A DNA stretch of 64,000 nucleotides from Natronorubrum halophilum (lineage in GTDB: Archaea; Halobacteriota; Halobacteria; Halobacteriales; Natrialbaceae): the NCBI RefSeq assembly GCF_003670115.1, contig NZ_QQTY01000004.1, positions 372,001 to 436,000 on the forward strand, read 5' to 3'. The translations under genes and the position numbers were made by a program. Under the pieces are notes generated by a model, which saw nothing but the letters and a program-made list of their open reading frames with translations, searched no databases and was not told the DNA's origin. Shown piece by piece: positions 1-64,000 of this stretch (position 1 is its first letter; each line of letters opens with the position of its first letter).

Positions 1-2521
1 CGAGCGCGGGATTCAGGAGGCCGAGCGAGGCGATGGGGATCAATGTTGTGTTGTAGGCGAAGGCCCAGAAGAGGTTCTGGCGAACCTTCGAGATGGTCGC
101 CTCGGAGATGCGGACGGCCTTGAGCACGTCCGCCGGATCGTCGCGCATCAGGGTCACGTCGGCGCTCTCGATGGCGATGTCGGTGCCGGAGCCGATGGCG
201 ACCCCGACCTGTGCGGTCGTCAGTGCGGGCGCGTCGTTGACGCCGTCGCCGACCATCATCACCCGCGAACCGTTGGTTCGCCCACCGCCGTCCTGAAGCG
301 CCTCGATGTGGTCGGCCTTGTCCTCCGGCAACACCGCCGCGCGAACGTTGTCGGGATCGATCCCGACCTGTTCGGCGACCGCTCGAGCGGTGCGCTCGTT
401 GTCGCCGGTGAGCATCACGACCTCGATGCCGCGCCGGTGGAGCGCCGCAACGGTCTCTTTGGCGCTCTCGCGGACTTCGTCGGCCACCGCGAGCACGCCG
501 AGGAGTTCACCATCGACCGCAACCGGCATCGCCGTCTTCCCTTCGCGCTCGAGTCGCGTCAGGGGTTCCTCGGCGGGTTCGGTGTCGATACCCGCGTCCT
601 CGAGCAGTTTTCGGCGACCGATCAGGACGCTCCCGCGGTCGGTCTCGGCGCGGATACCGTGACCCGGAACGTTCTCGAACTCGCTGACCTCGCCGACCTC
701 GATACTGCGTTCCTCGGCTCCCTCGACGATCGCCCGCGCGATCGGGTGCTCGGAGCCGGATTCGGCCGTCGCGGCCGCCCCGAGGACGAACGACTCGAGG
801 TCCTCCTCGCGTTCCTGCGGGTCGACGAGCGCGCCGCCGTCCGATGTCGCGTCGGCTCCGCCGTCGGTAGCCGCCCGGTCACCGACGAGTTCCACGTCCG
901 TCAGGGTCATCTCGCCGTGGGTCAGCGTTCCCGTCTTGTCGAAGACGACCGTGTCGATGTCGCGGACCTGCTCGAGGACGTCGCCGCCCTTGAACAGCAC
1001 GCCGTTGGTCGCCGAGAGCGTCGAGCCGACCATCGTCGCGGCCGGCGTCGCCAGCCCCAGCGCGCAGGGGCAGGCGATCAGCAGGGCCGAGGCGAGGACG
1101 ATGACGGAGAACTCGAGGAGCGGGACGCCAGCGCCGCCGACGGCGGCCACTTCGGGGCCGCCCTCGACGAGGCCCCACAGCGGCAGCCAGTTCGCGACCG
1201 CGGCCAGTCGGTCGGGGAAGACGTACCAGAGCGTCGCCCAGATGACGGCGTTGCCGATCACCGCGGGGACGAAGTAGGCGCTCACCCTGTCGACCAGCCG
1301 CTGGATCTCGGGCTGGCGCGACTGGGCCTCCTTGACCCGGTCGACGATCTGCTGGATCGCCGTCTCGGAGCCGACTTGCGTCGCTTCCACGAGCAGGACG
1401 CCGTTCTCGTTGATCGTCGAGCCGACGACGTCGTCGCCCTCACCTTTCTCGACCGGCACCGATTCGCCCGTCAACATGGACTCGTCGACGGCACTCTGGC
1501 CGTCGACGACTACGCCGTCCGTCGGAATCCGCTCGCCCGGTCGGACCTTCATCACGTCGCCGACCGCGACGTCCTCGAGCGGGAGCCGCGTCTCCTCGCC
1601 GTCTTCGACGACCGTCGCCTCGTCCGCCTCCATCTCGAGCAGTTCGCGCAACGCGTTGCCGGCCCGGGCTTTCGACCGGATCTCGAGCCAGTTGCCGAGC
1701 GTGATGAACCAGAGGATGAAGGCGACGGCCTCGAAGTAGAGACCGGCACCGGCGATCAGTCCGAAGAGGACCGCCGCGCTGTAGACGTAGCCCGCCGAAG
1801 AACCCATCGCCACGAGCGTGTCCATGTTCGCCCGGCGATTGTGCGAGAACGCGCGATAGGCACCGGCGAGGAACTCCCGGCCCAGCGTCGCCATGAGTAC
1901 CGTCGCGAGGGCGAACTCGAGCCAGCCGATCCCGATACCGGCGACGGCGTCCGGAACCGACACGAGCCCGAGCATCGCGAGCATGATCGGGACGAACGGC
2001 AGCGTCAGGATGCCGCCGCCGATCACCAGTCGGCGCTGGCGGCGAAGCGCCTTCTCGACGGCGCGCTCGCGCTGGCTCGAGCCCCGAGTATCCGCGGTCT
2101 CGCCGCGGACGGGGTCGTAACCGGCCCCCTCGATGGCCGCGTGGATCTCGCCGAGCGAGACATCGTTCGGGTTGTACCGGATCCGGGCCTCGTCCGAAGC
2201 GAAGTTCACGTCCGCGCCGATCACGCCCGGGAGGTCCGTGACCGCGTCTTCGACGGTTTCGGAACAGGTCGAACACGACATCCCCATCACCGTGATCGTC
2301 TCCGTCTCCGAGGCGGCCTCGTAGCCCGCGTCCTCGATCGCGTCGTAAATGTCGGCCAGCGAGCGTTCGTCGGGATCGTACGCGACCGTCCCCTCGTCGG
2401 TCGCGTAGTTCGCACTCGCCGACTCGACGCCCTCGAGGCCCGCTACCGCGTCCTCGACGGTCCCCGAGCAGGTCGAACAGGACATGCCGGTGATCTCGAG
2501 GTGGGCTCGTCTCGTGTTCAT
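1..2521 (-). CDS. copA: Copper-exporting P-type ATPase, CopA type (3' end cut by window)
   Basis: Pumps Cu(I) (or Ag(I)) out of the cytoplasm using ATP. From the ATG at 2519-2521, 840 residues are visible. Two N-terminal heavy-metal-associated domains each carry GMSCSTC (Cys15/Cys18 and Cys83/Cys86). They are followed by membrane helices, an actuator TGES motif, the ion-channel motif CPCALG, the phosphorylation site DKTGTLT, the SEHP nucleotide-binding motif and the [10 protein letters not shown] hinge. CPC plus two HMA domains is the P1B-1 (Cu+) signature. The reading frame runs off base 1 in the last helices (LLNPAL), so only about 30 residues should be missing. It is divergent from a second, CopB-type ATPase. 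No adjacent copper regulator or metallochaperone gene is seen. Confidence 0.95.
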
Positions 2522-2697
2522 GTGTGGATGTAGGGGAGACACGTTCAAGCGGGTTGTGCCTTGGAAAGTGCGAATGTATCCGGCTGTGATTTTCGAAAGT
2601 AAAGTAGGTTCGATACCGTCCGACTGAGCAAGGTGTGAAAACTACGGTGTTCCGTCGCGAACTAGTCGCCGATGGCTGAGCGAGGTGAGCGGCGCTA

Positions 2698-5007
2698 ATG
2701 ACCGATTCGTACCGCGAGCATGACGATCCGTCCCACGCGAGGTCGGAGATCGACGCTCGAGACGGGAAACCGACCGACAGCTACTGTTCCTGCTGTCGGG
2801 TCTGTAACGGGTATCGCGCCGCCCCGGGTGCCGACGAGACGCCGGACGGGCGACGCGTCGAGCGCGCGGACCACGAAGCCGGCGAACGTGATCGTGGCGA
2901 GCACGATGCTTCCGGCCCCAAGAACGGCGGTGAGTCCGACGACGGCGACCGCGGCGAACACGTCGACCACACGGACCACGAGGAACTGTTCAGGAAGCGC
3001 TTTTTGGTCTGCCTCGTGCTCTCCCTGCCGGTGCTGTACTACAGCCCGATGCTTCAGGAGTGGTTCGGCTTCACCGCCGCGACGTTCCCGGGAAGCGAGT
3101 TCGTCGCGCCCGCCCTCGGCGTGGCCGTCTTCGCCTACGGCGGGGTTCCGTTCCTCCGGATGGGTGCCGTCGAGGCCAGGAACCGCGAGCCGGGAATGAT
3201 GCTCCTCATCTCGCTCGCGATCACCGTCGCCTTCGGCTACAGCGTCGTCGCGGCCGTCTTCCCCATCGGCGAGCCGTTCTTCTGGGAGCTCGTGACCCTG
3301 ATCGTCATCTTCCTGCTGGGCCACTGGATAGAGATGCGCAGCGTCAGGCGCGCGTCGGGCGCGCTCGACGAACTCGCGGAACTGCTGCCCGATACCGCCG
3401 AGCGGATCACAGCGGACGGGGAGACGACGGAAGTCTCCGTCGACGACCTCGAGGAGGGCGACCTCGTCCTCGTCAGACCCGGCTCGAACGTCCCCGCCGA
3501 CGGCGTCGTCGAGGAGGGCGAATCGAACGTCAACGAGTCCATGGTGACCGGCGAGTCGAAGCCGGTCGGGAAGGAGCCGGGCGACGAGGTCATCGGCGGG
3601 ACGACCAACCGGGATGGCAGTCTTCGCGTTCGCATCTCCGCGACCGGTGAGGAGACGACGCTGTCGGGTATCGTACGCCTCGTCGAGGAGGCCCAGGAGA
3701 GCCGCTCGAGGACGCAGGTGCTGGCCGACCGGGCCGCGGGCTGGCTGTTTTATGCGGCCATTAGCGTCGCGGCCGTGACCGCCGTCGCCTGGTCGATCGC
3801 CATCGGATTCGGACTCCCGGTCGTCGAGCGCGTCGTCACGGTACTCGTCATCGCCTGTCCGCACGCACTCGGGCTGGCGGTCCCGCTCGTGGTCGCGATC
3901 AACACCTCGATGGCGGCCCGGAACGGCATGCTCGTCCGCGACCGGATCGCCATGGAGCGAGCGCGCAACCTGGACACCGTCGTCTTCGACAAGACCGGGA
4001 CGCTCACGGCGGGCGAGCAGGGCATCGTCGAGATCGCGACCGTCGAGGGCCGGGACGAGGACGACGTCCTGCGGCTCGCGGCCGCCGTGGAGGGAGATTC
4101 GGAGCACATGATCGCCCAGGCCGTCCGCGACGAAGCCGCGAATCGCGGGCTGTCCGTCCCCGACGTCCGCGGGTTCGAGGCGCTCGAGGGGCGGGGCGTC
4201 CGCGCGACGGTCGAACGCGACACCGCCCCGGCCGTAACGCCCGGCGGCGGAGACGGTGCCGACGAGACGGGCGACGCGGGCGGTCGAGACGGCCGAACCG
4301 CCTCCGTCGGCGGCCCCAACCTACTCCGGTACCTCGAGATCGAGCCCGATTCCGAACTCGAGCGCTTCGCCGACGAAGCCGGCGCTCGGGGCGAGGGCGT
4401 CGTCTACGTCTTGCACGACGAGGTCGTGGTCGGTGCAGTCGCGCTCGCGGACGTGGTCCGCGAGGAGAGTTTCGAGGCGATCGACGCGCTCCACGGGATG
4501 GGCGTCGAGGTCGCGATGTTGACCGGCGACGACGCGGACGTCGCGCACAGCGTCGCCGACGAACTCGGCATCGACACCGTCTTCGCCGAGGTGTTGCCCG
4601 AAGACAAGGACGAGAAGATCCTCGAGTTACAGGAGCGGGGCCACCTCGTCGCGATGGTCGGCGACGGCGTCAACGACGCCCCCGCACTGACTCGAGCCGA
4701 CGTCGGCGTCGCCATCGGCTCCGGCACGGACGTCGCCGTCGAGTCGGCCGACGTGGTCCTCGTCGAGAACGATCCGCGCGACGTCGCCAGACTCGTCCGC
4801 CTGAGCGCGAAGAGCTACCGGAAGATGCAGGAGAATATCGTCTGGGCCGCGGGCTACAACGTGTTCGCCCTTCCGCTGGCGGCCGGCATCCTCGCCCCGA
4901 TCGGGATTCTTCTCTCGCCGGCCGTCGGCGCGGTGCTCATGTCCGCGAGCACGGTGATCGTGGCGATCAACGCGCAGTTGCTCCGCCGGGCGGATCTGTC
5001 GGTGTGA
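2698..5007 (+). CDS. copB: P-type ATPase of CopB type (CPH motif)
   Basis: Copper (Cu2+/Ag+-class, P1B-3) transporting ATPase of 769 residues. The channel motif is CPHALG with Cys387, instead of CPC. The phosphorylated Asp is D431 in DKTGTLT, followed by the SEHMIAQA nucleotide site and [10 protein letters not shown]. There is no HMA domain. The first ~100 residues are a hydrophilic tail that ends in a short His/Asp-rich stretch ([10 protein letters not shown]) just before the first membrane helix, typical of CopB proteins. A low-complexity Gly/Asp insertion lies in the nucleotide-binding domain (about residues 512-540). The ATG at 2698 is the only usable start before the conserved part, because every Val in between is GTC. 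The tail reads less naturally (Cys-rich SYCSCCRVC), so the N-terminus is uncertain. Confidence 0.9.
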
Positions 5008-5051
5008 GCGGTGTCCGTCGGTGCCTGCGTCAGCTCCCACTCGTCCCGCGC

Positions 5052-5489
5052 TCACGGCTCATCCGTGTCCTCGGGGACGAGCGTGAACTCGAGCGTCCGA
5101 AAATCGCTATCGAAAGCGAAGACGTGATCGACGTTCCGTTCACCGGCGAGGACGCTCGTCGCGTGGTCTACGAACGATATCTCCTGATCGTCGTACGCTT
5201 CGAACTGGCGGGCAGCCGCCTCGTCGGCAGAGCAAACGGTGAAGCTCTCGGACTCGCGGATAGCGCGAAGCGTCCGGGCGGCGGTACCGTGGCCGATCTT
5301 GTAGAGCAGTAAGGTCGCGAGTTCAGAGAGAACGAACCGAGACGTATAGATCGGTCGATACGCCAGATCACCGCGGCGAATCCCTTCGAAAACCCGTTTC
5401 GCGGTGTCGTGATGCCGGTCGTCTGCGTCGGCCCGAGCGTAGAACGCGCCGGTATCGACGAACAGCGGTATCGCACCTGCGCCAGTCAT
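5052..5489 (-). CDS. PIN-domain ribonuclease, VapC-like toxin candidate
   Basis: A 145-residue PIN-domain protein. The acidic catalytic set is visible: VDTGAFYA near residue 11, SELATLL in the middle, SFVDHATS and a C-terminal FAFDSDFRTL. PIN proteins are Mg2+-dependent RNases, and single-domain versions are often toxins. The start ATG overlaps the stop of the upstream winged-helix gene by four bases (ATGA), so the two are translationally coupled in antitoxin-toxin order. Its target RNA cannot be read from sequence. A non-toxin PIN role in RNA processing remains possible. Confidence 0.88.
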   Translation of the reverse strand: MTGAGAIPLFVDTGAFYARADADDRHHDTAKRVFEGIRRGDLAYRPIYTSRFVLSELATLLLYKIGHGTAARTLRAIRESESFTVCSADEAAARQFEAYDDQEISFVDHATSVLAGERNVDHVFAFDSDFRTLEFTLVPEDTDEP

Positions 5490-5833
5490 GCGTCACCGTA
5501 CAGAACCTCGTCGACGCGCTCCGAAACGTCGCTCTCCCCGGATCGGCCCGGTTCCAGTTCCCAGAACGGATCGTTCGGGTCGACGTCTCCATCAGTCGCC
5601 GTCGGATCCGTGCGCCACCACACGACTCGTCCGGCGGTTTTCCGACTCGCGACGCGTCCGTCCTCCTCGAGAGCCCGGAGTTTCCGGCGTGCGGTCTCCC
5701 GGGAACAGTCGAGCGACTCGGCGATATCGCCCGACGTGACGACCGGACCCTCCACCGCGTCGAAAACGTCGAGAACGTCGGCCAGCGTGGTCGTATCGGT
5801 GAATCGGCCGGAATCCCCGCGGTTTCGCGACAT
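5486..5833 (-). CDS. Winged-helix DNA-binding protein, likely antitoxin partner of the PIN protein
   Basis: A 115-residue protein. Residues ~17-70 form a winged helix-turn-helix: LADVLDVFDAV, then SGDIAESLDCSRETARRKL as the recognition unit, then a wing RVASRKTAGRVVWW. The C-terminal tail (DPNDPFWELEP) is acidic and is the likely toxin-neutralising part. It precedes the PIN gene with a 4-base overlap. A perfect 8-bp inverted repeat about 45 bases upstream of the start is a candidate autoregulatory operator. The haloarchaeal winged-helix/PIN pairing is a known arrangement; function here is inferred from context. Confidence 0.82.
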   Translation of the reverse strand: MSRNRGDSGRFTDTTTLADVLDVFDAVEGPVVTSGDIAESLDCSRETARRKLRALEEDGRVASRKTAGRVVWWRTDPTATDGDVDPNDPFWELEPGRSGESDVSERVDEVLYGDA

Positions 5834-5877
5834 GTACTGTCATTGTACGGGCACTCCTATGAGCCTGTTGGTGTACG

Positions 5878-5899
5878 CCATACGGGGTACGCCGTATGG
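5878..5899. promoter_or_regulatory. Inverted repeat, candidate operator of the wHTH/PIN pair
   Basis: CCATACGG-GGTACG-CCGTATGG forms two perfect 8-base arms around a 6-base spacer. A partial direct repeat of GTACGCC overlaps it. It sits between the divergent winged-helix gene (start 5833) and hisG (start 5974), so it could serve either promoter. Autoregulation by the winged-helix protein is the simplest reading. Confidence 0.5.
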
Positions 5900-5973
5900 T
5901 ATACGATCCGGCGGGAGGGCGGGGGACCTCCGGATGAAAAGACAATTCCCCACCGACGCCGAACTGTTGGCAA

Positions 5974-6858
5974 ATGCGAATCGCCGTTCCCAACAAGGGC
6001 CGCCTGCACGAGCCGACGATCGACCTCCTGGAGCGGGCGGGGCTCCACCTCGAGAACGGTGCCGACCGAAAGCTCTACGCCGACACCGTCGATCCCGATA
6101 TCTCCGTCCTCTTCGCCCGCGCGGCGGACATCCCGGAGTACGTCGCCGACGGCGCGGCCGACCTCGGGATCACGGGACTCGATCAGGTCCACGAGGCCCG
6201 CGTCGACAACGTTTCCGAGCTGCTGGACCTCGAGTTCGGGCGCTGTCGACTCGTCCTCGCGGCCCCCGAAGACGGGGACCTCGAGACCGTCGAGGACATG
6301 GCCGGCAAGACCGTCGCGACCGAGTTCCCGAACATCACCGCGGACTTCTTCGCGGACACCGGCGTCGAGCCCGATATCGTCGAGGTGACGGGCGCGACGG
6401 AGCTGACGCCCCACGTCGAGATGGCCGACGCCATCGTCGACATCACGAGCACCGGGACGACGCTCAAGATGAACCGGCTGGCCGTCATCGACGACGTGCT
6501 CTCGAGTTCCGTCCGACTGTTCGGGCGCGAAGACGTCGTCGACGAGCCGAAAGTCGAGGAGGTCCGGACCGCCCTCACCTCGGTCAAGCAGGCAGAGGGC
6601 AAGCGCTATCTGATGATGAACGTCCCGAAGGCGAAACTCGACGACGTCCGGGACGTCATCCCCGGCCTCGGCGGACCGACGGTGATGGATATCGCCGAGA
6701 AGAGCGACGAGGCTCCGGGAGCGTCTCGAAGCGGTGACGGAAAGGTGGCCGTCCACGTCGTCGTCGACGAGAGCGACGTCTTCGAGACGATCACCGAGGT
6801 CAAGAAGGCGGGCGCGAGCGATATCCTGGTCACCGAGATCGAGCGACTGGTCGAGTAG
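5974..6858 (+). CDS. hisG: ATP phosphoribosyltransferase
   Basis: First committed enzyme of histidine synthesis: ATP + PRPP gives N1-(5-phosphoribosyl)-ATP. It has 294 residues, so it is the long, HisZ-independent form. The N-terminus [11 protein letters not shown] is diagnostic. The PRPP loop [10 protein letters not shown] lies near residues 155-165, and a C-terminal ACT-like regulatory domain (from about residue 215, with VHVVVDESD) should bind histidine for feedback inhibition. It stands alone; other his genes in the window (hisB, hisA, hisH) are tens of kilobases away. Confidence 0.96.
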
Positions 6859-6928
6859 GCACGGGCCGTCGCGAACGACCGTCGTATTCTACCGGTTGCT
6901 ACGGCCGGGGCTCAATCGGGCAGGGGTA

Positions 6929-7354
6929 CTACGAGCGCGACTCCAACCGAGCCGTGATCGGGCGCTCGAGGCCGTCGAATTCGAGCATCGACTCGAATAC
7001 GGAGAGGGTCGCCCCGGGAGAGACCAGCCCCCGAATTCGGTCGTAGGAGAGGATGTGATGATCCTCGAGCAGCGGGAGGTGGGTTCGACACAGCGAGACG
7101 TGGACGCGCTGGCGCAGTTCGAGGAGCGGCGTCACCGACGTCGCGTCGTGTTCGTCGTCGGCGATCCGTGCGACCAGCGTGCGCATCTCGAGCGGGCCGT
7201 CCTCGACGAGCAGACAGCGGAGCACCTCGCGTCGACGATCGTTGGCCAGTATCCGACGAACCGCCGCCTGCGAGAAGGGGCCGTCGAGTTGCTCGCGACT
7301 GCTAGGAGTACGCCGGTCCAGGGCGGTCGTCAGCCGGTCTGTGTTGATCGTCAT
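6929..7354 (-). CDS. DUF7344-type winged-helix regulator
   Basis: A 141-residue haloarchaeal protein. The core (about residues 30-125) is a winged helix of the ArsR-like DUF7344 type: RRILANDRRREVLRCLL, a short acidic linker, then RQRVHVSLCRTHLPLLEDH and the wing region ILSYDRIRGLV. Members are presumed transcription regulators; the ligand and targets are unknown. A TATA element lies about 27-34 bases before the start, which supports this ATG and a leaderless mRNA. It is convergent with hisG. Confidence 0.75.
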   Translation of the reverse strand: MTINTDRLTTALDRRTPSSREQLDGPFSQAAVRRILANDRRREVLRCLLVEDGPLEMRTLVARIADDEHDATSVTPLLELRQRVHVSLCRTHLPLLEDHHILSYDRIRGLVSPGATLSVFESMLEFDGLERPITARLESRS

Positions 7355-7380
7355 CGATAGCTGACTCTCAAATCCAGGAG

Positions 7381-7391
7381 GGGATAAACGA
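7381..7391 (-). promoter_or_regulatory. TATA element of the DUF7344 regulator gene
   Basis: Read on the minus strand this is CGTTTATCCC, centred about 30 bases before the ATG at 7354. This is the usual spacing for a haloarchaeal leaderless promoter. Confidence 0.5.
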
Positions 7392-7734
7392 GGCCGGTCG
7401 TTCCGATAGCAATCGTCAATTCAGCCCGCTCTAGACCGTTCAATCGTCGTTGAACGATCGGTAATCCGTGAATACCGCCGGAGACCGTCCGTAATCGAAC
7501 TCGGTGACTGGCCTTCGTGATCGACTCGGCCGCTTCAGCGAGCGATATCGTGGACAGGGGTCTCTGGACGTTACTGTCGGAGACGTAACGAACGCGAACG
7601 GCGAGAACGAACTGAACCGTGGGTCTAATACCCTGATAATGACTGCGGTCACGACCGCCGCGGCGGGTATCGACGCCGCTGCGGACGTCGTCACTCGAGG
7701 AGCGGTCGAAAACGGAACGGAAACGGCGGTCGCG
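7392..7734. other. Intergenic region between the DUF7344 gene and tbp
   Basis: No convincing gene seen. Open frames here continue antisense into tbp and have no recognisable content. Confidence 0.6.
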
Positions 7735-8295
7735 TTACTCGAGCAGGCCGAGGTCCTCGAGACGGGAGACGATCTTGTCGACGGCGTGTTCGGCGTCGAC
7801 CGGTTTCTTCCCGCCGGTAATAACCAATTTCCCGGAGCCAAAGAGCAGGGCGACGACTTCGGGTTCGTCGAGTCGGTAGACCAGTCCCGGGAACTGCTCG
7901 GGTTCGTACTCGATGTTCTCGAGGCCGAGTCCGATCGCGATCGCGTTCAGATTGAGGTTGCGGCCGAGGTCGGCCGAGGTAACGATGTTCTGGACGACGA
8001 TTTCCGGATCCTCGTTGACCTGGATCTGGAGTTCACGGAGCTTATCGAAGACGATTCGAAGGCTCTCGTGGACGTCGTCGGTGCTTTTCGCGCCGGTACA
8101 GACGATCTTCCCCGAGCGGAAGATGAGTGCGGCGGATTTGGGGTTCTGGGTACGGTAGACGAGACCGGGGAACTGTTCGGGGTCGTAATCGGCCCCCTCG
8201 AGGTCCATGGCAACGCTCTGGAGATCGAGTTCCTGTCCGATGCCGGTCGACGCCACCACGTTTTCGATGTTGATGGTGTCCTTGGGATCCGTCAT
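7735..8295 (-). CDS. tbp: TATA-box-binding protein
   Basis: General transcription factor that binds the archaeal TATA box and recruits TFB and RNA polymerase. It has 186 residues in two direct repeats, the saddle fold. Repeat 1 has EQFPGLVYRTQNPKSAALIF with SGKIVCTGAKS; repeat 2 has EQFPGLVYRLDEPEVVALLF with SGKLVITGGKK. Start ATG at 8293-8295. A strong TATA box lies about 31 bases upstream. Haloarchaea often carry several tbp genes; whether this is the main copy cannot be told here. Confidence 0.97.
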   Translation of the reverse strand: MTDPKDTINIENVVASTGIGQELDLQSVAMDLEGADYDPEQFPGLVYRTQNPKSAALIFRSGKIVCTGAKSTDDVHESLRIVFDKLRELQIQVNEDPEIVVQNIVTSADLGRNLNLNAIAIGLGLENIEYEPEQFPGLVYRLDEPEVVALLFGSGKLVITGGKKPVDAEHAVDKIVSRLEDLGLLE

Positions 8296-8322
8296 TAGTC
8301 GCTTAAAAAGACGTATTTAAGG

Positions 8323-8330
8323 TTTATAAA
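8323..8330 (-). promoter_or_regulatory. TATA box of tbp
   Basis: TTTATAAA on the minus strand, centred about 31 bases before the tbp ATG and within an AT-rich stretch (8303-8330). It predicts a leaderless or near-leaderless transcript. Confidence 0.65.
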
Positions 8331-8500
8331 GCTTAGTACCGCCACCTGATATATCCGGTATATACGACGGGCGCTGACGGAGAAGATCCAGCGGATTCAG
8401 GATTGTTAGCGGCTCACAGTCGATATCAGCGGACGGTTCAACGGCGGTGGCGTACCCGAAAAGCGGTAGGCTCATGGCCGGTCCCCGGTGACGCATAGCC

Positions 8501-9592
8501 GTGTACCTGCTCGAGCTCGGCGGCGAGGACGACGCGTTCGCAGCCCGCGAAGCAGCCAGCGCTGCGGCCGACGTCCGGCGAATCGCTCCCGGACTCGCCA
8601 CCGCGAACGCCATCGTCCCCGAGCGCGTTCGCGGACTGACCTACACGCACCGCGCGAGCGAGTTGCTCGGCCGCACCGACGCCGACCTCGCGAGCGCCGG
8701 TGCGTTGCTCGAGACCGCCCCCATCGATCGCAAGGGAAGCGTCGCCGTGCGGGCGACCGATATCCACGGCTCGAGTGGCGTCAGCACCGAGCAAGCCGAG
8801 CGTGAACTCGGCCAAATCCTGGTCGATCGGGGGTTCACGGTCGATCTCGAGGAGCCGGACCACCTGCTCCGGGCGGCGTTTTCGGCGGGACCGCTCGAGA
8901 CCGGCGGCCTCACGGCCGACGCGGAGACGGGCGATCTGTTCGAGACCGTCGGAACGGACCCACGGAGCGAGCACGCGTCGGTCTGCGCACTCGGCTGGCT
9001 CGCAGCCGAGAGCGTCCGTGACTTCGGCGCTCGAGCGCCGACGGACAAACCCTTCTTCCAGCCCGGAAGCATGGATCCGCTGCTCGCTCGGGCCGTCGCG
9101 AACGTCGCCGGCGCTTGCCCCGGGGCGACGGTTCTCGATCCCATGTGTGGCACTGGCGGCGTCCTCGTCGAGGCCGGCCTCGTCGGCGCGGACGTGATCG
9201 GTACCGACGCACAGGCCAAGATGGTCGGCGGCGCTCGGAAGAATCTAGCGCACTTCCTCGAGACGGGCGACCCCTCGCCCGTCGGCGTCCCTCGCGGCGC
9301 GTGGCACGTCGGCCGCGGCGATGCGACACGGCTGCCGATCGCGGACGACGCCGTGGACGGCGTGGTCTTCGACGCCCCGTACGGCCGCCAGTCGAAGATC
9401 GAAACGCACCGACTCGAGGATCTCGTCTCGGGGGCACTCGCCGAAGCCCGGCGGGTTGCGCCGCGAGCCGTGATGGTCGCGGATCGATCGTGGGCGAGCG
9501 AGGCGCGGGATGCGGGGTGGGAACTCGAGGCCGCGTTCGAACGCCGCGTGCACCGGTCGCTGACGCGGTACGTGCTGGTACTCGAGCGTTAG
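8501..9592 (+). CDS. tRNA (guanine(10)-N2)-dimethyltransferase
   Basis: Archaeal Trm-G10/Trm11-family enzyme that methylates G10 of tRNA using S-adenosylmethionine. The 363 residues have an N-terminal THUMP-containing half (through about residue 150) for tRNA binding. The Rossmann methyltransferase half has SAM motif I LDPMCGTGG (about residue 209) and the catalytic DAPYG, the N2-guanine variant of DPPY, near residue 288. Start is the GTG at 8501 giving MYLLELGG, which is typical of the family. It overlaps the convergent membrane-protein gene by four bases. Confidence 0.93.
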   Translation: MYLLELGGEDDAFAAREAASAAADVRRIAPGLATANAIVPERVRGLTYTHRASELLGRTDADLASAGALLETAPIDRKGSVAVRATDIHGSSGVSTEQAERELGQILVDRGFTVDLEEPDHLLRAAFSAGPLETGGLTADAETGDLFETVGTDPRSEHASVCALGWLAAESVRDFGARAPTDKPFFQPGSMDPLLARAVANVAGACPGATVLDPMCGTGGVLVEAGLVGADVIGTDAQAKMVGGARKNLAHFLETGDPSPVGVPRGAWHVGRGDATRLPIADDAVDGVVFDAPYGRQSKIETHRLEDLVSGALAEARRVAPRAVMVADRSWASEARDAGWELEAAFERRVHRSLTRYVLVLER

Positions 9593-10320
9593 GCCGACCG
9601 CTCGATGAGCGCCTGGACTTCCCGAGCGACGTTCGGCGGGACGACGAGCCGACGCGGTCCCGCGACGTACTGGCCGTCCGGCTGGGCGTACTCGAGTGTC
9701 AGAATCGTCGCGTCGCCGAACCGGCGCGTCGAGACGCCCTCGATGACATCGAGGTCGATCACCTGATCGGGATCGTAGAGGAAGAGCGTCCGTTTCTCGC
9801 GGTCGAGCGTGCCGACGGATCGCAGGAACGACGCGAGGACGAGCGCGACGAGCGCGAGCGGGAGCAACAGCGCGGCCGTCCCGGTGAACGGTCCGGCACC
9901 GAGACCGCCCAGTAACTCCCGCTGGGAGACGACTCGACCGATCGCCATCAGCGTCCCGATGACGGTTACCATCGCGAGCGTCCCGAGGGCGGCGTCCATC
10001 GCGCGCTCGAGGCCCGTCCCCGACGGCGCGGTGACGGGCAGCCGTCGGGCGAGTCGCTCGAGTCGTCGTTCGGTGTTGCTGGTAGCGGCAAACGCGAGGA
10101 TCGTCACGGCGAGCGCGGCGAACAGAGCGATAATGACCGATCCGCCGCCGGCCTGGCTGGCGAGATCGTACAGTCGCCAGAAGACGATGATACCGATTGC
10201 GGCGAAGAACGTGCCGACGCCGAGCGACCACAGGAGGCGAACGGTTCGTGACGTCGAGGCGTCGCGTCGCCACTGGATCGTCTCTGAATCGGGCGAATCC
10301 ACGGTCGCATCCTCGTCCAT
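9589..10320 (-). CDS. Conserved haloarchaeal membrane protein
   Basis: A 243-residue protein from the ATG at 10320; an upstream in-frame start at 10374 exists but adds an unlikely tail. About four membrane helices lie in two pairs: TFFAAIGIIVFWRLYDLA, then an Ala-rich helix, a pair near residues 110-165, and a soluble C-terminal domain of ~65 residues (from DREKRTLFLYDP). That domain has a PH-like, strand-rich look (GVSTRRFGDATILTLEY) and ends REVQALIERS. I do not know its function. It is next to a PiT-type transporter on the same strand. Confidence 0.75.
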   Translation of the reverse strand: MDEDATVDSPDSETIQWRRDASTSRTVRLLWSLGVGTFFAAIGIIVFWRLYDLASQAGGGSVIIALFAALAVTILAFAATSNTERRLERLARRLPVTAPSGTGLERAMDAALGTLAMVTVIGTLMAIGRVVSQRELLGGLGAGPFTGTAALLLPLALVALVLASFLRSVGTLDREKRTLFLYDPDQVIDLDVIEGVSTRRFGDATILTLEYAQPDGQYVAGPRRLVVPPNVAREVQALIERSA

Positions 10321-10439
10321 AGATGAACTCGCCACCGGTCGTGTAAAGCCTGTTCGATGTCGAACAAGGCACACGCGAGCGGACCAAAGTCAGGTGAAGA
10401 TGTTCGGGGCCGCCTGCCCGGTCGAAACGTACCTCGGTA

Positions 10440-11633
10440 TCAGAACAGCGCGAAATCGATCGCAACGAATCCGGCGTAGGAGATGATGATCGAACCGGCG
10501 AGCGAAGCGACCCACGCGAGGACGGTGTACCCCATCTTGCTGGCGCTGACGCCGCCGCCGGATCCGGCCGCGGCGTACCCGCTGCCGATGATCGCGCTGA
10601 CGATGATCTCGTTGAACGAAACCGGAATGCCGTACAGCACGGCGGTCTGGGCGATCATGAACGAGGGGATCAACGCGGCGATGGACCGGCGCGGTCCGAG
10701 CGAGGAGTAGTCCTGGGAAATCGCCTTGATCATCCGCGGCGCACCGGTCCACGACCCGAGCAGGAGGCCGAAGCCCCCGCCCACGAGCAGGGCGATCAGA
10801 GGGAGTCCGACGTCGCCCGACAGCGGAATGAGCGGTCCGACCGCCAGTCCGACCTGGCTTCCGCCCGCGGAGAACGCGACCAGTCCCCCGAGGATCAACA
10901 GGAAGTGACGTTCGCCGCGTTCGGTTCCCGCGTTGAGATCGATCGCGATCCCCCCCGCCCAGAGCGCCGCGATAACGGTCGTCGCGGCGACGACACCGAC
11001 GAACGACGGGCCGGGAACCCAGCCGCTCGAGGCCTGGGCGATCGACGCCCCGCCGGTACTCCCCGAACCCAGGATCGCGAACTCGAGGTTAGCGACGATC
11101 ACGCCGACGAGCGCCGCGAGCCCGATGATGAGATACTCCTCCGCGAACGGTTCGCTGCGCAGGATTCGGGCGATCCCGTAGGCGAAGCCGCCGCCGGCGA
11201 ACGGCGTGAGAATCCAGAGCGTGGCGATCTCGATGTACTTCGGCCACGCGGGAACGCCGCCCATCGCGAGGCCGACGCCGATCACGGCTCCGGTGACGGT
11301 GAACGCCGTCGCTATCGGATACCCCGCGAAGACGCCGATGGCGACCAGCCCGGCCGCGATTATGAGCGCGACCGTCGCCGCCATCGGCGACAGCGTCACG
11401 CCGCCGATCAGATCGGCACCGACCGCCTCGGAGACGTTCGCCCCCTGCAAGACCGCGCCGGCGAATCCGAGGATTCCGACGAGAAATCCGGCTCTCATCA
11501 CCGAAATCGCGTTCGCACCGACCGCCGGGGCGAACGGCGTCGATCCGCTCGAGCCGGCACCGATCGCCCAGGCCATGAAGAGACTGGCGAGTGCGGCCAC
11601 CAGAAACGTCGCGATCGTTACGAACTCAACCAT
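10440..11633 (-). CDS. PiT-family inorganic phosphate transporter
   Basis: A 397-residue polytopic membrane protein of the Pit family (phosphate:H+/Na+ symport, Pho-4 fold). The inverted-repeat halves are visible: FMAWAIGAGSSGSTPFAPAVGAN near the N-terminus, and GLLLGSWTGAPRMIKAISQDYS then GPRRSIAALIPSF in the second half. The typical GANDVANA is replaced by GAGSSGSTPFAPAVGA, a haloarchaeal variant seen also as GFNIGGSSTG in the two other PiT genes here. Substrate is therefore phosphate by family, unproven. It is separated by 119 bases from the downstream membrane gene. Confidence 0.88.
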   Translation of the reverse strand: MVEFVTIATFLVAALASLFMAWAIGAGSSGSTPFAPAVGANAISVMRAGFLVGILGFAGAVLQGANVSEAVGADLIGGVTLSPMAATVALIIAAGLVAIGVFAGYPIATAFTVTGAVIGVGLAMGGVPAWPKYIEIATLWILTPFAGGGFAYGIARILRSEPFAEEYLIIGLAALVGVIVANLEFAILGSGSTGGASIAQASSGWVPGPSFVGVVAATTVIAALWAGGIAIDLNAGTERGERHFLLILGGLVAFSAGGSQVGLAVGPLIPLSGDVGLPLIALLVGGGFGLLLGSWTGAPRMIKAISQDYSSLGPRRSIAALIPSFMIAQTAVLYGIPVSFNEIIVSAIIGSGYAAAGSGGGVSASKMGYTVLAWVASLAGSIIISYAGFVAIDFALF

Positions 11634-11725
11634 CTATCCCGGCTTACCAGCTAGCCCTACAAGTGTGTGCCGACTGCGACGGCGGCTCGGAGACCGTCGT
11701 CGTGCTGTAAGAGCGTGATCGGCCA

Positions 11726-12448
11726 TCAGTTCGTCGTCGACCTCGAGTTGTCGTCGGGCTCCGGCGGCGGTTCCGCGCCTTCGATCGCTTCGGCCGCGTC
11801 GGTATCTTTCTCGATCTCGACGTGCCAACGGTCGATCTCGTCTTCGAACTCGGCGAGTCGGTCGGAGACGGCGTCTTTGAGCCCGTCGTCGTTGACGTTG
11901 ACTTCGAAGACGAACCGCTCGCCGTTGCCGCCGTTGCGCGTCGACTGCTGGATGTTCGCGCTGACGAGTTCGTTGTCGAAGTAGTACGGTGCAAGCTGGG
12001 TCATCACGTTCTGGTAGACCGTGTCCTCGACCCGTCGGACCGCCTTGCGCCCGGCGGAGTCCGCCGCCCGCGCGACGTAGTCGATCGACTCCTTCCAGTT
12101 GTCCACCGCGGCTTCGGCGTCGTCCTCCTCGAGTTGTTCGTAGGACTCCGAGAGCTTCTCGCCGGCGGTTTTGATGTCCTCGTCCGGCTCCTTGCCGGCC
12201 TTTTCGCCCTTCCCCTCCTCGATGCTGGCCTGATCGGCCGTTTTCTCGCTGACGTCGGACTCGAGGGTCTCGTGGGCTTTCGGTCGCCACTCCTCCCATT
12301 CGTCGAACGCGCGAGTGAAGCGCGCGCCGTAGTCCTCGTCAGGGTCGTGGACGCCAGCGTCTCGGAGCGCGCGTGTGATGCGCTCGCCGTGTTCGACGAT
12401 GTCGCCCCAGTCACCGCGGACCTTGAATCCCGAGATACTCTCTTCCAT
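11726..12448 (-). CDS. DUF5828 family protein
   Basis: A 240-residue, highly acidic soluble protein found across Halobacteria. It begins MEESISGFKVRGDW and has a helical, charged middle (about residues 60-120: KTADQASIEEGKGEKAGKEP, then LSESYEQLEEDDAEAAVDNW). A mixed section TVYQNVMTQLAPYYF follows, where strands may form (GERFVFEVNVND), and the tail is Pro/Glu-rich. No enzyme motif is seen and function is unknown. An AT-rich TATAAA sequence about 35 bases upstream of the start supports it. Confidence 0.8.
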   Translation of the reverse strand: MEESISGFKVRGDWGDIVEHGERITRALRDAGVHDPDEDYGARFTRAFDEWEEWRPKAHETLESDVSEKTADQASIEEGKGEKAGKEPDEDIKTAGEKLSESYEQLEEDDAEAAVDNWKESIDYVARAADSAGRKAVRRVEDTVYQNVMTQLAPYYFDNELVSANIQQSTRNGGNGERFVFEVNVNDDGLKDAVSDRLAEFEDEIDRWHVEIEKDTDAAEAIEGAEPPPEPDDNSRSTTN

Positions 12449-12486
12449 TCGGTTGCCCCGGTCGTAGGAGATGGACGGCTATAAAC

Positions 12487-12796
12487 TTCGTTGCTGCGCA
12501 AAAATGGCCGCATCGGAACGACGTCCGTTCGCTCACTCGGTCCGGAATATCAGTATTTCCCGTCGGTCGCTCGGTCGAACGGGTCGGCCCCGGTTCCGCG
12601 TCCCGATTCGGTCCTTCGAGCGACTCGACGCTAGCACCCGATCCGACCGACTCGAAGTCCCGAGGCAGCCCGTCGCTCAAGGCGGGACGGACGAATCGAC
12701 ACCGGAACGATCGGTCGGTCTCGCGACCCGTACTACTCGGACCGGTAGCCGCGCCGGACCGATAGCATGAACTATCCGGCGACAGCCCGTACAGGT
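12487..12796. other. Intergenic region upstream of upp
   Basis: About 310 bases between divergent genes. No gene seen. It should hold the upp promoter, but I find no clear TATA box. Confidence 0.5.
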
Positions 12797-13474
12797 ATGC
12801 CGATCGAAGACCGGGATAACGCCCACCTCATCACACACGCACTGGCGAAGGACACGCTCTCGCGGATTCGTGACGTCGAAACCGAGCAGGTCAGCTTCCG
12901 CAAGGGGCTCGTGAAACTCGGCCGCATCTGTGGCTACGAGATCATCGACGGCCGGATGGAGACCGAGTACGTCGAGATCGAAACGCCCCTCGAGCCGACG
13001 ATGGGCGAGCGCGTCCGCGGGCTCGACGACGTCGTGATCATCAACGTCCTGCGCGCGGCGACGCCGTTCGTGGAGGGATTACTGAAGGCGTTCCCGCGTG
13101 CGCGCCAGGGAGTCATCAGCGCGAGCCGCGACGAGGAGGCCGGCCGCAGCGAGGACGGCTCGTTTCCGATCACCGTCGACTACGTGAAACTACCCGAGAT
13201 CACCGAGGAAGATACCGTGATCGTCGCGGATCCGATGCTCGCGACGGGGAGTACGATGTGTACCGTGCTCGATTACGTCATCGAGAGTTCGCCGGATCCG
13301 GAGAACCTGATCGTGCTCTCCGCGGTGTCAGCGCCGGACGGACTGCTCCGGGTCGGCGAGGAGTGCCCCGAAGCGGACCTGCTGACGGTCTCTATCGACG
13401 ACCGACTCGACGACAACGGGTTCATCGTTCCGGGGCTGGGCGACGCCGGCGACCGCGCGTTCCGGACGACCTGA
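12797..13474 (+). CDS. upp: Uracil phosphoribosyltransferase
   Basis: Salvage enzyme: uracil + PRPP gives UMP. From the ATG at 12797 it has 225 residues and begins [20 protein letters not shown]; an in-frame ATG at 12767 only adds ten unlikely residues. The PRPP-binding loop [12 protein letters not shown] lies around residue 138, and the uracil-site segment near the C-terminus is [13 protein letters not shown]. Oligo-T follows the stop. It competes for PRPP with hisG and others in the window. Confidence 0.95.
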
Positions 13475-13507
13475 CGGCTCGCCCGATCGACTCGGTTCGA
13501 GTCAGCG

Positions 13508-13516
13508 CCTTTTTGC
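13508..13516 (+). terminator. Oligo-T after upp
   Basis: CCTTTTTGCT about 35 bases after the upp stop; archaeal termination often occurs at such T-runs. Confidence 0.35.
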
Positions 13517-13538
13517 TGATCGACGGCTAGCCACGGCT

Positions 13539-13922
13539 ATGGACTACAGCGTCGTCGATCCCGACAAACTCGAGGCGGTCGAAGAACGCCCCTGCGATCT
13601 CCGCCGGCTGAGCGAGCCCGCCGGCGTAGAACGCGTCGCGCTCAACCGGTTTCGCGCGGAGCCGGGCGAGCAGCTGCCGCTGGCCTACCACTACCACGAA
13701 CAACAGGAGGAGGCGTTCGTCGTACTCTCGGGGACGCTTCGCGTCGAGACGCCCGAGGGCGAGTTCGACGTGCCGGAGGGGTCACTGTTCGCCGCCCGGC
13801 CCGAAGCACCCCACAGAGCGTACAATCCGGCGGACGCCGAGGACGTCGTCGAAGTCATCGCGATCGGCGCGCCGCCGGTCAGCGGCGACGCCGTCCAGTA
13901 CGACCCCGCGGACGAGGAGTAG
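13539..13922 (+). CDS. Cupin-domain protein
   Basis: A 127-residue single cupin barrel. The metal motif is present as HYHEQQEEAFVVLSGTLRVE (His, His, Glu ligands), with the second motif around GSLFAARPEAPHRAYNP providing the last His. The metal and substrate are unknown; such stand-alone cupins range from isomerases to binding proteins. It reads in the same direction as upp, about 65 bases downstream. Confidence 0.85.
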   Translation: MDYSVVDPDKLEAVEERPCDLRRLSEPAGVERVALNRFRAEPGEQLPLAYHYHEQQEEAFVVLSGTLRVETPEGEFDVPEGSLFAARPEAPHRAYNPADAEDVVEVIAIGAPPVSGDAVQYDPADEE

Positions 13923-13983
13923 ACGGACGCGTCGCCGGTTCGATTTCCGCTCGAGAACGACCGCCGATTCGGACCGCGGCCTG

Positions 13984-14187
13984 CTACCGGTCGCCGTTAC
14001 AGGTGTCGATTCCGAACAACGCGTTCATCGGACAGCGCTGGACGAGCGCGGTCGCGAAGAGATCGCTCCCGGCGACGAACGCGAGCGTCCCGACCGTTCG
14101 GTCCTGATTCCGGTAGCCGAAGACCAACAGCGCGATGGCGAGGACGACCCGAAGCGCGCGGTCGAACCCGCCGACGTTCTTGTCCAT
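13984..14187 (-). CDS. Small DUF2892 (YgaP-like) membrane protein
   Basis: 67 residues from the ATG at 14187 (MDKNVGGFDRALRVVLA). Two membrane segments, ALRVVLAIALLVFGY and GTLAFVAGSDLFATALV, are followed by CPMNALFGIDTC with two Cys, exactly the DUF2892 pattern. Family members are inner-membrane proteins of unknown role, sometimes fused to rhodanese domains. A longer in-frame start upstream at 14319 encodes an implausible basic tail. Confidence 0.8.
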   Translation of the reverse strand: MDKNVGGFDRALRVVLAIALLVFGYRNQDRTVGTLAFVAGSDLFATALVQRCPMNALFGIDTCNGDR

Positions 14188-14358
14188 ACTGAGTCGAGGG
14201 ACGGGACGACCGTAGTAGTGTCCCGTTCGACCGCCGGAACCCCCTCGTTTCCAGTCGAACCGACGACAGACACCGTCTCCGCGGGGGTTATCGCCTGGCG
14301 TTCCAGACGAAACGGTCATCGCGGTGGCGGTTCCCCGGTCGATACGTGCGGTTCGCAG

Positions 14359-16479
14359 TTACTCCTCGGGCGCACTCGAGAGGTCGGCATCCCGTTCCCG
14401 CTCGAGCGCGGGCGGCGCGTCGCGATGGTCGGAGTAGCCGTCGAACCAGCGGACGGTGCGCTCGAGTCGGTCGACGACGTGGGCCGGTTCGCCCGAGCGG
14501 GAGAGCTCGTGGCCCTCGCGGGGGTAGCGAACGAGACGGGTGTCGACGCCGTGTTTCTTCAGCCCGAGGTAGAACAGTTCGGCGGTGTTCGCTGGCGTGC
14601 GGTAGTCCCGGTCCGAGTGCATCACGAGCGTCGGGGTGTCGACGGCGGGAACGTGAGCGGTGGGCGAGCGCTCCCAGAGGAAGTCGGATTCCTCCCACGG
14701 CGTCGTCCCGAAATCCCCTTCGACCAGTTTGAACGCGTCCGTCGAGCCGTAGAACCCGGTGAGATCGTAGACGCCGCGCTGGGAGACGGCCGCCCGGAAG
14801 CGGTCGGTGTTTCCGACCGCCCACGCGGTCATAAAGCCGCCGAAGCTCCCGCCGGTGACGAAGACCTCGTCGGGGTCGATGAAGTCGCGCTCGCAAACCG
14901 TCTCGAGGCCGGCGATGACGTCTGTCAGGGTGATTTCGCCCCAGTCGCGCTCGATCGCCATCGCGTGTTCTTCGCCGTAGCCGGTCGATCCGCGCGGGTT
15001 ACACCAGAAGACGGCGTAGCCCCGCGCCGCGAGCGTTTGAAACTCGTGCCACATCGTCCCCGCCGTCGTCCAGTGGGCGTGTGGTCCGCCGTGGATCTCG
15101 ACGATCAGCGGGTACGTTTCGTCGGCCGACACGTCGGCGTCGAACTCGGGCGGGGTGAGGAGCCACCCCTGAATCCGGCGCTCGCGCTCGTCTCCGGGTT
15201 CACCGTCGCCGCCGGCGTCCCCACCGGTCTCGAACCACACCTCCTCGGGCTGTCGCACCGGTCGATCCGTGAGATACTCGTCGTTGACGCGCGTCAGCCG
15301 GTGGGTTTCGTTGCCGCCGCGAGTGGTGACGAAGACGTCCCCCGGGTGGTCCCACTCGCTCTGGACGAACGCGACGGCGTTCTCGCCGACGGAAAAGTCC
15401 TCGATAGTCGCCCCGTCCCCGTAGACTCTCGTGGGCTCCGCGCTTCCGTCGCCCGGAACCGACCAGCAGACCCTCGAGCCCTCGTCCGGCGTGGTGAAGT
15501 AGAGCGCCTCGCCGTCGGGTGCCCACTCGAAGTGACAGCGGTGGCCGACGGTGCGATCGAGGGGCTCCGTCGGCGTCACCTCGTCGCCGGTTGCGCGGTC
15601 GTGAACCCGAATCTCGGTCTGGCGCATCGACGCCTTCTCCTCGGGCGCGTACTCGAATGCGACGCGGCCGTCTTCGGTCGCGTCCATGCTGCCGAGCCAG
15701 CCCGTCGTCCGCGCGAACGCTTCGGCGGCGTCCGGCCCGGCGGTCGCCCCGCGCTCGAGGTCGTGTTCGTAGATGTCGTACGCGAGCGAATCGTCGGGTT
15801 CCGGGCCGGCTTTGGCGGCGTAGTAGACCGTCTCGTCGTCGCCCCACGTGGGTGCGACGTAATCGGCGTCCCCGTCGGTGAGTCGGGTGAGCGCACCGCC
15901 CGCCGATTCGCCCCCCTCGAGCGACCCCGAGAGCGCGTCGTCGACCTCGAGAACGTAGACGTGGCTCCGCTTGCCGTCGAAATACTCGGTTCCCGCGCGG
16001 TAGATCATGCGGTCGATCACCCGCGGATCCGGCTCCTCGCGCTCGTAGTCGGGGTCGACCGCGCGGTCTCGTCCTTCCTCGCGGTCGCCCGCCGTGACCC
16101 GCTGCGTAAAGCACAGTCGGGAGCCGTCCGGACTCCACTCGAGGTCGTCGATACCGCCGATAACCGTCGTCACCCGTCGCGCTTCGCCGCCGTCGGTGGG
16201 CACGATCCACAGTTGTTGTCGGTCGGACTCGCCGCGGGTGCTGGCGAACGCGAGTCGGTCGCCGTCGGGACTCCAGCGGGGCTGGCTGTCGACGCCCTCG
16301 CTCGCGGTGAACGGCGTCGCCGCGTCGCCGCCGACGGGGACGACGTAAATCGTCGCCGCGTACGAGTCGTCATCGTCCGGCGTTCGCCGAACGAAGGCGA
16401 CGCGTTCGTCGCCCGGCGAGAGCTGTGGGTCGTCGACGTGACACAGATCGTGATAGTCGGCGGCGGAAATCGGTTGCAT
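14359..16479 (-). CDS. S9 family serine peptidase (acylaminoacyl-peptidase/prolyl-oligopeptidase-like)
   Basis: 706 residues from the ATG at 16479. The N-terminal two-thirds are a WD/TolB-like beta-propeller with repeated SPDG-type blades (WSPDGDRLAF, WSPDGSRLCF, WAPDGEALYF). The C-terminal alpha/beta hydrolase has the nucleophile Ser545 in GGSFGG, Asp625 in HSDRDY and His657 in REGHE. It cleaves short peptides or acylated N-terminal residues in the cytoplasm; no signal peptide is seen. A GTG four codons upstream is also in frame. Its first ~40 codons have a decayed second copy at 21039-21239, beyond the TRAP operon. Confidence 0.92.
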   Translation of the reverse strand: MQPISAADYHDLCHVDDPQLSPGDERVAFVRRTPDDDDSYAATIYVVPVGGDAATPFTASEGVDSQPRWSPDGDRLAFASTRGESDRQQLWIVPTDGGEARRVTTVIGGIDDLEWSPDGSRLCFTQRVTAGDREEGRDRAVDPDYEREEPDPRVIDRMIYRAGTEYFDGKRSHVYVLEVDDALSGSLEGGESAGGALTRLTDGDADYVAPTWGDDETVYYAAKAGPEPDDSLAYDIYEHDLERGATAGPDAAEAFARTTGWLGSMDATEDGRVAFEYAPEEKASMRQTEIRVHDRATGDEVTPTEPLDRTVGHRCHFEWAPDGEALYFTTPDEGSRVCWSVPGDGSAEPTRVYGDGATIEDFSVGENAVAFVQSEWDHPGDVFVTTRGGNETHRLTRVNDEYLTDRPVRQPEEVWFETGGDAGGDGEPGDERERRIQGWLLTPPEFDADVSADETYPLIVEIHGGPHAHWTTAGTMWHEFQTLAARGYAVFWCNPRGSTGYGEEHAMAIERDWGEITLTDVIAGLETVCERDFIDPDEVFVTGGSFGGFMTAWAVGNTDRFRAAVSQRGVYDLTGFYGSTDAFKLVEGDFGTTPWEESDFLWERSPTAHVPAVDTPTLVMHSDRDYRTPANTAELFYLGLKKHGVDTRLVRYPREGHELSRSGEPAHVVDRLERTVRWFDGYSDHRDAPPALERERDADLSSAPEE

Positions 16480-16625
16480 GCATCCCGTCACCCTGTGACT
16501 ACGATTATATGTTTCGGTGCAGAGAAGTTCCGATAGCGTTCCGGATAAATGAAAATCGATTATCGAATAGAGCGGTTAATAGTACATATAGTGACTGTTT
16601 TCCCGGCGTAATTTACAATCGAAAA

Positions 16626-16636
16626 TGTATAAATAG
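16626..16636 (+). promoter_or_regulatory. TATA box of the TAXI-TRAP operon
   Basis: TGTATAAATAG centred about 28 bases before the ATG at 16659, a near-consensus haloarchaeal promoter. It fixes the start of the receptor gene and predicts a leaderless operon mRNA. Confidence 0.65.
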
Positions 16637-16658
16637 CCCCGGTCCGAGCTATAAAGGT

Positions 16659-17606
16659 ATGCAGTACAATATTAACAGACGGCGGTTCGTTGCGGCCGCC
16701 GGTGGGGTCGGTGTCGCTGCGCTCGCCGGTTGTTCCGGCGGCGAAAGTGGAGACGGTCTCTCGTGGCACGCGGGCGGGACTGACGGGACGTACTACCCGC
16801 TTTCGGGCGAGTTCAAGACGATCATCGAAGACAATACGGACTACTCCGTACAGGTCCAATCGACCGGTGCGAGCGTCGCGAACGTCAGCAGTCTCGACGG
16901 CGGAGACGCCGAGTTCGCGCTGATCCAGAACGACATCGCGTACTTCGCGTACAACGGAACCGGTATCGACGACCTCGAGGGCAACGAGATGGAGAGCATT
17001 CGCGGCGTCGCGACGCTGTACCCCGAGACGATTCACGTCATCACGCAGGCCGACTCGGGAATCGAGAGCCTCGAGGATCTGGCAGGGACCTCGATCAACA
17101 CCGGTGCCCCCGGGAGCGGAACGCAGGTCAACGCCCTGCAGATCTTAGAGACCGCCGGTATCGAGGAGGGCGACTTCGACGAGCAAAACGCCGACTTCGG
17201 GACGGCGGCTGACCAGGTGCAAGACGGCGACGTGGAGGCGGCATTCACCGTCGGCGGCTGGCCGGTCGGCTCCATCGAGGGCCTCGCGACCAATCAGGAT
17301 ATCAACCTGGTCGAGATCGGAGGCGATCTCCGCGACGAAATCCTCGACGGTGCCGAGTGGTTCGCCGAGGATACCGTTCCCGGTGGAACCTACAACGGCG
17401 TCGACGAGGACGTCGAGACCGTCTCGGTTCAGGCGATGATCGCCACGCACGACGGCGTCGACGAAGAGGTCGTCGAGGAAGTGACGACCGCGATCTTCGA
17501 TAACACCGGCGATATCAATACCAAGGCGGACTTTATCGACGTCGATTCGGCCCAGGAGGGGATGCCGATCGACCTGCACGCGGGCGCCCAGGCGTACTTC
17601 GAATAA
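16659..17606 (+). CDS. TAXI-family TRAP transporter solute receptor (Tat lipoprotein)
   Basis: Extracytoplasmic substrate-binding protein of 315 residues. The N-terminus has a twin-arginine signal RRRFVAAAGG directly followed by a lipobox LAGC, so it is exported folded and lipid-anchored, as is usual in haloarchaea. The mature part matches the TAXI type: WHAGGTDGTYYPLSGE, then a TGASVANVSSLDGGDAEFAL segment and GSGTQVNAL. Substrates of TAXI systems are usually small carboxylates such as glutamate or dicarboxylates; the actual one is not known. First gene of an operon with DUF1850 and the fused permease. Confidence 0.93.
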   Translation: MQYNINRRRFVAAAGGVGVAALAGCSGGESGDGLSWHAGGTDGTYYPLSGEFKTIIEDNTDYSVQVQSTGASVANVSSLDGGDAEFALIQNDIAYFAYNGTGIDDLEGNEMESIRGVATLYPETIHVITQADSGIESLEDLAGTSINTGAPGSGTQVNALQILETAGIEEGDFDEQNADFGTAADQVQDGDVEAAFTVGGWPVGSIEGLATNQDINLVEIGGDLRDEILDGAEWFAEDTVPGGTYNGVDEDVETVSVQAMIATHDGVDEEVVEEVTTAIFDNTGDINTKADFIDVDSAQEGMPIDLHAGAQAYFE

Positions 17607-17642
17607 CGCCCGGTGACGATTCCCACACTTAGGTTACCGGCT

Positions 17643-18194
17643 ATGAAACGATCGACCAGACGGTACGGTATCGTCGTGCTCCTCGTGGCTTTCGTCGCGA
17701 CTGGAGCGCTCGTCGCGTCGGGAGCGAACGACCGCACGCTGGTCGTCACCGACGCCGACACGGGGGACCGGCTGCTCGAGGTCCCCGTCGACGAGGGCGA
17801 CGAGGTGACGCTTTCGTACACGCACAGCGTCGAGAAGACTCCCGTTCAGGATATCTACGCCGTCGACGGAGCCGAACTTCGCGCGGATCGAATGGTGTTT
17901 CACTCCCACGGCGCGGGGCTGCCCTCGGACGAACCGATCGAGCGGACCGACGACGGTTTCGTCGTCGAGGGCGACGGCTCGTACGAGGAGCTCGTCGTCT
18001 CGCCCAGCCCGATCGCCGGACACGAACTCGTCGTCGACGGCGAGCGGTACGACCTGGTCGCACAGTCGGAGGGCTCCGTCGTCCTGTCCATCGACGGCAC
18101 CGTCGGTGACCGCCTGACGGCCCTCCTCGAGAGTGAGTCGTCCGTCGACGATCAACACGGAAGCGACGCGCAGTCAGCGACCCTATTGCTATGA
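17643..18194 (+). CDS. DUF1850 protein of the TRAP operon
   Basis: 183 residues starting at ATG 17643 with one N-terminal membrane/signal helix (YGIVVLLVAFVATGALVA), then a domain with the hallmark LSYTHSVEKTPVQDIY of DUF1850. DUF1850 genes sit beside TAXI-TRAP receptors and permeases in many genomes; an accessory role is assumed. It starts 36 bases after the receptor and overlaps the permease start by four bases (ATGA), so translation is coupled. Confidence 0.85.
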   Translation: MKRSTRRYGIVVLLVAFVATGALVASGANDRTLVVTDADTGDRLLEVPVDEGDEVTLSYTHSVEKTPVQDIYAVDGAELRADRMVFHSHGAGLPSDEPIERTDDGFVVEGDGSYEELVVSPSPIAGHELVVDGERYDLVAQSEGSVVLSIDGTVGDRLTALLESESSVDDQHGSDAQSATLLL

Positions 18195-20899
18195 GCATAG
18201 ATACGAACGACACCGACGCAGTTTCGAACGAAGAGAAAGACAAGGTACTCGAGGAAGTCGAGCGACGCCGAACGCTTCAGGGCCCCGCGGTCGTTCTCGT
18301 CTCCCTGATCGGCATCACGTTTTCGGCGTTCCAGCTGTGGATCGCCGCCCGCGGCCGCCAGATCGGCGCGACGCTACCTATGCTCGGCGAGTTCGAGATC
18401 GTCTCGCTACAACAGCTTCAGGTCAACGCGATTCACGTCACGTTCGCGCTGATACTCGCGTTCCTGTTGTTCCCGGGCAGCGAAGGCGACGGATTCGTCG
18501 CGAGGCGACTGAGTCGGATCCCGTCGGCCGTTCGCGACCGCTTCGGCACCGATCACACCCTCTCGAGGGCGACGACGCGGCTCGCAGACGGCGTCCGCTG
18601 GGCGGCCGTCGACCCCTCGCGGGATCGAATCACGCCAGTCGATGGCCTGCTGATCGTCCTGTCGCTCTGGCCCGCGTACTACATCACCACCGAGTTCGAC
18701 GAGGAGATTCAGTCGATCCCGATCACCGGCCTCGAGAACGCGCGGGCGGTCCACGAGGTGTATCCGTGGCTCGAACCGGTCGCGTCGCCGCTCGTGTCGC
18801 TCGGAATTCCGCTCGATTTCTCCCTCGCGTACTTCCTCGGCGCACTCGGCATCCTGCTGGTGCTCGAGGCGACCAGACGGACGCTCGGCGTCGTCCTCAT
18901 GGGGCTGGTCGCGTCGTTCATCGTCTACGCTCGGTGGGGCTACCTCATCCCGAGGAACTCGGTCGTCGGAGCGTTGTCGATTCAGCCCACCTCCTGGGAC
19001 AGCATCGTCGAAAACCTCTGGTACACGGTCGAGGCGGGGGTGTTCAGCACGCCCGTCAGCGTCAGCGTGCGGTACATATACATCTTCATCCTCTTCGGCG
19101 CGTTTCTCGAGATGAGCGGTGCCGGCAAGTGGTTCATCGACCTCGCGTACGCGCTCACCGGGACCCGGAAGGGCGGACCCGCCAAAGCGAGCACCGTCTC
19201 GAGCGGCTTCATGGGGATGCTCTCGGGGTCGTCGATCGCCAACACGGTGACGACCGGGGCGTTCACGATCCCGCTGATGAAGCGTTCGGGCTACTCCCCC
19301 TCGTTCTCCGGGGCCGTCGAGGCGTCGGCCTCCTCGGGCGGCCAGATCCTTCCGCCGGTGATGGGTGCGGCCGCCTTCCTGATCATGGAGTTCACGGGAA
19401 CGCCGTACCCGGACGTGATCGTGGCGGCCACCCTGCCCGCCATCGCGTTCTTCTTCGGCATGTGGGTGATGGTCCACTTCGAGGCGGTGGAAGGCGGGAT
19501 CGGCGGCCTCCCGCGCTCGGAACTTCCCGACGTATCCACGGCCCTCCGCACCGGCTGGTTCTATCTGGTGCCGCTCGTCCTGCTGGTCTACTTCCTGGTC
19601 GTCGCTCGCTTCTCGGTCAACCGCTCGGGCTGGTACACGATCGTCGTCATCGTCGCACTGATCGCGGTCGTGGCCGCGTACAACGAGCGAACGCGCCTCC
19701 CGTTGCTGGGATCGATCGCCGCGCTCTACCTCGCCCAGGTCGCGGCCTTCGCGACGTACGGTACCGGTCTTGGCGACGCGATTCGAGGAGCGGCCGGCCT
19801 CGAGTCGACGACCGCGGCCTACTCGCTCGGCGGCGCGGCGACCGCGGCGGCGTCGGATCTCGGCCTGATCGCGATCCTCGTCGGCCTCGCGTTCGTCCTC
19901 GTCCAGCCGCGGGGAGACTCGCCGCTGCTCGAACTCGACGAGGCGGTCGACGACTCCGCGAGCAAAACGGCGACGATTATCGGTCGACCCGCGCTCGCTC
20001 GAAACACCGGCTACCGGTTCGGCACGTTCGTCCTGAAATCGATGGACTCCGGTGCGAAGACCGCGACGACGGTCGTCGTCGCCGTCGCCGCCGCGGGCGT
20101 CGTTCCGGGCGTCATCAGCGTCACCGGACTCGGGCCGAACCTCGCGGCGCTCATTAACACCGTTAGCGGGAACTCCGTGTTGCTCCTGCTCGGCCTGACG
20201 GGCGTCGCGTCGATCATCTTCGGGATGGGGATGCCCACCACCGCGATGTACATCATCCTGATCGCGATGCTCGGCGGCCCGATCGAGGACATCGGCGTCT
20301 GGGTGGTCGCCGCACACCTCTTCGTCCTCTACTTCGGCCTGATGGCGGACGTCACGCCGCCCGTCGCCGTCGCCGCCTTCGCCGGTGCGGGGGTCGCGAA
20401 GGCCGACGAGATCAAGACCGCGACCACCGCGTTCCTCCTCTCGCTGAACAAGATCCTCGTCCCCTTCGCCTTCATCTTCTCGCCGGGCATCGTGCTCGCG
20501 CGGGAAGTCGACGGCGAGTGGGGCCTCATCGGCTGGAGCGACGTGGCGGACGTCGGCTTCTTCCTGCCCGAGGTAGTCGTCCCCGTCGTCGGAATGTTCG
20601 TCGGAGTCTACGCACTCGGTGTCACGATCATCGGCCACCAGTACTCGGCGGTCGGCTCCGGTCGGCGCGCGCTGTACGCCGTCGCCTCGATCCTGCTGAT
20701 GGTCCCAGAGATACCCCTGCTCGTCTGCGAGAACGCACTCGCGTTGGTCGGGATGTCCGTCGGCCTGACCGGCTTCTCGGTGACGTTCCCGCTGCGAGTC
20801 ATCGGCTTGGCGATTCTCGTCGCGCTGTCGTATCGCAACCACTCCCGCCTGCCGAGCAAAAGCGCCGAGACGTCGACGCCCGCGGCGGGCGACGTCTGA
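18191..20899 (+). CDS. TRAP transporter fused permease (4TM/12TM, DctQM-type)
   Basis: A 902-residue membrane protein combining the small (4TM) and large (12TM) TRAP permease subunits, the form found with TAXI receptors. It uses an ion gradient to import the solute captured by the receptor. Typical large-subunit segments are FGAFLEMSGAGKWFIDLAYA, GMLSGSSIANTVTTGAFTIP, ASSGGQILPPVMGAAAFL and, in the second half, FGMGMPTTAMYII with GLMADVTPPVAVAAFAGAG. The N-terminal ~30 residues are charged and cytoplasmic. A T-rich run follows the stop. Confidence 0.95.
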   Translation: MSIDTNDTDAVSNEEKDKVLEEVERRRTLQGPAVVLVSLIGITFSAFQLWIAARGRQIGATLPMLGEFEIVSLQQLQVNAIHVTFALILAFLLFPGSEGDGFVARRLSRIPSAVRDRFGTDHTLSRATTRLADGVRWAAVDPSRDRITPVDGLLIVLSLWPAYYITTEFDEEIQSIPITGLENARAVHEVYPWLEPVASPLVSLGIPLDFSLAYFLGALGILLVLEATRRTLGVVLMGLVASFIVYARWGYLIPRNSVVGALSIQPTSWDSIVENLWYTVEAGVFSTPVSVSVRYIYIFILFGAFLEMSGAGKWFIDLAYALTGTRKGGPAKASTVSSGFMGMLSGSSIANTVTTGAFTIPLMKRSGYSPSFSGAVEASASSGGQILPPVMGAAAFLIMEFTGTPYPDVIVAATLPAIAFFFGMWVMVHFEAVEGGIGGLPRSELPDVSTALRTGWFYLVPLVLLVYFLVVARFSVNRSGWYTIVVIVALIAVVAAYNERTRLPLLGSIAALYLAQVAAFATYGTGLGDAIRGAAGLESTTAAYSLGGAATAAASDLGLIAILVGLAFVLVQPRGDSPLLELDEAVDDSASKTATIIGRPALARNTGYRFGTFVLKSMDSGAKTATTVVVAVAAAGVVPGVISVTGLGPNLAALINTVSGNSVLLLLGLTGVASIIFGMGMPTTAMYIILIAMLGGPIEDIGVWVVAAHLFVLYFGLMADVTPPVAVAAFAGAGVAKADEIKTATTAFLLSLNKILVPFAFIFSPGIVLAREVDGEWGLIGWSDVADVGFFLPEVVVPVVGMFVGVYALGVTIIGHQYSAVGSGRRALYAVASILLMVPEIPLLVCENALALVGMSVGLTGFSVTFPLRVIGLAILVALSYRNHSRLPSKSAETSTPAAGDV

Positions 20900-20927
20900 C
20901 GACGGTTCGTTCTCGATCGACCGGTTG

Positions 20928-20941
20928 ATTTTTTAAATACG
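20928..20941 (+). terminator. T-rich run after the TRAP operon
   Basis: GATTTTTTAAATA about 30 bases after the permease stop, the likely end of the operon transcript. Confidence 0.4.
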
Positions 20942-21038
20942 ATCGGTGTGAGATGACTCGTGAGTGCGTACGGCTCAGCGTCCACTGCCGGTGAACGCGG
21001 CGGCGGCTCGGTGACGGCGTTTCGGACGATCGTCACCG

Positions 21039-21239
21039 CTACAGCGGCGCACTTCCCGCCGGGCTCGTAGCGACGGCTGCGGCGGTAACGGACGGTACCC
21101 CAACCACACCTGCAACCGCGTACGAGTCGTCATCGTCCGGCGTCCGTCGAACGGAGGCGACGCGTTCGTCGTCCGGCGAGAGCTGCGGCTCCGATACCCG
21201 TCGCAGATCGTCGTACTCGGTCGCAGTACTGGCGTTCAC
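21039..21239 (-). pseudogene. Decayed copy of the S9 peptidase 5' end
   Basis: A 66-codon open frame begins at a GTG and reads YDDLRRVSEPQLSPDDERV then RRTPDDDDSYA. This closely matches residues ~7-42 of the intact S9 peptidase (YHDLCHVDDPQLSPGDERV, RRTPDDDDSYA). After the Tyr-Ala the match ends and the frame runs through Ala/Val-rich sequence to a stop. At the DNA level 21117-21190 matches 16357-16430 with six differences, including 26 identical bases in a row. It is on the same strand as the parent gene and lies just past the TRAP operon. Confidence 0.75.
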
Positions 21240-21414
21240 GTACGCTGTTTCCGGGAGAAGCGTAACAGGCGTTCGCGTTCCGGTACGTCGTACGGGAAGA
21301 AAGCCTCGGAGTCAGGTTGGCGGTGGAATGACAGATCGGAAGTGCGGAGGGGGTCACAACGAAGAGTGCTCGAGGAAACGGTCGAGTGTACCGGCCCCTG
21401 ATTCGGAAACCGAC

Positions 21415-22791
21415 TCAGAGTTCAGTGAACACCGCATCGGCAGCATCGAGATACGACTCGAGGTGGGACTCGTCGTGAGCGGCCGAGAGGTGGTGGCGCT
21501 TGTACGGGTTCGGCGTGAAGAAGTGGCCGCGCTCGCGCATGCCCGCCGCGAACGCGCGGAAGCGCTCCTCGTCGAGTCCGAGCACGTCCTCGTAGTCACG
21601 GGGTTCACCGTCCACGCCGAACTGAACGGTGAAAATGCTCCGGTGGCCGACGATCCGTCCGTCGATGCCGTGGTCCTCGAGTAGGTCGGTCAGTCCCTCG
21701 CGGTAGCGATCGCCGAGATCGGTCAGATACGCCTGGATATCCTCGGCGACGATGGTATCGACGGTCTCACGTGCAGCGGCCAGTCCCGGGAGACTGCCCG
21801 AGTACGTCCCGCTGATGACAACGCCGGACTCGTTGTCCCCGCCCGCCTGAGCGAGCAAGTCCGATCGGCCGCCGACGGCCGCCACGGGATAGCCGTTGCC
21901 CAGGGCCTTCGCGACGCACGTGAGATCGGGCGTAACGTCGACCTCGCCCTGCACGCCGTGTGGCGAGTGACGGAAGCCGCTGATGACCTCGTCGAAGATC
22001 AACGGGACGTCGTGTACCGCGGTCGCCTCGCGTAGCGTTTCGAGAAACTCAGTTCGCGGGAGCAGACAGCCGACGGAGTGGGGAACGGGCTCGAGGATGA
22101 CCGCCGCGAGGTCGTCGCCGTGGTCGCGGACGATCGCCTCGACCGTGTCGGGATCGTTGAACGGAGCGACCAGCGTGTTCTCGACGGCCGCTGAGAGCAT
22201 GCCGTCGGACTCGGGATAGCGCTCGCCGACGCGGTCGACGGGCGGGTAGACGCTGACGTCGACGTAGTCGTGCCACCCGTGGTAACACCCCTCGAACTTC
22301 AGTATTTTCTCGTTACCGGTGGCGGCTCGCGCGAGTCGGATCGCATGATACGTCGCCTCGCTGCCGCTGTTGCAGAAATTTACCATCTCGACGCTGGGCA
22401 AGAGATCGACGAGGCGTTCGGCCACCTCGACCTCGAGAGGTGCCGTGCCCGCCCCGTACAAGACGCCGTCGTCGATCGCCGCTCGAGCCGCCGCGTCGAC
22501 ATCCTCGTGGGCGTGGCCGAGAACGATCGGTCCGAACCCGAGGTGGTAGTCGGTGTACTGCTCACCGGCGACGGTCGTCAGCGTGGCGCCCGACGCCGAC
22601 TCGAAGGCGACGTCACCCGTGTCGTACGCCTGCGCCCGCAGCCCCGTCTGTGCGCCGCCAGGGATGATTTCGCGTGCCCGATCGACGATCGATTCGTTTC
22701 GGTCTGCGTTCGTCGCGGAATCATCTTCGACGTCCTCCGCACAACCGGCATCGTGGGATTCCGTCCGCTCGAGATCGGTCACGGTGCCCAC
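21415..22791 (-). CDS. Class III aminotransferase (glutamate-1-semialdehyde aminomutase-like)
   Basis: A 458-residue PLP enzyme of aminotransferase class III. Landmarks: NFCNSGSEATYHAIRLARA, the FEGCYHGWHD loop, LIFDEVISGFRHSPHG with the PLP-ring Asp, and the Schiff-base Lys in CVAKALGNGYPVAAVGG. It resembles GSA aminomutase but carries a ~40-residue acidic N-terminal extension, and the neighbouring amino-acid symporter suggests catabolism of an amino acid or amine instead of heme synthesis. The start is uncertain: GTG at 22791 or 22782. Confidence 0.85.
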   Translation of the reverse strand: MGTVTDLERTESHDAGCAEDVEDDSATNADRNESIVDRAREIIPGGAQTGLRAQAYDTGDVAFESASGATLTTVAGEQYTDYHLGFGPIVLGHAHEDVDAAARAAIDDGVLYGAGTAPLEVEVAERLVDLLPSVEMVNFCNSGSEATYHAIRLARAATGNEKILKFEGCYHGWHDYVDVSVYPPVDRVGERYPESDGMLSAAVENTLVAPFNDPDTVEAIVRDHGDDLAAVILEPVPHSVGCLLPRTEFLETLREATAVHDVPLIFDEVISGFRHSPHGVQGEVDVTPDLTCVAKALGNGYPVAAVGGRSDLLAQAGGDNESGVVISGTYSGSLPGLAAARETVDTIVAEDIQAYLTDLGDRYREGLTDLLEDHGIDGRIVGHRSIFTVQFGVDGEPRDYEDVLGLDEERFRAFAAGMRERGHFFTPNPYKRHHLSAAHDESHLESYLDAADAVFTEL

Positions 22792-23119
22792 CCCGACGAC
22801 GGTACCCTCCCGACCACGGTTGCCGGTCCCGATTTGTCGGTGACGGGTCGAGGAGGTGAGCAGGTGGTCACGCCCGTCCGAGCGGATTCACTCGTTCCCA
22901 CCCTACGGGCGGTGCCATCGATCCAACTCGATCGGACAGGATCGCTTTTCGGTAATCGGGACCCCCATCCACCCCCGGTTTGCCCGCTCGAGTCGCACGA
23001 GGATGTGAACCCAGACGGCCTCGTTCGTACGGCTTCAGGGCCGTATCCGTCGAGTGAATTCACGGTCGAGGTCGCGAGTGTTCGCGTATGCTGTCTCATT
23101 GTGTCGGGATAGTGGGTAC
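22792..23119. other. Intergenic region between the aminotransferase and symporter genes
   Basis: About 330 bases upstream of the aminotransferase. No gene or clear repeat seen; the promoter could not be pinned down. Confidence 0.5.
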
Positions 23120-24442
23120 TCAGTCGTCGTTCGTCATGCTAGCGGCCTCCTCACCGAACTCGGCGGGCGCGTCAGCCCATACGCCGGACGTAAGGTCGAT
23201 CGCGTCGTTCCACTTCGCAACGACCGTCGTGACCGCCAGATCGCCGGCGATATTGTTCATCGTACGGAGGCGGTCGAGAAGCGGATCGATGCCCGCGATC
23301 ATCCCGATCACCTCGAGCGGGAGTCCGACCTGGGTCAACACCGCGGCCATCATGACCAGACTCGCGCTGGGAACGCCCGCAGTGCCGATGCTCATGAGGA
23401 GCGCGGTCAGCAGGATGGTGAGCTGTTCGACCAGCGTGAGTGAAACGCCGGCAATGTTCGCCGCGAAGATGGCGACGATGCCGAGATACATCGCCGTCCC
23501 GTCCATGTTGATCGTGGCCCCCAGCGGGAGCGAGAAGCCGTATACGCGTTCTTTGACGCGGAGATTCTCGTCGGCGTCCGACATCGAGATGGGGAGCGTC
23601 GCGGTGGACGACCGGATGCTGAGTGCCGTAATGAGCGCCTCCTTGATGCCACGCAGGAAGGCGACGGGTGACACGCCGACCGCACCCCGAACGATGATCA
23701 GGAGGTAGACCAGCGTGATCTGGAGTCCGACGGCGATCGCGAGCGTCATCGAGAGGGAGAAATACGCTCCGACGGCCTGGACGCCGACCTCTCCGAACAG
23801 CGCCGCCATCAGCGCGAACACGCCGAGGACGCCGAATTCCATGATCCCCCAGACGATTTTGAACATAACCTCCGCGCCGGCATCGACCACGTCGAAGATG
23901 GTATCGATACCGTTTCGGACGGCCGAGTCGGGTTCGACTTCCGCTCGAACCATCGTCATTCCGAGGCCGAAGGCGAGCGTGAAGAAGATGATCGCGAGGA
24001 TGTTCCCCTCCGCCATCGCAGCGATGGGGTTCTCGGGGACGATGTTGAACACCTGATCCGTCAGGGACGGCGTCTGTTCGGTCTGGACCTCCGTCTGCTC
24101 TAAGGTCATTCCCGTCCCGGGATTGATGAGGTTGCTAACGCCGAGTCCCATCCCGATGGCGACGGCCGTCGTGGCGAGATACAGGAGCACGACCTGTCCG
24201 CCGATCCGCCCCAGGTTTTTCGGGGTCAGTTCCCGCGTCGCCATCAGCAGCGTGAAAACGATGATCGGAACGATGATCATCTCGAGCAATCGGACGAACA
24301 GATCACCGATCGGCTGGAGCGACATCGCCGGCCGTCCGACAGCCAACCCGACGAGGGCGCCGAGAACGAACGCTATTCCGATCCGATAGACGATCGGGAC
24401 CGATCGATATTGTCTCCATGCTGAGGTGAATGGGCTAGCCAT
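23120..24442 (-). CDS. Dicarboxylate/amino acid:cation symporter (DAACS, GltP/DctA type)
   Basis: A 440-residue secondary transporter of the sodium:dicarboxylate symporter family, the GltPh fold. Visible signatures: the serine-rich hairpin RSSTATLPISMSDA, the INMDGTAMYLGIVAIFAA helix corresponding to the NMDGT cation/substrate motif, and GTAGVPSASLVMMAAVL in hairpin 2. It should import glutamate, aspartate or C4-dicarboxylates with Na+ or H+. Start ATG at 24440-24442. It reads towards the aminotransferase on the same strand, which may process the imported amino acid. Confidence 0.94.
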   Translation of the reverse strand: MASPFTSAWRQYRSVPIVYRIGIAFVLGALVGLAVGRPAMSLQPIGDLFVRLLEMIIVPIIVFTLLMATRELTPKNLGRIGGQVVLLYLATTAVAIGMGLGVSNLINPGTGMTLEQTEVQTEQTPSLTDQVFNIVPENPIAAMAEGNILAIIFFTLAFGLGMTMVRAEVEPDSAVRNGIDTIFDVVDAGAEVMFKIVWGIMEFGVLGVFALMAALFGEVGVQAVGAYFSLSMTLAIAVGLQITLVYLLIIVRGAVGVSPVAFLRGIKEALITALSIRSSTATLPISMSDADENLRVKERVYGFSLPLGATINMDGTAMYLGIVAIFAANIAGVSLTLVEQLTILLTALLMSIGTAGVPSASLVMMAAVLTQVGLPLEVIGMIAGIDPLLDRLRTMNNIAGDLAVTTVVAKWNDAIDLTSGVWADAPAEFGEEAASMTNDD

Positions 24443-24745
24443 ACTCTCATGTGATACGCTTTTGAAATTAGGTGATAATACTTCCGGAGTACAGACCTAC
24501 ATGTCTATTCGCTATCTGTAGGACACTGCTGTCGTAGCAACTACAAGTTACCGCACACCTGATCGCACAGCTATCGGGCGATCAGTGTGTGGAAGGGTGG
24601 AGTTGTTTCTGTCAAATGAATTGATGTTGGGAAGTGATCGTCATGCCGCCGTATCACAACCGCGCCCGCCTGTCGGACGAGCAGTCGGGGCCGGAAGCGT
24701 CGCCAGCGATCGAGGTCTGCGGACGAGTTCCGAATTAGTTGTGTT
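24443..24745. other. Intergenic region between divergent genes
   Basis: AT-richer promoter area upstream of the symporter and of the membrane gene at 24774. No gene seen. Confidence 0.5.
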
Positions 24746-24753
24746 TTTAACAC
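24746..24753 (+). promoter_or_regulatory. TATA-like element before the gene at 24774
   Basis: GTTTTTAA about 25 bases before the GTG start; the spacing fits a leaderless mRNA and supports the GTG. Confidence 0.4.
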
Positions 24754-24773
24754 ATCCGGCCGTACAATAGCTC

Positions 24774-25646
24774 GTGACTGGCAACAATTTGGTCGCCCCA
24801 CACGCGTCCGGCGACCGCGATAGTGGCGCTCCGGACACGGCGTTTCAGGTCATCGTTGCCATCTACAGCGGTGCGCTCCTCGCGGGACTTGCGACGATAG
24901 CAGCCACGTTGACAGGTGCCGTTCCAGCCGGTTCGCCACTCCTGGGCGCTCTCACGACCACGTACGCGGTTGGTTTCGTGATCGGCACTGTCGCTGGAGT
25001 CGCCCTCTCGAGCGTCGACCCGCACCTTCCGCGTCGGCTCGGGCGCACCCCGCTTCGACGGCTGGCGCTTGTCGCCCCAGCGGTCTTCTTCGTCGGTGTC
25101 TGGCTCGCGCCGCTCGAGGCCACCGTCGACGTCGTCGCGGTCTGGTCGACGATCGCCGTGTTGGCGACGGGGTACGTCCTCTCGCAACTGGCGGGCAATC
25201 GGTACGTCGACACTGTCACTCCCGGCGACCCCGAGGAGACGTGGCGGTGGGACCCGCCCGGCTCCGTCCGACTCGACGCCGCCCTCTTCGCGCTGTACGC
25301 GGTACTCGGAGCGGGCAACGCGGCCAGCGGGAACTGGCTGCAAGCGCTGGTGTGGCTGACGGTCGGCGCCGCCTGGATCGCGAACAGTCTCGCCGAAGGT
25401 CGGTGGTCGTTCGGTCCGAGGCGCACTCGCTGCGAAGTTCAGTTCTACGACGCCGGCCTCGTCAAACGACGACCGTACACGCGGTCGTTCGTCCCGTGGG
25501 ACGAGATCACCCACGCCCGCTTGCGCGACGGCGAACTCGTCCTCGATCGCGGCCTCCGCGACGTGCGCTTCGACCGCGACGAACTCGAGGATCCCGAAGC
25601 CGTTCTCGAGGCCGTCGATCGGCGGCTGGCCCGGAACCGATCGTAA
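24774..25646 (+). CDS. Haloarchaeal membrane protein with C-terminal PH-like domain
   Basis: 290 residues from a GTG start. Six or so membrane helices: AIYSGALLAGLATIAATL, TTYAVGFVIGTVAGVAL, LALVAPAVFFVGVWLAP, VWSTIAVLATGYVLSQLA and two near residues 165-200. They are followed by a ~85-residue soluble domain that begins WSFGPRRTRCEVQFYDAGLV and has YTRSFVPWDEITHARLRDGELVL, a bacterial-PH-like pattern. No function known. It converges with the IMPACT-family gene, 19 bases apart. Confidence 0.8.
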   Translation: MTGNNLVAPHASGDRDSGAPDTAFQVIVAIYSGALLAGLATIAATLTGAVPAGSPLLGALTTTYAVGFVIGTVAGVALSSVDPHLPRRLGRTPLRRLALVAPAVFFVGVWLAPLEATVDVVAVWSTIAVLATGYVLSQLAGNRYVDTVTPGDPEETWRWDPPGSVRLDAALFALYAVLGAGNAASGNWLQALVWLTVGAAWIANSLAEGRWSFGPRRTRCEVQFYDAGLVKRRPYTRSFVPWDEITHARLRDGELVLDRGLRDVRFDRDELEDPEAVLEAVDRRLARNRS

Positions 25647-25665
25647 CGGATCCGTATCGAACGGA

Positions 25666-26286
25666 TCACTCGAGGTCGACCCGGCCGCTCGTCGCGCTCC
25701 GGAGTCGATCTCGAAACGCGTCGGCCTCCTCGAGCGGCACCCGGACGACGAACGAAACCGTCGCCTGATAGTCGGCCTCGAACTCGTAGCCCTCGCTCTC
25801 GAGGATGCCGCGGACGGTTCCCGAGTCGTCGTACTCGACGGTGATCGAGACGGACTCGTGGGGCCGCTCTTCGACGATGTCCGCGGCGTCGATGGCCGCT
25901 TTGACCGCGCGGGAGTACGCCCGAACGAGGCCGCCGACGCCGAGGTTCGTCCCTCCGTAGTAGCGAGTGACGACGACCGCGCAGTTCTCGATCTCCCGTT
26001 GAGCCATCACGTTCAGCGCCGGCTTGCCCGCGGAGCCGGAGGGCTCGCCGTCGTCGCTCGAGTACTCGCGGAGGAACTGGCTCTCCCGCTCGCTCTCGTC
26101 GCCGGTCCGCACCCGATAGGCGGGGACGTTGTGGGTGGCGTCCGCGTACTCCTCGCCGACGGCGTCGATGAACGCCTCGGCAGCTTCGACGGACTCGACG
26201 GGCCGAACGTGTCCGATAAACTCCGATCCCTGCACGACGAAGTCGGCGGTCGCCGGCCCCGCGACGGTGCGGTACGTTCGGCTCAC
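25666..26286 (-). CDS. IMPACT/YigZ family protein (UPF0029)
   Basis: A 206-residue protein. The N-terminal ~130 residues form the IMPACT domain, with HNVPAYRVR, DDGEPSGSAGKP and VVVTRYYGGTNLGVGGLVRAY as diagnostic motifs. The C-terminal ~70 residues are the DUF1949-like ferredoxin fold. Bacterial YigZ and eukaryotic IMPACT bind nucleic acids or translation regulators; the archaeal role is not established. Confidence 0.93.
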   Translation of the reverse strand: MSRTYRTVAGPATADFVVQGSEFIGHVRPVESVEAAEAFIDAVGEEYADATHNVPAYRVRTGDESERESQFLREYSSDDGEPSGSAGKPALNVMAQREIENCAVVVTRYYGGTNLGVGGLVRAYSRAVKAAIDAADIVEERPHESVSITVEYDDSGTVRGILESEGYEFEADYQATVSFVVRVPLEEADAFRDRLRSATSGRVDLE

Positions 26287-26507
26287 GGCCGTTCACCGCG
26301 CCCGTGGCGTGCCGGTCGCGCTCTCGAGCCGTCGCTCGACGTCCCGTCGACCATGGGGTCGCTACTTCCGCCGGCGAAAAGAGCCCGTCGGTCCCCCACG
26401 AGCGATCGACGGGTCAGTCCTCGGTGGGAGCCACCATCGCAGCGTTCGTCTCGAGTTAACTCACCGGGACCAGTATGTTCTTACTTCCCACGGTGGTTCG
26501 TGACACC

Positions 26508-26897
26508 ATGGACGACGAAGCTATCGATCCGATGCTCGCCGACGAACTGCTCAGCGCCTGCCGAACGACGGTCGGCGACGAACTGCGCAGTATTACCTAC
26601 TTCACCGAGGACGTCGTCGAGCAGGTGTATCTCCGATCGGACCTCGACAGAACGGCCGATCTCGTCGGCTTCGCCGATCACGAGCGACTCGGCTTTCGCT
26701 CCCAGTCGGCGTACCGGAACACCCAGCTCGGGGAGTACCTCGCGACCGTCCGGCTGTTCGAAAACGGCTACCTCTCGCGCGTGATTCGCGGGCCACACGG
26801 CGTCTGGGTGACGACCGACGAGATGTCGATGGATCGATTTGAGGAACTCACGAGCGCGCTCGAGGCGATCCTCGACGAGGCCGAAAGCGACGACTGA
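26508..26897 (+). CDS. Conserved haloarchaeal protein (DUF7522-like)
   Basis: 129 residues from the ATG at 26508 (MDDEAIDPMLADELLSACRT). A TATA-like TCTTACTT about 28 bases upstream favours this start over the ATG at 26475. Mixed alpha/beta sequence with LRSITYFTEDVVEQVYLRSD, then GFRSQSAYRNTQLGEYLATV and a C-terminal helix. It resembles a family found beside sensory and regulatory genes in Halobacteria. No catalytic motif is seen and function is unknown; the family assignment is from memory. Confidence 0.65.
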   Translation: MDDEAIDPMLADELLSACRTTVGDELRSITYFTEDVVEQVYLRSDLDRTADLVGFADHERLGFRSQSAYRNTQLGEYLATVRLFENGYLSRVIRGPHGVWVTTDEMSMDRFEELTSALEAILDEAESDD

Positions 26898-27011
26898 GAC
26901 CGGCGGCCGTTCCCGGCCGTGGGATTCGCCCCAACGCTGGCGAATCCACCGCGCCGACAGTGATCCGGAACAACGCGTCGCCGGACGCGCTTCGAGAGCC
27001 CACAGTGCGGG

Positions 27012-27515
27012 CTACTGGATCTCGATCTTTCGGACGAACTCGAGGTCGCGAATCGCGGTAAAGACCTCGCCCGAGAGATCCTGATCGGTGATCAGGTAGA
27101 GCTTCGGTTCGTCGGTGAACTCCGGATCCTCGCTGATCGTCTGGCGGATCGAAATTCCGTGATCGGCGAGGGTGCCGGTGACACCGGAGACGATCCCCTT
27201 CTGTTCGGCGTCACCGGGCGTGATCGTGAGCACTGTCAGGTCGAGCACCGGCGCGAGATCCATCAGGCTCGGCACCTGAGAGATGTTCTGGAAGATGCGG
27301 CGCAGTTCCGGATCCTCGAGGATGACGTCGGTCGTCGAGTCGACGACGCGCCGGTCGACGCCGATCTCGCGAGCGATACCCGTGTTCGGAATTTCGATCC
27401 CGCCCGAGACGACCCGGCCGTCGTCGTTGACCGAGAAGCCGCGCTCGAGCAGGAGCCGAATAACCGCCTGCTGGCTCGGCGAGCCCTCGAACTTCTCCAT
27501 GATCTCGTCGAACAT
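27012..27515 (-). CDS. HTH plus ACT-domain amino-acid-binding regulator
   Basis: 167 residues. The N-terminal ~75 form a helix-turn-helix like segment (SQQAVIRLLLERGFSV, NTGIAREIGVDRRVVDSTTD). The C-terminal ~80 form an ACT domain (LTVLTITPGDAEQKGIVSGV, then GISIRQTISEDPEF), the fold that senses amino acids. Proteins of this design in haloarchaea are presumed amino-acid-responsive regulators. It is divergent from the zinc-ribbon gene at 27636. Confidence 0.85.
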   Translation of the reverse strand: MFDEIMEKFEGSPSQQAVIRLLLERGFSVNDDGRVVSGGIEIPNTGIAREIGVDRRVVDSTTDVILEDPELRRIFQNISQVPSLMDLAPVLDLTVLTITPGDAEQKGIVSGVTGTLADHGISIRQTISEDPEFTDEPKLYLITDQDLSGEVFTAIRDLEFVRKIEIQ

Positions 27516-27635
27516 TCGTTATCGTGCGTACGCGTGCCGCGGTATAATGTCCGGTGATTGTCTCCGAGCGGTCGTCGGGTGACCGACACCCCGTCTGACG
27601 GACGATTTTTGAGGGTTCGGTCAGTAGCGCTTCCC

Positions 27636-28433
27636 ATGCGCGAACTCCGAACGTGTGATTTCTGTGCCGGCGATGCCGCCGGCACCTTCGAAATCGTCCC
27701 GCCCGAACTCGAGCCGACCGAGGCCGAACAGCGACGCGTCGTCTGCTGTTCGGCCTGCCGGGATCGGCTCGAAGTCCTGCTCGAACCGCTGCTCGCCCGT
27801 GCGGGCGTCGGTAGTGCCGGTGCGACAGCCAGTGCTGGCACCGACGACCGCGACGGTGGCCGCGAGGAACGCCTGACGACCGCAGACGAGACCGACGAAG
27901 CTGACGACGCGAGCGGGGCCGTCGTCGCGTCCGCGAACGACTCGACACAGAAGCAATCTCGGACGTCCAGTCCGAACGCGACCGTTTCTGACGGCGACTC
28001 CGACACCGATTCGCGGATCGGTTCGGTACTCGAGGACGGGATCACGTTCGAGCGATCCGAAGCCGCGGCGTCGGACCCCGATGGCGAGGAGACGGATGCG
28101 GACGGTGCGAACGAGACGACAATCGAAGATACGACGGTCGAAGCCGCGGCCGAAAACGGGGCGAACGAGTCCGGGGCAGCGGAGGACTCGAGTGACGCCG
28201 CAGTCGACGACCCGACGGACGATGACGTCACGAGTCGGCCGCCAGCGGGCTACGGCAAGGTCATCAGACTGCTCCAAAACCGGGAGTTCCCCATCCAGCG
28301 CAACGCCGTCGAAAACCTGGCCGCCGGAGCCTACGACCTCGAGACACACGAGATCAGTGCGATCGTCGATCACGCGCTCGAGGAGGGCGAGTTCACCGAG
28401 AACCGCGACATGCTCGAGCGGCCCGATAACTAG
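27636..28433 (+). CDS. Zinc-ribbon protein with long acidic linker
   Basis: 265 residues from the ATG at 27636. Residues 7-10 (CDFC) and the CCSAC at about residues 37-41 make a Cys4 zinc ribbon. Residues ~60-205 are a low-complexity linker rich in Asp, Glu, Ala, Ser and Thr, surely disordered. The last 60 residues (GYGKVIRLLQNREFPIQRNA, then DLETHEISAIVDHALEEGEF) are a compact helical domain. No known function; the layout suggests an adaptor that binds nucleic acid or protein at each end. It is convergent with hisB, 9 bases apart. Confidence 0.75.
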   Translation: MRELRTCDFCAGDAAGTFEIVPPELEPTEAEQRRVVCCSACRDRLEVLLEPLLARAGVGSAGATASAGTDDRDGGREERLTTADETDEADDASGAVVASANDSTQKQSRTSSPNATVSDGDSDTDSRIGSVLEDGITFERSEAAASDPDGEETDADGANETTIEDTTVEAAAENGANESGAAEDSSDAAVDDPTDDDVTSRPPAGYGKVIRLLQNREFPIQRNAVENLAAGAYDLETHEISAIVDHALEEGEFTENRDMLERPDN

Positions 28434-28442
28434 TCGCCCGTC

Positions 28443-29030
28443 CTAGAGCGTCCCTTTCGTACTCGGCGTCCCCGTTCGCCGCTCGTCGATCCGCGTCGCG
28501 TCGTCGAGCGCCCGCGCGAGCGTCTTGAACAGCGCCTCGACCTCGTGGTGGGCGTTCTCGCCTGTGACCTCGAGGTGCACGGTCAGACCGGCGTTCATCG
28601 CCAGCGATTCGCCGAAGTGGCGAGCCATGTCGCTCGTGAACTCGCCGATTCGGGCCTGCGAAAACGTGCCGTCGAAGTAGAATCGGGACCGACCGCTCAC
28701 GTCGACGACGGCACCGGCGACGGCCTCGTCCAGCGGGACCTGTCGGTCGGCGTAGCGCACGATCCCCGACCGATCGCCGAGCGCCTCGTCGAACGCCCCC
28801 CCGAGAACGATGGCCACGTCCTCGACCGTGTGGTGATCGTCGATCTCGAGGTCGCCGTCGCAGTCGATCTCGAGGTCGAACAGCCCGTGTTTGGCGAACG
28901 ACGTCAACATGTGGTCGAAGAAGCCGATTCCGGTGTCCACGTCGGCGTCGCCGGTGCCGTCGATCGCCAGCGCACACTCGATCGACGTCTCGGCCGTCTC
29001 GCGCGTATTCGTCGCCGTTCGCTCGCTCAT
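28443..29030 (-). CDS. hisB: Imidazoleglycerol-phosphate dehydratase
   Basis: Histidine pathway step: IGP to imidazole acetol phosphate, a Mn-dependent dehydration. 195 residues from the ATG at 29030, a monofunctional enzyme without the phosphatase domain of E. coli HisB. Metal-binding duplicated motifs are present: [13 protein letters not shown], then [14 protein letters not shown] in the first half, and [13 protein letters not shown] with [18 protein letters not shown] in the second. No his gene is adjacent. Confidence 0.96.
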
Positions 29031-29336
29031 GACAGACCGATATCGCCGCCGGTACAAGGGGATTGCGCTCGCCGTGACACCGTTATGCACACCGTGATGA
29101 CGGTACGCACATCCTGATTACGCAGCCGAAAGCCACCGCTCGAGCAAACCGGACGGGGACACTAGTTGTGACCACGGCGAACGATCACGAATAGAGTACT
29201 GTCTGAGGAGAGCGTATAAAATTTCTAAACAATTCTCAGGCCGTTTCGAAACGTCGTATCGTCTCCGTTACCGAGGTTGAAACGGACCGAAACCACGCTA
29301 ATGTTCGACCCGTTATATGATCCCCGCAGTGAATGT
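29031..29336. other. Intergenic region upstream of hisB and the small membrane gene
   Basis: About 300 bases, AT-rich around 29210-29235. Contains a TTATATG element at 29311-29317 that is probably the promoter of the gene at 29364. No gene seen. Confidence 0.5.
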
Positions 29337-29363
29337 ATGGATAAGACGAGGTGCCTCGAACCG

Positions 29364-29633
29364 ATGTCCAATCACTCCCCGCTCCCGAACGAATCGATCG
29401 GTCCGTCCGGCCCTGAATCGGACCGAAAGCACGAGCAACGCTCCCACAGAATCGTCCGCTCGCTCAAAGGCCCAGCGCAGTTCCTGTCGTTTTGGGTCGC
29501 AATCGCCCTCCCCTTTGTGCACCTCCCCCTCCTCGCACAGGGACTGGGCAATCCGCAGGTGACCCTCACGTTCCTCACGCTGCTCGCGTTCAACGTCTTC
29601 GCGCTCTACGTTGGCCACGGTCACAAGCAGTGA
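29364..29633 (+). CDS. Small two-helix membrane protein
   Basis: 89 residues from the ATG at 29364; an in-frame ATG at 29337 is the alternative. A polar N-terminal half is followed by two membrane segments, QFLSFWVAIALPFVHLPLLA and TLTFLTLLAFNVFALYVGH. The TATA-like TTATATG at 29311-29317 would put the transcript start inside the 29337 ATG, which favours 29364 with a short leader. Unknown function. It lies upstream of trkH on the same strand with 124 bases between. Confidence 0.6.
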   Translation: MSNHSPLPNESIGPSGPESDRKHEQRSHRIVRSLKGPAQFLSFWVAIALPFVHLPLLAQGLGNPQVTLTFLTLLAFNVFALYVGHGHKQ

Positions 29634-29757
29634 GAGCGGCGGTTCGACAGCTGTCTCCCCTCCACACCGCCGCTTCCGTGTCGCCGGTGGCAACGCCTCA
29701 CGAACGGACAGGATCTCCAAGAGTTAATGTCCTTCCACGCTCAGATACGGTCACTCG

Positions 29758-31290
29758 ATGAGGATCCGCGTCGACTGGCGCTCGAGTTGTAGTCTCACCG
29801 GGACGGTTCTGAAGTGGCTCGCCGTCCCGATCGCCGCCCCCCTCATACTGGCGGTGCTCGACGGCGACGACGCGCTCCCGTTCGTCGCCGCACTCGTCGC
29901 CACCGTCGCGGTCGGCGTCGCACTCGAGCAACTGAACGACGATCCGAAGTTAGAACAGCGAGAGGCGTTCCTGATGGTCGCGCTGACGTGGCTCAGCGTC
30001 GGCGTCATCGGCGCGATTCCGTTCTACCTGATCGGACTCGGTACCGATCCGAGCTCCGCGTTTTCCGGCTCCCTCGACGGCCTGATCAACGCGCTGTTCG
30101 AGAGCATAAGCGGGCTGACAACCACGGGAGCGACGGTGATGAGCGGCTGGGATTTCGAGAACCAGTCCCGCGGGCTCTTGCTCTGGCGACAACTGCTCCA
30201 GTGGCTCGGCGGCCTCGGAATCCTGATCGTCGCCATCGGCCTGCTCTCGAACCTGATGGTCGGTGGAGCCCAGCTGATGGAGACCGAGACGCAGACGAAA
30301 AACGTCCGGAAACTCCGCCCGCACATCGACGAGACCGCCCGCCTCATCTGGGGGCTGTACGTGGGTCTCACAGTGCTCGCCGCGGCGACCTTCTACGCGC
30401 TCTACTGGCTCGGAATGGCCCCCGAGATGGATCTCTTCAACGCCGTCTCCCACGCTCTGACCAGCGTCGCGACCGCCGGCTTCTCCCCGGAGGGGGAAAG
30501 CATCGCCGCGTTTACGCCCGCCGTCCAGTGGGCTATCATCCCCTTCATGATCCTCGGCTCGACGAACTTCGTCCTGCTGTACTACGTCACCCAGGGAGCG
30601 TTCCGTCAGCCACTCGAGTCGGAGGAGTTCCGGTTCTACATCGGCGTTCTGGTGGGTTTTAGCGCGATCGTCGTGGGGCTTCTCTGGACCGATCCCGCGA
30701 TCGACGGCAGCGTCGAGTCGACGATCAGACACGGGATCTTCAACGTCGTTTCGATGGTGACGACGACGGGCTTCGCCTCGACGGACTTCAGCCGCTGGTC
30801 CGCCGGCGCAGCGCACATGCTGTTTCTCTGTATGTTCATCGGTGGGATGGCGGGGTCGACGACCTGTTCGATCAAAACCCTGCGCTGGCTGGTGACGCTC
30901 AAGGCGTTCCGTCGCAACCTCTTTACCTCGATTCACCCCGAAGCGGTGCGACCGCTTCGACTCAGCGACGCCGTCGTCGACGAGGACACGATCCGGGACA
31001 TCTACGCCTACGTGTTGCTCGTGATCACCATCTTCTTCCTGCTGACGATTTTCGTCGTCGTCGACGCGGCCCGGTTCGCCGATCCGGACGTCACCGAGTT
31101 CGAGGCCCTCACCGCGTCGGCCTCGATCTTCCTCAACATCGGTCCCGCGTTCGGGATGGCCGGCCCGATGGACAACTACGCCGGCTTTCCCATCACCACT
31201 CGCGTCGTCATGATCGTCATGATGTGGATCGGCCGCATCGAGATCATTCCGGTGCTCGTCCTGCTGACGCCGGCGTTCTGGAAGTCATAA
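29758..31290 (+). CDS. trkH: TrkH-family potassium uptake channel subunit
   Basis: 510-residue K+ transporter subunit of the TrkH/KtrB superfamily, with four M1-P-M2 units. Selectivity-filter loops are visible as SGLTTTGATVM (first), ALTSVATAGFS (second), SMVTTTGFASTDF (third) and ASIFLNIGPAFGM (fourth). Needs a TrkA/RCK partner for gating; none is encoded next to it. In a salt-in halophile this serves bulk K+ accumulation. Confidence 0.95.
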   Translation: MRIRVDWRSSCSLTGTVLKWLAVPIAAPLILAVLDGDDALPFVAALVATVAVGVALEQLNDDPKLEQREAFLMVALTWLSVGVIGAIPFYLIGLGTDPSSAFSGSLDGLINALFESISGLTTTGATVMSGWDFENQSRGLLLWRQLLQWLGGLGILIVAIGLLSNLMVGGAQLMETETQTKNVRKLRPHIDETARLIWGLYVGLTVLAAATFYALYWLGMAPEMDLFNAVSHALTSVATAGFSPEGESIAAFTPAVQWAIIPFMILGSTNFVLLYYVTQGAFRQPLESEEFRFYIGVLVGFSAIVVGLLWTDPAIDGSVESTIRHGIFNVVSMVTTTGFASTDFSRWSAGAAHMLFLCMFIGGMAGSTTCSIKTLRWLVTLKAFRRNLFTSIHPEAVRPLRLSDAVVDEDTIRDIYAYVLLVITIFFLLTIFVVVDAARFADPDVTEFEALTASASIFLNIGPAFGMAGPMDNYAGFPITTRVVMIVMMWIGRIEIIPVLVLLTPAFWKS

Positions 31291-31351
31291 AGACCCAGCT
31301 TTTGCGCTGCGGTCTGACGCGCTGGTGACTTTGTCAACCAGCGCGGCGTCC

Positions 31352-31374
31352 CTCGGCAAAACCTGGACCAAAAG
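31352..31374 (+). repeat. Dispersed intergenic motif, copy 1
   Basis: CTCGGCAAAACCTGGACCAA and the next three bases. The reverse complement of 59311-59332 gives CTCGAAAAACCTGGACCAAA..., matching except for two or three positions. Both copies are in hairpin-rich intergenic DNA. Confidence 0.6.
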
Positions 31375-31534
31375 CACCGGAAGACGGTCCTGCTCGCTAT
31401 TGCTCGCAGGCTGCGACTCCCGAGCCTTCGTTCGCTCCGCTCACGGAAGACACTCCTCCCTCCGTTCCGGCGGCTGTGCGGCCTTCACATCAGTCGTCGG
31501 CCCGCTCGGCCTTCGACTTCACTCGCGGTGAATA

Positions 31535-31571
31535 GCCGTGCAACGGCCTGCCCTCCCCCGGGTTGCACGGC
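31535..31571. repeat. Inverted repeat with 10-base arms
   Basis: GCCGTGCAAC and GTTGCACGGC separated by 17 bases, a strong potential stem-loop in non-coding DNA. Confidence 0.6.
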
Positions 31572-31647
31572 TCTCGCGTCGCTCGAGCCGTGCTCTCGGC
31601 CACAGCGACTGATTGTATCAAAGAAGTCTGAACCCCGCCGAGACAGT

Positions 31648-31770
31648 TCACTCGGTCTGCTCGTCGCTCGTTTGAACGAGTTCCTCGATGCCGCTCTCAG
31701 GAATCTCTCTTTTGGGGTCGAAGCCGACCGTCTCGTAGTAGCACGACAGAGCGGCGAGAGCCCGACGACC
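31648..31770 (-). pseudogene. Protein-like C-terminal remnant downstream of hisA
   Basis: Immediately after the hisA TGA the same frame stays open for 40 codons and reads like real protein: CYYETVGFDPKREIPESGIE and then ELVQTSDEQTE before a TGA. The Tyr-Tyr-Glu-x-Val-Gly-Phe pattern resembles the end of a GNAT acetyltransferase, but this is a guess. There is no start codon, so it is most likely the tail of a lost gene. Confidence 0.3.
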
Positions 31771-32505
31771 TCAACGATTATCGACGGCGTTCTGCGCTTC
31801 CTCGAGCGTGAAGTTCCCCTCGTACAGCGCGCTGCCGACCACCACGGCAGCGGCACCAGCCTCCTCGAGCGCCCGCACGTCCTCGAGGGTCGCCACACCC
31901 CCGCTCGCGATAACCGGAATCTCGGTCGCCTCGACGAGTTCCCGCACCGGTTCGGTAGCCACGCCCTCGAGTCGACCCTCGACGTCGACGTTCGTAAACA
32001 GGATCGCCACAGCCCCCAGCTCCTCGTACCGCTCGGCGGCTTCGACCGGCGAAATACCGGCGCCTTCGGTCCAGCCCTCGACGACGACCTCGCCGTCTTT
32101 CGCGTCGAGGCTGACGACCACGCTGTCGGGTTGCTCCTCGCTGATCTCGGCGACGATGTCGGGGTTTTCGACCGCCGCCGTACCGAGGATGACGCGGTCG
32201 AGCCCGCGCTCGAGCAAGTCGATCGCGTCGTCGTCGGTTCGAATCCCGCCGCCCAGTTGCGTCGGGACGTCGACGGTCTCGAGGACGGCGTCGATGGCGT
32301 CGCCGTTCTTTCGCTCGCCCTCGAACGCGCCGTCGAGGTCGACGAGGTGCAGCGACTCCGCACCGGCGTCGATCCACCGCTGTGCGGCCTCGACGGGGTC
32401 GCCGTAGGTCTTCTCGGTCCCGCGCTCGCCCTGGACGAGCTGGACCACTTCGCCGTCTTGCAAATCGACGGCGGGGATCACGTCGAACGCCGGAAACACG
32501 CTCAT
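31771..32505 (-). CDS. hisA: ProFAR isomerase
   Basis: Histidine pathway enzyme, 1-(5-phosphoribosyl)-5-[(5-phosphoribosylamino)methylideneamino]imidazole-4-carboxamide isomerase. 244 residues, a TIM barrel. Catalytic Asp in PAVDLQDGEVVQLVQG near the N-terminus and the second Asp in VVSLDAKDGEV; phosphate-binding GGGIRTDDD and ASGGVATLED. A TATA-like TTTAG at about -28 supports the ATG at 32505. The next gene upstream is a truncated SLC13 remnant whose missing 5' end abuts this promoter. Confidence 0.95.
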   Translation of the reverse strand: MSVFPAFDVIPAVDLQDGEVVQLVQGERGTEKTYGDPVEAAQRWIDAGAESLHLVDLDGAFEGERKNGDAIDAVLETVDVPTQLGGGIRTDDDAIDLLERGLDRVILGTAAVENPDIVAEISEEQPDSVVVSLDAKDGEVVVEGWTEGAGISPVEAAERYEELGAVAILFTNVDVEGRLEGVATEPVRELVEATEIPVIASGGVATLEDVRALEEAGAAAVVVGSALYEGNFTLEEAQNAVDNR

Positions 32506-32530
32506 GGCGAGTTGCAGGCGGGGCGTCCGC

Positions 32531-32537
32531 CTAAAGC
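32531..32537 (-). promoter_or_regulatory. TATA-like element of hisA
   Basis: GCTTTAG on the minus strand, 26-32 bases before the hisA ATG. Confidence 0.35.
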
Positions 32538-32575
32538 CACCGACTTCGGCGTTCGCCTCGAGGACGAGAAGAGCA

Positions 32576-34129
32576 CTCGGCCACCGGATGGCGTCGTACG
32601 CGGGAGACAGCGTTCACAAACAGCTGTTCGCGACCGTCCTCGCGACCAGTCCCGTCTCCGGCTTTCTCAACAACACGCCGGTCGTCGCGCTGCTCGTCCC
32701 CGTCGTCACCGACGTCGCGAATCGGGGTAACACGTCGCCCTCGAAGCTACTCATCCCGCTGTCGTACGCCTCGCAAATCGGCGGCATGCTGACCCTCATC
32801 GGAACCTCGACGAACCTCCTCGCGAGCGACGTCAGCGCTCGACTCGGCGAGGAGTACCCCGAACTCCACGGCTTCTCGATGTTCGAGTTCACGCAACTCG
32901 GCGCGGTCGTCGTCGTCGTCGGCGCGCTCTACCTGATCTTCGTCGGACACTACCTGCTCCCCCGAGCGCGTGCCGCCGCGCGCGGACTACCTCAAGGAGT
33001 ACGAAGTCGGCGACTACATCGCCGACGCGGCCGTGGTTCCCGGCTCGCCGCTCGTGGACGCGACCGTCGGCGACGCGGCCGAGAGTCTGGGTGCCGAAGC
33101 CGATATCGTTCAGATCATCCGCGAGGGGGATCGGTCGATCGCGCCGTACCAAGATGTCCATCTCGGGGAGGGTGACATCCTCGTCGTTCGTACGGATCGG
33201 GACGCAATCACGGCCCTGGAGGACGCGGAGGGCGTCGAACCCGTCGGGTACCCGGACTCAGCCGTGGACCTCTCTTCCGCCGATGGAGGAATCGTTACCG
33301 AACTGGTGATCGCACTCGACTCGCGGCTCGTCGGCGAACGGCTCGATCCAGAGGGATTCCGCGAGGAGTTCGGCGCGGCCGTCCTCGGCCTCCGGCGTCG
33401 CGGCGCGCTGATCGGCGAGCGGATCGTCGGCAAACGGCTCGACGTCGGCGACACGCTCCTCGTACAGGCACCGTCCGACACCCTCGATCGGCTCTCGAGG
33501 CGCGACGACGTGATCGTCACCCGCGATCCGAGTACCGGACGGACAAGGCACCGGTCGCCGTCGTTATTATGATCGGCGTCGTCACGGTCGCTACCCTCGA
33601 GATCTATCCGGTCTTGATCTCCGCGCTCGCTGGCGTGGTCGCAATGGTCGTCGCCGACGTCCTCGATCCGAACGAACTGTACGACGCCGTCGAGTGGGAC
33701 ATCATCTTCCTGCTCGCCGGCGTGATCCCGCTGGGAATCGCCTTAGAGCAGTCCGGTGCGGCCGCATACCTCGCCTTCATGGTCGTCCAGACGGCCGGCG
33801 TCCTGCCGACGCTCGCGGTGTTGTGGCTGTTCTATATCGTGACGGGGCTGATCACGGAGGTGATCAGCAACAACGCGAGCGTCGTCCTCATGATCCCGGT
33901 CGCAGCGGTCGCCGCGGCGGGAATCGGTGCGAACCCGTTCGCGTTCGTGATGGCGGTCACGTTCGCCGCAAGCACCGCGTTCCTGGGACCGATCGGCTAC
34001 CAGACGAACCTGTTCGTGTACGGTCCGGGCGGCTATCGCTTCGGCGACTATTTCCGAATCGGCGCGCCGCTGCAGTTGATTCTGTCGGTGGTCACCGTAC
34101 TCGGCATCGCGGTAATCTGGGGCGTGTGA
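32576..34129 (+). pseudogene. SLC13-family permease remnant: 5' deleted, two opposing frameshifts
   Basis: Three consecutive segments together spell an SLC13/DASS-type transporter with internal TrkA-C domains. Segment 1 (32576-32960) has GFLNNTPVVALLVPVVTD and LTLIGTSTNLLASD. An extra C in a C-run at 32959-32963 shifts the frame. Segment 2 (to ~33530) carries the RCK_C repeats (GERLDPEGFREEFGAAVLGL, GKRLDVGDTLLVQ). A missing base near 33530 shifts back, and segment 3 (33569-34129) has EVISNNASVVLMIPVAA and FLGPIGYQTNLFVYGPGGYR. Segments 1 and 3 share one frame, so the shifts cancel. Roughly the first 80-100 residues are absent, with the homology starting right beside the hisA promoter. Confidence 0.8.
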
Positions 34130-34333
34130 GGCGTCTGGGGCTCAGTGAGGCGACAAAATTCGTTCTCACGCTCGTCCCGCGGTCTGTCAGTTCGTTCCCG
34201 TGACCGGTGTGAGCCAAGCGAAACCCGGTTGCAGCGGACTGATTCGAGCGAGCGGTGAGCGGTCGGCAGTAGTAACGCAACACTCCCGGGCCCAATGACA
34301 TAATTAATATGATATATCAGTAGGTCCCAGTAC

Positions 34334-34339
34334 TTATTT
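34334..34339 (+). promoter_or_regulatory. TATA-like element of the PiT gene at 34366
   Basis: TTATTT about 27-32 bases before the ATG; an AT-rich block (34300-34320) lies just upstream. Confidence 0.4.
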
Positions 34340-34365
34340 GACGAACAGTCCAGTAGTCCCCCTCG

Positions 34366-35529
34366 ATGGTCGAAACTGTGCTGTTGGTCGGGGTCATCGC
34401 CTCGATTTTCGTCGGATTCAATATCGGCGGCTCGTCGACCGGAATCGCGTGGGGACCCGCCGTAGGAGCGGGACTGCTTCGAAAGACCACGGCGGCCGCG
34501 TTGATGACGTTTTTTGTCTTTCTCGGCGGCTGGACCGTCGGGCGGAATGTAATGGACACGCTCAGCGGCGACATAATCTCGATCGAAATTTCGCTGGTGG
34601 CCGGTGTCGCCGTCCTCTTTTTCATCGGACTGGGTATTCTCATCGCGAACGTCTTCGGCGTCCCCGTTCCGACGTCGATGACGACCGTCGGCGCGATCGC
34701 CGGATTGGGGCTGGCGACCGAGACCCTCAACTACGAGACGATCACCTGGATCATCTCGTGGTGGGTCGTCACGCCGGTTCTTGGACTCTGGGTCGGGGCG
34801 ACCATCGGCCGATATATCTACCCCGAACTCAATCGGCGCTTCGAGATCAGCGCGTCCGAGGGGGCGCTACTCACGCTCGATCGCAGCGGTTCGGCTCCGA
34901 AACCAGTACTCGGACCGAACACGACGTATCAGGAACTCGTCGGGACGGTCGTCGTCTTCATCATCGGCTGTTACATGGCCTTTAGCGCCGGTGCGAGCAA
35001 CGTTCCAAACGCCGTCGCACCGCTGGTCAGTAGCGGCGCGCTCGAGGTCGACACCGCCATCATCATCGCTACCGTCGCGATCGGACTCGGCGGCTTTACC
35101 ATCGCCCGACGGACGATGGAGTCCGTCGGGAGCGAACTCAGCGAGATCCCGCTGTTGGCGGCGCTGATCGTCATGCTCACTGCCTCGACGATCACGACCG
35201 CACTCTCGTGGATCGGCATTCCGATCAGTCTCGTGATGGCGTCGGTGATGACGATTATCGGCCTGGGCTGGGGGCGAGCCACTCGTCCGATCACGGCTCG
35301 AGATGCTATTCGTGGCGACACCGACACGGAGCTGGCGATGGGCGCACTGACCGCTGAATCCGACGCGCCGGTCACCAAAATCGGTGAAGCGGAGTCCGAA
35401 GAAGTCCTGAACGCGGGCGATCTCTTTAACCCGCGAGCTATCGTGAAGTACGTCTCGATGTGGATTATCGGACCGACGACGTCGACACTGCTTGCCTACG
35501 GGTTCTTCGTCGCCGTCGGTATCACCTGA
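34366..35529 (+). CDS. PiT-family inorganic phosphate transporter
   Basis: 387-residue polytopic transporter of the Pit family. It begins with VGFNIGGSSTGIAWGPAVGAG, the haloarchaeal form of the N-terminal Pho-4 signature; the second half has MAFSAGASNVPNAVAPLVSS, corresponding to the classical GANDVANA. About ten helices with a short cytoplasmic loop (LTLDRSGSAPKPVLG). It is a clear paralogue of the gene at 37252 (shared VPTSMTTVGAIAGLGLA-like and FNPRAIVKY/FNPSTTARV segments). A UspA gene follows 43 bases after the stop. Confidence 0.9.
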   Translation: MVETVLLVGVIASIFVGFNIGGSSTGIAWGPAVGAGLLRKTTAAALMTFFVFLGGWTVGRNVMDTLSGDIISIEISLVAGVAVLFFIGLGILIANVFGVPVPTSMTTVGAIAGLGLATETLNYETITWIISWWVVTPVLGLWVGATIGRYIYPELNRRFEISASEGALLTLDRSGSAPKPVLGPNTTYQELVGTVVVFIIGCYMAFSAGASNVPNAVAPLVSSGALEVDTAIIIATVAIGLGGFTIARRTMESVGSELSEIPLLAALIVMLTASTITTALSWIGIPISLVMASVMTIIGLGWGRATRPITARDAIRGDTDTELAMGALTAESDAPVTKIGEAESEEVLNAGDLFNPRAIVKYVSMWIIGPTTSTLLAYGFFVAVGIT

Positions 35530-35543
35530 CCCACTCCACCGCG

Positions 35544-35549
35544 TTTATT
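35544..35549 (+). promoter_or_regulatory. TATA box of the uspA-like gene
   Basis: TTTATT about 26 bases before the ATG at 35573, so this gene can be transcribed independently of the PiT gene. Confidence 0.45.
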
Positions 35550-35572
35550 CGCATGGCCGTCGTAGCTCGCGT

Positions 35573-35998
35573 ATGATTTCGCGCGTTCTCGTTCCGATGG
35601 ACGGCTCGGAGATGAGCGAACAGGCACTCGAGTACGCTCTCGAAGTCTACCCCGACGCCGAGATAACCGTCCTGTGCGTCGTCGGCGAACCGTCGTCGAT
35701 GTGGGGGGCGGCCACGGGCATGGCACTCGCCGACGATCTCGGGGAAGTGACAGCAGAACACGCACAGCCGACGTTCGACCGCGCACGCGAACTCGCCGCC
35801 GACGCCGGTAGAGACGCGGACCTCGAGACCGTCGCGGAACTTGGCCACCCCGTTCGGGCGATCATCAACCGCGCCGACGACTACGATACCGTCGTCGTCG
35901 GCAGTCACGGAGGGACGGTCGCCGACCGCCTGTTCATCGGCAACGTCGCGGAGAAGGTCGTTCGTCGATCACCGGTCCCGGTGGTGGTCGTTCGATAA
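35573..35998 (+). CDS. Universal stress protein (UspA family)
   Basis: 141 residues, single Usp domain. It begins MISRVLVPMDGSEMSEQALE, and the ATP-binding type signature is GSHGGTVADRLFIGNVAEKV near residues 111-130. That GxxG(9)G(S/T)-like pattern suggests the ATP-binding subgroup. Usp proteins are frequently paired with transporters in Halobacteria; here it sits between two PiT genes. Confidence 0.92.
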   Translation: MISRVLVPMDGSEMSEQALEYALEVYPDAEITVLCVVGEPSSMWGAATGMALADDLGEVTAEHAQPTFDRARELAADAGRDADLETVAELGHPVRAIINRADDYDTVVVGSHGGTVADRLFIGNVAEKVVRRSPVPVVVVR

Positions 35999-36129
35999 CC
36001 GAGACCGTACTGAAATCGCAACGCATCGCGAAGCGACGCAAAGCGCTCGGCCTGTTCGATCTGTAGCCGATCGAAGTCGTTGAAAACGATAGCACTGCAG
36101 CCCTCCGACGCGACCGTAATCGATACCGA

Positions 36130-36819
36130 TCAGTTGTCGTCAGTGCGTTCCGTCTCCTCTTCGTCCTCGTCGGCAGATCTCTCGAGCAACTCCTCGATTT
36201 CGTCCTCGCGAGGACGACGGTCGATGCGCTCGTCGACGGCTTTGACCTCCGCTTGCATCTCCTCGAGTTGTTCTCCGACGGTTCGCTCGACGGCCTCTTC
36301 GACGGTCTCGCCGACCGTCTTCTCGACCGTCTCGCTGACGCTCTCCTCGACCGTCTCCCCAACTTTCTCCTCTACCGTCTCGCTGACGCTCTCCTCGACC
36401 GTTTCTCCAACTTTCTCCTCTACCGTCTCGCTGACACTCTCCTCGACCGTTTCTCCAACTTTCTCCTCTACCGTCTCGCCGACGCTCTTCTCGACCGTTT
36501 CTCCAACTTTCTCCTCTACCGTCTCGCTGACACTCTCCTCGACGGTCTCGCCGACGCTCTTCTCGACCGTTTCGCCCACGCTTTCTTCGACCGTCTCGCT
36601 GACGCTCTCCTCGACCGACTCCTGGACGGCCCTAGTCATCCAGTCGGGGTCGAAGCGCGCCATCTTCCAGACGACGTGGATGACGTACGAGGCGAACACC
36701 CCCACTCCGAACGCGATTCCGACGTTCGTGCCGAGAACCATGATTAGCACGATCGAGAGGGCGATCAACGCCCCGTAGGCGAGGTCCACGGCCGCATCGA
36801 CCCGGACCGGACTCAGCAT
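36130..36819 (-). CDS. Membrane-anchored protein with 13 tandem 8-residue repeats
   Basis: 229 residues. Two N-terminal membrane helices (DLAYGALIALSIVLIMVLG and GIAFGVGVFASYVIHVVW) are followed by MARFDPDWMTR. Then come 13 near-identical octads of the form V-E-(E/K)-(S/K/T)-V-(S/G)-E-T at residues 69-172, and a charged C-terminal helix (MQAEVKAVDERIDRRPRED). Val at every fourth position makes one hydrophobic stripe on a long, strongly acidic helix, probably cytoplasmic and oligomeric. No known function. It lies between two phosphate-transporter genes, on the opposite strand. Confidence 0.75.
   Translation of the reverse strand: MLSPVRVDAAVDLAYGALIALSIVLIMVLGTNVGIAFGVGVFASYVIHVVWKMARFDPDWMTRAVQESVEESVSETVEESVGETVEKSVGETVEESVSETVEEKVGETVEKSVGETVEEKVGETVEESVSETVEEKVGETVEESVSETVEEKVGETVEESVSETVEKTVGETVEEAVERTVGEQLEEMQAEVKAVDERIDRRPREDEIEELLERSADEDEEETERTDDN
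36304..36615 (-). repeat. 24-bp tandem repeat inside the coding region
   Basis: Thirteen 24-base units encoding VE(E/K)xV(S/G)ET. Alternate units are nearly identical (48-base higher-order period with VEESVSET/VEEKVGET), which suggests recent slippage or unequal recombination. Confidence 0.8.
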
Positions 36820-37219
36820 AGCCGATCGCCACCGTCACGGACGAGTCGGAGGGGTTCCACGCGTTCGTCGACGAGATCGATCCCGACGCGGCGGGGAGGC
36901 GATCCAGTTCGCCCCCGATGGTCTCTCGAGTCGAATTTCCGGTCGAAGTACATGATACTGTATTCCATGCGATGACTGTTGAAGTTCTTTAGGATCGAGC
37001 GTCTCCGTGAACCGCCTCGAGGTACTCGGCCCGTCCGGTTCGTCGACCGTCGCTCGGGGGACGGTTCCGACGATAGCGGCGACTGATTCGGACCGGCGAC
37101 GCAGTCGGCCGGCTACTCGAGCGATTCGAGGTCGAAACTGACGCGGACCGGCAGGGTATCGGTTTCGTTCGGAAGACGCTCCACCGCCTGTAGTTGACGC
37201 CCGCGGCCGAAAATGGGCG
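36820..37219. other. Intergenic region between divergent genes
   Basis: About 400 bases with no recognisable gene. The promoter of the PiT gene lies just beyond at 37221. Confidence 0.5.
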
Positions 37220-37220
37220 C

Positions 37221-37226
37221 GTTTTT
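37221..37226 (+). promoter_or_regulatory. TATA box of the second PiT gene
   Basis: TTTTTA centred about 28 bases before the GTG at 37252. It supports GTG as the start over the ATG at 37213, which would lie upstream of the promoter. Confidence 0.5.
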
Positions 37227-37251
37227 AGGGACGGAACGTGTTGGATCTGGT

Positions 37252-38433
37252 GTGACAGAAGTACTGCTTATCGTGGGGCTCATCGTTGCAGTCTTCGTCG
37301 GCTACAATATCGGTGGTGCGACGACGGGACCGGCGTTCGGTCCTGCCGTCGGAGCCAACGTAATTACGAAACTGATGGCGGCCGGACTGATGTCGATTTT
37401 CTTCTTCGTTGGCGCGATCACGATCGGCCCGGAGGTCGTCACGACCCTGGGAGGCGAACTCGTGAACACGACCGATATATTCACCCTCCGATCGAACGTC
37501 GCCGTCCTCTTTTTCATCGGCGGCGCGCTGTTCGTCGGTAACTACTTCGGCGTCCCCGCCTCGACGTCGATGACCGCGGTCGGTGCGATCGCCGCCCTCG
37601 GCCTCGCGACCGGAGAACTCGACGTCGCGGTCTTAGGCGAGATCGTCATCTGGTGGGTCGTCGCCCCGATCATCGGGTTCTGGGTGGCCGGCGTCATCGG
37701 TCGTTACTTCTATCCGCGCATCAACGCGTGGATCGCGATCGAGGGGAACCGGGAGGGGCGGCAGATGATCACCGTCGATCGATCGGGACCGGTTCCGCGA
37801 CTCCAGTTCGGGGAGAACGCGGATCGCCGAGAGATCACCGGTGCCTTCGTGGTCGTCGGAATCGGCTGTCTGATGGCCTTTTCCTCGGGAACGAGCAACA
37901 TCGCGAACGCGATCGCCCCGATCTACGGCACCGGAGACGTCGACATGATCCCGCTCGTCCTGATCGGTTCGGCGGCCGTCTCGGTTGGCTGTTTCACGAT
38001 CGCCCGCCGGACCCTCGACACGCTCGGGAACGACATCACGAACCTCCCGCTGACGGCAGCGATCGTCGTCGCGGTCATCAGTTCGACGATCGTGATCGGC
38101 CTCTCGTCCATCGGCATCCCCGCGAGTTTCGTCGTCATCGCGACGATGTCCATTATCGGCCTCGGCTGGGGTCGGGCGACCCGGACGACGACGCTCTCGG
38201 ACGTCCGAAAGGGCGAGGAGACGCGGGTTTCCGTGGGGGCGCTCACCGCCGAGGAGGAAGGCGAACGGGCCCCGGGTATCGGCGAAGAAAAGCCGGAGGA
38301 TATCCCGAGAGCGTCGGATCTCTTTAATCCCTCGACCACGGCTCGAGTGATCATCATGCAAAACGTCGTGCCGCTCATCTCGACGGTCGGGGCGTTCCTC
38401 ACCTTCCGATTCGTGCCGATCTTCGGCTTTTGA
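37252..38433 (+). CDS. PiT-family inorganic phosphate transporter (paralogue)
   Basis: 393 residues from a GTG. The N-terminus MTEVLLIVGLIVAVFVGYNI aligns with the 34366 paralogue (MVETVLLVGVIASIFVGFNI), and the TATA box spacing agrees. Second signature: MAFSSGTSNIANAIAPIYGT. The central loop is longer and charged (EGNREGRQMITVDRSG). The two paralogues share about half their residues by eye, so they are an old duplication. Confidence 0.9.
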   Translation: MTEVLLIVGLIVAVFVGYNIGGATTGPAFGPAVGANVITKLMAAGLMSIFFFVGAITIGPEVVTTLGGELVNTTDIFTLRSNVAVLFFIGGALFVGNYFGVPASTSMTAVGAIAALGLATGELDVAVLGEIVIWWVVAPIIGFWVAGVIGRYFYPRINAWIAIEGNREGRQMITVDRSGPVPRLQFGENADRREITGAFVVVGIGCLMAFSSGTSNIANAIAPIYGTGDVDMIPLVLIGSAAVSVGCFTIARRTLDTLGNDITNLPLTAAIVVAVISSTIVIGLSSIGIPASFVVIATMSIIGLGWGRATRTTTLSDVRKGEETRVSVGALTAEEEGERAPGIGEEKPEDIPRASDLFNPSTTARVIIMQNVVPLISTVGAFLTFRFVPIFGF

Positions 38434-38651
38434 CCGGCTAAATCTCACGAGCGGTTTTCGTGCAAATGCGATTCAGGACCACGGTGTGTGACACGACGAC
38501 GAATGCGGCAAACGATTCGAGACTTGTAAAGTGCGGTGTAACTTTTCGTTTTCTTTGCCGTTTTTCGACTCATCGTTCAACGAATAGTGACGTTCTTTGC
38601 TCCTAATGTTACAATTCCGAGTGAAAGACAATTTAGGACTGAACAGCAAGC

Positions 38652-38657
38652 TATACC
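38652..38657 (+). promoter_or_regulatory. TATA-like element of the ferredoxin gene
   Basis: TATACC about 26-31 bases before the ATG at 38683. Confidence 0.4.
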
Positions 38658-38682
38658 AGTGCGGGACTCGAATCGGCGATTG

Positions 38683-39072
38683 ATGCCCACGGTAGAATAC
38701 CTCAACTACGAAGTGCTGGACGACCACGGCTGGGAGATGGATGACGACGACCTCTTCGATGAGGCCGCAGACGCTGGCCTCGACGAAGAGGACTACGGTA
38801 CCCTCGACGTTGCCGAGGGTGAATATATCCTCGAGGCAGCCGAGGCGCAGGGCTACGACTGGCCCTTCTCCTGCCGGGCAGGTGCCTGTGCAAACTGTGC
38901 GGCCATCGTCTTCGAGGGTGAAATCGACATGGACATGCAGCAGATCCTCTCCGACGAGGAAGTCGAGGAGAAGAACGTCCGACTGACCTGCATCGGCTCC
39001 GCCGAGACCGACGAGGTCAAGATCGTTTACAACGCGAAACACCTCGACTACCTGCAGAACCGCGTCATTTAA
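38683..39072 (+). CDS. Halophilic 2Fe-2S ferredoxin
   Basis: 129-residue plant-type ferredoxin with the haloarchaeal hyperacidic N-terminal insertion ([20 protein letters not shown]). Cluster ligands: CRAGACANC (C-x4-C-x2-C) and the fourth Cys in VRLTCIGS. This is the main electron carrier of haloarchaeal 2-oxoacid oxidoreductases. It begins [17 protein letters not shown] like other Halobacteria ferredoxins, which fixes the start at 38683 instead of the upstream ATG at 38587. Confidence 0.97.
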
Positions 39073-39255
39073 ATCGTCGCTCGCGCGACGCCCCTTCGGG
39101 CGTTGCGTTCTCGTTCGTCGAATCGCCGTATACGCGACGAGCAGCGGCTGTACTCGAGTGCGCGTCACGTCGGATCGCGTCGCCGCCGCCTGCGTCGGTG
39201 ACGGTCAAACGCGGCGTGGTGCTCGCGACGGTGACGATGCCGCACGATCGCGGCC
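39073..39255. other. Intergenic region after ferredoxin
   Basis: CGCTCGCGCGACG...CGTTGCG palindromic sequence just after the ferredoxin stop may be a stem-loop terminator. Nothing else seen. Confidence 0.4.
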
Positions 39256-39435
39256 ATGGAAGACAACCCTCTTACTCGCTTACCGAACCAGCTCAGCGAA
39301 CTGGCGACGTCTCTCGACTGCAACGTGGACGTCGATTGGAGAACCGGAAACTGGAGAGCGGTCTGGATCGGGTTCGCCGTCGCGATCGTCGTCGCCGACG
39401 ACGTACCCCGGATCGAGGAGACGTCCGGGACCTGA
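39256..39435 (+). CDS. Possible small protein, 59 residues
   Basis: ATG at 39256 opens a 59-codon frame reading MEDNPLTRLPNQLSELATSL, then a WRTGNWRAVWIGFAVAIVVADD segment with a hydrophobic stretch and an acidic C-terminus. Composition and codon choice look like a haloarchaeal protein and are better than in the other frames here. No TATA box or homologue is recognised, so it remains tentative. Confidence 0.4.
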   Translation: MEDNPLTRLPNQLSELATSLDCNVDVDWRTGNWRAVWIGFAVAIVVADDVPRIEETSGT

Positions 39436-39781
39436 CCGTTCGCGGACGGATACGCACCGCGGCGATAACCGCGTGACCGGTCGTTCACGGACCGAGCGCG
39501 GACGGTAGCGTGGGATCGTGGGAGTAAAGAAATATTTCTCGTCGCCGTGTGCGAGAAATAGTAACCTAATCGGATCAGTGGAACCGGTCCCCGCCGACGG
39601 TTCTACATCGCGCGTTCGCGGGCCGGCCCGGTCGCCACGTTCGGCGGTCGTACCACGGACGTGCGAACGGGGCGCTGGGCTCGGTCGGTTCGGAGAGCGA
39701 CGGCTTCGCGCCGCAGGCATCGAATCGGCCGTACCGTCCCGTACGCGACCGACATTCCGCGGCTCGCTCGAGTCGCCGGAG
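39436..39781. other. Intergenic region before the glycosyltransferase gene
   Basis: About 345 bases downstream of the convergent GT-C gene. No gene seen; open frames are antisense continuations. Confidence 0.5.
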
Positions 39782-41131
39782 TTAGTCGCGGTCGATTCGA
39801 TCCGGCCACGTGCCGCACTCGCGCGCGTCCAACCGGTCGTCGGTCATCGAGATCCACCGCACCTCGTTCCAGCTCAGCCGGTAGTGACAGGTCTCCGGTT
39901 TCAGCTGCTCCCAGTAGATGGTCTGCATCGACGGGACGTCCCCGTCGGCCGGCGTTATCGGCAGCTCCTCGCCCTCCGGTTCGGCCTCCTGTTGCATCGC
40001 CTCCAGCGTGGATTGTGGCGACAGCGAGCTGTGGTTCCAGACCATTCCGGAGACGACGAGCAGTCCGACAACGGCGACGACGGCGACGATCGCTACCCGA
40101 CGGTGGCTCGTTCGAGCCGCGTCGCCGCCGCGACGGTCCGTCGTCGACCGCCACGACACCGCGCGCTCGACGGCGATAGCCACGCCGAACGCGACGAAGG
40201 CGAGCCAGAGGAGCGCGTCCGTCGCACCGTCCATGTCGACGAACAGGACCTGCAGGCCGAGGATCAAGCCGCCCGCCGGAACCCACCACCGCGATCGGTC
40301 GCGGACGACCGCGTCCGCCCAGCCGTAGACCGCCACCGGGATGAGCACCGATGCGTACCCGAACACGAGCAGTATCGAGTAGACGCGCTCCGCCAATGTG
40401 TACGGCGACCCTGCGACGAGCGGCGCGAGGATCGTCTGTACGATCATGGGAACGAGTGCGCCCGCGGCCGCGAATACGAGGACGACCGCCCCGGTCACGA
40501 CGCCACCTCCCGCGATCGCCGAGAGCGCGCCCCTTCCGCCGGCTCGCTGGTAGGCCATTCCGACGATCAGCGGCGCGAACGCGCCGCCCGATTGCCACGA
40601 ACCGGCGGCCAGCGCCGCGGCGACCCCGGCGAGGAACGGCCGGTCGCGGAGGGCGAGCGCGAGCGCCGCGACGCCGAAGAACAGCGCGTAGAACTGCGCT
40701 CGAACCCCTTGCATGGGGAGGATGAAGAGCGCCGGGAGGACGAACATCGAGAGGCCGGCGGCGATCGCGGCGATATCTTCGCCGGTGAGGAGGCGCGCCA
40801 CCCATCCGACGAGCAGGACGCTCGCGGCGGCGACGGTCACCGTGAGCGCCACGCTGAGGGCGTGTAGAACGAACATATCGCCGCCCGAGACGGCGGCGAG
40901 AGCGGCCGTGATCCCGAACGGTACGGGCGGGTTCACGTCCCAGACGTCGACGTACGGAACGCCGCCCTGGAGGACGTACCAGCCCGTGTGCTGGAAGAAC
41001 GCCGGATCGGTCACCATCGGCGGGTCCTCGACGCGATAGATGGCGAAGCCGACGACGAACATGAGCACGACGATCGGGCCGAGGACGACGAGCCAATCGG
41101 AGCGACGGCCGACGCGTGAACGCACGGCCAT
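39782..41131 (-). CDS. GT-C membrane glycosyltransferase (DolP-mannose mannosyltransferase-like)
   Basis: 449 residues, about 11 membrane helices. The N-terminal extracytoplasmic loop after helix 1 holds acidic residues (VEDPPMVTDPAFFQHTGWYV, then VDVWDVNPPVP), as in lipid-phosphate-sugar dependent GT-C enzymes. It ends with a soluble ~85-residue tail outside the membrane (WEQLKPETCHYRLSWNEVRW). It resembles haloarchaeal proteins annotated as DolP-mannose mannosyltransferase; the donor sugar here is unproven. It starts one base after the epimerase stop, so the two are cotranscribed. Confidence 0.8.
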   Translation of the reverse strand: MAVRSRVGRRSDWLVVLGPIVVLMFVVGFAIYRVEDPPMVTDPAFFQHTGWYVLQGGVPYVDVWDVNPPVPFGITAALAAVSGGDMFVLHALSVALTVTVAAASVLLVGWVARLLTGEDIAAIAAGLSMFVLPALFILPMQGVRAQFYALFFGVAALALALRDRPFLAGVAAALAAGSWQSGGAFAPLIVGMAYQRAGGRGALSAIAGGGVVTGAVVLVFAAAGALVPMIVQTILAPLVAGSPYTLAERVYSILLVFGYASVLIPVAVYGWADAVVRDRSRWWVPAGGLILGLQVLFVDMDGATDALLWLAFVAFGVAIAVERAVSWRSTTDRRGGDAARTSHRRVAIVAVVAVVGLLVVSGMVWNHSSLSPQSTLEAMQQEAEPEGEELPITPADGDVPSMQTIYWEQLKPETCHYRLSWNEVRWISMTDDRLDARECGTWPDRIDRD

Positions 41132-41132
41132 T

Positions 41133-42224
41133 TCAGATCCGCTTCGAGATCGTCTTCGCGACGGCGAGAGCGCCCTGGTCCCACGCGACGCGGTGGTCGA
41201 GTCCGGTCTCGTCGTCGACCTCGTCGACCTCGTAGTTCTCGAGATACCACTCGTACGTCTCCACGAGCGCCTCCCGGTTGGAGTACTCGGGCTCCCACCC
41301 GAGGCGTTTCAGCTTCTCGACGGAGACGTAGGAATCCTCGTGGGCCGTCTCGTAGACCCACGGGTACAGCGGCGAGAGGTTCAGTCGGTCCAGGACGCGA
41401 AGGACCGCGACCGTGAGGAAGGCGGGCGTTCCGATCGTGCGCTTGCCCGTCCCCGCGTAATCGATGGGAGCCTGAAAGTCCTCTCTCATCGTGGCGAACT
41501 CGTCGGCGCCGACGTTGAACGTATCGTTCACCTCGTCCTCGTCCCCGGTGAGCATCAGTTCGATGGCGGAGACGAGATCGCGGACGTGCAACAGCTGGTA
41601 CCGGTTGTTCCCCCGCCCGACCAGCGGGACGTTCGCACCGTCTTCGATCCAGTCGAACAGCACCTGGAACACGCCGAGTCGCTGCGGACCGACGAACGTC
41701 TTGGGACGGAGAACGGGAACGCACAGGCCCATGCGGCGGAAGTCCCGACAGATCTTCTCGGCCTGAATCTTGGCCCGTCCGTAAGGACCGACGCCGTCCA
41801 AGGGCGAGTCCTCGGTGATGGGATGTTCGTCGTGGGTCCCGTAAACCGACGTGGAGGAGACGTAACAAACCCGCTCGACGTCGCGGTCCGTCGCCGCCCA
41901 GAGCACGTTTCGCGTCCCGTCGATGGTCGTCTCCCGAATGCGGTCTGCGTCCCACAGGGGGAGCGCCGCCGCTGCGTGAACCACGGACGTAGCGCCGCTC
42001 TCCTCGAGCGCGTCGGTCACGGACGTCTCGCTCCGGACGTCACCCTCGACGAAGTCGATGTCGTCGGTGTCGTCCGCCGCGTCGAAGGGCTTGAGGTCGA
42101 ACGCAGTGACGTCCCACCCGCGGTCGCGGAAGTACTGACACGTGTGGAGACCGAGAAATCCGGTTCCGCCCGTAACGAGAACCGAACCGTTCGAGTCGTC
42201 GCCGGTGCGCGCACCATCGCTCAT
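41133..42224 (-). CDS. NAD-dependent epimerase/dehydratase (extended SDR)
   Basis: 363 residues from the ATG at 42224. NAD-binding VLVTGGTGFLGLHTCQYF, downstream VVHAAAALPLW, Ser-Ser-Thr segment VCYVSSTSVYG, and catalytic Tyr-x3-Lys in GPYGRAKIQAEK. It is an extended short-chain dehydrogenase of the nucleotide-sugar epimerase or lipid-linked sugar oxidoreductase type. TATTTACT sits at about -27 to -34. First gene of a two-gene transcript with the GT-C enzyme and divergent from the UbiA operon, so a role in making the sugar for that cluster is likely. Confidence 0.88.
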   Translation of the reverse strand: MSDGARTGDDSNGSVLVTGGTGFLGLHTCQYFRDRGWDVTAFDLKPFDAADDTDDIDFVEGDVRSETSVTDALEESGATSVVHAAAALPLWDADRIRETTIDGTRNVLWAATDRDVERVCYVSSTSVYGTHDEHPITEDSPLDGVGPYGRAKIQAEKICRDFRRMGLCVPVLRPKTFVGPQRLGVFQVLFDWIEDGANVPLVGRGNNRYQLLHVRDLVSAIELMLTGDEDEVNDTFNVGADEFATMREDFQAPIDYAGTGKRTIGTPAFLTVAVLRVLDRLNLSPLYPWVYETAHEDSYVSVEKLKRLGWEPEYSNREALVETYEWYLENYEVDEVDDETGLDHRVAWDQGALAVAKTISKRI

Positions 42225-42726
42225 CGTGGTATCGACTCCTCGAGACGACGAGTAAATAGTGTATCGCCGGCTAACAGTCGTATACCGAGTCAAATTTCCG
42301 CGTATTCGGCGAAACGAGAGCATTACCGCGGCGAACGATCGCCTGACTCGAGCGACCGCTCGTCGTGGTTCCCGCGGGTTCGTCCCGCGGTGAAACGGCG
42401 GTTTTCGCCTCACTTTTCAACCGACAGACCCATACTCGTTCCGTCATTTTCGCGCGAGCTAGTCGTCTCCGCGCCTCTCAACGGAGATATCTGCCGGTTC
42501 GCTCGGTGAACCGGATCACAGGTATGGAACACGAACCGCCGTTCAAATCACGGTTATCGCGTCGCGGTCTTTCGATCGCTCGGCTTGAATCGAGCAGTCC
42601 ACGGCGTCGGGAGCCGACGCTGCCGTTCTGACGACCGTTTTCTCGTTAGCTCGATATTGAGGTGCGTAACAGAGTGACAAGTAAGCCGCGTCTTTTTGCC
42701 GTCCTGTGTTCGAGAGACACCGATCG
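42225..42726. other. Shared control region of the divergent glycan operons
   Basis: About 500 bases between the epimerase and UbiA genes. It holds the epimerase promoter (below) and a T-rich stretch CTTTTTGCC (42689-42697) upstream of the UbiA gene. No gene is seen. Confidence 0.5.
42251..42258 (-). promoter_or_regulatory. TATA box of the epimerase/GT-C operon
   Basis: TATTTACT on the minus strand, 27-34 bases before the epimerase ATG. Confidence 0.5.
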
Positions 42727-43641
42727 ATGGCGGAAGTATACGCCGACCGAAGCCGGGTCGTGGTGGCCGTCTCCGGCCTGATCAAGGAGATACGCCCCTG
42801 GCAGTGGTACAAACAGAGCATTCTGCTCCTGGGGTTCGTGTTCTCCGAGAGCCTGTTCGATCCGGTGGCCGTTACGAACGTCTCTCTCGGCGTTGTCGCC
42901 TTCTGTGCCATCACGGGCGCGACGTACATCGGCAACGACATCGCCGACATCGAGGAAGATCGTAACCATCCGCGAAAGAAACACCGCCCCATCGCCAGCG
43001 GACAGGTTTCGATCCCCGTCGCGGTGATGTTCGGAGCGCTGCTCTTCGTCGGCGGACTCGCCCTCTCCTGGTATCTGGGTCCGCTGTTCGTGCTGATCGT
43101 CCTCGCGTACCTCGCTCAGAACGCGTTTTACTCCGTGTTCCTGAAACAGATCGTCATCGTCGACGCGATGGTCATCGCCATCGGGTTCGTGCTGCGAGCC
43201 GTCGCGGGCGTCGTCGCCATCGACGTCTACCTGAGTCCCTGGCTCGTCGTCTGTACGTTCCTCGGGGCGCTACTGCTGGCGTTCGGCAAGCGTCGCCACG
43301 AGATGATAGTCAGCGACGATCCGTCCTCGTCGCGCTCAATACTCGCCGAGTACACCGAGGAGATTCTCGACCAGTTTCTCGTCGTCGTCCTGGCGGCGCT
43401 TCTCGTCTCCTACTCGCTCTACACGGTCTTCGGCAGCGGACCGTGGATGATGTCCACGCTTCCGTTCGCCTTCTTCGCGGCCTTCCGATACCACTACCTC
43501 GCCTACACGCGGGATCTGGGCGGCGACCCGAAGTTCCTCTTCGCCGACCGTCCGTTCTTCATCAACCTCGTCGTCTGGGGCGTTCTGGTCGTCGGAGTTC
43601 TTTACGAGGTCCCGCTTTACCTCCTCGGAGCGATCGCGTGA
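42727..43641 (+). CDS. UbiA-family prenyltransferase, decaprenyl-phosphate phosphoribosyltransferase-like
   Basis: 304 residues, about eight or nine helices. The Asp-rich motif is NDIADIEEDRNHPRKKHRPI, near residues 75-94. The N-D-x2-D-x3-D-R-x-H-P-x-K-x2-R-P-I-A-S-G layout matches DPPR synthases (polyprenyl phosphate + PRPP), where the basic residues hold the 5-phosphate; ordinary quinone/heme prenyltransferases differ here. A second motif is GKRRHEMIV. If so, it makes polyprenyl-phosphoryl-5-phosphoribose at the membrane. It is followed after 28 bases by a PHP hydrolase and then a membrane protein: a three-gene operon. ATG at 42727 is preferred over 42706. Confidence 0.82.
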   Translation: MAEVYADRSRVVVAVSGLIKEIRPWQWYKQSILLLGFVFSESLFDPVAVTNVSLGVVAFCAITGATYIGNDIADIEEDRNHPRKKHRPIASGQVSIPVAVMFGALLFVGGLALSWYLGPLFVLIVLAYLAQNAFYSVFLKQIVIVDAMVIAIGFVLRAVAGVVAIDVYLSPWLVVCTFLGALLLAFGKRRHEMIVSDDPSSSRSILAEYTEEILDQFLVVVLAALLVSYSLYTVFGSGPWMMSTLPFAFFAAFRYHYLAYTRDLGGDPKFLFADRPFFINLVVWGVLVVGVLYEVPLYLLGAIA

Positions 43642-43669
43642 TTTCCGCCGTTCCCCCACCGAACACACC

Positions 43670-44350
43670 ATGACGCGCCGATACGATCTTCAGGTTCACA
43701 CGGACGCCTCGCCCTGCTCGAGCGCGCCGCCCGAGCGCGTCGCCGCGGCAGCGGTCGACGCCGGACTCGACGGCATTGCCGTCACCGACCACGATACGCT
43801 CGCGAACGTCGACGCCGTTCGGGACGCCGCGCCCGAGGGCCTCGAGGTGATCGCCGCGGTAGAGGTGACGACGACCGAGGGACACCTCCTGGCGCTCGAC
43901 GTCTCGAAGGCCCCGCCGCGGACCGACCCGCTGACGGCGATCGATCACGTCCACGACCAGGGGGGCGTCGCCGTCCTCTCGCACCCGTTCGACACGCTCC
44001 GGCAGTACTACGAGACGGACCTCGACGCCCTCGCCGACGCCGTCGACGGCGTCGAAGCGGTGAACTCCCGCTGCGTCCGCCGCCGATACAACGAGCGCGC
44101 CGCGGCGTTCGCGAGCGCCCGCGGTCTGCCGACGACCGGCGGGAGCGACGCCCACTTCCCGATGGAAGTCGGCCGCGCGTACACCAGCGTCGAGGGCGAC
44201 GGATCGCTCGCGGACGCCGTGCGGGACGGCCGCGTGCGGCCGGGCGGCCGCGGCCGGTACCTCTCCGGTCACGTCGCGACGAAGCTCCACCGGTTTCGAA
44301 CCGCCTCCGGTCGCACCGCCGCGAACCTCGTCTCGAGGAGGCTTCCGTAA
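43670..44350 (+). CDS. PHP-domain metal-dependent hydrolase/phosphatase
   Basis: 226 residues. PHP signatures: DLQVHTDAS, GIAVTDHDTLA, VLSHPFD and GGSDAHFPMEVG supply the His/Asp cluster for a trinuclear metal site. The family includes histidinol phosphatases and nucleoside 5-phosphate hydrolases such as RNase AM-type enzymes. Between the DPPR-like synthase and a membrane protein, a plausible task is removing the 5-phosphate from a phosphoribosyl lipid or a related sugar phosphate; that is inference. Confidence 0.87.
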   Translation: MTRRYDLQVHTDASPCSSAPPERVAAAAVDAGLDGIAVTDHDTLANVDAVRDAAPEGLEVIAAVEVTTTEGHLLALDVSKAPPRTDPLTAIDHVHDQGGVAVLSHPFDTLRQYYETDLDALADAVDGVEAVNSRCVRRRYNERAAAFASARGLPTTGGSDAHFPMEVGRAYTSVEGDGSLADAVRDGRVRPGGRGRYLSGHVATKLHRFRTASGRTAANLVSRRLP

Positions 44351-44352
44351 CG

Positions 44353-45330
44353 ATGAGCGGTGAGACCGGCGATATCGGAGGGAACGTCGTCGACCGCTGT
44401 CGGCGAGTCGTTCAAACCCACGGAGTCTGGCTGACGGCGCTGCTCTCGGTCGTCGTCTTCTTCGGTCTCGTCGCCTACGCCGACGTCGGAGCCGTGACGA
44501 GCGCTCTCGCCGCCGTAGACCCGGTGACGTTCGGAGCCGTCATCGGTCTGACGACCGTCGGCTACGGCTTCCGGTTCGCCAAGTGGCACTACTACCTCCG
44601 GTACCTCGGCGTCGACGTCCCGCTCGAGGCGAGCGCGATCACCTTCTTCAGCGGCCTGATGATGGTCGTCACGCCGGGCAAGGCCGGCGAGGTCTGGAAG
44701 GCATGGTTCCTCCGCGACGAACGCGGCGTCCCCGCGAGCGAGACCGCCTCCGTCGTCGGCGCCGAGCGCATCACGGACCTCGTCGCGCTGAGCGCGATGG
44801 CCGCGCTCGGAGTGCTGGTCTACAGCCGATCGTCGGTTCCGATCGTCGCCCTCGTCGTCGCCCTCGCGGCCGGGATCGGGTTGCTCCAGTGGCGGCGGGC
44901 CTGTCTGACGATCCTCGAGCGCCTCGAGTCGGTCCCGGTCGTCGGCGACTACGCGGCCGACGTGGAGCGGTTCTACGAGAGCACGTACCGCCTGTTTCGG
45001 TTCCGTCCGCTGGTCGTCTCGACGCTGCTCAGCCTCGCGGCGTGGGGGTTAGAGGGGATCGCCTTCTGGCTGGTGCTCGACGGATTCGGCACCGAAACAG
45101 GCGTCGTGATCGGTCTGTTCGTCTTCGGCTTCGGGTCGGTCATCGGCGCGGTGTCGATGCTACCCGGCGGACTCGCGGCGACGGAGGCGTCGATGGTCGG
45201 CGTACTGGTCGCGCTCGGCTACTCCGAGGCCGTCGCGGCCGCCGCCACGATCGCGATCCGCGTGGGGACGCTGTGGTACGCTGCGGCCCTCGGAACGGCG
45301 GTATTCCTCGCGTACAAGGCGACTCGCTGA
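44353..45330 (+). CDS. UPF0104/lysylphosphatidylglycerol synthase-like flippase-domain membrane protein
   Basis: 325 residues, about eight helices, of the LPG_synthase_TM (MprF N-terminal) fold. Conserved segments: TFFSGLMMVVTPGKAGEVWK, followed by VVGAERITDLVALS, and the late SMLPGGLAATEASM. Such domains move or bind polyprenyl- or glycerol-phosphate lipids and are often beside archaeal glycosylation genes. It starts two bases after the PHP gene stop, so it belongs to the same operon and could flip the product lipid. Confidence 0.88.
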   Translation: MSGETGDIGGNVVDRCRRVVQTHGVWLTALLSVVVFFGLVAYADVGAVTSALAAVDPVTFGAVIGLTTVGYGFRFAKWHYYLRYLGVDVPLEASAITFFSGLMMVVTPGKAGEVWKAWFLRDERGVPASETASVVGAERITDLVALSAMAALGVLVYSRSSVPIVALVVALAAGIGLLQWRRACLTILERLESVPVVGDYAADVERFYESTYRLFRFRPLVVSTLLSLAAWGLEGIAFWLVLDGFGTETGVVIGLFVFGFGSVIGAVSMLPGGLAATEASMVGVLVALGYSEAVAAAATIAIRVGTLWYAAALGTAVFLAYKATR

Positions 45331-45406
45331 GCGAGCCGCGTCCCGACGAGCGGATCGGTCGCCCGCGAGGGCCCGAACCGCTGCACGGACGGTCCCCGAC
45401 GAGCGA

Positions 45407-46816
45407 TCAGGCTCGAGTCGGCGTCGGTGACGTCGGCGTGTTCGTGAGATAGCTGACGAGGACGATGAGCGCGCACGCGACCGGTGCCGCGACGATCACC
45501 GCGTCCAGTCCGTAGGGGCTTCCGAGCGCCGTGTCCCAGGTGATCGCGAGCACGGCGCCAGCGACCATCCCGGTGAGGCCGCCGATCTTGGTCAGGCGCT
45601 TGCGCATCAGAAAAATCGCCAGCAACGGCGGCGTGATCGCGGCACCGTAGGCCGTGTACGAGTACATCTGGACCTCGAGGATGGTCGGGAAGTACTGTCC
45701 GAGAACGAACGCGAAGACGCCGAGCACGACGACGAACGCCCGCGTCAACCAGAAAACCCGCTCGTCGGACGCGTCGGGATTGATGAACCCCTTGTACAGG
45801 TCCTGAGAGAGGTTCGTACAGGCCGACAACAGGTACGAGCTTCCGGTCGTGATGATGAACGCCGCGGCGGCGGCCAGCAGGATGCCCCCGACCCACGTCG
45901 GAAGCACGGTGGTCGTCGCGATCAGTGCCATTCCCGGATCGAGTTCGGGGAACATCGCCCGCGAAGCGAACGCGATCAGCGGGACCAGCGTCATCGTCGC
46001 GACGGCGCCGACGAACCAGGCAATGAGTCCGACGTTCGTTCCCTCGTCCGTTTCGCCGGCGATGATACGCTGGTACATGTTTTGGTCGGCGAGGATCAAC
46101 AGCAACGGGGGCGCCCAGAGCCCGAAGAACTCGAAGAGGGAGAGGTCGCCGAGCGCGTCGAGGTGGGTCGCGGGGACGTTCGCGGTGATCCCCGACCAGC
46201 CGCCGGCCTCGAGAACCACGAACGGAACCGCGATCACGAGACCCAGGAGCATCAGGAAGGCGCTGATCGCGTCCGTGTACGCGACCGACATGAGTCCGCC
46301 CATCGCCGCGAGTGCGATGATGATTCCCGTCCCGATGATCGTCCCCTGCGTGACCGAGATTCCGGTCGTGACGTTCAGCACGAAGCCGAGCCCGATGAAC
46401 TGGTAGGAGACGATCCCCACGTATGCGAACGCGATGACGAGCAAACTGATGATTCGGCCCTCTCGACCCAACTCCTCTTCGATCAGTTCGGGGATCGTCA
46501 GCTTGTCGAACTGCCTGATACGCGGTGCGAGCGCCTTGAGAGCGGTGATGCCGATGAGAGACGCCGTCCCGAAGAGGATCGCGGGCCACAGGCCGTTGTC
46601 GTACGCGACCGAGTTCGCGCCGCCGGTCACCGTTCCGGACCCCATCCACGTCGCCAGCAGCGTTCCGGCGATGATGGCCGCGCCGAGGCTTCGGCCGGCG
46701 ACCATGAAATCTTCCGCGGTCTTCGTCTTTCCGTACGCCCAGACGCCGACGCCGAGCATCACGGCGAGATACCCGGCGACGATGTACAGCAGTGTCACGT
46801 CGCTTTGAACCGCCAT
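45407..46816 (-). CDS. Sodium:solute symporter (SSS family)
   Basis: 469 residues, about 13 helices, from ATG 46816. LeuT-fold transporter: TLLYIVAGYLAVMLGVGVWA, then GTLLATWMGSGTVTGGANSVAYDNG with the unwound first helix, and the Na+-site region ITTGSSYLLSACTNLSQDLY. The substrate is not fixed by sequence; the family covers proline, pantothenate, sugars and carboxylates. A TTTTATC element at 46841-46847 lies at the leaderless-promoter distance. It is divergent from the M24 hydrolase, which may act on what it imports. Confidence 0.92.
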   Translation of the reverse strand: MAVQSDVTLLYIVAGYLAVMLGVGVWAYGKTKTAEDFMVAGRSLGAAIIAGTLLATWMGSGTVTGGANSVAYDNGLWPAILFGTASLIGITALKALAPRIRQFDKLTIPELIEEELGREGRIISLLVIAFAYVGIVSYQFIGLGFVLNVTTGISVTQGTIIGTGIIIALAAMGGLMSVAYTDAISAFLMLLGLVIAVPFVVLEAGGWSGITANVPATHLDALGDLSLFEFFGLWAPPLLLILADQNMYQRIIAGETDEGTNVGLIAWFVGAVATMTLVPLIAFASRAMFPELDPGMALIATTTVLPTWVGGILLAAAAAFIITTGSSYLLSACTNLSQDLYKGFINPDASDERVFWLTRAFVVVLGVFAFVLGQYFPTILEVQMYSYTAYGAAITPPLLAIFLMRKRLTKIGGLTGMVAGAVLAITWDTALGSPYGLDAVIVAAPVACALIVLVSYLTNTPTSPTPTRA

Positions 46817-46838
46817 ACTATGAGAATTGAAGACGCGT

Positions 46839-46892
46839 GTGATAAAATCACCTCTAAGCACACTTAAATTACAATAAATTAACTATTTGGTG
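46839..46892. promoter_or_regulatory. Regulatory module A between the SSS and M24 genes
   Basis: Contains the inverted repeat GTGAT-AAA-ATCAC (46839-46851), which overlaps the SSS TATA box, and AACTATTTGGTG (46881-46892). Both elements recur in the same order at 48176-48207. Candidate operator sites for a common regulator. Confidence 0.45.
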
Positions 46893-46915
46893 AGACGTAC
46901 AAGGGTCGGGTTCGG

Positions 46916-46925
46916 TTTTAAGATA
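46916..46925 (+). promoter_or_regulatory. TATA-like element of the M24 gene
   Basis: TTTTAAGATA about 23-32 bases before the ATG at 46948. Confidence 0.45.
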
Positions 46926-46947
46926 CCGACGAAGCTACTGGTATCCG

Positions 46948-48120
46948 ATGACAGATCTCGCGATCACCGAGCCAGAATACCGCGAACGTAAACGGACGTT
47001 GCTGGAGCGAGCCGAAGCGGACGGATACGACGGTCTCGTTCTGTTCGGTTCGCTGAACATCCACTACGCGAGCGGAATGTACCACTTGCCGACTGAACGG
47101 CCGGTCGCACTCGGTATCGCCGACGAGCGAGTCGAGGCGGTCGTTCCTCGCCTGGAGCGAGAGCACGCCGCCCGAGACGACTTCCTGATCGACGGCGTGA
47201 CGTCGTACTTCGAGTACCCGCAGGACGAGCCGATGGAGTCGGTCGCCGAGATGTGCGGTCGACTCGGAATCGCAGACGGCGCTATCGCGGTCGATTCCGA
47301 CGGCAGCCCGGCGCGGAACGGGTACACCGGGCCGGCGCTCTCGTCGGTCGTCGCCGCGGACGTTGGCGTCGAATCGTACGTCACGGAACTGCGAGAGACG
47401 AAGAGCGACAGCGAGATCGAACTCGTTCGGGAGGCGAGCGTCTGGGCCAATCTCGGTCATCGGCTCCTGCAAGAGCGGATCGAGGTCGGGCGTCGCCCCA
47501 TCGAGGTCCGGGCGGAAGTCGAAGCCGAGGCGGTAAAGACGATGCTCGACGCGCTCGGCGACCGGTACGAGATGCGCTCGTGGGCGAACCCGATGCAGTG
47601 TCTGTTCACGGCGGGCGACGTGACCGCGCTTCCGCACAGCATGGATCAGACGACGAGGATCGAACGCGGCGACAACGTCGTCACCATCGTCAAACCGACC
47701 GTCGGCGGCTACACGACTGAGCTCGAGCGGACGATGTTCGTCGGAGAGGTGAGCGACGACCAACGGACGTACTTCGAGATCATGCGGGAATCGCAGGAGA
47801 TCGCGATCGACGCGATCGGACCGGGCGTCGAGTACGCCGCGGTCGAGGAAGCCGTCGTCGACTACTACGAGGAACAGGGGGTCGTCGAGTACACCCAACA
47901 CCACGTCGGCCATAACATCGGTCTGGAGGGACACGAACGCCCGTTTCTCGACGTCGCCTCCGAGGGCACGATCCGGCCGGGCGAACTGTTCACCGTCGAA
48001 CCGGGGTTCTACGTCCCCGGACTGGGCGGCTTTCGCCACTCGGACACCGTGGCGGTGACCGAAGACGGGACGGAGACGCTGACGTATTATCCTCGCGACC
48101 TCGAGCGCCTGATCGTTTGA
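46948..48120 (+). CDS. M24-family (Xaa-Pro peptidase/creatinase fold) hydrolase with altered metal site
   Basis: 390 residues with the two-domain prolidase/creatinase architecture. The C-terminal pita-bread domain aligns well, but the five metal ligands are not all kept. The first Asp position (about 247, TIVKP) is not acidic; the second is Glu258 (YTTELERT); His318 (HHVGH) and Glu351 (FTVEPG) are kept; the last Glu is Ser365 (GFRHSD). The true dinuclear metal site is thus probably lost, as in creatinase-like members that work without metal. Substrate unknown; the divergent SSS symporter suggests a small imported solute. Confidence 0.85.
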   Translation: MTDLAITEPEYRERKRTLLERAEADGYDGLVLFGSLNIHYASGMYHLPTERPVALGIADERVEAVVPRLEREHAARDDFLIDGVTSYFEYPQDEPMESVAEMCGRLGIADGAIAVDSDGSPARNGYTGPALSSVVAADVGVESYVTELRETKSDSEIELVREASVWANLGHRLLQERIEVGRRPIEVRAEVEAEAVKTMLDALGDRYEMRSWANPMQCLFTAGDVTALPHSMDQTTRIERGDNVVTIVKPTVGGYTTELERTMFVGEVSDDQRTYFEIMRESQEIAIDAIGPGVEYAAVEEAVVDYYEEQGVVEYTQHHVGHNIGLEGHERPFLDVASEGTIRPGELFTVEPGFYVPGLGGFRHSDTVAVTEDGTETLTYYPRDLERLIV

Positions 48121-48526
48121 GGACGCGTCGACGCAGGCGTTCTCGAGCCTCGAGGGGCGATTTCCGTCTACTTCTGTGATCAATCACCTTCATTCAACCA
48201 TTTGGTTAAATATGAGCGCGTCGTAGACTCCACCGACGGATCGAACGGCCCTTCGACGAGTCCGACCGGCCGGCTGAACCGGTAGCGCGTCGCTCGGACG
48301 GACCGGTTCGACCCGTCAGCCGCCCGTTCGAAGACTGATGATCGATGGCGAACGAGACGATCAACAGATCCGCGATCGGACCCGACTCGGCCGATTCGAT
48401 CGCGCGGTGAACGTTCGTCTCGTCCGAACGCGTTCGCGAGGTGGGATCGCCTCCCAGGCGCGAGCGTCCGACCGCGGTACTCGGCACGAGCGGTAGCGAA
48501 TTACGGAACTCGGGACGTGAGTCCAT
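48121..48526. other. Intergenic region with orphan promoter-like module
   Basis: Holds module B (48176-48207) followed by a TATA-like TTAAATA at 48206-48212, yet no gene starts within 300 bases: the first ATG opens four codons only. It may drive a non-coding RNA or be left from a lost gene. Confidence 0.4.
48176..48207. promoter_or_regulatory. Regulatory module B downstream of the M24 gene
   Basis: GTGAT-CA-ATCAC (48176-48187) and the perfect inverted repeat AACCA-TT-TGGTT (48196-48207), the same two elements and order as module A before the M24 gene. Confidence 0.45.
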
Positions 48527-48958
48527 ATGACCGCACAAATAACCAACAACATACGGAGGAACATCGGTAACTTGCGATCGAGGAGTCGGATCGTCAACTA
48601 TTCGCTGTGGATCGTGCAGACAGCGCTCGCGCTCATCTTCCTGATCGCGGGAGTCGCGAAATTCGCCACGCCGATGGAGATGATGACGGCACAACTGCCG
48701 ATCGCGCTGCCGGGGGCGTTCATCCTGTTCATCGGCGCCGCCGAGATACTCGGTGCGATCGGATTGCTCCTCCCCGGACTCCTGCACGTCCGGGAGGAAC
48801 TGACGCCGCTGGCCGCTGCGGGATTGGTGAGTATCATGGTCGGAGCCACGGCGCTCACGCTCATCGACGGCGGTATCGTGTTGGCGCTGATTCCGTTGGC
48901 GGTGGGCCTTCTCGCAGCGTTCGTCGCGTACGGCCGCTGGCACTACCTGTCGCCGTAG
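48527..48958 (+). CDS. DoxX-family membrane protein
   Basis: 143 residues, four helices: WIVQTALALIFLIAGVAKFA, AFILFIGAAEILGAIGLLL, AAAGLVSIMVGATALTLID and a last Ala/Val-rich helix. The SGxxK-like AGVAKF and the AAEILGAIGLLLPG segment are DoxX features. Family members are linked to redox stress or act as partners of other membrane enzymes. About 150 bases before the convergent TetR gene. Confidence 0.85.
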   Translation: MTAQITNNIRRNIGNLRSRSRIVNYSLWIVQTALALIFLIAGVAKFATPMEMMTAQLPIALPGAFILFIGAAEILGAIGLLLPGLLHVREELTPLAAAGLVSIMVGATALTLIDGGIVLALIPLAVGLLAAFVAYGRWHYLSP

Positions 48959-49110
48959 GCGGCGGACGCGATCGGCCGGCGAAAAACGCTCGTTTTCGAG
49001 TGACGGTCCGCCCGCTTCGACGGCGAGGATCGGTCGAGTTAGTCCGCGAACGTCGGCGAAGACACGCTTCTTCTCACGGAACGCCGGATCGGTAGCGAGC
49101 TCTCGACCGA

Positions 49111-49731
49111 TTACGCCGACGGATCGGCCGTCAACCCCCGAGCGAGCGTCGCGATGAGCAACTCCTGGACCTGCTCGTAGTAGTCGTCTCTGTACTCTTC
49201 GTAATCCTCCCTGTGGAGGGCCAGCAACTCGATCGTTCCGACCATTCCGAGAATCGTCACCGGATCGCGTTCCGCGAGCAACCCGTCGCTGCGCTCTTGA
49301 AAGAACTCGATGTACGGAACGATTTCGCCGATGCCCTCCTGTTCGATCTCCGCGAGTCGCTCCGGTGGAACGGTATCGCGAAACATTCGGTAGTCGTCCT
49401 CGCGGAACAGCTGTTGGACGAGCGGGTTGTTTTCGACGAACGCCTTGTAGCACCAGCACAACCGTTCGAACCCCTCACGCGGGTCCTCGACGCCGTCGAG
49501 TTCGGCCTCGAGGCTCTCGGTGAACTCGTCGACCTCGTGTCGCATGATCTCGAGGTAGAGTTCGGCTTTCGAGTCGAAAAACAGGTAAAACGTACTTTTA
49601 GCGATTCCGACTGGGTCGGTGATATCCGCGACGTTCGTCTTCTTCAAGCCGAACGTGAGGACTTTCTCGCGTCCAACCGCCAGGAGTTCTTCCCGGATTC
49701 GATCCCGTTCCTCGTCACTGAAGCCGTGCAT
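49111..49731 (-). CDS. TetR/AcrR-family transcriptional regulator
   Basis: 206 residues from the ATG at 49731. Helix-turn-helix in the first 60 residues: FGLKKTNVADITDPVGIAKS then TFYLFFDSKAELYLEIM, the classic TetR recognition pattern. The rest is an all-helical ligand domain. Divergent from an ABC exporter; an 18-base palindrome overlies its own promoter, so it probably represses itself and the exporter. Confidence 0.9.
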   Translation of the reverse strand: MHGFSDEERDRIREELLAVGREKVLTFGLKKTNVADITDPVGIAKSTFYLFFDSKAELYLEIMRHEVDEFTESLEAELDGVEDPREGFERLCWCYKAFVENNPLVQQLFREDDYRMFRDTVPPERLAEIEQEGIGEIVPYIEFFQERSDGLLAERDPVTILGMVGTIELLALHREDYEEYRDDYYEQVQELLIATLARGLTADPSA

Positions 49732-49758
49732 GGCGGTCGTTGGCGTCGAAACTTGATA

Positions 49759-49776
49759 ACTAACTCGGTCATTAGT
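49759..49776. promoter_or_regulatory. Palindrome between tetR and the ABC genes, likely TetR operator
   Basis: ACTAA-CTCGGTCA-TTAGT, 5-base arms around 8 bases. It sits 28-45 bases before the tetR ATG, on top of its TATA region (TTATC), and 50-68 bases before the ABC start. Confidence 0.5.
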
Positions 49777-49826
49777 CACGGACTCATGACCGCAAAACGT
49801 ATCTATTCATGGAGTCAAGAGAGGAT

Positions 49827-50744
49827 ATGGCAGTCATCGAAGTGGCCGATCTGACGAAGGACTACGGGAGCGTCCTCGGTGCCGATTCCCTCTCGTTCAC
49901 CGTCGAGGCGGGCGAGGTGTTCGGCTTTTTGGGGCCGAACGGAGCCGGGAAGACGACGACGATCCGCACGCTGCTCGGACTGCTCTCGCCCACCTCGGGA
50001 ACGGCGACCGTGCTCGGGGCCGACGTTCGCGACGAAGCCGCGCTGCTCGAGGAGAAACGTCGGATCGGGTACCTACCCGCCCACCTCGGGTTCAACGAGG
50101 AGGTGACCGGCGAGCGAATTCTCGACTATCACGCCTCGATCAAGGGCGACAGCCGTCGGGACGAGCTCCTCGAGATCTTCACGCCGCCCGTCGAGCGGCC
50201 GATCCGCGAGTACTCGACCGGGAACGAGCGGATGATCGGGATCGTTCAGGCGTTCATGCACGATCCGGATCTCGTCATCATGGACGAGCCGACGTCGGGG
50301 CTCGACCCGCTCAAACAGGAGGCGTTCAACGAGTTCATCCGAGAGGAACGCGAGCGCGGAACGACGATTTTCTTCTCATCGCACGTGTTGAGCGAGGTTC
50401 GGCGCATCTGCGACCGCGTCGGCATCCTCCGCGAGGGACGGCTCGTCGGCCTCGAGGACGTCGAAACGCTGCTCGATCAGGGCGGCAAACGCGTTCGCGT
50501 CCAGACGGTCGACGGGGCCAGTTCGGGGCTGACGTCCCTCGACGGCGTCATCGACGTGAGCACGTTCGCCGAGGGCGTTCAGTTCATCTACACCGGTGAC
50601 TACAACACGCTGCTCAGCGAGCTCGCGTCCTACGACGTTCGCGAGGTGGAGATCAGCGAACCGCCGCTCGAGGACGTCTTCATGCACTACTACGGAACGA
50701 ACGGTTCCGAAACGGCCGGCCGAGAGGTGACGTCCGATGTTTGA
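49827..50744 (+). CDS. ABC transporter ATP-binding protein
   Basis: 305 residues from the ATG at 49827 (MAVIEVADLTKDYGSVLGAD); the ATG at 49809 adds six residues and is the alternative. Walker A GPNGAGKTTT, signature segment EYSTGNERMIGIVQAF (a weak form of LSGGQ), Walker B LVIMDEPTSGLDPL and switch His in FFSSHVLSEV. Its C-terminal domain is the DUF4162-like tail of drug/lipid exporters. Overlaps the permease gene by eight bases. Controlled presumably by the divergent TetR. Confidence 0.93.
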   Translation: MAVIEVADLTKDYGSVLGADSLSFTVEAGEVFGFLGPNGAGKTTTIRTLLGLLSPTSGTATVLGADVRDEAALLEEKRRIGYLPAHLGFNEEVTGERILDYHASIKGDSRRDELLEIFTPPVERPIREYSTGNERMIGIVQAFMHDPDLVIMDEPTSGLDPLKQEAFNEFIREERERGTTIFFSSHVLSEVRRICDRVGILREGRLVGLEDVETLLDQGGKRVRVQTVDGASSGLTSLDGVIDVSTFAEGVQFIYTGDYNTLLSELASYDVREVEISEPPLEDVFMHYYGTNGSETAGREVTSDV

Positions 50745-51522
50745 AACCGCCCGGTACGAAGCGAGCCGTCGCGTTCGCGGAACGGCGATTCTGACGGTCG
50801 CACTGAGCCTCTACGTGGCGTTTATCGTCTGGTACTTCACCGTACTGGAGGGCGTCGACTACGACCAGATGCTCGAGTCGATGCCGCCCGCGATGATGGA
50901 CGCGTTCGGCATCGAGACGATGGCGACGATCGAGGGCTTCCTCGGGTCGCAGATCTACAATTTCGTGTGGCTGCTCGGTCTGGGACTGTACTTCGCGTAC
51001 GCGGGCGGCGGGCTCATCTCGAAGGATATCGAACGGGAGCGAATGGATCTATTGATCTCGTTTCCGGTCTCTCGATCGCGGCTGCTCGTCGAGAAGGTCG
51101 CCTCGTTACTGCTCCCGCTCGTCGCGCTCAACGTCGTCATCGGCGTCGTCACCTATGTGCTGGTGGTGGCGATCGGCGAGACGATCGATCCGATGCACCT
51201 CGCGTTAGCGCACCTGCTGTCGATTCCGTACCTGCTCGTCTGCGTGGCGATCGGCGTGGTGTTCTCGGTCGTCGTCGATCGAGCCGCCATCGCGGAACGA
51301 GCAGCCGTCGGCGTCGTCTTCGTGCTCTTTCTCGTCGAGTCGGTCGTCGGCGGCGCGAACGATTTCGAGTGGATCCAGTACGTCAGCCCGACGCACTACT
51401 ACGAGCCGACGCCGATCCTCATCGACGGCTCGTACGAACTCGCCGACAGCGGGATCCTGCTTGTGCTGTTCGTGGCCCTGCTGCTCGTCGGTCAGTTCCT
51501 CTTCCGACGACGGGACATCTGA
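50737..51522 (+). CDS. ABC-2 type transporter permease
   Basis: 261 residues, six helices: RGTAILTVALSLYVAFIVWYF at the N-terminus, then the extracellular stretch with QMLESMPPAMMDAFG, and GGGLISKDIERERMDLLISF, the coupling-helix region of ABC-2 permeases, followed by SRSRLLVEKVASLLLPLVALN. Works with the upstream ATPase as an exporter, substrate unknown. Confidence 0.92.
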   Translation: MFETARYEASRRVRGTAILTVALSLYVAFIVWYFTVLEGVDYDQMLESMPPAMMDAFGIETMATIEGFLGSQIYNFVWLLGLGLYFAYAGGGLISKDIERERMDLLISFPVSRSRLLVEKVASLLLPLVALNVVIGVVTYVLVVAIGETIDPMHLALAHLLSIPYLLVCVAIGVVFSVVVDRAAIAERAAVGVVFVLFLVESVVGGANDFEWIQYVSPTHYYEPTPILIDGSYELADSGILLVLFVALLLVGQFLFRRRDI

Positions 51523-51618
51523 GTCGCCCCGTTCGCTCTCCTCGTACCCGTTTCGGCGACGACCGCGACACCTCACGGATCCGAAACAATAACGACGCCG
51601 CACCCGAGAGAAGGTCGT

Positions 51619-52689
51619 GTGACACTCGCTGGCGCGTCGGCAACGACTCCGGACCTCATTCGGCTCGTTGCCGTCCCCGTTTTCGCCTGGGTTGCGGTTC
51701 GCGACATCAAGACCAGACGGGTCTCGAGTACCGTCTGGATCCCGCTATCGATGCTGGGTGCCGTCTTGCTCGTCTGGGACGGCTGGATCGCCTGGACCGC
51801 CGATAGCTACGCCTGGAGCCACGAGTTCCTCGTTCCGACAGCGGTGAGCCTCGGCTTCGTCGTCCCCATCGCGTACCTGTTCTGGTGGTTCGGCGGCTTC
51901 GGCGGTGCCGACGCGAAGGCGTTGCTCGTCCTGGCTCTGCTGTTTCCGACCGCCCCACAGTATACGGTCGGCTCGTGGACGATTCCGTGGGCGATGACCG
52001 ACGCCGAGACGTTCTCGTCGTTTTCGTTTACGATTCTGACGAACGCCGTCGTTATCGGCATCGCCATTCCGGTCGTCCTCGCGCTCCGTAACGCCGCTTC
52101 CGGCCGGTTCACGTCGGTGATGGTCATCGGCTGGCCCGTCTCGTGGGACCGAATCCCCGAGTTGCACGGGCGACTCCTCGAGACGCCCGAGGGCCGCTCT
52201 CGCGGCGGCCTCGATCTCGACGCCCTCCGAATGTATCTGCGCTGGCGCGATCTCGGGCTGGCCGACGTTCGAGCGGCCCCGGACCGGTACCGCGATCCGG
52301 CGACCCTGCCCGACGAGCCGAACCCGCCGACCGACGGTGCCGTCACCGCGGCGGTTCGCAGCGACGGCGGGACGGCGCTCGAGGGCGAGCCCTCGAGCGA
52401 CGAGACGACGAGAGAGACAACTGCCGAGACGTCAAGCGAGACCGACTTCGAGACGACTGCCGATTCCGATCCCGAATACGATGATCCGTGGGGTGCGGAC
52501 GCGTTCCTGGCGGATATCGAGGGCACGGCCTACGGCACCACGTCCGCGGAGCTTCGGGAAGGACTCGAGGTGCTCGTCGACAAGGAAACGGTCTGGATCT
52601 CGCCGGGAACGCCGTTTCTCGTGCCGGTGTTCCTCGGCCTGGTGATCGCGTTCGTCTACGGCGACCTGCTCGTCGGGACGCTCATCTAA
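51619..52689 (+). CDS. Archaeal prepilin peptidase (A24 family), long form
   Basis: 356-residue aspartic membrane peptidase that trims class III signal peptides of archaeal pilins and archaellins. Catalytic residues Asp29 (AVRDIKTRRV) and Asp98 (GGADAKALL, the GxGD-type motif). Six helices. Compared with PibD-type enzymes it has a long hydrophilic insertion (about residues 170-320: acidic, Thr/Glu-rich, SSDETTRETTAE) before the last helices, as in many haloarchaeal homologues. Start is the GTG at 51619, ten codons before the first helix. Confidence 0.88.
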   Translation: MTLAGASATTPDLIRLVAVPVFAWVAVRDIKTRRVSSTVWIPLSMLGAVLLVWDGWIAWTADSYAWSHEFLVPTAVSLGFVVPIAYLFWWFGGFGGADAKALLVLALLFPTAPQYTVGSWTIPWAMTDAETFSSFSFTILTNAVVIGIAIPVVLALRNAASGRFTSVMVIGWPVSWDRIPELHGRLLETPEGRSRGGLDLDALRMYLRWRDLGLADVRAAPDRYRDPATLPDEPNPPTDGAVTAAVRSDGGTALEGEPSSDETTRETTAETSSETDFETTADSDPEYDDPWGADAFLADIEGTAYGTTSAELREGLEVLVDKETVWISPGTPFLVPVFLGLVIAFVYGDLLVGTLI

Positions 52690-52738
52690 CTCCGGCTTCT
52701 CGGAGGCGTGCGGTTTGGTTTCGCCACCGGACGCCGCG

Positions 52739-53383
52739 TCAGGAGACGAAGACCCGGTCGCGGTGATACGCTTCGGCGTACTCGACGAAGTTTCGAAGGA
52801 TTCGGAGACCGATCGGCCCGCTCTTTTCGGGATGGAACTGCGTTCCCATCACGTTTCCAGCCTCGTTCGTGGCAACGGCAGCGAAGTCGAACCCGTACGC
52901 ACAGGACGCGACGGTGTGGGCGTCGACGGCCGACCCGTAGGAGTGAACGAAATACACGTACTCCCCGTCGTCGACGCCCGCGACGATCGGGTGGTCCCGT
53001 TCGATCGCGAGCTGGTTCCAACCCATGTGTGGCACTTTGACCTCGGTGCTCGGGAGACGCTCGACTCGTCCCGAAATGAGATCGAGCCCCGCGATCGTCT
53101 CGCCATCCGGGACGCCCTCGGTGCTCTCGGTGAACATGAGTTGAAACCCCACACAGATTCCGAGAACGGGCGTATCCTCGGCCGCCTCGACGAGAACGTC
53201 GTGAAACGGTCTGGAGTTGCGAACGCACTCTCCGAACGCGCCCACGCCGGGAAGAACGAGCGCCTCGGCGGCGGCGATCTGCGCTGGATCGTCAGAGACC
53301 TCGACCGTCGCGTCGGCCTGTTCGAGTCCGCGCCGAAGACTCCGGAGATTTCCGACCCCGTAGTCGATGATCGTTACCTTCAC
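52739..53383 (-). CDS. hisH: Imidazole glycerol phosphate synthase, glutaminase subunit
   Basis: Provides ammonia from glutamine to HisF. 214 residues from the GTG at 53383 (MKVTIIDYGVGNLRSL). Class I glutamine amidotransferase triad: Cys in VLGICVGFQLMF, His and Glu in GTQFHPEKSG. hisF is not in the window. An in-frame ATG at 53407 adds eight residues that do not fit the family. Confidence 0.95.
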   Translation of the reverse strand: MKVTIIDYGVGNLRSLRRGLEQADATVEVSDDPAQIAAAEALVLPGVGAFGECVRNSRPFHDVLVEAAEDTPVLGICVGFQLMFTESTEGVPDGETIAGLDLISGRVERLPSTEVKVPHMGWNQLAIERDHPIVAGVDDGEYVYFVHSYGSAVDAHTVASCAYGFDFAAVATNEAGNVMGTQFHPEKSGPIGLRILRNFVEYAEAYHRDRVFVS

Positions 53384-53497
53384 GACTGGAGTTCGAAGCC
53401 GATTCACAAATGGTTACTCCTCCGCACCGGCCTCGTACCGAACGGGTTGCAATCTGCGGCCGTCCGTCGAGCACCGATGCTGAGCGGAGAGAACGGA

Positions 53498-53728
53498 CTA
53501 GCTGTATAGAAACCGCTCGTACAACGGCACCAGCACCGTCCAGAACACGACGAACACCGCACCGGTTCCGATCAGCGCGAGCCACGGCTCCCCGCGACCG
53601 ACCGGCGGCCCGCTCGAGAGGAGCGCGAGGGTTCCCACGAACAGCAGGAAACAGACGAAGACGCTTCCGAGCTCGAGAGCCGTGGCGACGGGATGAGCTC
53701 GAAACTGGGCGGCGAGGCCGGCGATCAT
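53498..53728 (-). CDS. Small two-helix membrane protein
   Basis: 76 residues. An N-terminal amphipathic part (AAQFRAHPVATALE) is followed by two helices, LGSVFVCFLLFVGTLALLSS and WLALIGTGAVFVVFWTVLVP, ending YERFLYS. Compact and well-conserved looking in haloarchaea, with no known role. Confidence 0.7.
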   Translation of the reverse strand: MIAGLAAQFRAHPVATALELGSVFVCFLLFVGTLALLSSGPPVGRGEPWLALIGTGAVFVVFWTVLVPLYERFLYS

Positions 53729-53808
53729 ATCCGAGGGTCACGCGCGAGTGGTAAAAGCGTCACGGCGGCTCGGCTGCCGGCGGAGCGAGTCGGCTGACGG
53801 TCGCGCGC

Positions 53809-54228
53809 TCACGTCCGCGATTCGATATCAGCGGCGATATCGTCGAGTTCGTCGTCCGCGAGGTCAGGCCGCTCGCCGGCGATAGCGTGGATGGGGCCGC
53901 CGCCGTCGCCTTCGAAGCGAGGAACGATGTGGCAGTGGACGTGGGGGACTTCCTGGCCGGCGTCCTCGCCGTTGTTGAACGCGACGGTCGTCGCGTCGGC
54001 GTCGACGCTCTCCTCGACGGCGGGGATCAGCCGGTGAATCGTCGCGTAAAGATCGGTAGCCGCGTCGTCGGGAACGTCGTTTAACCGCTCGTACTCGTCT
54101 TTCGGGATGACCAGCGTGTGACCGGGAGCCAGCGGGTTGGCGTCGAGGAACGCCAGCGTCGTCTCGTCTTCGTACACGATTCGTGCGGGGATCTCTCCCG
54201 CGGCGATCTGGCTGAAGATGGTGCTCAT
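53809..54228 (-). CDS. HIT-family nucleotide-binding hydrolase
   Basis: 139 residues from ATG 54228 (MSTIFSQIAAGEIPARIVYE). The histidine triad is HVHCHIVPRF and the upstream helix LAPGHTLVIPKDEYERL is typical of HINT/HIT hydrolases acting on AMP-linked substrates. TCTTACAG at about -25 supports the start; a longer upstream frame has no family match. Confidence 0.93.
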   Translation of the reverse strand: MSTIFSQIAAGEIPARIVYEDETTLAFLDANPLAPGHTLVIPKDEYERLNDVPDDAATDLYATIHRLIPAVEESVDADATTVAFNNGEDAGQEVPHVHCHIVPRFEGDGGGPIHAIAGERPDLADDELDDIAADIESRT

Positions 54229-54809
54229 ACCCGTGTCTGTGTCGGCCCACTGTAAGAAGTTTACCCGCGTGAACGAAAGAGTACCAGAATCGAACGGTTC
54301 CGATCGAGGAACGGCAGGTCCGGCGCGCAAAAACTGGGTTGAACTCTCAGTAACTCCGATAATTCGTCGAAAAGTGAATGCGACGATCGGTGGCGTTCAA
54401 TACTCGCGTCCGTCTCGAGTCGAGTGCCCACCGAGGGCAGTTGTGTCGTACCGGCACCGAAACCATCACGTACCCACCTACCACCACCGCGGTCGATTTT
54501 TTGCCGACGGCCGGCTGAAACCGGCGGCGAGCGACGAACGCACTCGAGCGCTGTTACGCGCCATCGGCGACTCCACGGGATGGCACCGGGCCGTCTCTGA
54601 TAGACAGCGCCGATCAGAGACGGTTACAGGAAACTCGTCGTCGAATCGGTCCGCCGGGTTTCGTTCTTTGTAACACTCTTCGCCGCCGGCACGCTGATCC
54701 TCTGAACGTCTCGAGAAGGGGTTTTCGGCACGGTGTCGATTCACACTGATCGTCACGACGCCGATTCACACTGATCACGTTCCACGGGCGAGGCGGGGAG
54801 AGCAGCGAA
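54229..54809. other. Intergenic region between HIT and UDG genes
   Basis: About 580 bases. No gene I can support. It contains a 15-base direct repeat CGATTCACACTGATC at 54737-54751 and 54762-54776 (25-base period). Confidence 0.55.
54737..54776. repeat. 15-base direct repeat pair
   Basis: CGATTCACACTGATC twice with a 10-base spacer, just downstream of the UDG stop. Confidence 0.6.
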
Positions 54810-55511
54810 CTATGCCGCCTCTGATACCAGTTCGTCCAGGGTCTCGCCGATCGCCTCCCGATACGTCGCCGGCTCGTAGCCGAGTCGGCCGATCCAGACG
54901 TCCTGATACGACGGATGCAGGATCGGAACGAGCCAGACGTCGAGGCGTTCACACCACAGCGGCTCGAGGGCGGCCTCGATGAATCCATCGATTTCGCGGT
55001 CTTCGGCGGCGAGAATCGTCTTCGTCGCGTGTTTTCCGGTCGCGAGAACGACGGTCGGTTCGATCGTCTCGAGTTCGGTTCGCAGGTGGGTTCGACAGTT
55101 CGCCCGCTCGTCGTCGGTCGGTTCGCGATTCGTCGTCGGATCCTCGGGATCGGCGGGGAAGCACTTCACCGCGTTCGTGTAGTACGCCTCGGTTCCGTAG
55201 CCGACCCGCTCGAGCAGTCGCCGAATGCGCCGTCCGGAGTGTCTCGAGGTGTAGGCCTTGCCGGTCCAGTTGCCGCCCCGCCAACGGTCGGCGTCCGGAA
55301 CGCCGGCCCCGGGTGCCTCGCCGACGACGACGATCGTCGCGTCGAGCGGACCGGTTCCCCAGGAGATGCACTCGCGGCGTTCGGTGAGCGCCGGACAGCG
55401 CTCGCAGCCCGATTCGACGACGTTCCGTGTGGTCGGGAAGTCGGGGTCGCTCGTGGACGTCCCGCCGCCGTCAGCGGCGTTCGACTCGTGATCGTGGGGA
55501 GACGGAGACAC
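54810..55511 (-). CDS. Uracil-DNA glycosylase superfamily protein (4Fe-4S type)
   Basis: 233 residues. Four Cys match an iron-sulfur UDG: ESGCERCPAL plus AVKCFPADPE and ERANCRTHL. Motif A is GEAPGAGVPDAD; motif B is HPSYQDVW. It removes uracil from DNA in base-excision repair. Closest to family 4 enzymes; the motif A tail (GVPD instead of the usual two-acid ED) and HPSYQ are variants. The N-terminal 30 residues are polar and probably disordered. Confidence 0.87.
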   Translation of the reverse strand: MSPSPHDHESNAADGGGTSTSDPDFPTTRNVVESGCERCPALTERRECISWGTGPLDATIVVVGEAPGAGVPDADRWRGGNWTGKAYTSRHSGRRIRRLLERVGYGTEAYYTNAVKCFPADPEDPTTNREPTDDERANCRTHLRTELETIEPTVVLATGKHATKTILAAEDREIDGFIEAALEPLWCERLDVWLVPILHPSYQDVWIGRLGYEPATYREAIGETLDELVSEAA

Positions 55512-55604
55512 ACCGGAATAGTGGTGTCCGTGAAAGGTAGGCTTCTCGGATACGAGTCCCGCCGAGGGATAGATTTACCTTCGCCGAGTGGTTCCCCAGT
55601 GATA

Positions 55605-55847
55605 ATGGGATCGGCTACCCCGGAAATACTCACAGAATTGCTTCCGCTGCTCGCCTATACGATCGTGGCTAGCGTCCTCACGGCGGGCGGCGTCGCTGCC
55701 GAATACGCGAGCTTCCAGCACCTCGGCTCCGGTGAAGCGATGGTCGGCGTCTGGCTCGCCGCGATCGGCTGTGTCATGCTCTATGCGGGCGTGTACGGCC
55801 TCGGATACCAGAAAGTGATCGCTCGAGTACTCGGAGTCGCTCAGTAA
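55605..55847 (+). CDS. Small two-helix membrane protein
   Basis: 80 residues from ATG 55605. Helices LPLLAYTIVASVLTAGGVAA and MVGVWLAAIGCVMLYAGVYG; ends YQKVIARVLGVAQ. A TTTACC element at about -30 (55573-55579) supports the start. Unknown function. Confidence 0.7.
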   Translation: MGSATPEILTELLPLLAYTIVASVLTAGGVAAEYASFQHLGSGEAMVGVWLAAIGCVMLYAGVYGLGYQKVIARVLGVAQ

Positions 55848-55979
55848 CGACGAATCCGAACGGCAGCCAGTCGCTTATCCGATAGCTAACAACCGATCGA
55901 GCGGAGGCTGTCTCGGTTGGCATTCGATGGCACTATCGGATCGGAGGAGCCGCGGCGACGCTTACAGGACCGATTCCCC

Positions 55980-55986
55980 TTTAATC
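55980..55986 (+). promoter_or_regulatory. TATA-like element of ileS
   Basis: TTTAATC about 22-28 bases before the ATG at 56008. Confidence 0.4.
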
Positions 55987-56007
55987 ACGGAGTGAGTGTG
56001 CTCTCAT

Positions 56008-59000
56008 ATGAGCAGGTTCGCCGAGGTCGACGACCAGTACGACCCCGCAGAACTCGAGCAGCGGGTGTTCGACTACTGGGACGACGTCGATGCCTACGAG
56101 CAGACGGTCGAGCACCGCGAGGACGGTGAATCGTACTTCTTCGTCGACGGCCCACCGTACACGTCGGGATCGGCGCACATGGGAACCACCTGGAACAAGT
56201 CCCTCAAGGACGTCTACCTGCGCTTCCTGCGGATGCAGGGGTACGACGTCACCGATCGACCGGGCTACGACATGCACGGGCTTCCGATCGAGACCCGCGT
56301 CGAGGAACGCCTCGGCTTCGAGAACAAGAAGGACATCGAGGAGTTCGGCGAGGAGAACTTCATCCAGGAGTGCAAGGACTACGCTGACGAGCAACTCGAG
56401 GGACTCCAGGACGACTTCAAGTCCTTCGGCGTCTGGATGGACTGGGACGACCCCTACCGGACGGTCAGTCCCGAGTACATGGAGGCCGCCTGGTGGGGCT
56501 TCTCGAAGGCCGCCGATCGCGGCCTCGTCGAGAAGGGGCACCGATCGATCTCCCAGTGTCCGCGGTGTGAGACCGCCATCGCGAACAACGAAGTCGAGTA
56601 CGAGGACGTCGAGGATCCGTCGATCTACGTCAAGTTCGATCTCGTCGATCGCGAAGGCTCGGTCGTCATCTGGACGACGACGCCCTGGACCATCCCCGCA
56701 AACACGTTCACGGCCGTCGATCCCGAGGGCGACTACGTCGGGGTTCGCGCGGAGAAGGACGGGGAGGAGGAACTGCTGTACCTCGCCGAGGCGAAACACG
56801 AGGAAGTCCTCAAGGAAGGTCGCTACGAGGAGTACGAGGTCGTCGAAGAGCTCACCGGCGAGGAACTGATCGGCTGGTCGTACGAACACCCGCTCGCCGA
56901 GGAGGTCCCGAACCGCGTCGACGCCGAAGGCGTCTTCGAGGTCTACGCCGCCGACTACGTCGACACCCACGGCGACGGCACTGGGCTCGTCCACTCCGCA
57001 CCCGGCCACGGTGAGGTCGACTTCGAGCGCGGTCGCGAACTCGGCTTCCCCATCTTCTGTCCCGTCGGCGGCGACGGCGTCTACACCGCGGAGGCCGGCA
57101 AGTACGAGGGCCAGTTCGTCAAGGAGGCCGATCCGGAGATCACGGCCGATCTCGAGGACAACGGCGCGCTCCTCGCGTCGGGCACCGTCCACCACAGTTA
57201 CGGCCACTGTTGGCGGTGTGATACGGGCATCCTCCAGATCGTCACCGACCAGTGGTTCATCACGATCACGGACGTCAAAGACGAGTTGCTCGACAACATC
57301 GAGGACAGCGAGTGGCACCCCGAGTGGGCCCGGGATAATCGCTTCCGGGACTTCGTCGAGGAGGCACCCGACTGGAACGTCTCGCGACAGCGTTACTGGG
57401 GCATTCCGCTGCCGGTCTGGACTCCGGAAGATCGGGACGACGACGAGGATCGAATCGTCATCAGCGACCGCGAGGAACTCGCCGAGCGCGTCGATCAGGA
57501 TATCGATCCCGAGGACGTCGACCTCCACAAGGACACCGTCGACGATCTGACGATCACCGACGGGGACACCACCTACACCCGCGTCCCCGACGTGTTCGAC
57601 GTCTGGCTCGACTCCTCCGTCGCGTCGTGGGGCACCCTCGACTTCCCCTCGGACGACAGCCGCTTCGACGAACTCTGGCCCGCGGACTTCATCCTCGAGG
57701 CCCACGACCAGACGCGGGGTTGGTTCTGGTCTCAGCTGGGAATGGGCACCGCCGCGATGGGCGAGAGCCCGTATCAGGAGGTCCTGATGCACGGCCACGC
57801 GCTGATGCCCGACGGTCGCGCGATGAGCAAGTCCAAGGACATCCTGATCGACCCCCACGAGGCCATCGACCGCCACGGCCGAGACGTCATGCGCATGTTC
57901 CTGCTGTCGAACAACCCGCAGGGCGACGACATGCGCTTTTCCTGGGACGGCATGCAGACGATGGAGAACCACCTCCGGACGCTGTGGAACGTCTTCCGGT
58001 TCCCGTTGCCGTACATGCGCTTGGACGGGTTCGAGCCGGGCGTTGCGACTCCGTCGCAACGAGACGAAGGCGGCGAAGCCGCCGAAGCGACGACGCTGGA
58101 CGAGGTCGACGAGGACCTCGAACTGATCGACGAGTGGGTGCTCGCCCGCCTGCAGTCCACGAAGGACGAGATGACCGAGCATTTCGAGGAGTTCCGTCAG
58201 GACCGCGCGCTCGAGGCGCTCATCGAGTTCGTCGTCGAGGACGTCTCGCGGTTCTACGTGCAGGCGGTCCGCGAACGCATGTGGGCCGAGGAGGACAGCG
58301 GCTCGAAGCGAGCCGCCTACGCGACGATCTATCGCGTGCTCCGGGAGAGCGTCGCCCTGCTCGCGCCGTACGCACCCTTCATCAGCGAGGAGATCTACGG
58401 GACGCTGACCGACGACGACGGGTTCGACACCGTCCACATGGAGGACTGGCCCGAAGTCGACGACTACTGGCAGGACGAGCAACTCGAGGGGGACGTCGCC
58501 ATCCTCCGTGCGATCGAGGAAGCCGGCGCGAACGCGCGCCAGCAGGCCGGCCGCAAACTGCGCTGGCCCGTTCCGCGCGTCGTCGTCGCCGCCGACGACC
58601 AGCGCGTGGTCGAGGCCGTCGAGCGTCACACGACGCTGCTCGAGGATCGACTCAACGCCCGCAGTATCGAACTCGTCTCGCCGGACGACCGGTGGGGCGA
58701 ACTCGCGTACAGCGCCGAAGCGGACATGAGCGAACTCGGCCCGGCCTTCGGCGACCGCGCCGGACGGGTCATGAACGCGCTCAACGAGGCCCGAATCGAG
58801 GAGCCGAGCCTCGAGGCGATCGAGTCGGCCGTCGCGGACGTGCTCGAAGCGGGCGAAGAGATCACCGAGGAGATGGTCTCGTTCGTCACCCAGACGCCCG
58901 ACGGCGTCGCGGGGACCGCCTTCGGTCTGAACGGCGACGACCGCGGCGTCGCCTACGTCGACGCCTCGCTGACCGACGACATCGAGAGCGAGGGCTACGC

Positions 59001-59265
59001 TCGCGAGGTCATCCGGCGGGTACAGGAGATGCGAAAGGACCTCGAACTCGACGTCGAGGAGCGGATCGCGCTGGATCTCTCGATCGACGACGACCGCGTC
59101 GCCTCGCTGGTCGAGGAACGGATGGATCTCATCCGCGAGGAGGTCCGTGCGGACGAGATCGGTGCCCTCGAGGTCGACAACGGCAACCGAAAGGAGTGGG
59201 AGGTCGAAGGCGTGACGATGGAGATCGCGATCGAGCCGTTGGCGGCCGCTGAAGCATCAGACTGA
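56008..59265 (+). CDS. ileS: Isoleucyl-tRNA synthetase
   Basis: 1085-residue class I synthetase, charging tRNA-Ile. HIGH-type motif HMGT at residues 57-60; editing domain (CP1) about residues 190-400 with WTTTPWTIPANTFTA; KMSKS-type loop MSKSKD at residues 606-611; C-terminal anticodon-binding region and archaeal tail. The ATG at 56008 with its TATA element is preferred over 55996. The final codons EIAIEPLAAAEASD are repeated as a DNA copy 160 bases downstream. Confidence 0.97.
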   Translation: MSRFAEVDDQYDPAELEQRVFDYWDDVDAYEQTVEHREDGESYFFVDGPPYTSGSAHMGTTWNKSLKDVYLRFLRMQGYDVTDRPGYDMHGLPIETRVEERLGFENKKDIEEFGEENFIQECKDYADEQLEGLQDDFKSFGVWMDWDDPYRTVSPEYMEAAWWGFSKAADRGLVEKGHRSISQCPRCETAIANNEVEYEDVEDPSIYVKFDLVDREGSVVIWTTTPWTIPANTFTAVDPEGDYVGVRAEKDGEEELLYLAEAKHEEVLKEGRYEEYEVVEELTGEELIGWSYEHPLAEEVPNRVDAEGVFEVYAADYVDTHGDGTGLVHSAPGHGEVDFERGRELGFPIFCPVGGDGVYTAEAGKYEGQFVKEADPEITADLEDNGALLASGTVHHSYGHCWRCDTGILQIVTDQWFITITDVKDELLDNIEDSEWHPEWARDNRFRDFVEEAPDWNVSRQRYWGIPLPVWTPEDRDDDEDRIVISDREELAERVDQDIDPEDVDLHKDTVDDLTITDGDTTYTRVPDVFDVWLDSSVASWGTLDFPSDDSRFDELWPADFILEAHDQTRGWFWSQLGMGTAAMGESPYQEVLMHGHALMPDGRAMSKSKDILIDPHEAIDRHGRDVMRMFLLSNNPQGDDMRFSWDGMQTMENHLRTLWNVFRFPLPYMRLDGFEPGVATPSQRDEGGEAAEATTLDEVDEDLELIDEWVLARLQSTKDEMTEHFEEFRQDRALEALIEFVVEDVSRFYVQAVRERMWAEEDSGSKRAAYATIYRVLRESVALLAPYAPFISEEIYGTLTDDDGFDTVHMEDWPEVDDYWQDEQLEGDVAILRAIEEAGANARQQAGRKLRWPVPRVVVAADDQRVVEAVERHTTLLEDRLNARSIELVSPDDRWGELAYSAEADMSELGPAFGDRAGRVMNALNEARIEEPSLEAIESAVADVLEAGEEITEEMVSFVTQTPDGVAGTAFGLNGDDRGVAYVDASLTDDIESEGYAREVIRRVQEMRKDLELDVEERIALDLSIDDDRVASLVEERMDLIREEVRADEIGALEVDNGNRKEWEVEGVTMEIAIEPLAAAEASD

Positions 59266-59308
59266 CACCGTAACTCCCAGAGCGGGAGGCGAAGCCGACC
59301 GCGCTGGT

Positions 59309-59332
59309 CTTTTTTGGTCCAGGTTTTTCGAG
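59309..59332 (-). repeat. Dispersed intergenic motif, copy 2
   Basis: Reverse complement of CTTTTTTGGTCCAGGTTTTT and following; matches 31352-31374. The T-runs may also end the ileS transcript. Confidence 0.5.
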
Positions 59333-59383
59333 GAGTGGTGAGGGAGTGAAGCGAGCGAACCCGACGAGAAAAAGGTGGATGCC

Positions 59384-59426
59384 GAGATCGCGATCGAGCC
59401 GTTGGCGGCCGCTGAGGCGTCGGACT
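59384..59426 (+). repeat. Duplicate of the ileS 3' coding end
   Basis: Matches 59223-59265 almost base for base: both read EIAIEPLAAAEASD when translated, with three silent differences near the end. In the second copy the stop is replaced and a TGA follows four codons later. Confidence 0.8.
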
Positions 59427-59635
59427 CCAGTAGTTGACGGTACAAATTCGGTACTCAGAACCGATGTCCGAAACGCGGCCGCGACGGTGCGTACGCGTGC
59501 GTACCGAAGCGCAATACTCGAGGGCGATCGTAGTCGGTGCTCGAGGGCGGTTGTAGTGACAACAAGCGTCCTGCTACCGTGGCGACGGGGAATCGCCGCG
59601 TCCTCCCCAGCCGATTCGCTCACTCCGTTCTGCTC

Positions 59636-59799
59636 ACGGGCGCTTCGCGCCCGTTCGCATGATATGCGGGACCGTCGGTCCCGCGCTGTTCGCTCATCCA
59701 CAGGAAGACGTTTCGCGTCTTCCAAGCCGTCACTCGCTACCGCTCGCGACGACCTCGCACGGGTCTATCGGTCAGCCTCGCTATCGCTCGGCTGACCGA
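59636..59799. repeat. Row of four strong hairpins
   Basis: Perfect stems: ACGGGCG/CGCCCGT (59636-59654), GCGGGACC/GGTCCCGC (59666-59684), GGAAGACG/CGTCTTCC (59703-59723), and TCGGTCAGCC/GGCTGACCGA (59768-59799, 12-base loop). Loops are short and contain TTCG in two cases. Confidence 0.75.
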
Positions 59800-59926
59800 C
59801 AGCGCGCGCCACCGCCCGGCGATTCCGCGAGACGGTGGTCCTCGAGGTCGTCGAGGGAACGGTCCGATCTGACGGACAGTATCGGTGCCACAAAAGTCAT
59901 GCCCGTTGATTCACCAAAGAGAGGTA

Positions 59927-62041
59927 GTGAGCTTCCGGATCTCCGTTCTGGTCGTGGTGCTGTTGGTATCCGGTGCCGTTCCGGCCGGTGTCGCAGGTGG
60001 TGTCGACGCTTCGGCCGCGACCGGTCCCGATCTCGGCGGTGGCGAACCGTCAGTCACGACCGACGTACACGGCGATTCGAGCGCGACCATGGCCGATGCG
60101 GATGAAATCCTCCACCGGACGACCGAACTCCGCCACCTGCCCGACCGACCGGGCGAGTTCGAAGCCGAGATGACGTTCGAGGTCCCGGAGTCTGTGAGCA
60201 GGCTCGAGATCACCCTCGAGTCCGAGGCCGACGTGCGCTCCGTCGAGGGGTTCGAGGCGAACGGAGACGGAACGTACCGGTGGACCGAGGGGACCGACGA
60301 GCCGACGGTCCGGTTTACGATGCCGGCCGATCGGACGGGACCCGTCGGCTACCAGCACGACGGGGACGGCTACACGTTCGTCGATACCGGTGACTGGGGC
60401 GTCGTGCAGGTTCCCGGCGTCGGTCTCTCTTACCGAACGCCCGGATCGGTCACCCTGGGTATCGAGGAGACGGTCAGCGTAGCTGGTCCCGGTGCGGCCG
60501 GCACCGACGTGGCCTTTTTCGGCCGGGTGACCGAACACGAACGGACCGTCGACGGCGAGACCATCAGGCTGGTCGTCCCCGACGCCGCCGACCTGCGAGA
60601 ACGGCCGGACGACATCCTCGAGAGCCTCGCGACCGCGAGCGGGCAGCTCGAGGTCGGCTCGAGCGACACCGAGGTGTTCGTCGTCGCCGTTCCGACCGAC
60701 GTCGACTGGGGGCCGCGGGGCGTCCAGTACGGGCAGTCGGACGCGTGGGTCGTCGCCGACGCCCCTCTGGAGGAGGCGAGCAACGTCTGGCTCCACGAGT
60801 ACGTCCACGTCAGGCAAGGGTTCGCCAATCCGAACGTCGGCACGACGACCGAGGTCGAGTGGCTCGTCGAGGCACAGGCCGACTACTACGCCGGGTTACT
60901 CGCCTACGAGCAGGGATTGATCCGCTTCAGCGAGTTCAGCCAACATCTAGAGCGTGGCGAGCGATCGCCCTACGCGGACGGCACGCTCGCGGACCCACGA
61001 AGCTGGGAGGACGAACGCACCGACTACGTGAAGGGCGCGCTGGTCGCCGGCGAACTGGACCGCCGGCTGCGGCTGGCGAGCGACGGCGATCGGACCCTCG
61101 CCGACGTGTTCCGGCAGCTGAACGCCCAACACGAGCGGGTGAGCGAGACCGACCTCCTGACGGCGCTCGAGGAGGCAGGTGGCGAGGCGGTGCGAGACGC
61201 CGCCGAGCGGTACACGCGAACCCCGGAAACCCCCGACGCGTGGAACCGCTTCGAACACGGGGCCGCCTTCGAGCTGTCGCGGGCGACCATCGCGTACGAA
61301 CTCGGGTCGGCACCGATCGAGGTCGCGGACCGGCCCTGGGAGCGCTGGGACCGCGACGAACTGGACGGTGTCGGGGCTGGGAGCACGGCCGGTGACACGC
61401 GGACCGACCGAGGCGTGATGGCGGTGCCGGCCGGCGAAACCGTCGCCGTTCCGGTCGCGATCGATAACGTCGACGACCGGGCCGGAACCGCCGACGCGAC
61501 GCTGCAGGTCGACGGCGGTATCGTCGACTACGAACGGCTGCGCCTCGAGGCCGGCGACGGCGCGACCGAGACGCTCTCGTGGACGCCGACGGAACCCGGC
61601 GTCTACGACGTCAGCATCGGTTCGGATCGACTGACGGTGTTCGTTCGATCGACCTCGAGCCTGACCGTGACCGAGCTACGGGTCGAACCGGACGGCGTCG
61701 ATCCCGGCGAGTCGGTGACGGCGACCGCGACGGTGACGAACGACGGCACCTACCCCGCCGCCGGCCGCCTCGAGTTCCGGACTGCGGCGGAAACGGCTGC
61801 CGGACCGCCGATCGCGCTCGCTCCCGGCGAGGACGGGACGGTCGAGGCGAGGCTCGCGTTCGACGACGAGGGGCGCTACGAACTCACCGCCGGCGGTCAG
61901 TCGGTCACGGTCACCGTCGGGGGCCTCCTCGGAACCGTCGAGTCGATGCCCGGATTCGGCGTCGGGATCGTCGCGGCGGGACTGGTGCTCGCGACAGTGG
62001 TGCTCGGTCGGCGTCGCTGGCGCGAGCCGCCGGGACGGTAG
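59927..62041 (+). CDS. Secreted, membrane-anchored HExxH metalloprotease
   Basis: 704 residues from the GTG at 59927, which begins a Sec-type signal MSFRISVLVVVLLVSGAVPA. Zinc site: His290-Glu-x-x-His294 (LHEYVHVRQG) and Glu315 (VEAQADYYAG), the HExxH + 20-odd + E arrangement of gluzincins. The region before it (residues ~60-230) is strand-rich. The C-terminal ~200 residues hold two Ig-like beta domains (AVPVAIDNVDDRAGTADATL; TVTNDGTYPAAGRLEF, CARDB-like), followed by a membrane helix GFGVGIVAAGLVLATVVLG and an Arg-rich stop-transfer. So it is anchored outside the cell. The substrate is unknown. Confidence 0.82.
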   Translation: MSFRISVLVVVLLVSGAVPAGVAGGVDASAATGPDLGGGEPSVTTDVHGDSSATMADADEILHRTTELRHLPDRPGEFEAEMTFEVPESVSRLEITLESEADVRSVEGFEANGDGTYRWTEGTDEPTVRFTMPADRTGPVGYQHDGDGYTFVDTGDWGVVQVPGVGLSYRTPGSVTLGIEETVSVAGPGAAGTDVAFFGRVTEHERTVDGETIRLVVPDAADLRERPDDILESLATASGQLEVGSSDTEVFVVAVPTDVDWGPRGVQYGQSDAWVVADAPLEEASNVWLHEYVHVRQGFANPNVGTTTEVEWLVEAQADYYAGLLAYEQGLIRFSEFSQHLERGERSPYADGTLADPRSWEDERTDYVKGALVAGELDRRLRLASDGDRTLADVFRQLNAQHERVSETDLLTALEEAGGEAVRDAAERYTRTPETPDAWNRFEHGAAFELSRATIAYELGSAPIEVADRPWERWDRDELDGVGAGSTAGDTRTDRGVMAVPAGETVAVPVAIDNVDDRAGTADATLQVDGGIVDYERLRLEAGDGATETLSWTPTEPGVYDVSIGSDRLTVFVRSTSSLTVTELRVEPDGVDPGESVTATATVTNDGTYPAAGRLEFRTAAETAAGPPIALAPGEDGTVEARLAFDDEGRYELTAGGQSVTVTVGGLLGTVESMPGFGVGIVAAGLVLATVVLGRRRWREPPGR

Positions 62042-62050
62042 CGACGACGC

Positions 62051-62593
62051 TCACTGCCGCTCCACCCGAAACGCACACGTCTCGTCGCCGTCGCGAACGC
62101 AGGCCGTCTCCGTAACCGTCGTCTCGCCGTCGAAGGCGTCGGCGAGTCCCTCGAGAATTCCCTGTGCCAGCCCGCAGTGGACCCGCTCCCGATCGGTCCG
62201 GTACGTAACGCGGACGCGTTCGGCCGACACGCGCGTACCGGACACGGTCGGCAGCGAGTTCGCGTTGGTCGCTGCGCCGACACCGGCGGTGATCGACTCG
62301 AGGTGTTCGAGAACGTCGAACAGGTCCCAATCGTCACGGAAGTGGGCGTTGAACGTCGTCAGGAGTTCGGGAGCGAGCGTTCGGCCGAAGTCGCGCTCGA
62401 TCTGTCGTCCGTTCTGCACCGCCATCGACGACAGCGTCTCGAGGATGCGATCGATCTCGTGATCGTCGTACGAGGAGATGGGGAGATATAGCGTCGGCTC
62501 GAGGTCGACGCGGTCGACGATCATCTCCCACGTCTCTGCGTCGGTCTTCGCGACGACGTATTCTTTGAGAGTCTTGTGAATGATTCCGTGCAT
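62051..62593 (-). CDS. H-NOX-like (heme NO-binding domain) protein lacking the axial histidine
   Basis: 180 residues, the full length of a stand-alone H-NOX. It starts MHGIIHKTLKEYVVAKTDAE like the family, and Tyr131-x-Thr133-x-Arg135 matches the YxSxR heme-propionate motif at its classical positions. The residue equivalent to proximal His102 is Thr102 (LESITAG). The C-terminus has CVRDGDETCAFRV, with Cys as in V4R/H-NOX ends. Family members sense NO or O2; here heme binding is doubtful unless another residue (for example His97) takes over. No histidine kinase or cyclase partner is adjacent. Confidence 0.8.
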   Translation of the reverse strand: MHGIIHKTLKEYVVAKTDAETWEMIVDRVDLEPTLYLPISSYDDHEIDRILETLSSMAVQNGRQIERDFGRTLAPELLTTFNAHFRDDWDLFDVLEHLESITAGVGAATNANSLPTVSGTRVSAERVRVTYRTDRERVHCGLAQGILEGLADAFDGETTVTETACVRDGDETCAFRVERQ

Positions 62594-62737
62594 CTGGTCA
62601 CACAGGCGCTGGTTCGGCGTCTCGAGAGCGCGATTGGTCGGGAACCCCCCACGACCGATTCGGGTTCCGATTACCTAAGCCAGTGTATGGTAGTCACTTA
62701 ACAGTTACAGAAATTTCGAGATGGAGACCGGTTGCGC

Positions 62738-63592
62738 TCAGAACCGGGCCGCAAGCGCCGGTGCGACCGAGACGGCGCTCGTCTGTCGCTCGATCGTGTC
62801 CGTCCCGTAGATCGCCTCGACGCCGGCTCGAGAGAGTTTCGTGACGGCGTTGTTCGCGAGCAGCGGGTGGACGCAGGTGACGAAGACGCGGCCGACGCCG
62901 CGATCCCGTAAGACGCCGACGGCTTCGCTCATGGTCGACCCCGTCGCGATGATATCGTCCGTCACGACGACGTCGCGGCCGGCCACGTCGACGTCGCTGG
63001 GGGTGATCTCGACCGCCGTTCCGGAGTGGCGCGTCTTCTCGAAGTAGTCCGTCTCGCCGTCGCCGTAGGCGTCCCGGACCGTCTCGGCGAGATCCGTCGC
63101 CCCCGCATCGGGAGAGAGGAAGACGGGATCCTCGAGGGCGTCGGGGAGCGGGTCGGCCAGCCGTCCCGCCGCGTCGACAGCGGTCGCCGTGGGCTCGAAG
63201 AAGTCACACACCGCTCGCTCGTGGGGATTGACGGTCAGTATCCGATCCGCGCCGGTCGAGATCGCGCGGGCGACCGCCCGCGCGGAGACGGGGTGGCCCG
63301 CCTCGAAGGCATCGTCCTGTCGGCCGTAGCCCATGTACGGCAGGACGGTGACGACCTCCGCCGCACCGGCTTCCCGGACAGCGTCTTGCAGTTGAAGCAG
63401 TTCGAGATGGGCGTCGCTCGAGACGGTCGAGGCGACGACGATCGCGCGGTCGTCGTCGAAGCCGGGTACGGAAGCGAGCAGTTCGCCGTCGGGAAATCGG
63501 TCGTACTCGACGGCGGCGAGCGGTTCCTCGAGTTCGCGGGCGAGCCCAGCGGCGAGCGCCTGGGACGCGGAGCCGCTGACGATAGTGGTCAT
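62738..63592 (-). CDS. prs: Ribose-phosphate pyrophosphokinase (PRPP synthetase)
   Basis: Makes PRPP from ribose 5-phosphate and ATP, feeding histidine (hisG), uracil salvage (upp) and perhaps the phosphoribosyl-lipid cluster in this window. 284 residues, short archaeal form. Motifs: RFPDGELLASV, the catalytic loop area YGRQDDAFEAGHPVSARAV, and the PRPP-binding VVTDDIIATGSTM. A TATA box (TTTATCC) lies at about -21 to -27. Confidence 0.95.
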   Translation of the reverse strand: MTTIVSGSASQALAAGLARELEEPLAAVEYDRFPDGELLASVPGFDDDRAIVVASTVSSDAHLELLQLQDAVREAGAAEVVTVLPYMGYGRQDDAFEAGHPVSARAVARAISTGADRILTVNPHERAVCDFFEPTATAVDAAGRLADPLPDALEDPVFLSPDAGATDLAETVRDAYGDGETDYFEKTRHSGTAVEITPSDVDVAGRDVVVTDDIIATGSTMSEAVGVLRDRGVGRVFVTCVHPLLANNAVTKLSRAGVEAIYGTDTIERQTSAVSVAPALAARF

Positions 63593-63612
63593 ACTCGAGT
63601 GGACAGCGCGGG

Positions 63613-63619
63613 GGATAAA
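63613..63619 (-). promoter_or_regulatory. TATA box of prs
   Basis: TTTATCC on the minus strand, just over 20 bases before the prs ATG; the transcript would be leaderless. Confidence 0.5.
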
Positions 63620-63691
63620 CCCGTTTTCGTTCTCGCATCGGTCGGGAACCGTGCGAACGGAATCGTGATCGCGGCCGACGCCGCTCGCGAG

Positions 63692-64000
63692 TTACTCCTC
63701 CGCGTCGGAATCGGCGTCGCCGTCGCTGCAGGGACCGCCGTCGGTGGTGCCGGGGATCGTCAACGTCCCGCTGGAATCGATTCGCACGAGGAGATTGAGA
63801 CAGTTCGGTTCGTTCCACTTCGCCGGCGTGACTTCCACCAGTTCCTCCTGATCGAGACGAGCCGTGACCCGGAACTGGCCCGGATCCGTCGGCCAGTTGC
63901 GCTCGAGCGTCACGTCCTCGTTGGCCTCGAGCGATTCGGTCTTCCAGGCCTCGATCTCCCGGTCGAACTCGACGATGACGTCGACCGCGTGCGACGTATC
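63692..64000 (-). CDS. Haloarchaeal protein of unknown function, 5' part beyond window
   Basis: The frame is open to the window edge and ends at 63692, giving 102 visible residues. It reads HAVDVIVEFDREIEAWKTES, then NWPTDPGQFRVTARLD, CLNLLVRIDSSGTLTI and an acidic Cys-containing tail GGPCSDGDADSDAEE. The strand-rich pattern suggests an Ig-like or lipoprotein domain. Start and family cannot be determined here. Confidence 0.55.
   Translation of the reverse strand, partial: DTSHAVDVIVEFDREIEAWKTESLEANEDVTLERNWPTDPGQFRVTARLDQEELVEVTPAKWNEPNCLNLLVRIDSSGTLTIPGTTDGGPCSDGDADSDAEE

Follow-up and report, generated by a model that had tools for sequence, protein, structure and literature searches.

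A probable lipid-linked pentofuranose donor module and associated glycosyltransferase in the haloarchaeon Natronorubrum halophilum

Results

The window analyzed here is a 64,000-nucleotide stretch of the Natronorubrum halophilum genome (contig NZ_QQTY01000004.1, positions 372,001 to 436,000). All five genes that an earlier note on this DNA had described were found at window positions 39782–45330 in the arrangement first reported, with GT-C and SDR genes forming the left operon and UbiA, PHP, and UPF0104 genes the divergent right one, and all domain assignments were upheld by Pfam and NCBIfam. On the reverse strand, a GT-C membrane glycosyltransferase (39782–41131; 449 amino acids, about 10 transmembrane segments), assigned to Pfam PF15971 Mannosyl_trans4 (AglS-like; 4.4e-31), lies 1 bp from an extended SDR (41133–42224; 363 amino acids, GalE/HpnA-like). 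The forward strand carries a UbiA-superfamily protein that appears from its sequence to be a polyprenyl-phosphate phosphoribosyltransferase (42727–43641; 304 amino acids), followed after 28 bp by a PHP-domain hydrolase with PHP_C (43670–44350; 226 amino acids) and, 2 bp further on, by a UPF0104/LPG_synthase_TM membrane protein (44353–45330; 325 amino acids, TIGR00374 flippase-like). Homologs place the start of the SDR at ATG 42224, not GTG 42413, and that of UbiA at ATG 42727, not GTG 42706, from which the frame is open; the divergent region is therefore about 502 bp (42225–42726), in which short boxes close to each start are conserved. Across Natrialbaceae, this gap ranges from 170 to 571 bp and its conservation is confined to such boxes, a pattern resembling two back-to-back promoters rather than one conserved operator. 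The shared control region proposed earlier is thus only partly borne out, and one haloarchaeal locus (L049) has a colinear arrangement.

Our comparisons strongly supported the identification of UbiA, as judged by sequence, as a homolog of polyprenyl-phosphate phosphoribosyltransferases, the DPPR-type role that had been proposed for it. The protein, a member of Pfam PF01040 (UbiA superfamily), matched NCBIfam NF008977 over its full length at 248.3 bits, above the curated cut-off of 234, and its best PDB match was Mycobacterium tuberculosis Rv3806c (8j8j; 8.9e-33), with DGGGP synthase at 1.5e-4. Among 194 Halobacteria genomes the scores were bimodal, with 19 loci at 198–251 bits and nothing else above 35 bits. 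The first Asp motif, NDIADIEEDRNHPRKKHRPI (42934–42993, forward strand), contains N77, D81, K91, and R94, corresponding to N73, D77, K87, and R90 of Rv3806c (Mg and PRPP contacts), and the KRRHE motif (43288–43302, forward strand) contains the invariant K195, R196, and E199, corresponding to K191, R192, and E195. K36 is invariant as well; it and K195 match the two lysines of Rv3806c that bind decaprenyl phosphate, K28 and K191. The equivalents of Rv3806c R22, K28, Y70, N73, D77, K87, R90, Y138, K143, and K191, residues with roles in contacting PRPP or polyprenyl phosphate (PMC10994848), were identical at 10 of 10 positions in all 32 haloarchaeal proteins; 13 other haloarchaeal UbiA proteins were devoid of the K28, Y70, and K191 equivalents, with K87 mostly replaced. 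Rv3806c Q135 and Y157 become N and F in the haloarchaeal proteins, as in most bacterial homologs compared. In the phylogeny that the earlier note had called for, the haloarchaeal clade (100/98) grouped with Rv3806c on a branch supported at 99/98, Rv3806c itself having a long end branch, and stood apart from DGGGP synthase and the other haloarchaeal UbiA enzymes.

Distribution of the module is patchy, with 19 loci in 17 of the 194 Halobacteria genomes, and its gene neighborhood is not due to chance. The co-occurrence search suggested in the earlier note found the neighborhood kept: UbiA, PHP, and UPF0104 lie together at 19/19 loci, the SDR family is present in the same 17 of 17 genomes and in none of the others (Fisher p 9e-25), and SDR and UbiA are divergent neighbors at 18 of the 19 loci. 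The UbiA-PHP-UPF0104 set is also carried by methanogen-side archaea. The SDR was not seen at three MAG loci (L054, L057, L059), nor was it beside UbiA at most methanogen-side loci, suggesting that epimerization is not universal. A VTT/DedA-domain protein adjoins several modules, and no virus-borne copies of the module were confirmed in the viral contigs searched. A similar cluster in a Bacteroidales MAG (L063) was considered as a bacterial sister of the module and dropped once the addition of methanogen-side sequences placed its UbiA inside the archaeal group; this cluster may therefore have been transferred or come from a mis-binned contig, and it was left out of the bacterial evidence.

The SDR carries the motifs TGGTGFLG and Y149xxxK153 and is GalE/dehydratase-like by profile. 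A DprE1-type oxidase (PF04030, ALO) was found neither in the window genome nor in eight of nine other module-bearing genomes, while the C. glutamicum control was positive. The oxidation/reduction pair resembling DprE1/DprE2 that had been envisaged for the epimerization was accordingly set aside as a weak analogy, given that the module has one GalE-like SDR and that 9 of 10 genomes with the module lack this oxidase, and the one-enzyme epimerase of bacterial three-component pentofuranose systems is therefore the closer parallel.

In the PHP hydrolase, H10, H41, E65, H105, D160, and H162 are invariant, and haloarchaea have Gln in place of the first His of HxH. The fold matches 3e38, 7ug9, and 2anu, and both it and the metal-binding His/Asp/Glu set are those of the PHP phosphoesterase superfamily. 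At a related archaeal locus (L147), PHP and UPF0104 give way to a fusion of a HAD phosphatase with a GtrA flippase domain, and an SDR of the same family, 52% identical to that of the window, follows UbiA. This replacement, along with the conserved position of both genes, supports the earlier suggestion that PHP and UPF0104 are a candidate phosphatase and a candidate flippase, respectively. All genomes tested also encode PAP2 phosphatases outside the module; the phosphatase could therefore be an enzyme other than PHP.

Near its N terminus, the window GT-C has a conserved TDPAFFQHTGWY..GGVPYVDVWDVNPP, and its structure predicted from a four-row alignment was unreliable (pLDDT 40). The GT-C families vary beside the constant module, with Mannosyl_trans4 in the window and PMT_2 or AftA elsewhere; the homolog of AftA, an arabinofuranosyltransferase, lies beside a sister module in G169 and is the only one in the 194 genomes, and AftA_N had no match in the window genome. 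Polytopic neighbors of the L036, L042, L044, and L046 types match no GT-C model well. This variety of families, one of them AftA-like, supports the proposed role of the GT-C as user of the donor, but an Emb-type identity is not supported for the window enzyme, whose Pfam family is the AglS-like Mannosyl_trans4. Because that family is named for dolichyl-P-mannose, the window GT-C might use mannose.

Discussion

We propose, with a probability of roughly three in four, that these five genes form a module for an archaeal lipid-linked pentofuranose donor together with the glycosyltransferase that uses it. At the inner membrane face, UbiA would charge a polyprenyl phosphate (dolichyl in archaea) with the 5-phosphoribose of PRPP; sequence, tree, and active-site residues all argue strongly for this step. 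The strict linkage of the PHP hydrolase, its phosphoesterase fold, and its replacement by a HAD protein suggest that it takes off the 5'-phosphate of polyprenyl-P-ribose-5-P. The single SDR, whose pairing with UbiA is directly observed, may epimerize the lipid-linked ribose at C3 or C2, yielding xylose or arabinose, and UPF0104, for which a GtrA domain substitutes in the related locus, may carry the polyprenyl-P-pentose to the outer face. There, the GT-C, which is exchanged from strain to strain alongside an unvarying donor module, would add the pentofuranose to a glycan or glycoprotein at the cell surface. In this scheme, activity, acceptor, and the identity of the pentose are inferred. The polyprenyl-pentose reading of the earlier note is thus retained for UbiA, the neighborhood, PHP, UPF0104, and the GT-C as putative donor user, but not for DprE1/DprE2 epimerization or an Emb-type GT-C.

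Mycobacteria and certain other bacteria are proven to use this route, and every proposed step has a precedent in bacteria. The three-component pentofuranose systems of bacteria (Kelly et al. 2024, PMC11127046) are a closer precedent than mycobacteria. Like the pathway proposed here, the system of Citrobacter youngae O1/O2 comprises a PRPP-dependent polyprenyl phosphoribose synthase, dephosphorylation, an optional single SDR epimerase, a flippase, and a GT-C. However, its HAD-type phosphatase domain is fused to the synthase and its flippase is of the MATE type, whereas the haloarchaeal module has a separate PHP hydrolase and UPF0104/LPG_synthase_TM. Its GT-C belongs to GT136; those of the archaeal loci, assigned to the Pfam families Mannosyl_trans4, PMT_2, or AftA, appear to belong to other families. 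The mycobacterial DPA pathway (Rv3806c, Rv3807c, DprE1/DprE2, Rv3789, Emb/AftA) shares a homologous first enzyme with matching substrate-contact residues and, at one haloarchaeal locus, an AftA homolog, but relies on the Rv3807c phosphatase family and the two-enzyme DprE1/DprE2 where the archaeal cluster has PHP and one SDR. In Haloferax, AglD/AglR/AglS, which form the dolichyl-P-mannose arm of N-glycosylation (PMC3871713), follow the same scheme as that proposed here, in which a charged dolichyl phosphate made inside crosses the membrane and an AglS-type enzyme acts outside. The window GT-C falls in the Pfam family that takes its name from DolP-mannose mannosyltransferase. The schemes differ in that the lipid-linked sugar of Haloferax is made by the glycosyltransferase AglD, and a PRPP-using UbiA is proposed for the window.

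Membership of PF01040 could mean that UbiA is an ordinary quinone, heme, or ether-lipid prenyltransferase misnamed through similarity, but its residues, scores, and position in the tree are those of PRPP-using enzymes, apart from other haloarchaeal UbiA proteins, and rule this identity out at the level of sequence. A PRPP-using UbiA might alternatively act on another acceptor, such as an archaeal ether-lipid phosphate, so that the product would be a membrane lipid bearing ribose and not a donor for glycan synthesis. Several isoprenoid phosphates occur in archaea, and sequence does not reveal which acceptor is used; nevertheless, the invariance of the two lysines that bind decaprenyl phosphate in Rv3806c, together with the polytopic GT-C or GT-C-like gene adjoining most modules, one of them an AftA homolog, makes such a product very unlikely.

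The left operon could also be a separate glycosylation unit of the dolichyl-P-mannose type, lying beside the UbiA operon by chance, as its GT-C belongs to PF15971 and Haloferax AglS uses dolichyl-P-mannose (PMC3871713). We consider this improbable in view of the perfect co-occurrence of SDR and UbiA, their divergent adjacency at all but one of the 19 loci, and the L049 and L147 loci, which hold both genes on one strand in one cluster. It is conceivable, albeit unlikely, that the module yields lipid-linked ribose only and that ribofuranose is transferred, with the SDR working elsewhere, for example on a nucleotide sugar for the same glycan. The GalE/dehydratase-like profile of the SDR, the phosphoribosyltransferase loci that lack an adjacent SDR, and the Citrobacter O1 system, which transfers ribose without an epimerase (PMC11127046), are all compatible with such an arrangement. 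However, the SDR also follows UbiA in L147 despite the different phosphatase and flippase there, and its confinement to exactly the 17 UbiA genomes argues against a general nucleotide-sugar enzyme, for which such restriction would be unexpected.

In the open-access literature, subscription journals being outside the search, we found no earlier account of a lipid-linked pentose route in archaea. Beyond the donor module itself, we lean toward the view that Halobacteriota, both haloarchaea and the methanogen side, have their own lipid-linked pentofuranose pathway, with a PRPP-using UbiA, a PHP-type phosphatase, a UPF0104 flippase, and exchangeable GT-Cs that include a true archaeal arabinofuranosyltransferase, in which case archaeal surface glycans would contain as yet unreported pentofuranoses. 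Archaea would then join the organisms that make surface pentofuranoses by the PRPP-to-lipid route, for which mycobacterial cell walls and variable bacterial polysaccharides are the best-known examples. Functions would be gained for a clade of PHP hydrolases and UPF0104 proteins annotated by domain only, and the variable set of archaeal GT-C genes would be accounted for. A pentose would be predicted in the surface glycans of Natrinema, Halostagnicola, Halococcus, and Haloarcula amylolytica, and these archaea would offer a harmless system for studying enzymes related to tuberculosis drug targets.

Results

Several comparisons placed the window UbiA protein (42727-43641, plus strand) with the phosphoribosyltransferases. 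It scored 248.3 bits against NF008977 (decaprenyl-phosphate phosphoribosyltransferase), passing the curated cut-off of 234, and its best solved relative was Rv3806c of Mycobacterium tuberculosis (8j8j; E 8.9e-33), with DGGGP synthase far behind (1.5e-4). The cryo-EM study of Rv3806c identified R22, K28, Y70, N73, D77, K87, R90, Q135, Y138, K143, Y157, and K191 as the residues that bind PRPP and decaprenyl phosphate (PMC10994848). Ten of these 12 contacts were identical in all 32 haloarchaeal UbiA homologues, a conservation that is partly due to selection, since 13 of these proteins and the bacterial set were chosen by patterns containing part of the motifs, the remaining 19 being obtained by profile search. 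The two exceptions, Q135 and Y157, are Asn and Phe in the haloarchaeal homologues, as they are in 43 and 66 of the 67 bacterial homologues, respectively. Thirteen other haloarchaeal UbiA proteins lacked K28, Y70, and K191, with K87 mostly replaced. The extra basic residues in the UbiA Asp motif, recognized in the earlier note, are K91 and R94, which correspond to two residues of the Rv3806c pyrophosphate-binding cluster, K87 and R90. In a maximum-likelihood tree, the haloarchaeal enzymes formed one clade (100/98) grouped with the bacterial homologues and Rv3806c, and a long branch (99/98) split this side from DGGGP synthase and other haloarchaeal UbiA proteins; the exact place of Rv3806c within its group is unsure because of its long end branch. 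The gene name itself is not new, as "decaprenyl-phosphate phosphoribosyltransferase" is already the database name of UbiA in some haloarchaea.

All five genes of the proposed pathway were present at the positions first assigned to them. The PHP gene (43670-44350) follows UbiA by 28 bp and the UPF0104 gene (44353-45330) follows PHP by 2 bp, all on the plus strand, while the SDR gene (41133-42224) and, 1 bp after it, the GT-C gene (39782-41131) occupy the minus strand. With the SDR and UbiA starts set by homologues, inward of the longest ORFs, the divergent gap measures ~502 bp. Given that this gap ranges from 170 to 571 bp across Natrialbaceae, with conservation confined to short boxes near each start, a regulator common to both operons is at most possible. 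The flanking genes encode a PHO4-family transporter, a sodium symporter, and an M24 peptidase, unrelated transport and metabolism functions, indicating that the five genes form a stand-alone unit. A 2Fe-2S ferredoxin domain protein (38587-39072; Pfam Fer2, 7.5e-15), encoded between the PHO4-family transporter and GT-C genes, showed no sign of a link to the module.

Our profile search detected the enzyme in 17 of 194 Halobacteria genomes (19 loci, 198-251 bits; next best match, 35 bits). The neighborhood proved to be conserved, with UbiA, PHP, and UPF0104 on one strand in this order and an adjoining SDR in all 19 loci (divergent in 18, same strand in L049). The SDR family (E below 1e-60) occurred in exactly the 17 UbiA genomes (Fisher p 9e-25), and the PHP clade (296-404 bits, vs 164 for the next group) in these and in G066. 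In the latter genome, PHP and UPF0104 persist with only a C-terminal UbiA remnant (L130:8431-9230), which illustrates decay of the module. The stretches read at the metagenome-assembled loci L054, L057, and L059 showed no SDR.

Outside Halobacteria, the enzyme was found in ten genomes (295 genomes of the phylum searched). Among the neighborhoods read, UbiA occurred with the same kind of PHP and UPF0104 in L144, L145, L148, and L149, and with UPF0104 in L146. In L147, which comes from the same phylum but not from a haloarchaeon, the order is UbiA, a HAD phosphatase domain fused to a GtrA/DPMS transmembrane domain (8911-9939), an SDR 52% identical to that of the window, and GT-C. GtrA is a proposed flippase for lipid-linked glucose, and a HAD domain performs dephosphorylation in the bacterial three-component system (PMC11127046). 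The fusion seems to stand in, as a single protein, for both PHP and UPF0104, and this replacement points to the phosphatase and flippase roles suggested earlier for the two proteins. A quick tree placed the L147 UbiA outside the archaeal group, and the SDR thus accompanies two separate synthase lineages. A Bacteroidales metagenome contig (L063) encoding UbiA, GT-C, two PHP proteins, SDR, and UPF0104 may be mis-binned or transferred, as its UbiA lies inside the archaeal group. DUF362 proteins, which may perform a further step in this pathway, are encoded near the phosphoribosyltransferase gene in methanogen-side archaea (L144:9608-10672, L145:7092-8261, L146:10607-11734, L148:11148-12287, L149:14158-15285) and several bacteria, with further cases in L072, L075, L080, L082, L093, and L110.

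The nearest solved proteins to the PHP profile were PHP phosphoesterases, including RNase AM and 2yb1, an amidohydrolase with AMP and phosphate bound, and the predicted structure (pLDDT 88.5) matched the PHP phosphoesterases 3e38, 7ug9, and 2anu. H10, H41, E65, H105, D160, and H162 were invariant; in haloarchaeal PHP proteins, Gln takes the place of the initial His of the usual HxH motif. These relatives, the predicted fold, and the invariant residues make phosphomonoesterase activity plausible. PAP2 phosphatases were encoded elsewhere in the genome in all ten genomes tested.

Discussion

Among described systems, the module is closest to the bacterial three-component pentofuranose systems and the mycobacterial DPA pathway, and by analogy it would work like both. 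Its flippase family sets it outside strict membership of the former, and its lack of DprE1 outside that of the latter. The window SDR, in which TGGTGFLG and YxxxK motifs are present, is similar to enzymes of the GalE type. The parallel to DprE1/DprE2 drawn in the earlier note proved weak, since a search for proteins with the ALO domain, the family that includes DprE1, found none in the window genome and none in eight of the nine other genomes with the module, with the control Corynebacterium glutamicum giving a match. A Halococcus-like genome with the module (G157) encodes an ALO-domain protein (C1:2652493-2653242; 252 bits), possibly a DprE1-like enzyme. In Citrobacter youngae O2, a single SDR converts lipid-linked ribose to xylose (PMC11127046), and this is the better model for the proposed epimerase of the module, whose product may be xylose, arabinose, or another sugar.

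A constant donor module combined with differing GT-Cs is a further likeness of the haloarchaeal loci to the bacterial systems. The window GT-C belongs to Mannosyl_trans4 (4.4e-31), a family named for DolP-mannose mannosyltransferase, the activity of Haloferax AglS (PMC3871713); PMT_2-type GT-Cs occur at L040, L045, L047, and L049, and most GT-Cs of module loci did not recognize each other by sequence. The L042- and L044-type neighbors are polytopic and are GT-C candidates only, as no GT-C model matched them well. In G169, the module adjoins a homologue of AftA (AftA_N 1.5e-24 and AftA_C 2.4e-7, both above cut-off; PDB 8if8, 2.1e-18), the mycobacterial priming arabinofuranosyltransferase, and this was the only AftA_N match among the 194 genomes. 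This homologue makes arabinose a possible product for one strain at least. Stop codons and a frame change break the SDR next to the AftA-like gene (L043:7575-8401), and an intact SDR is present at the second module of the same genome. In several modules, a VTT-domain (DedA-type) membrane protein is convergent to UPF0104 (L040:6361-7011, L043:11306-12001, L045:6290-6943, L048:16433-17188, L130:6713-7465); some DedA proteins recycle polyprenyl phosphate.

No description of the pathway in archaea was found in the open-access papers searched, and in PMC11127046 (2024) archaea appear in a reference title only. Aryl-sulfate sulfotransferase, sulfotransferase, and adenylyl-sulfate kinase genes near some Natrialbaceae modules (L133:9870-11174, L033:10825-12267, L134:15327-17648) suggest possible sulfation of the target glycan. 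Among named species, the module occurs in Natrinema zhouii, N. gelatinilyticum, Natronorubrum thiooxidans, Haloarcula amylolytica, Halococcus morrhuae, H. thailandensis, and Halalkalicoccus paucihalophilus, and the module resides on large plasmids in Halostagnicola larsenii, Haloterrigena sp. KLK7, and Natronococcus. Such a patchy distribution, plasmid-borne in part, is consistent with an accessory module for surface glycans.
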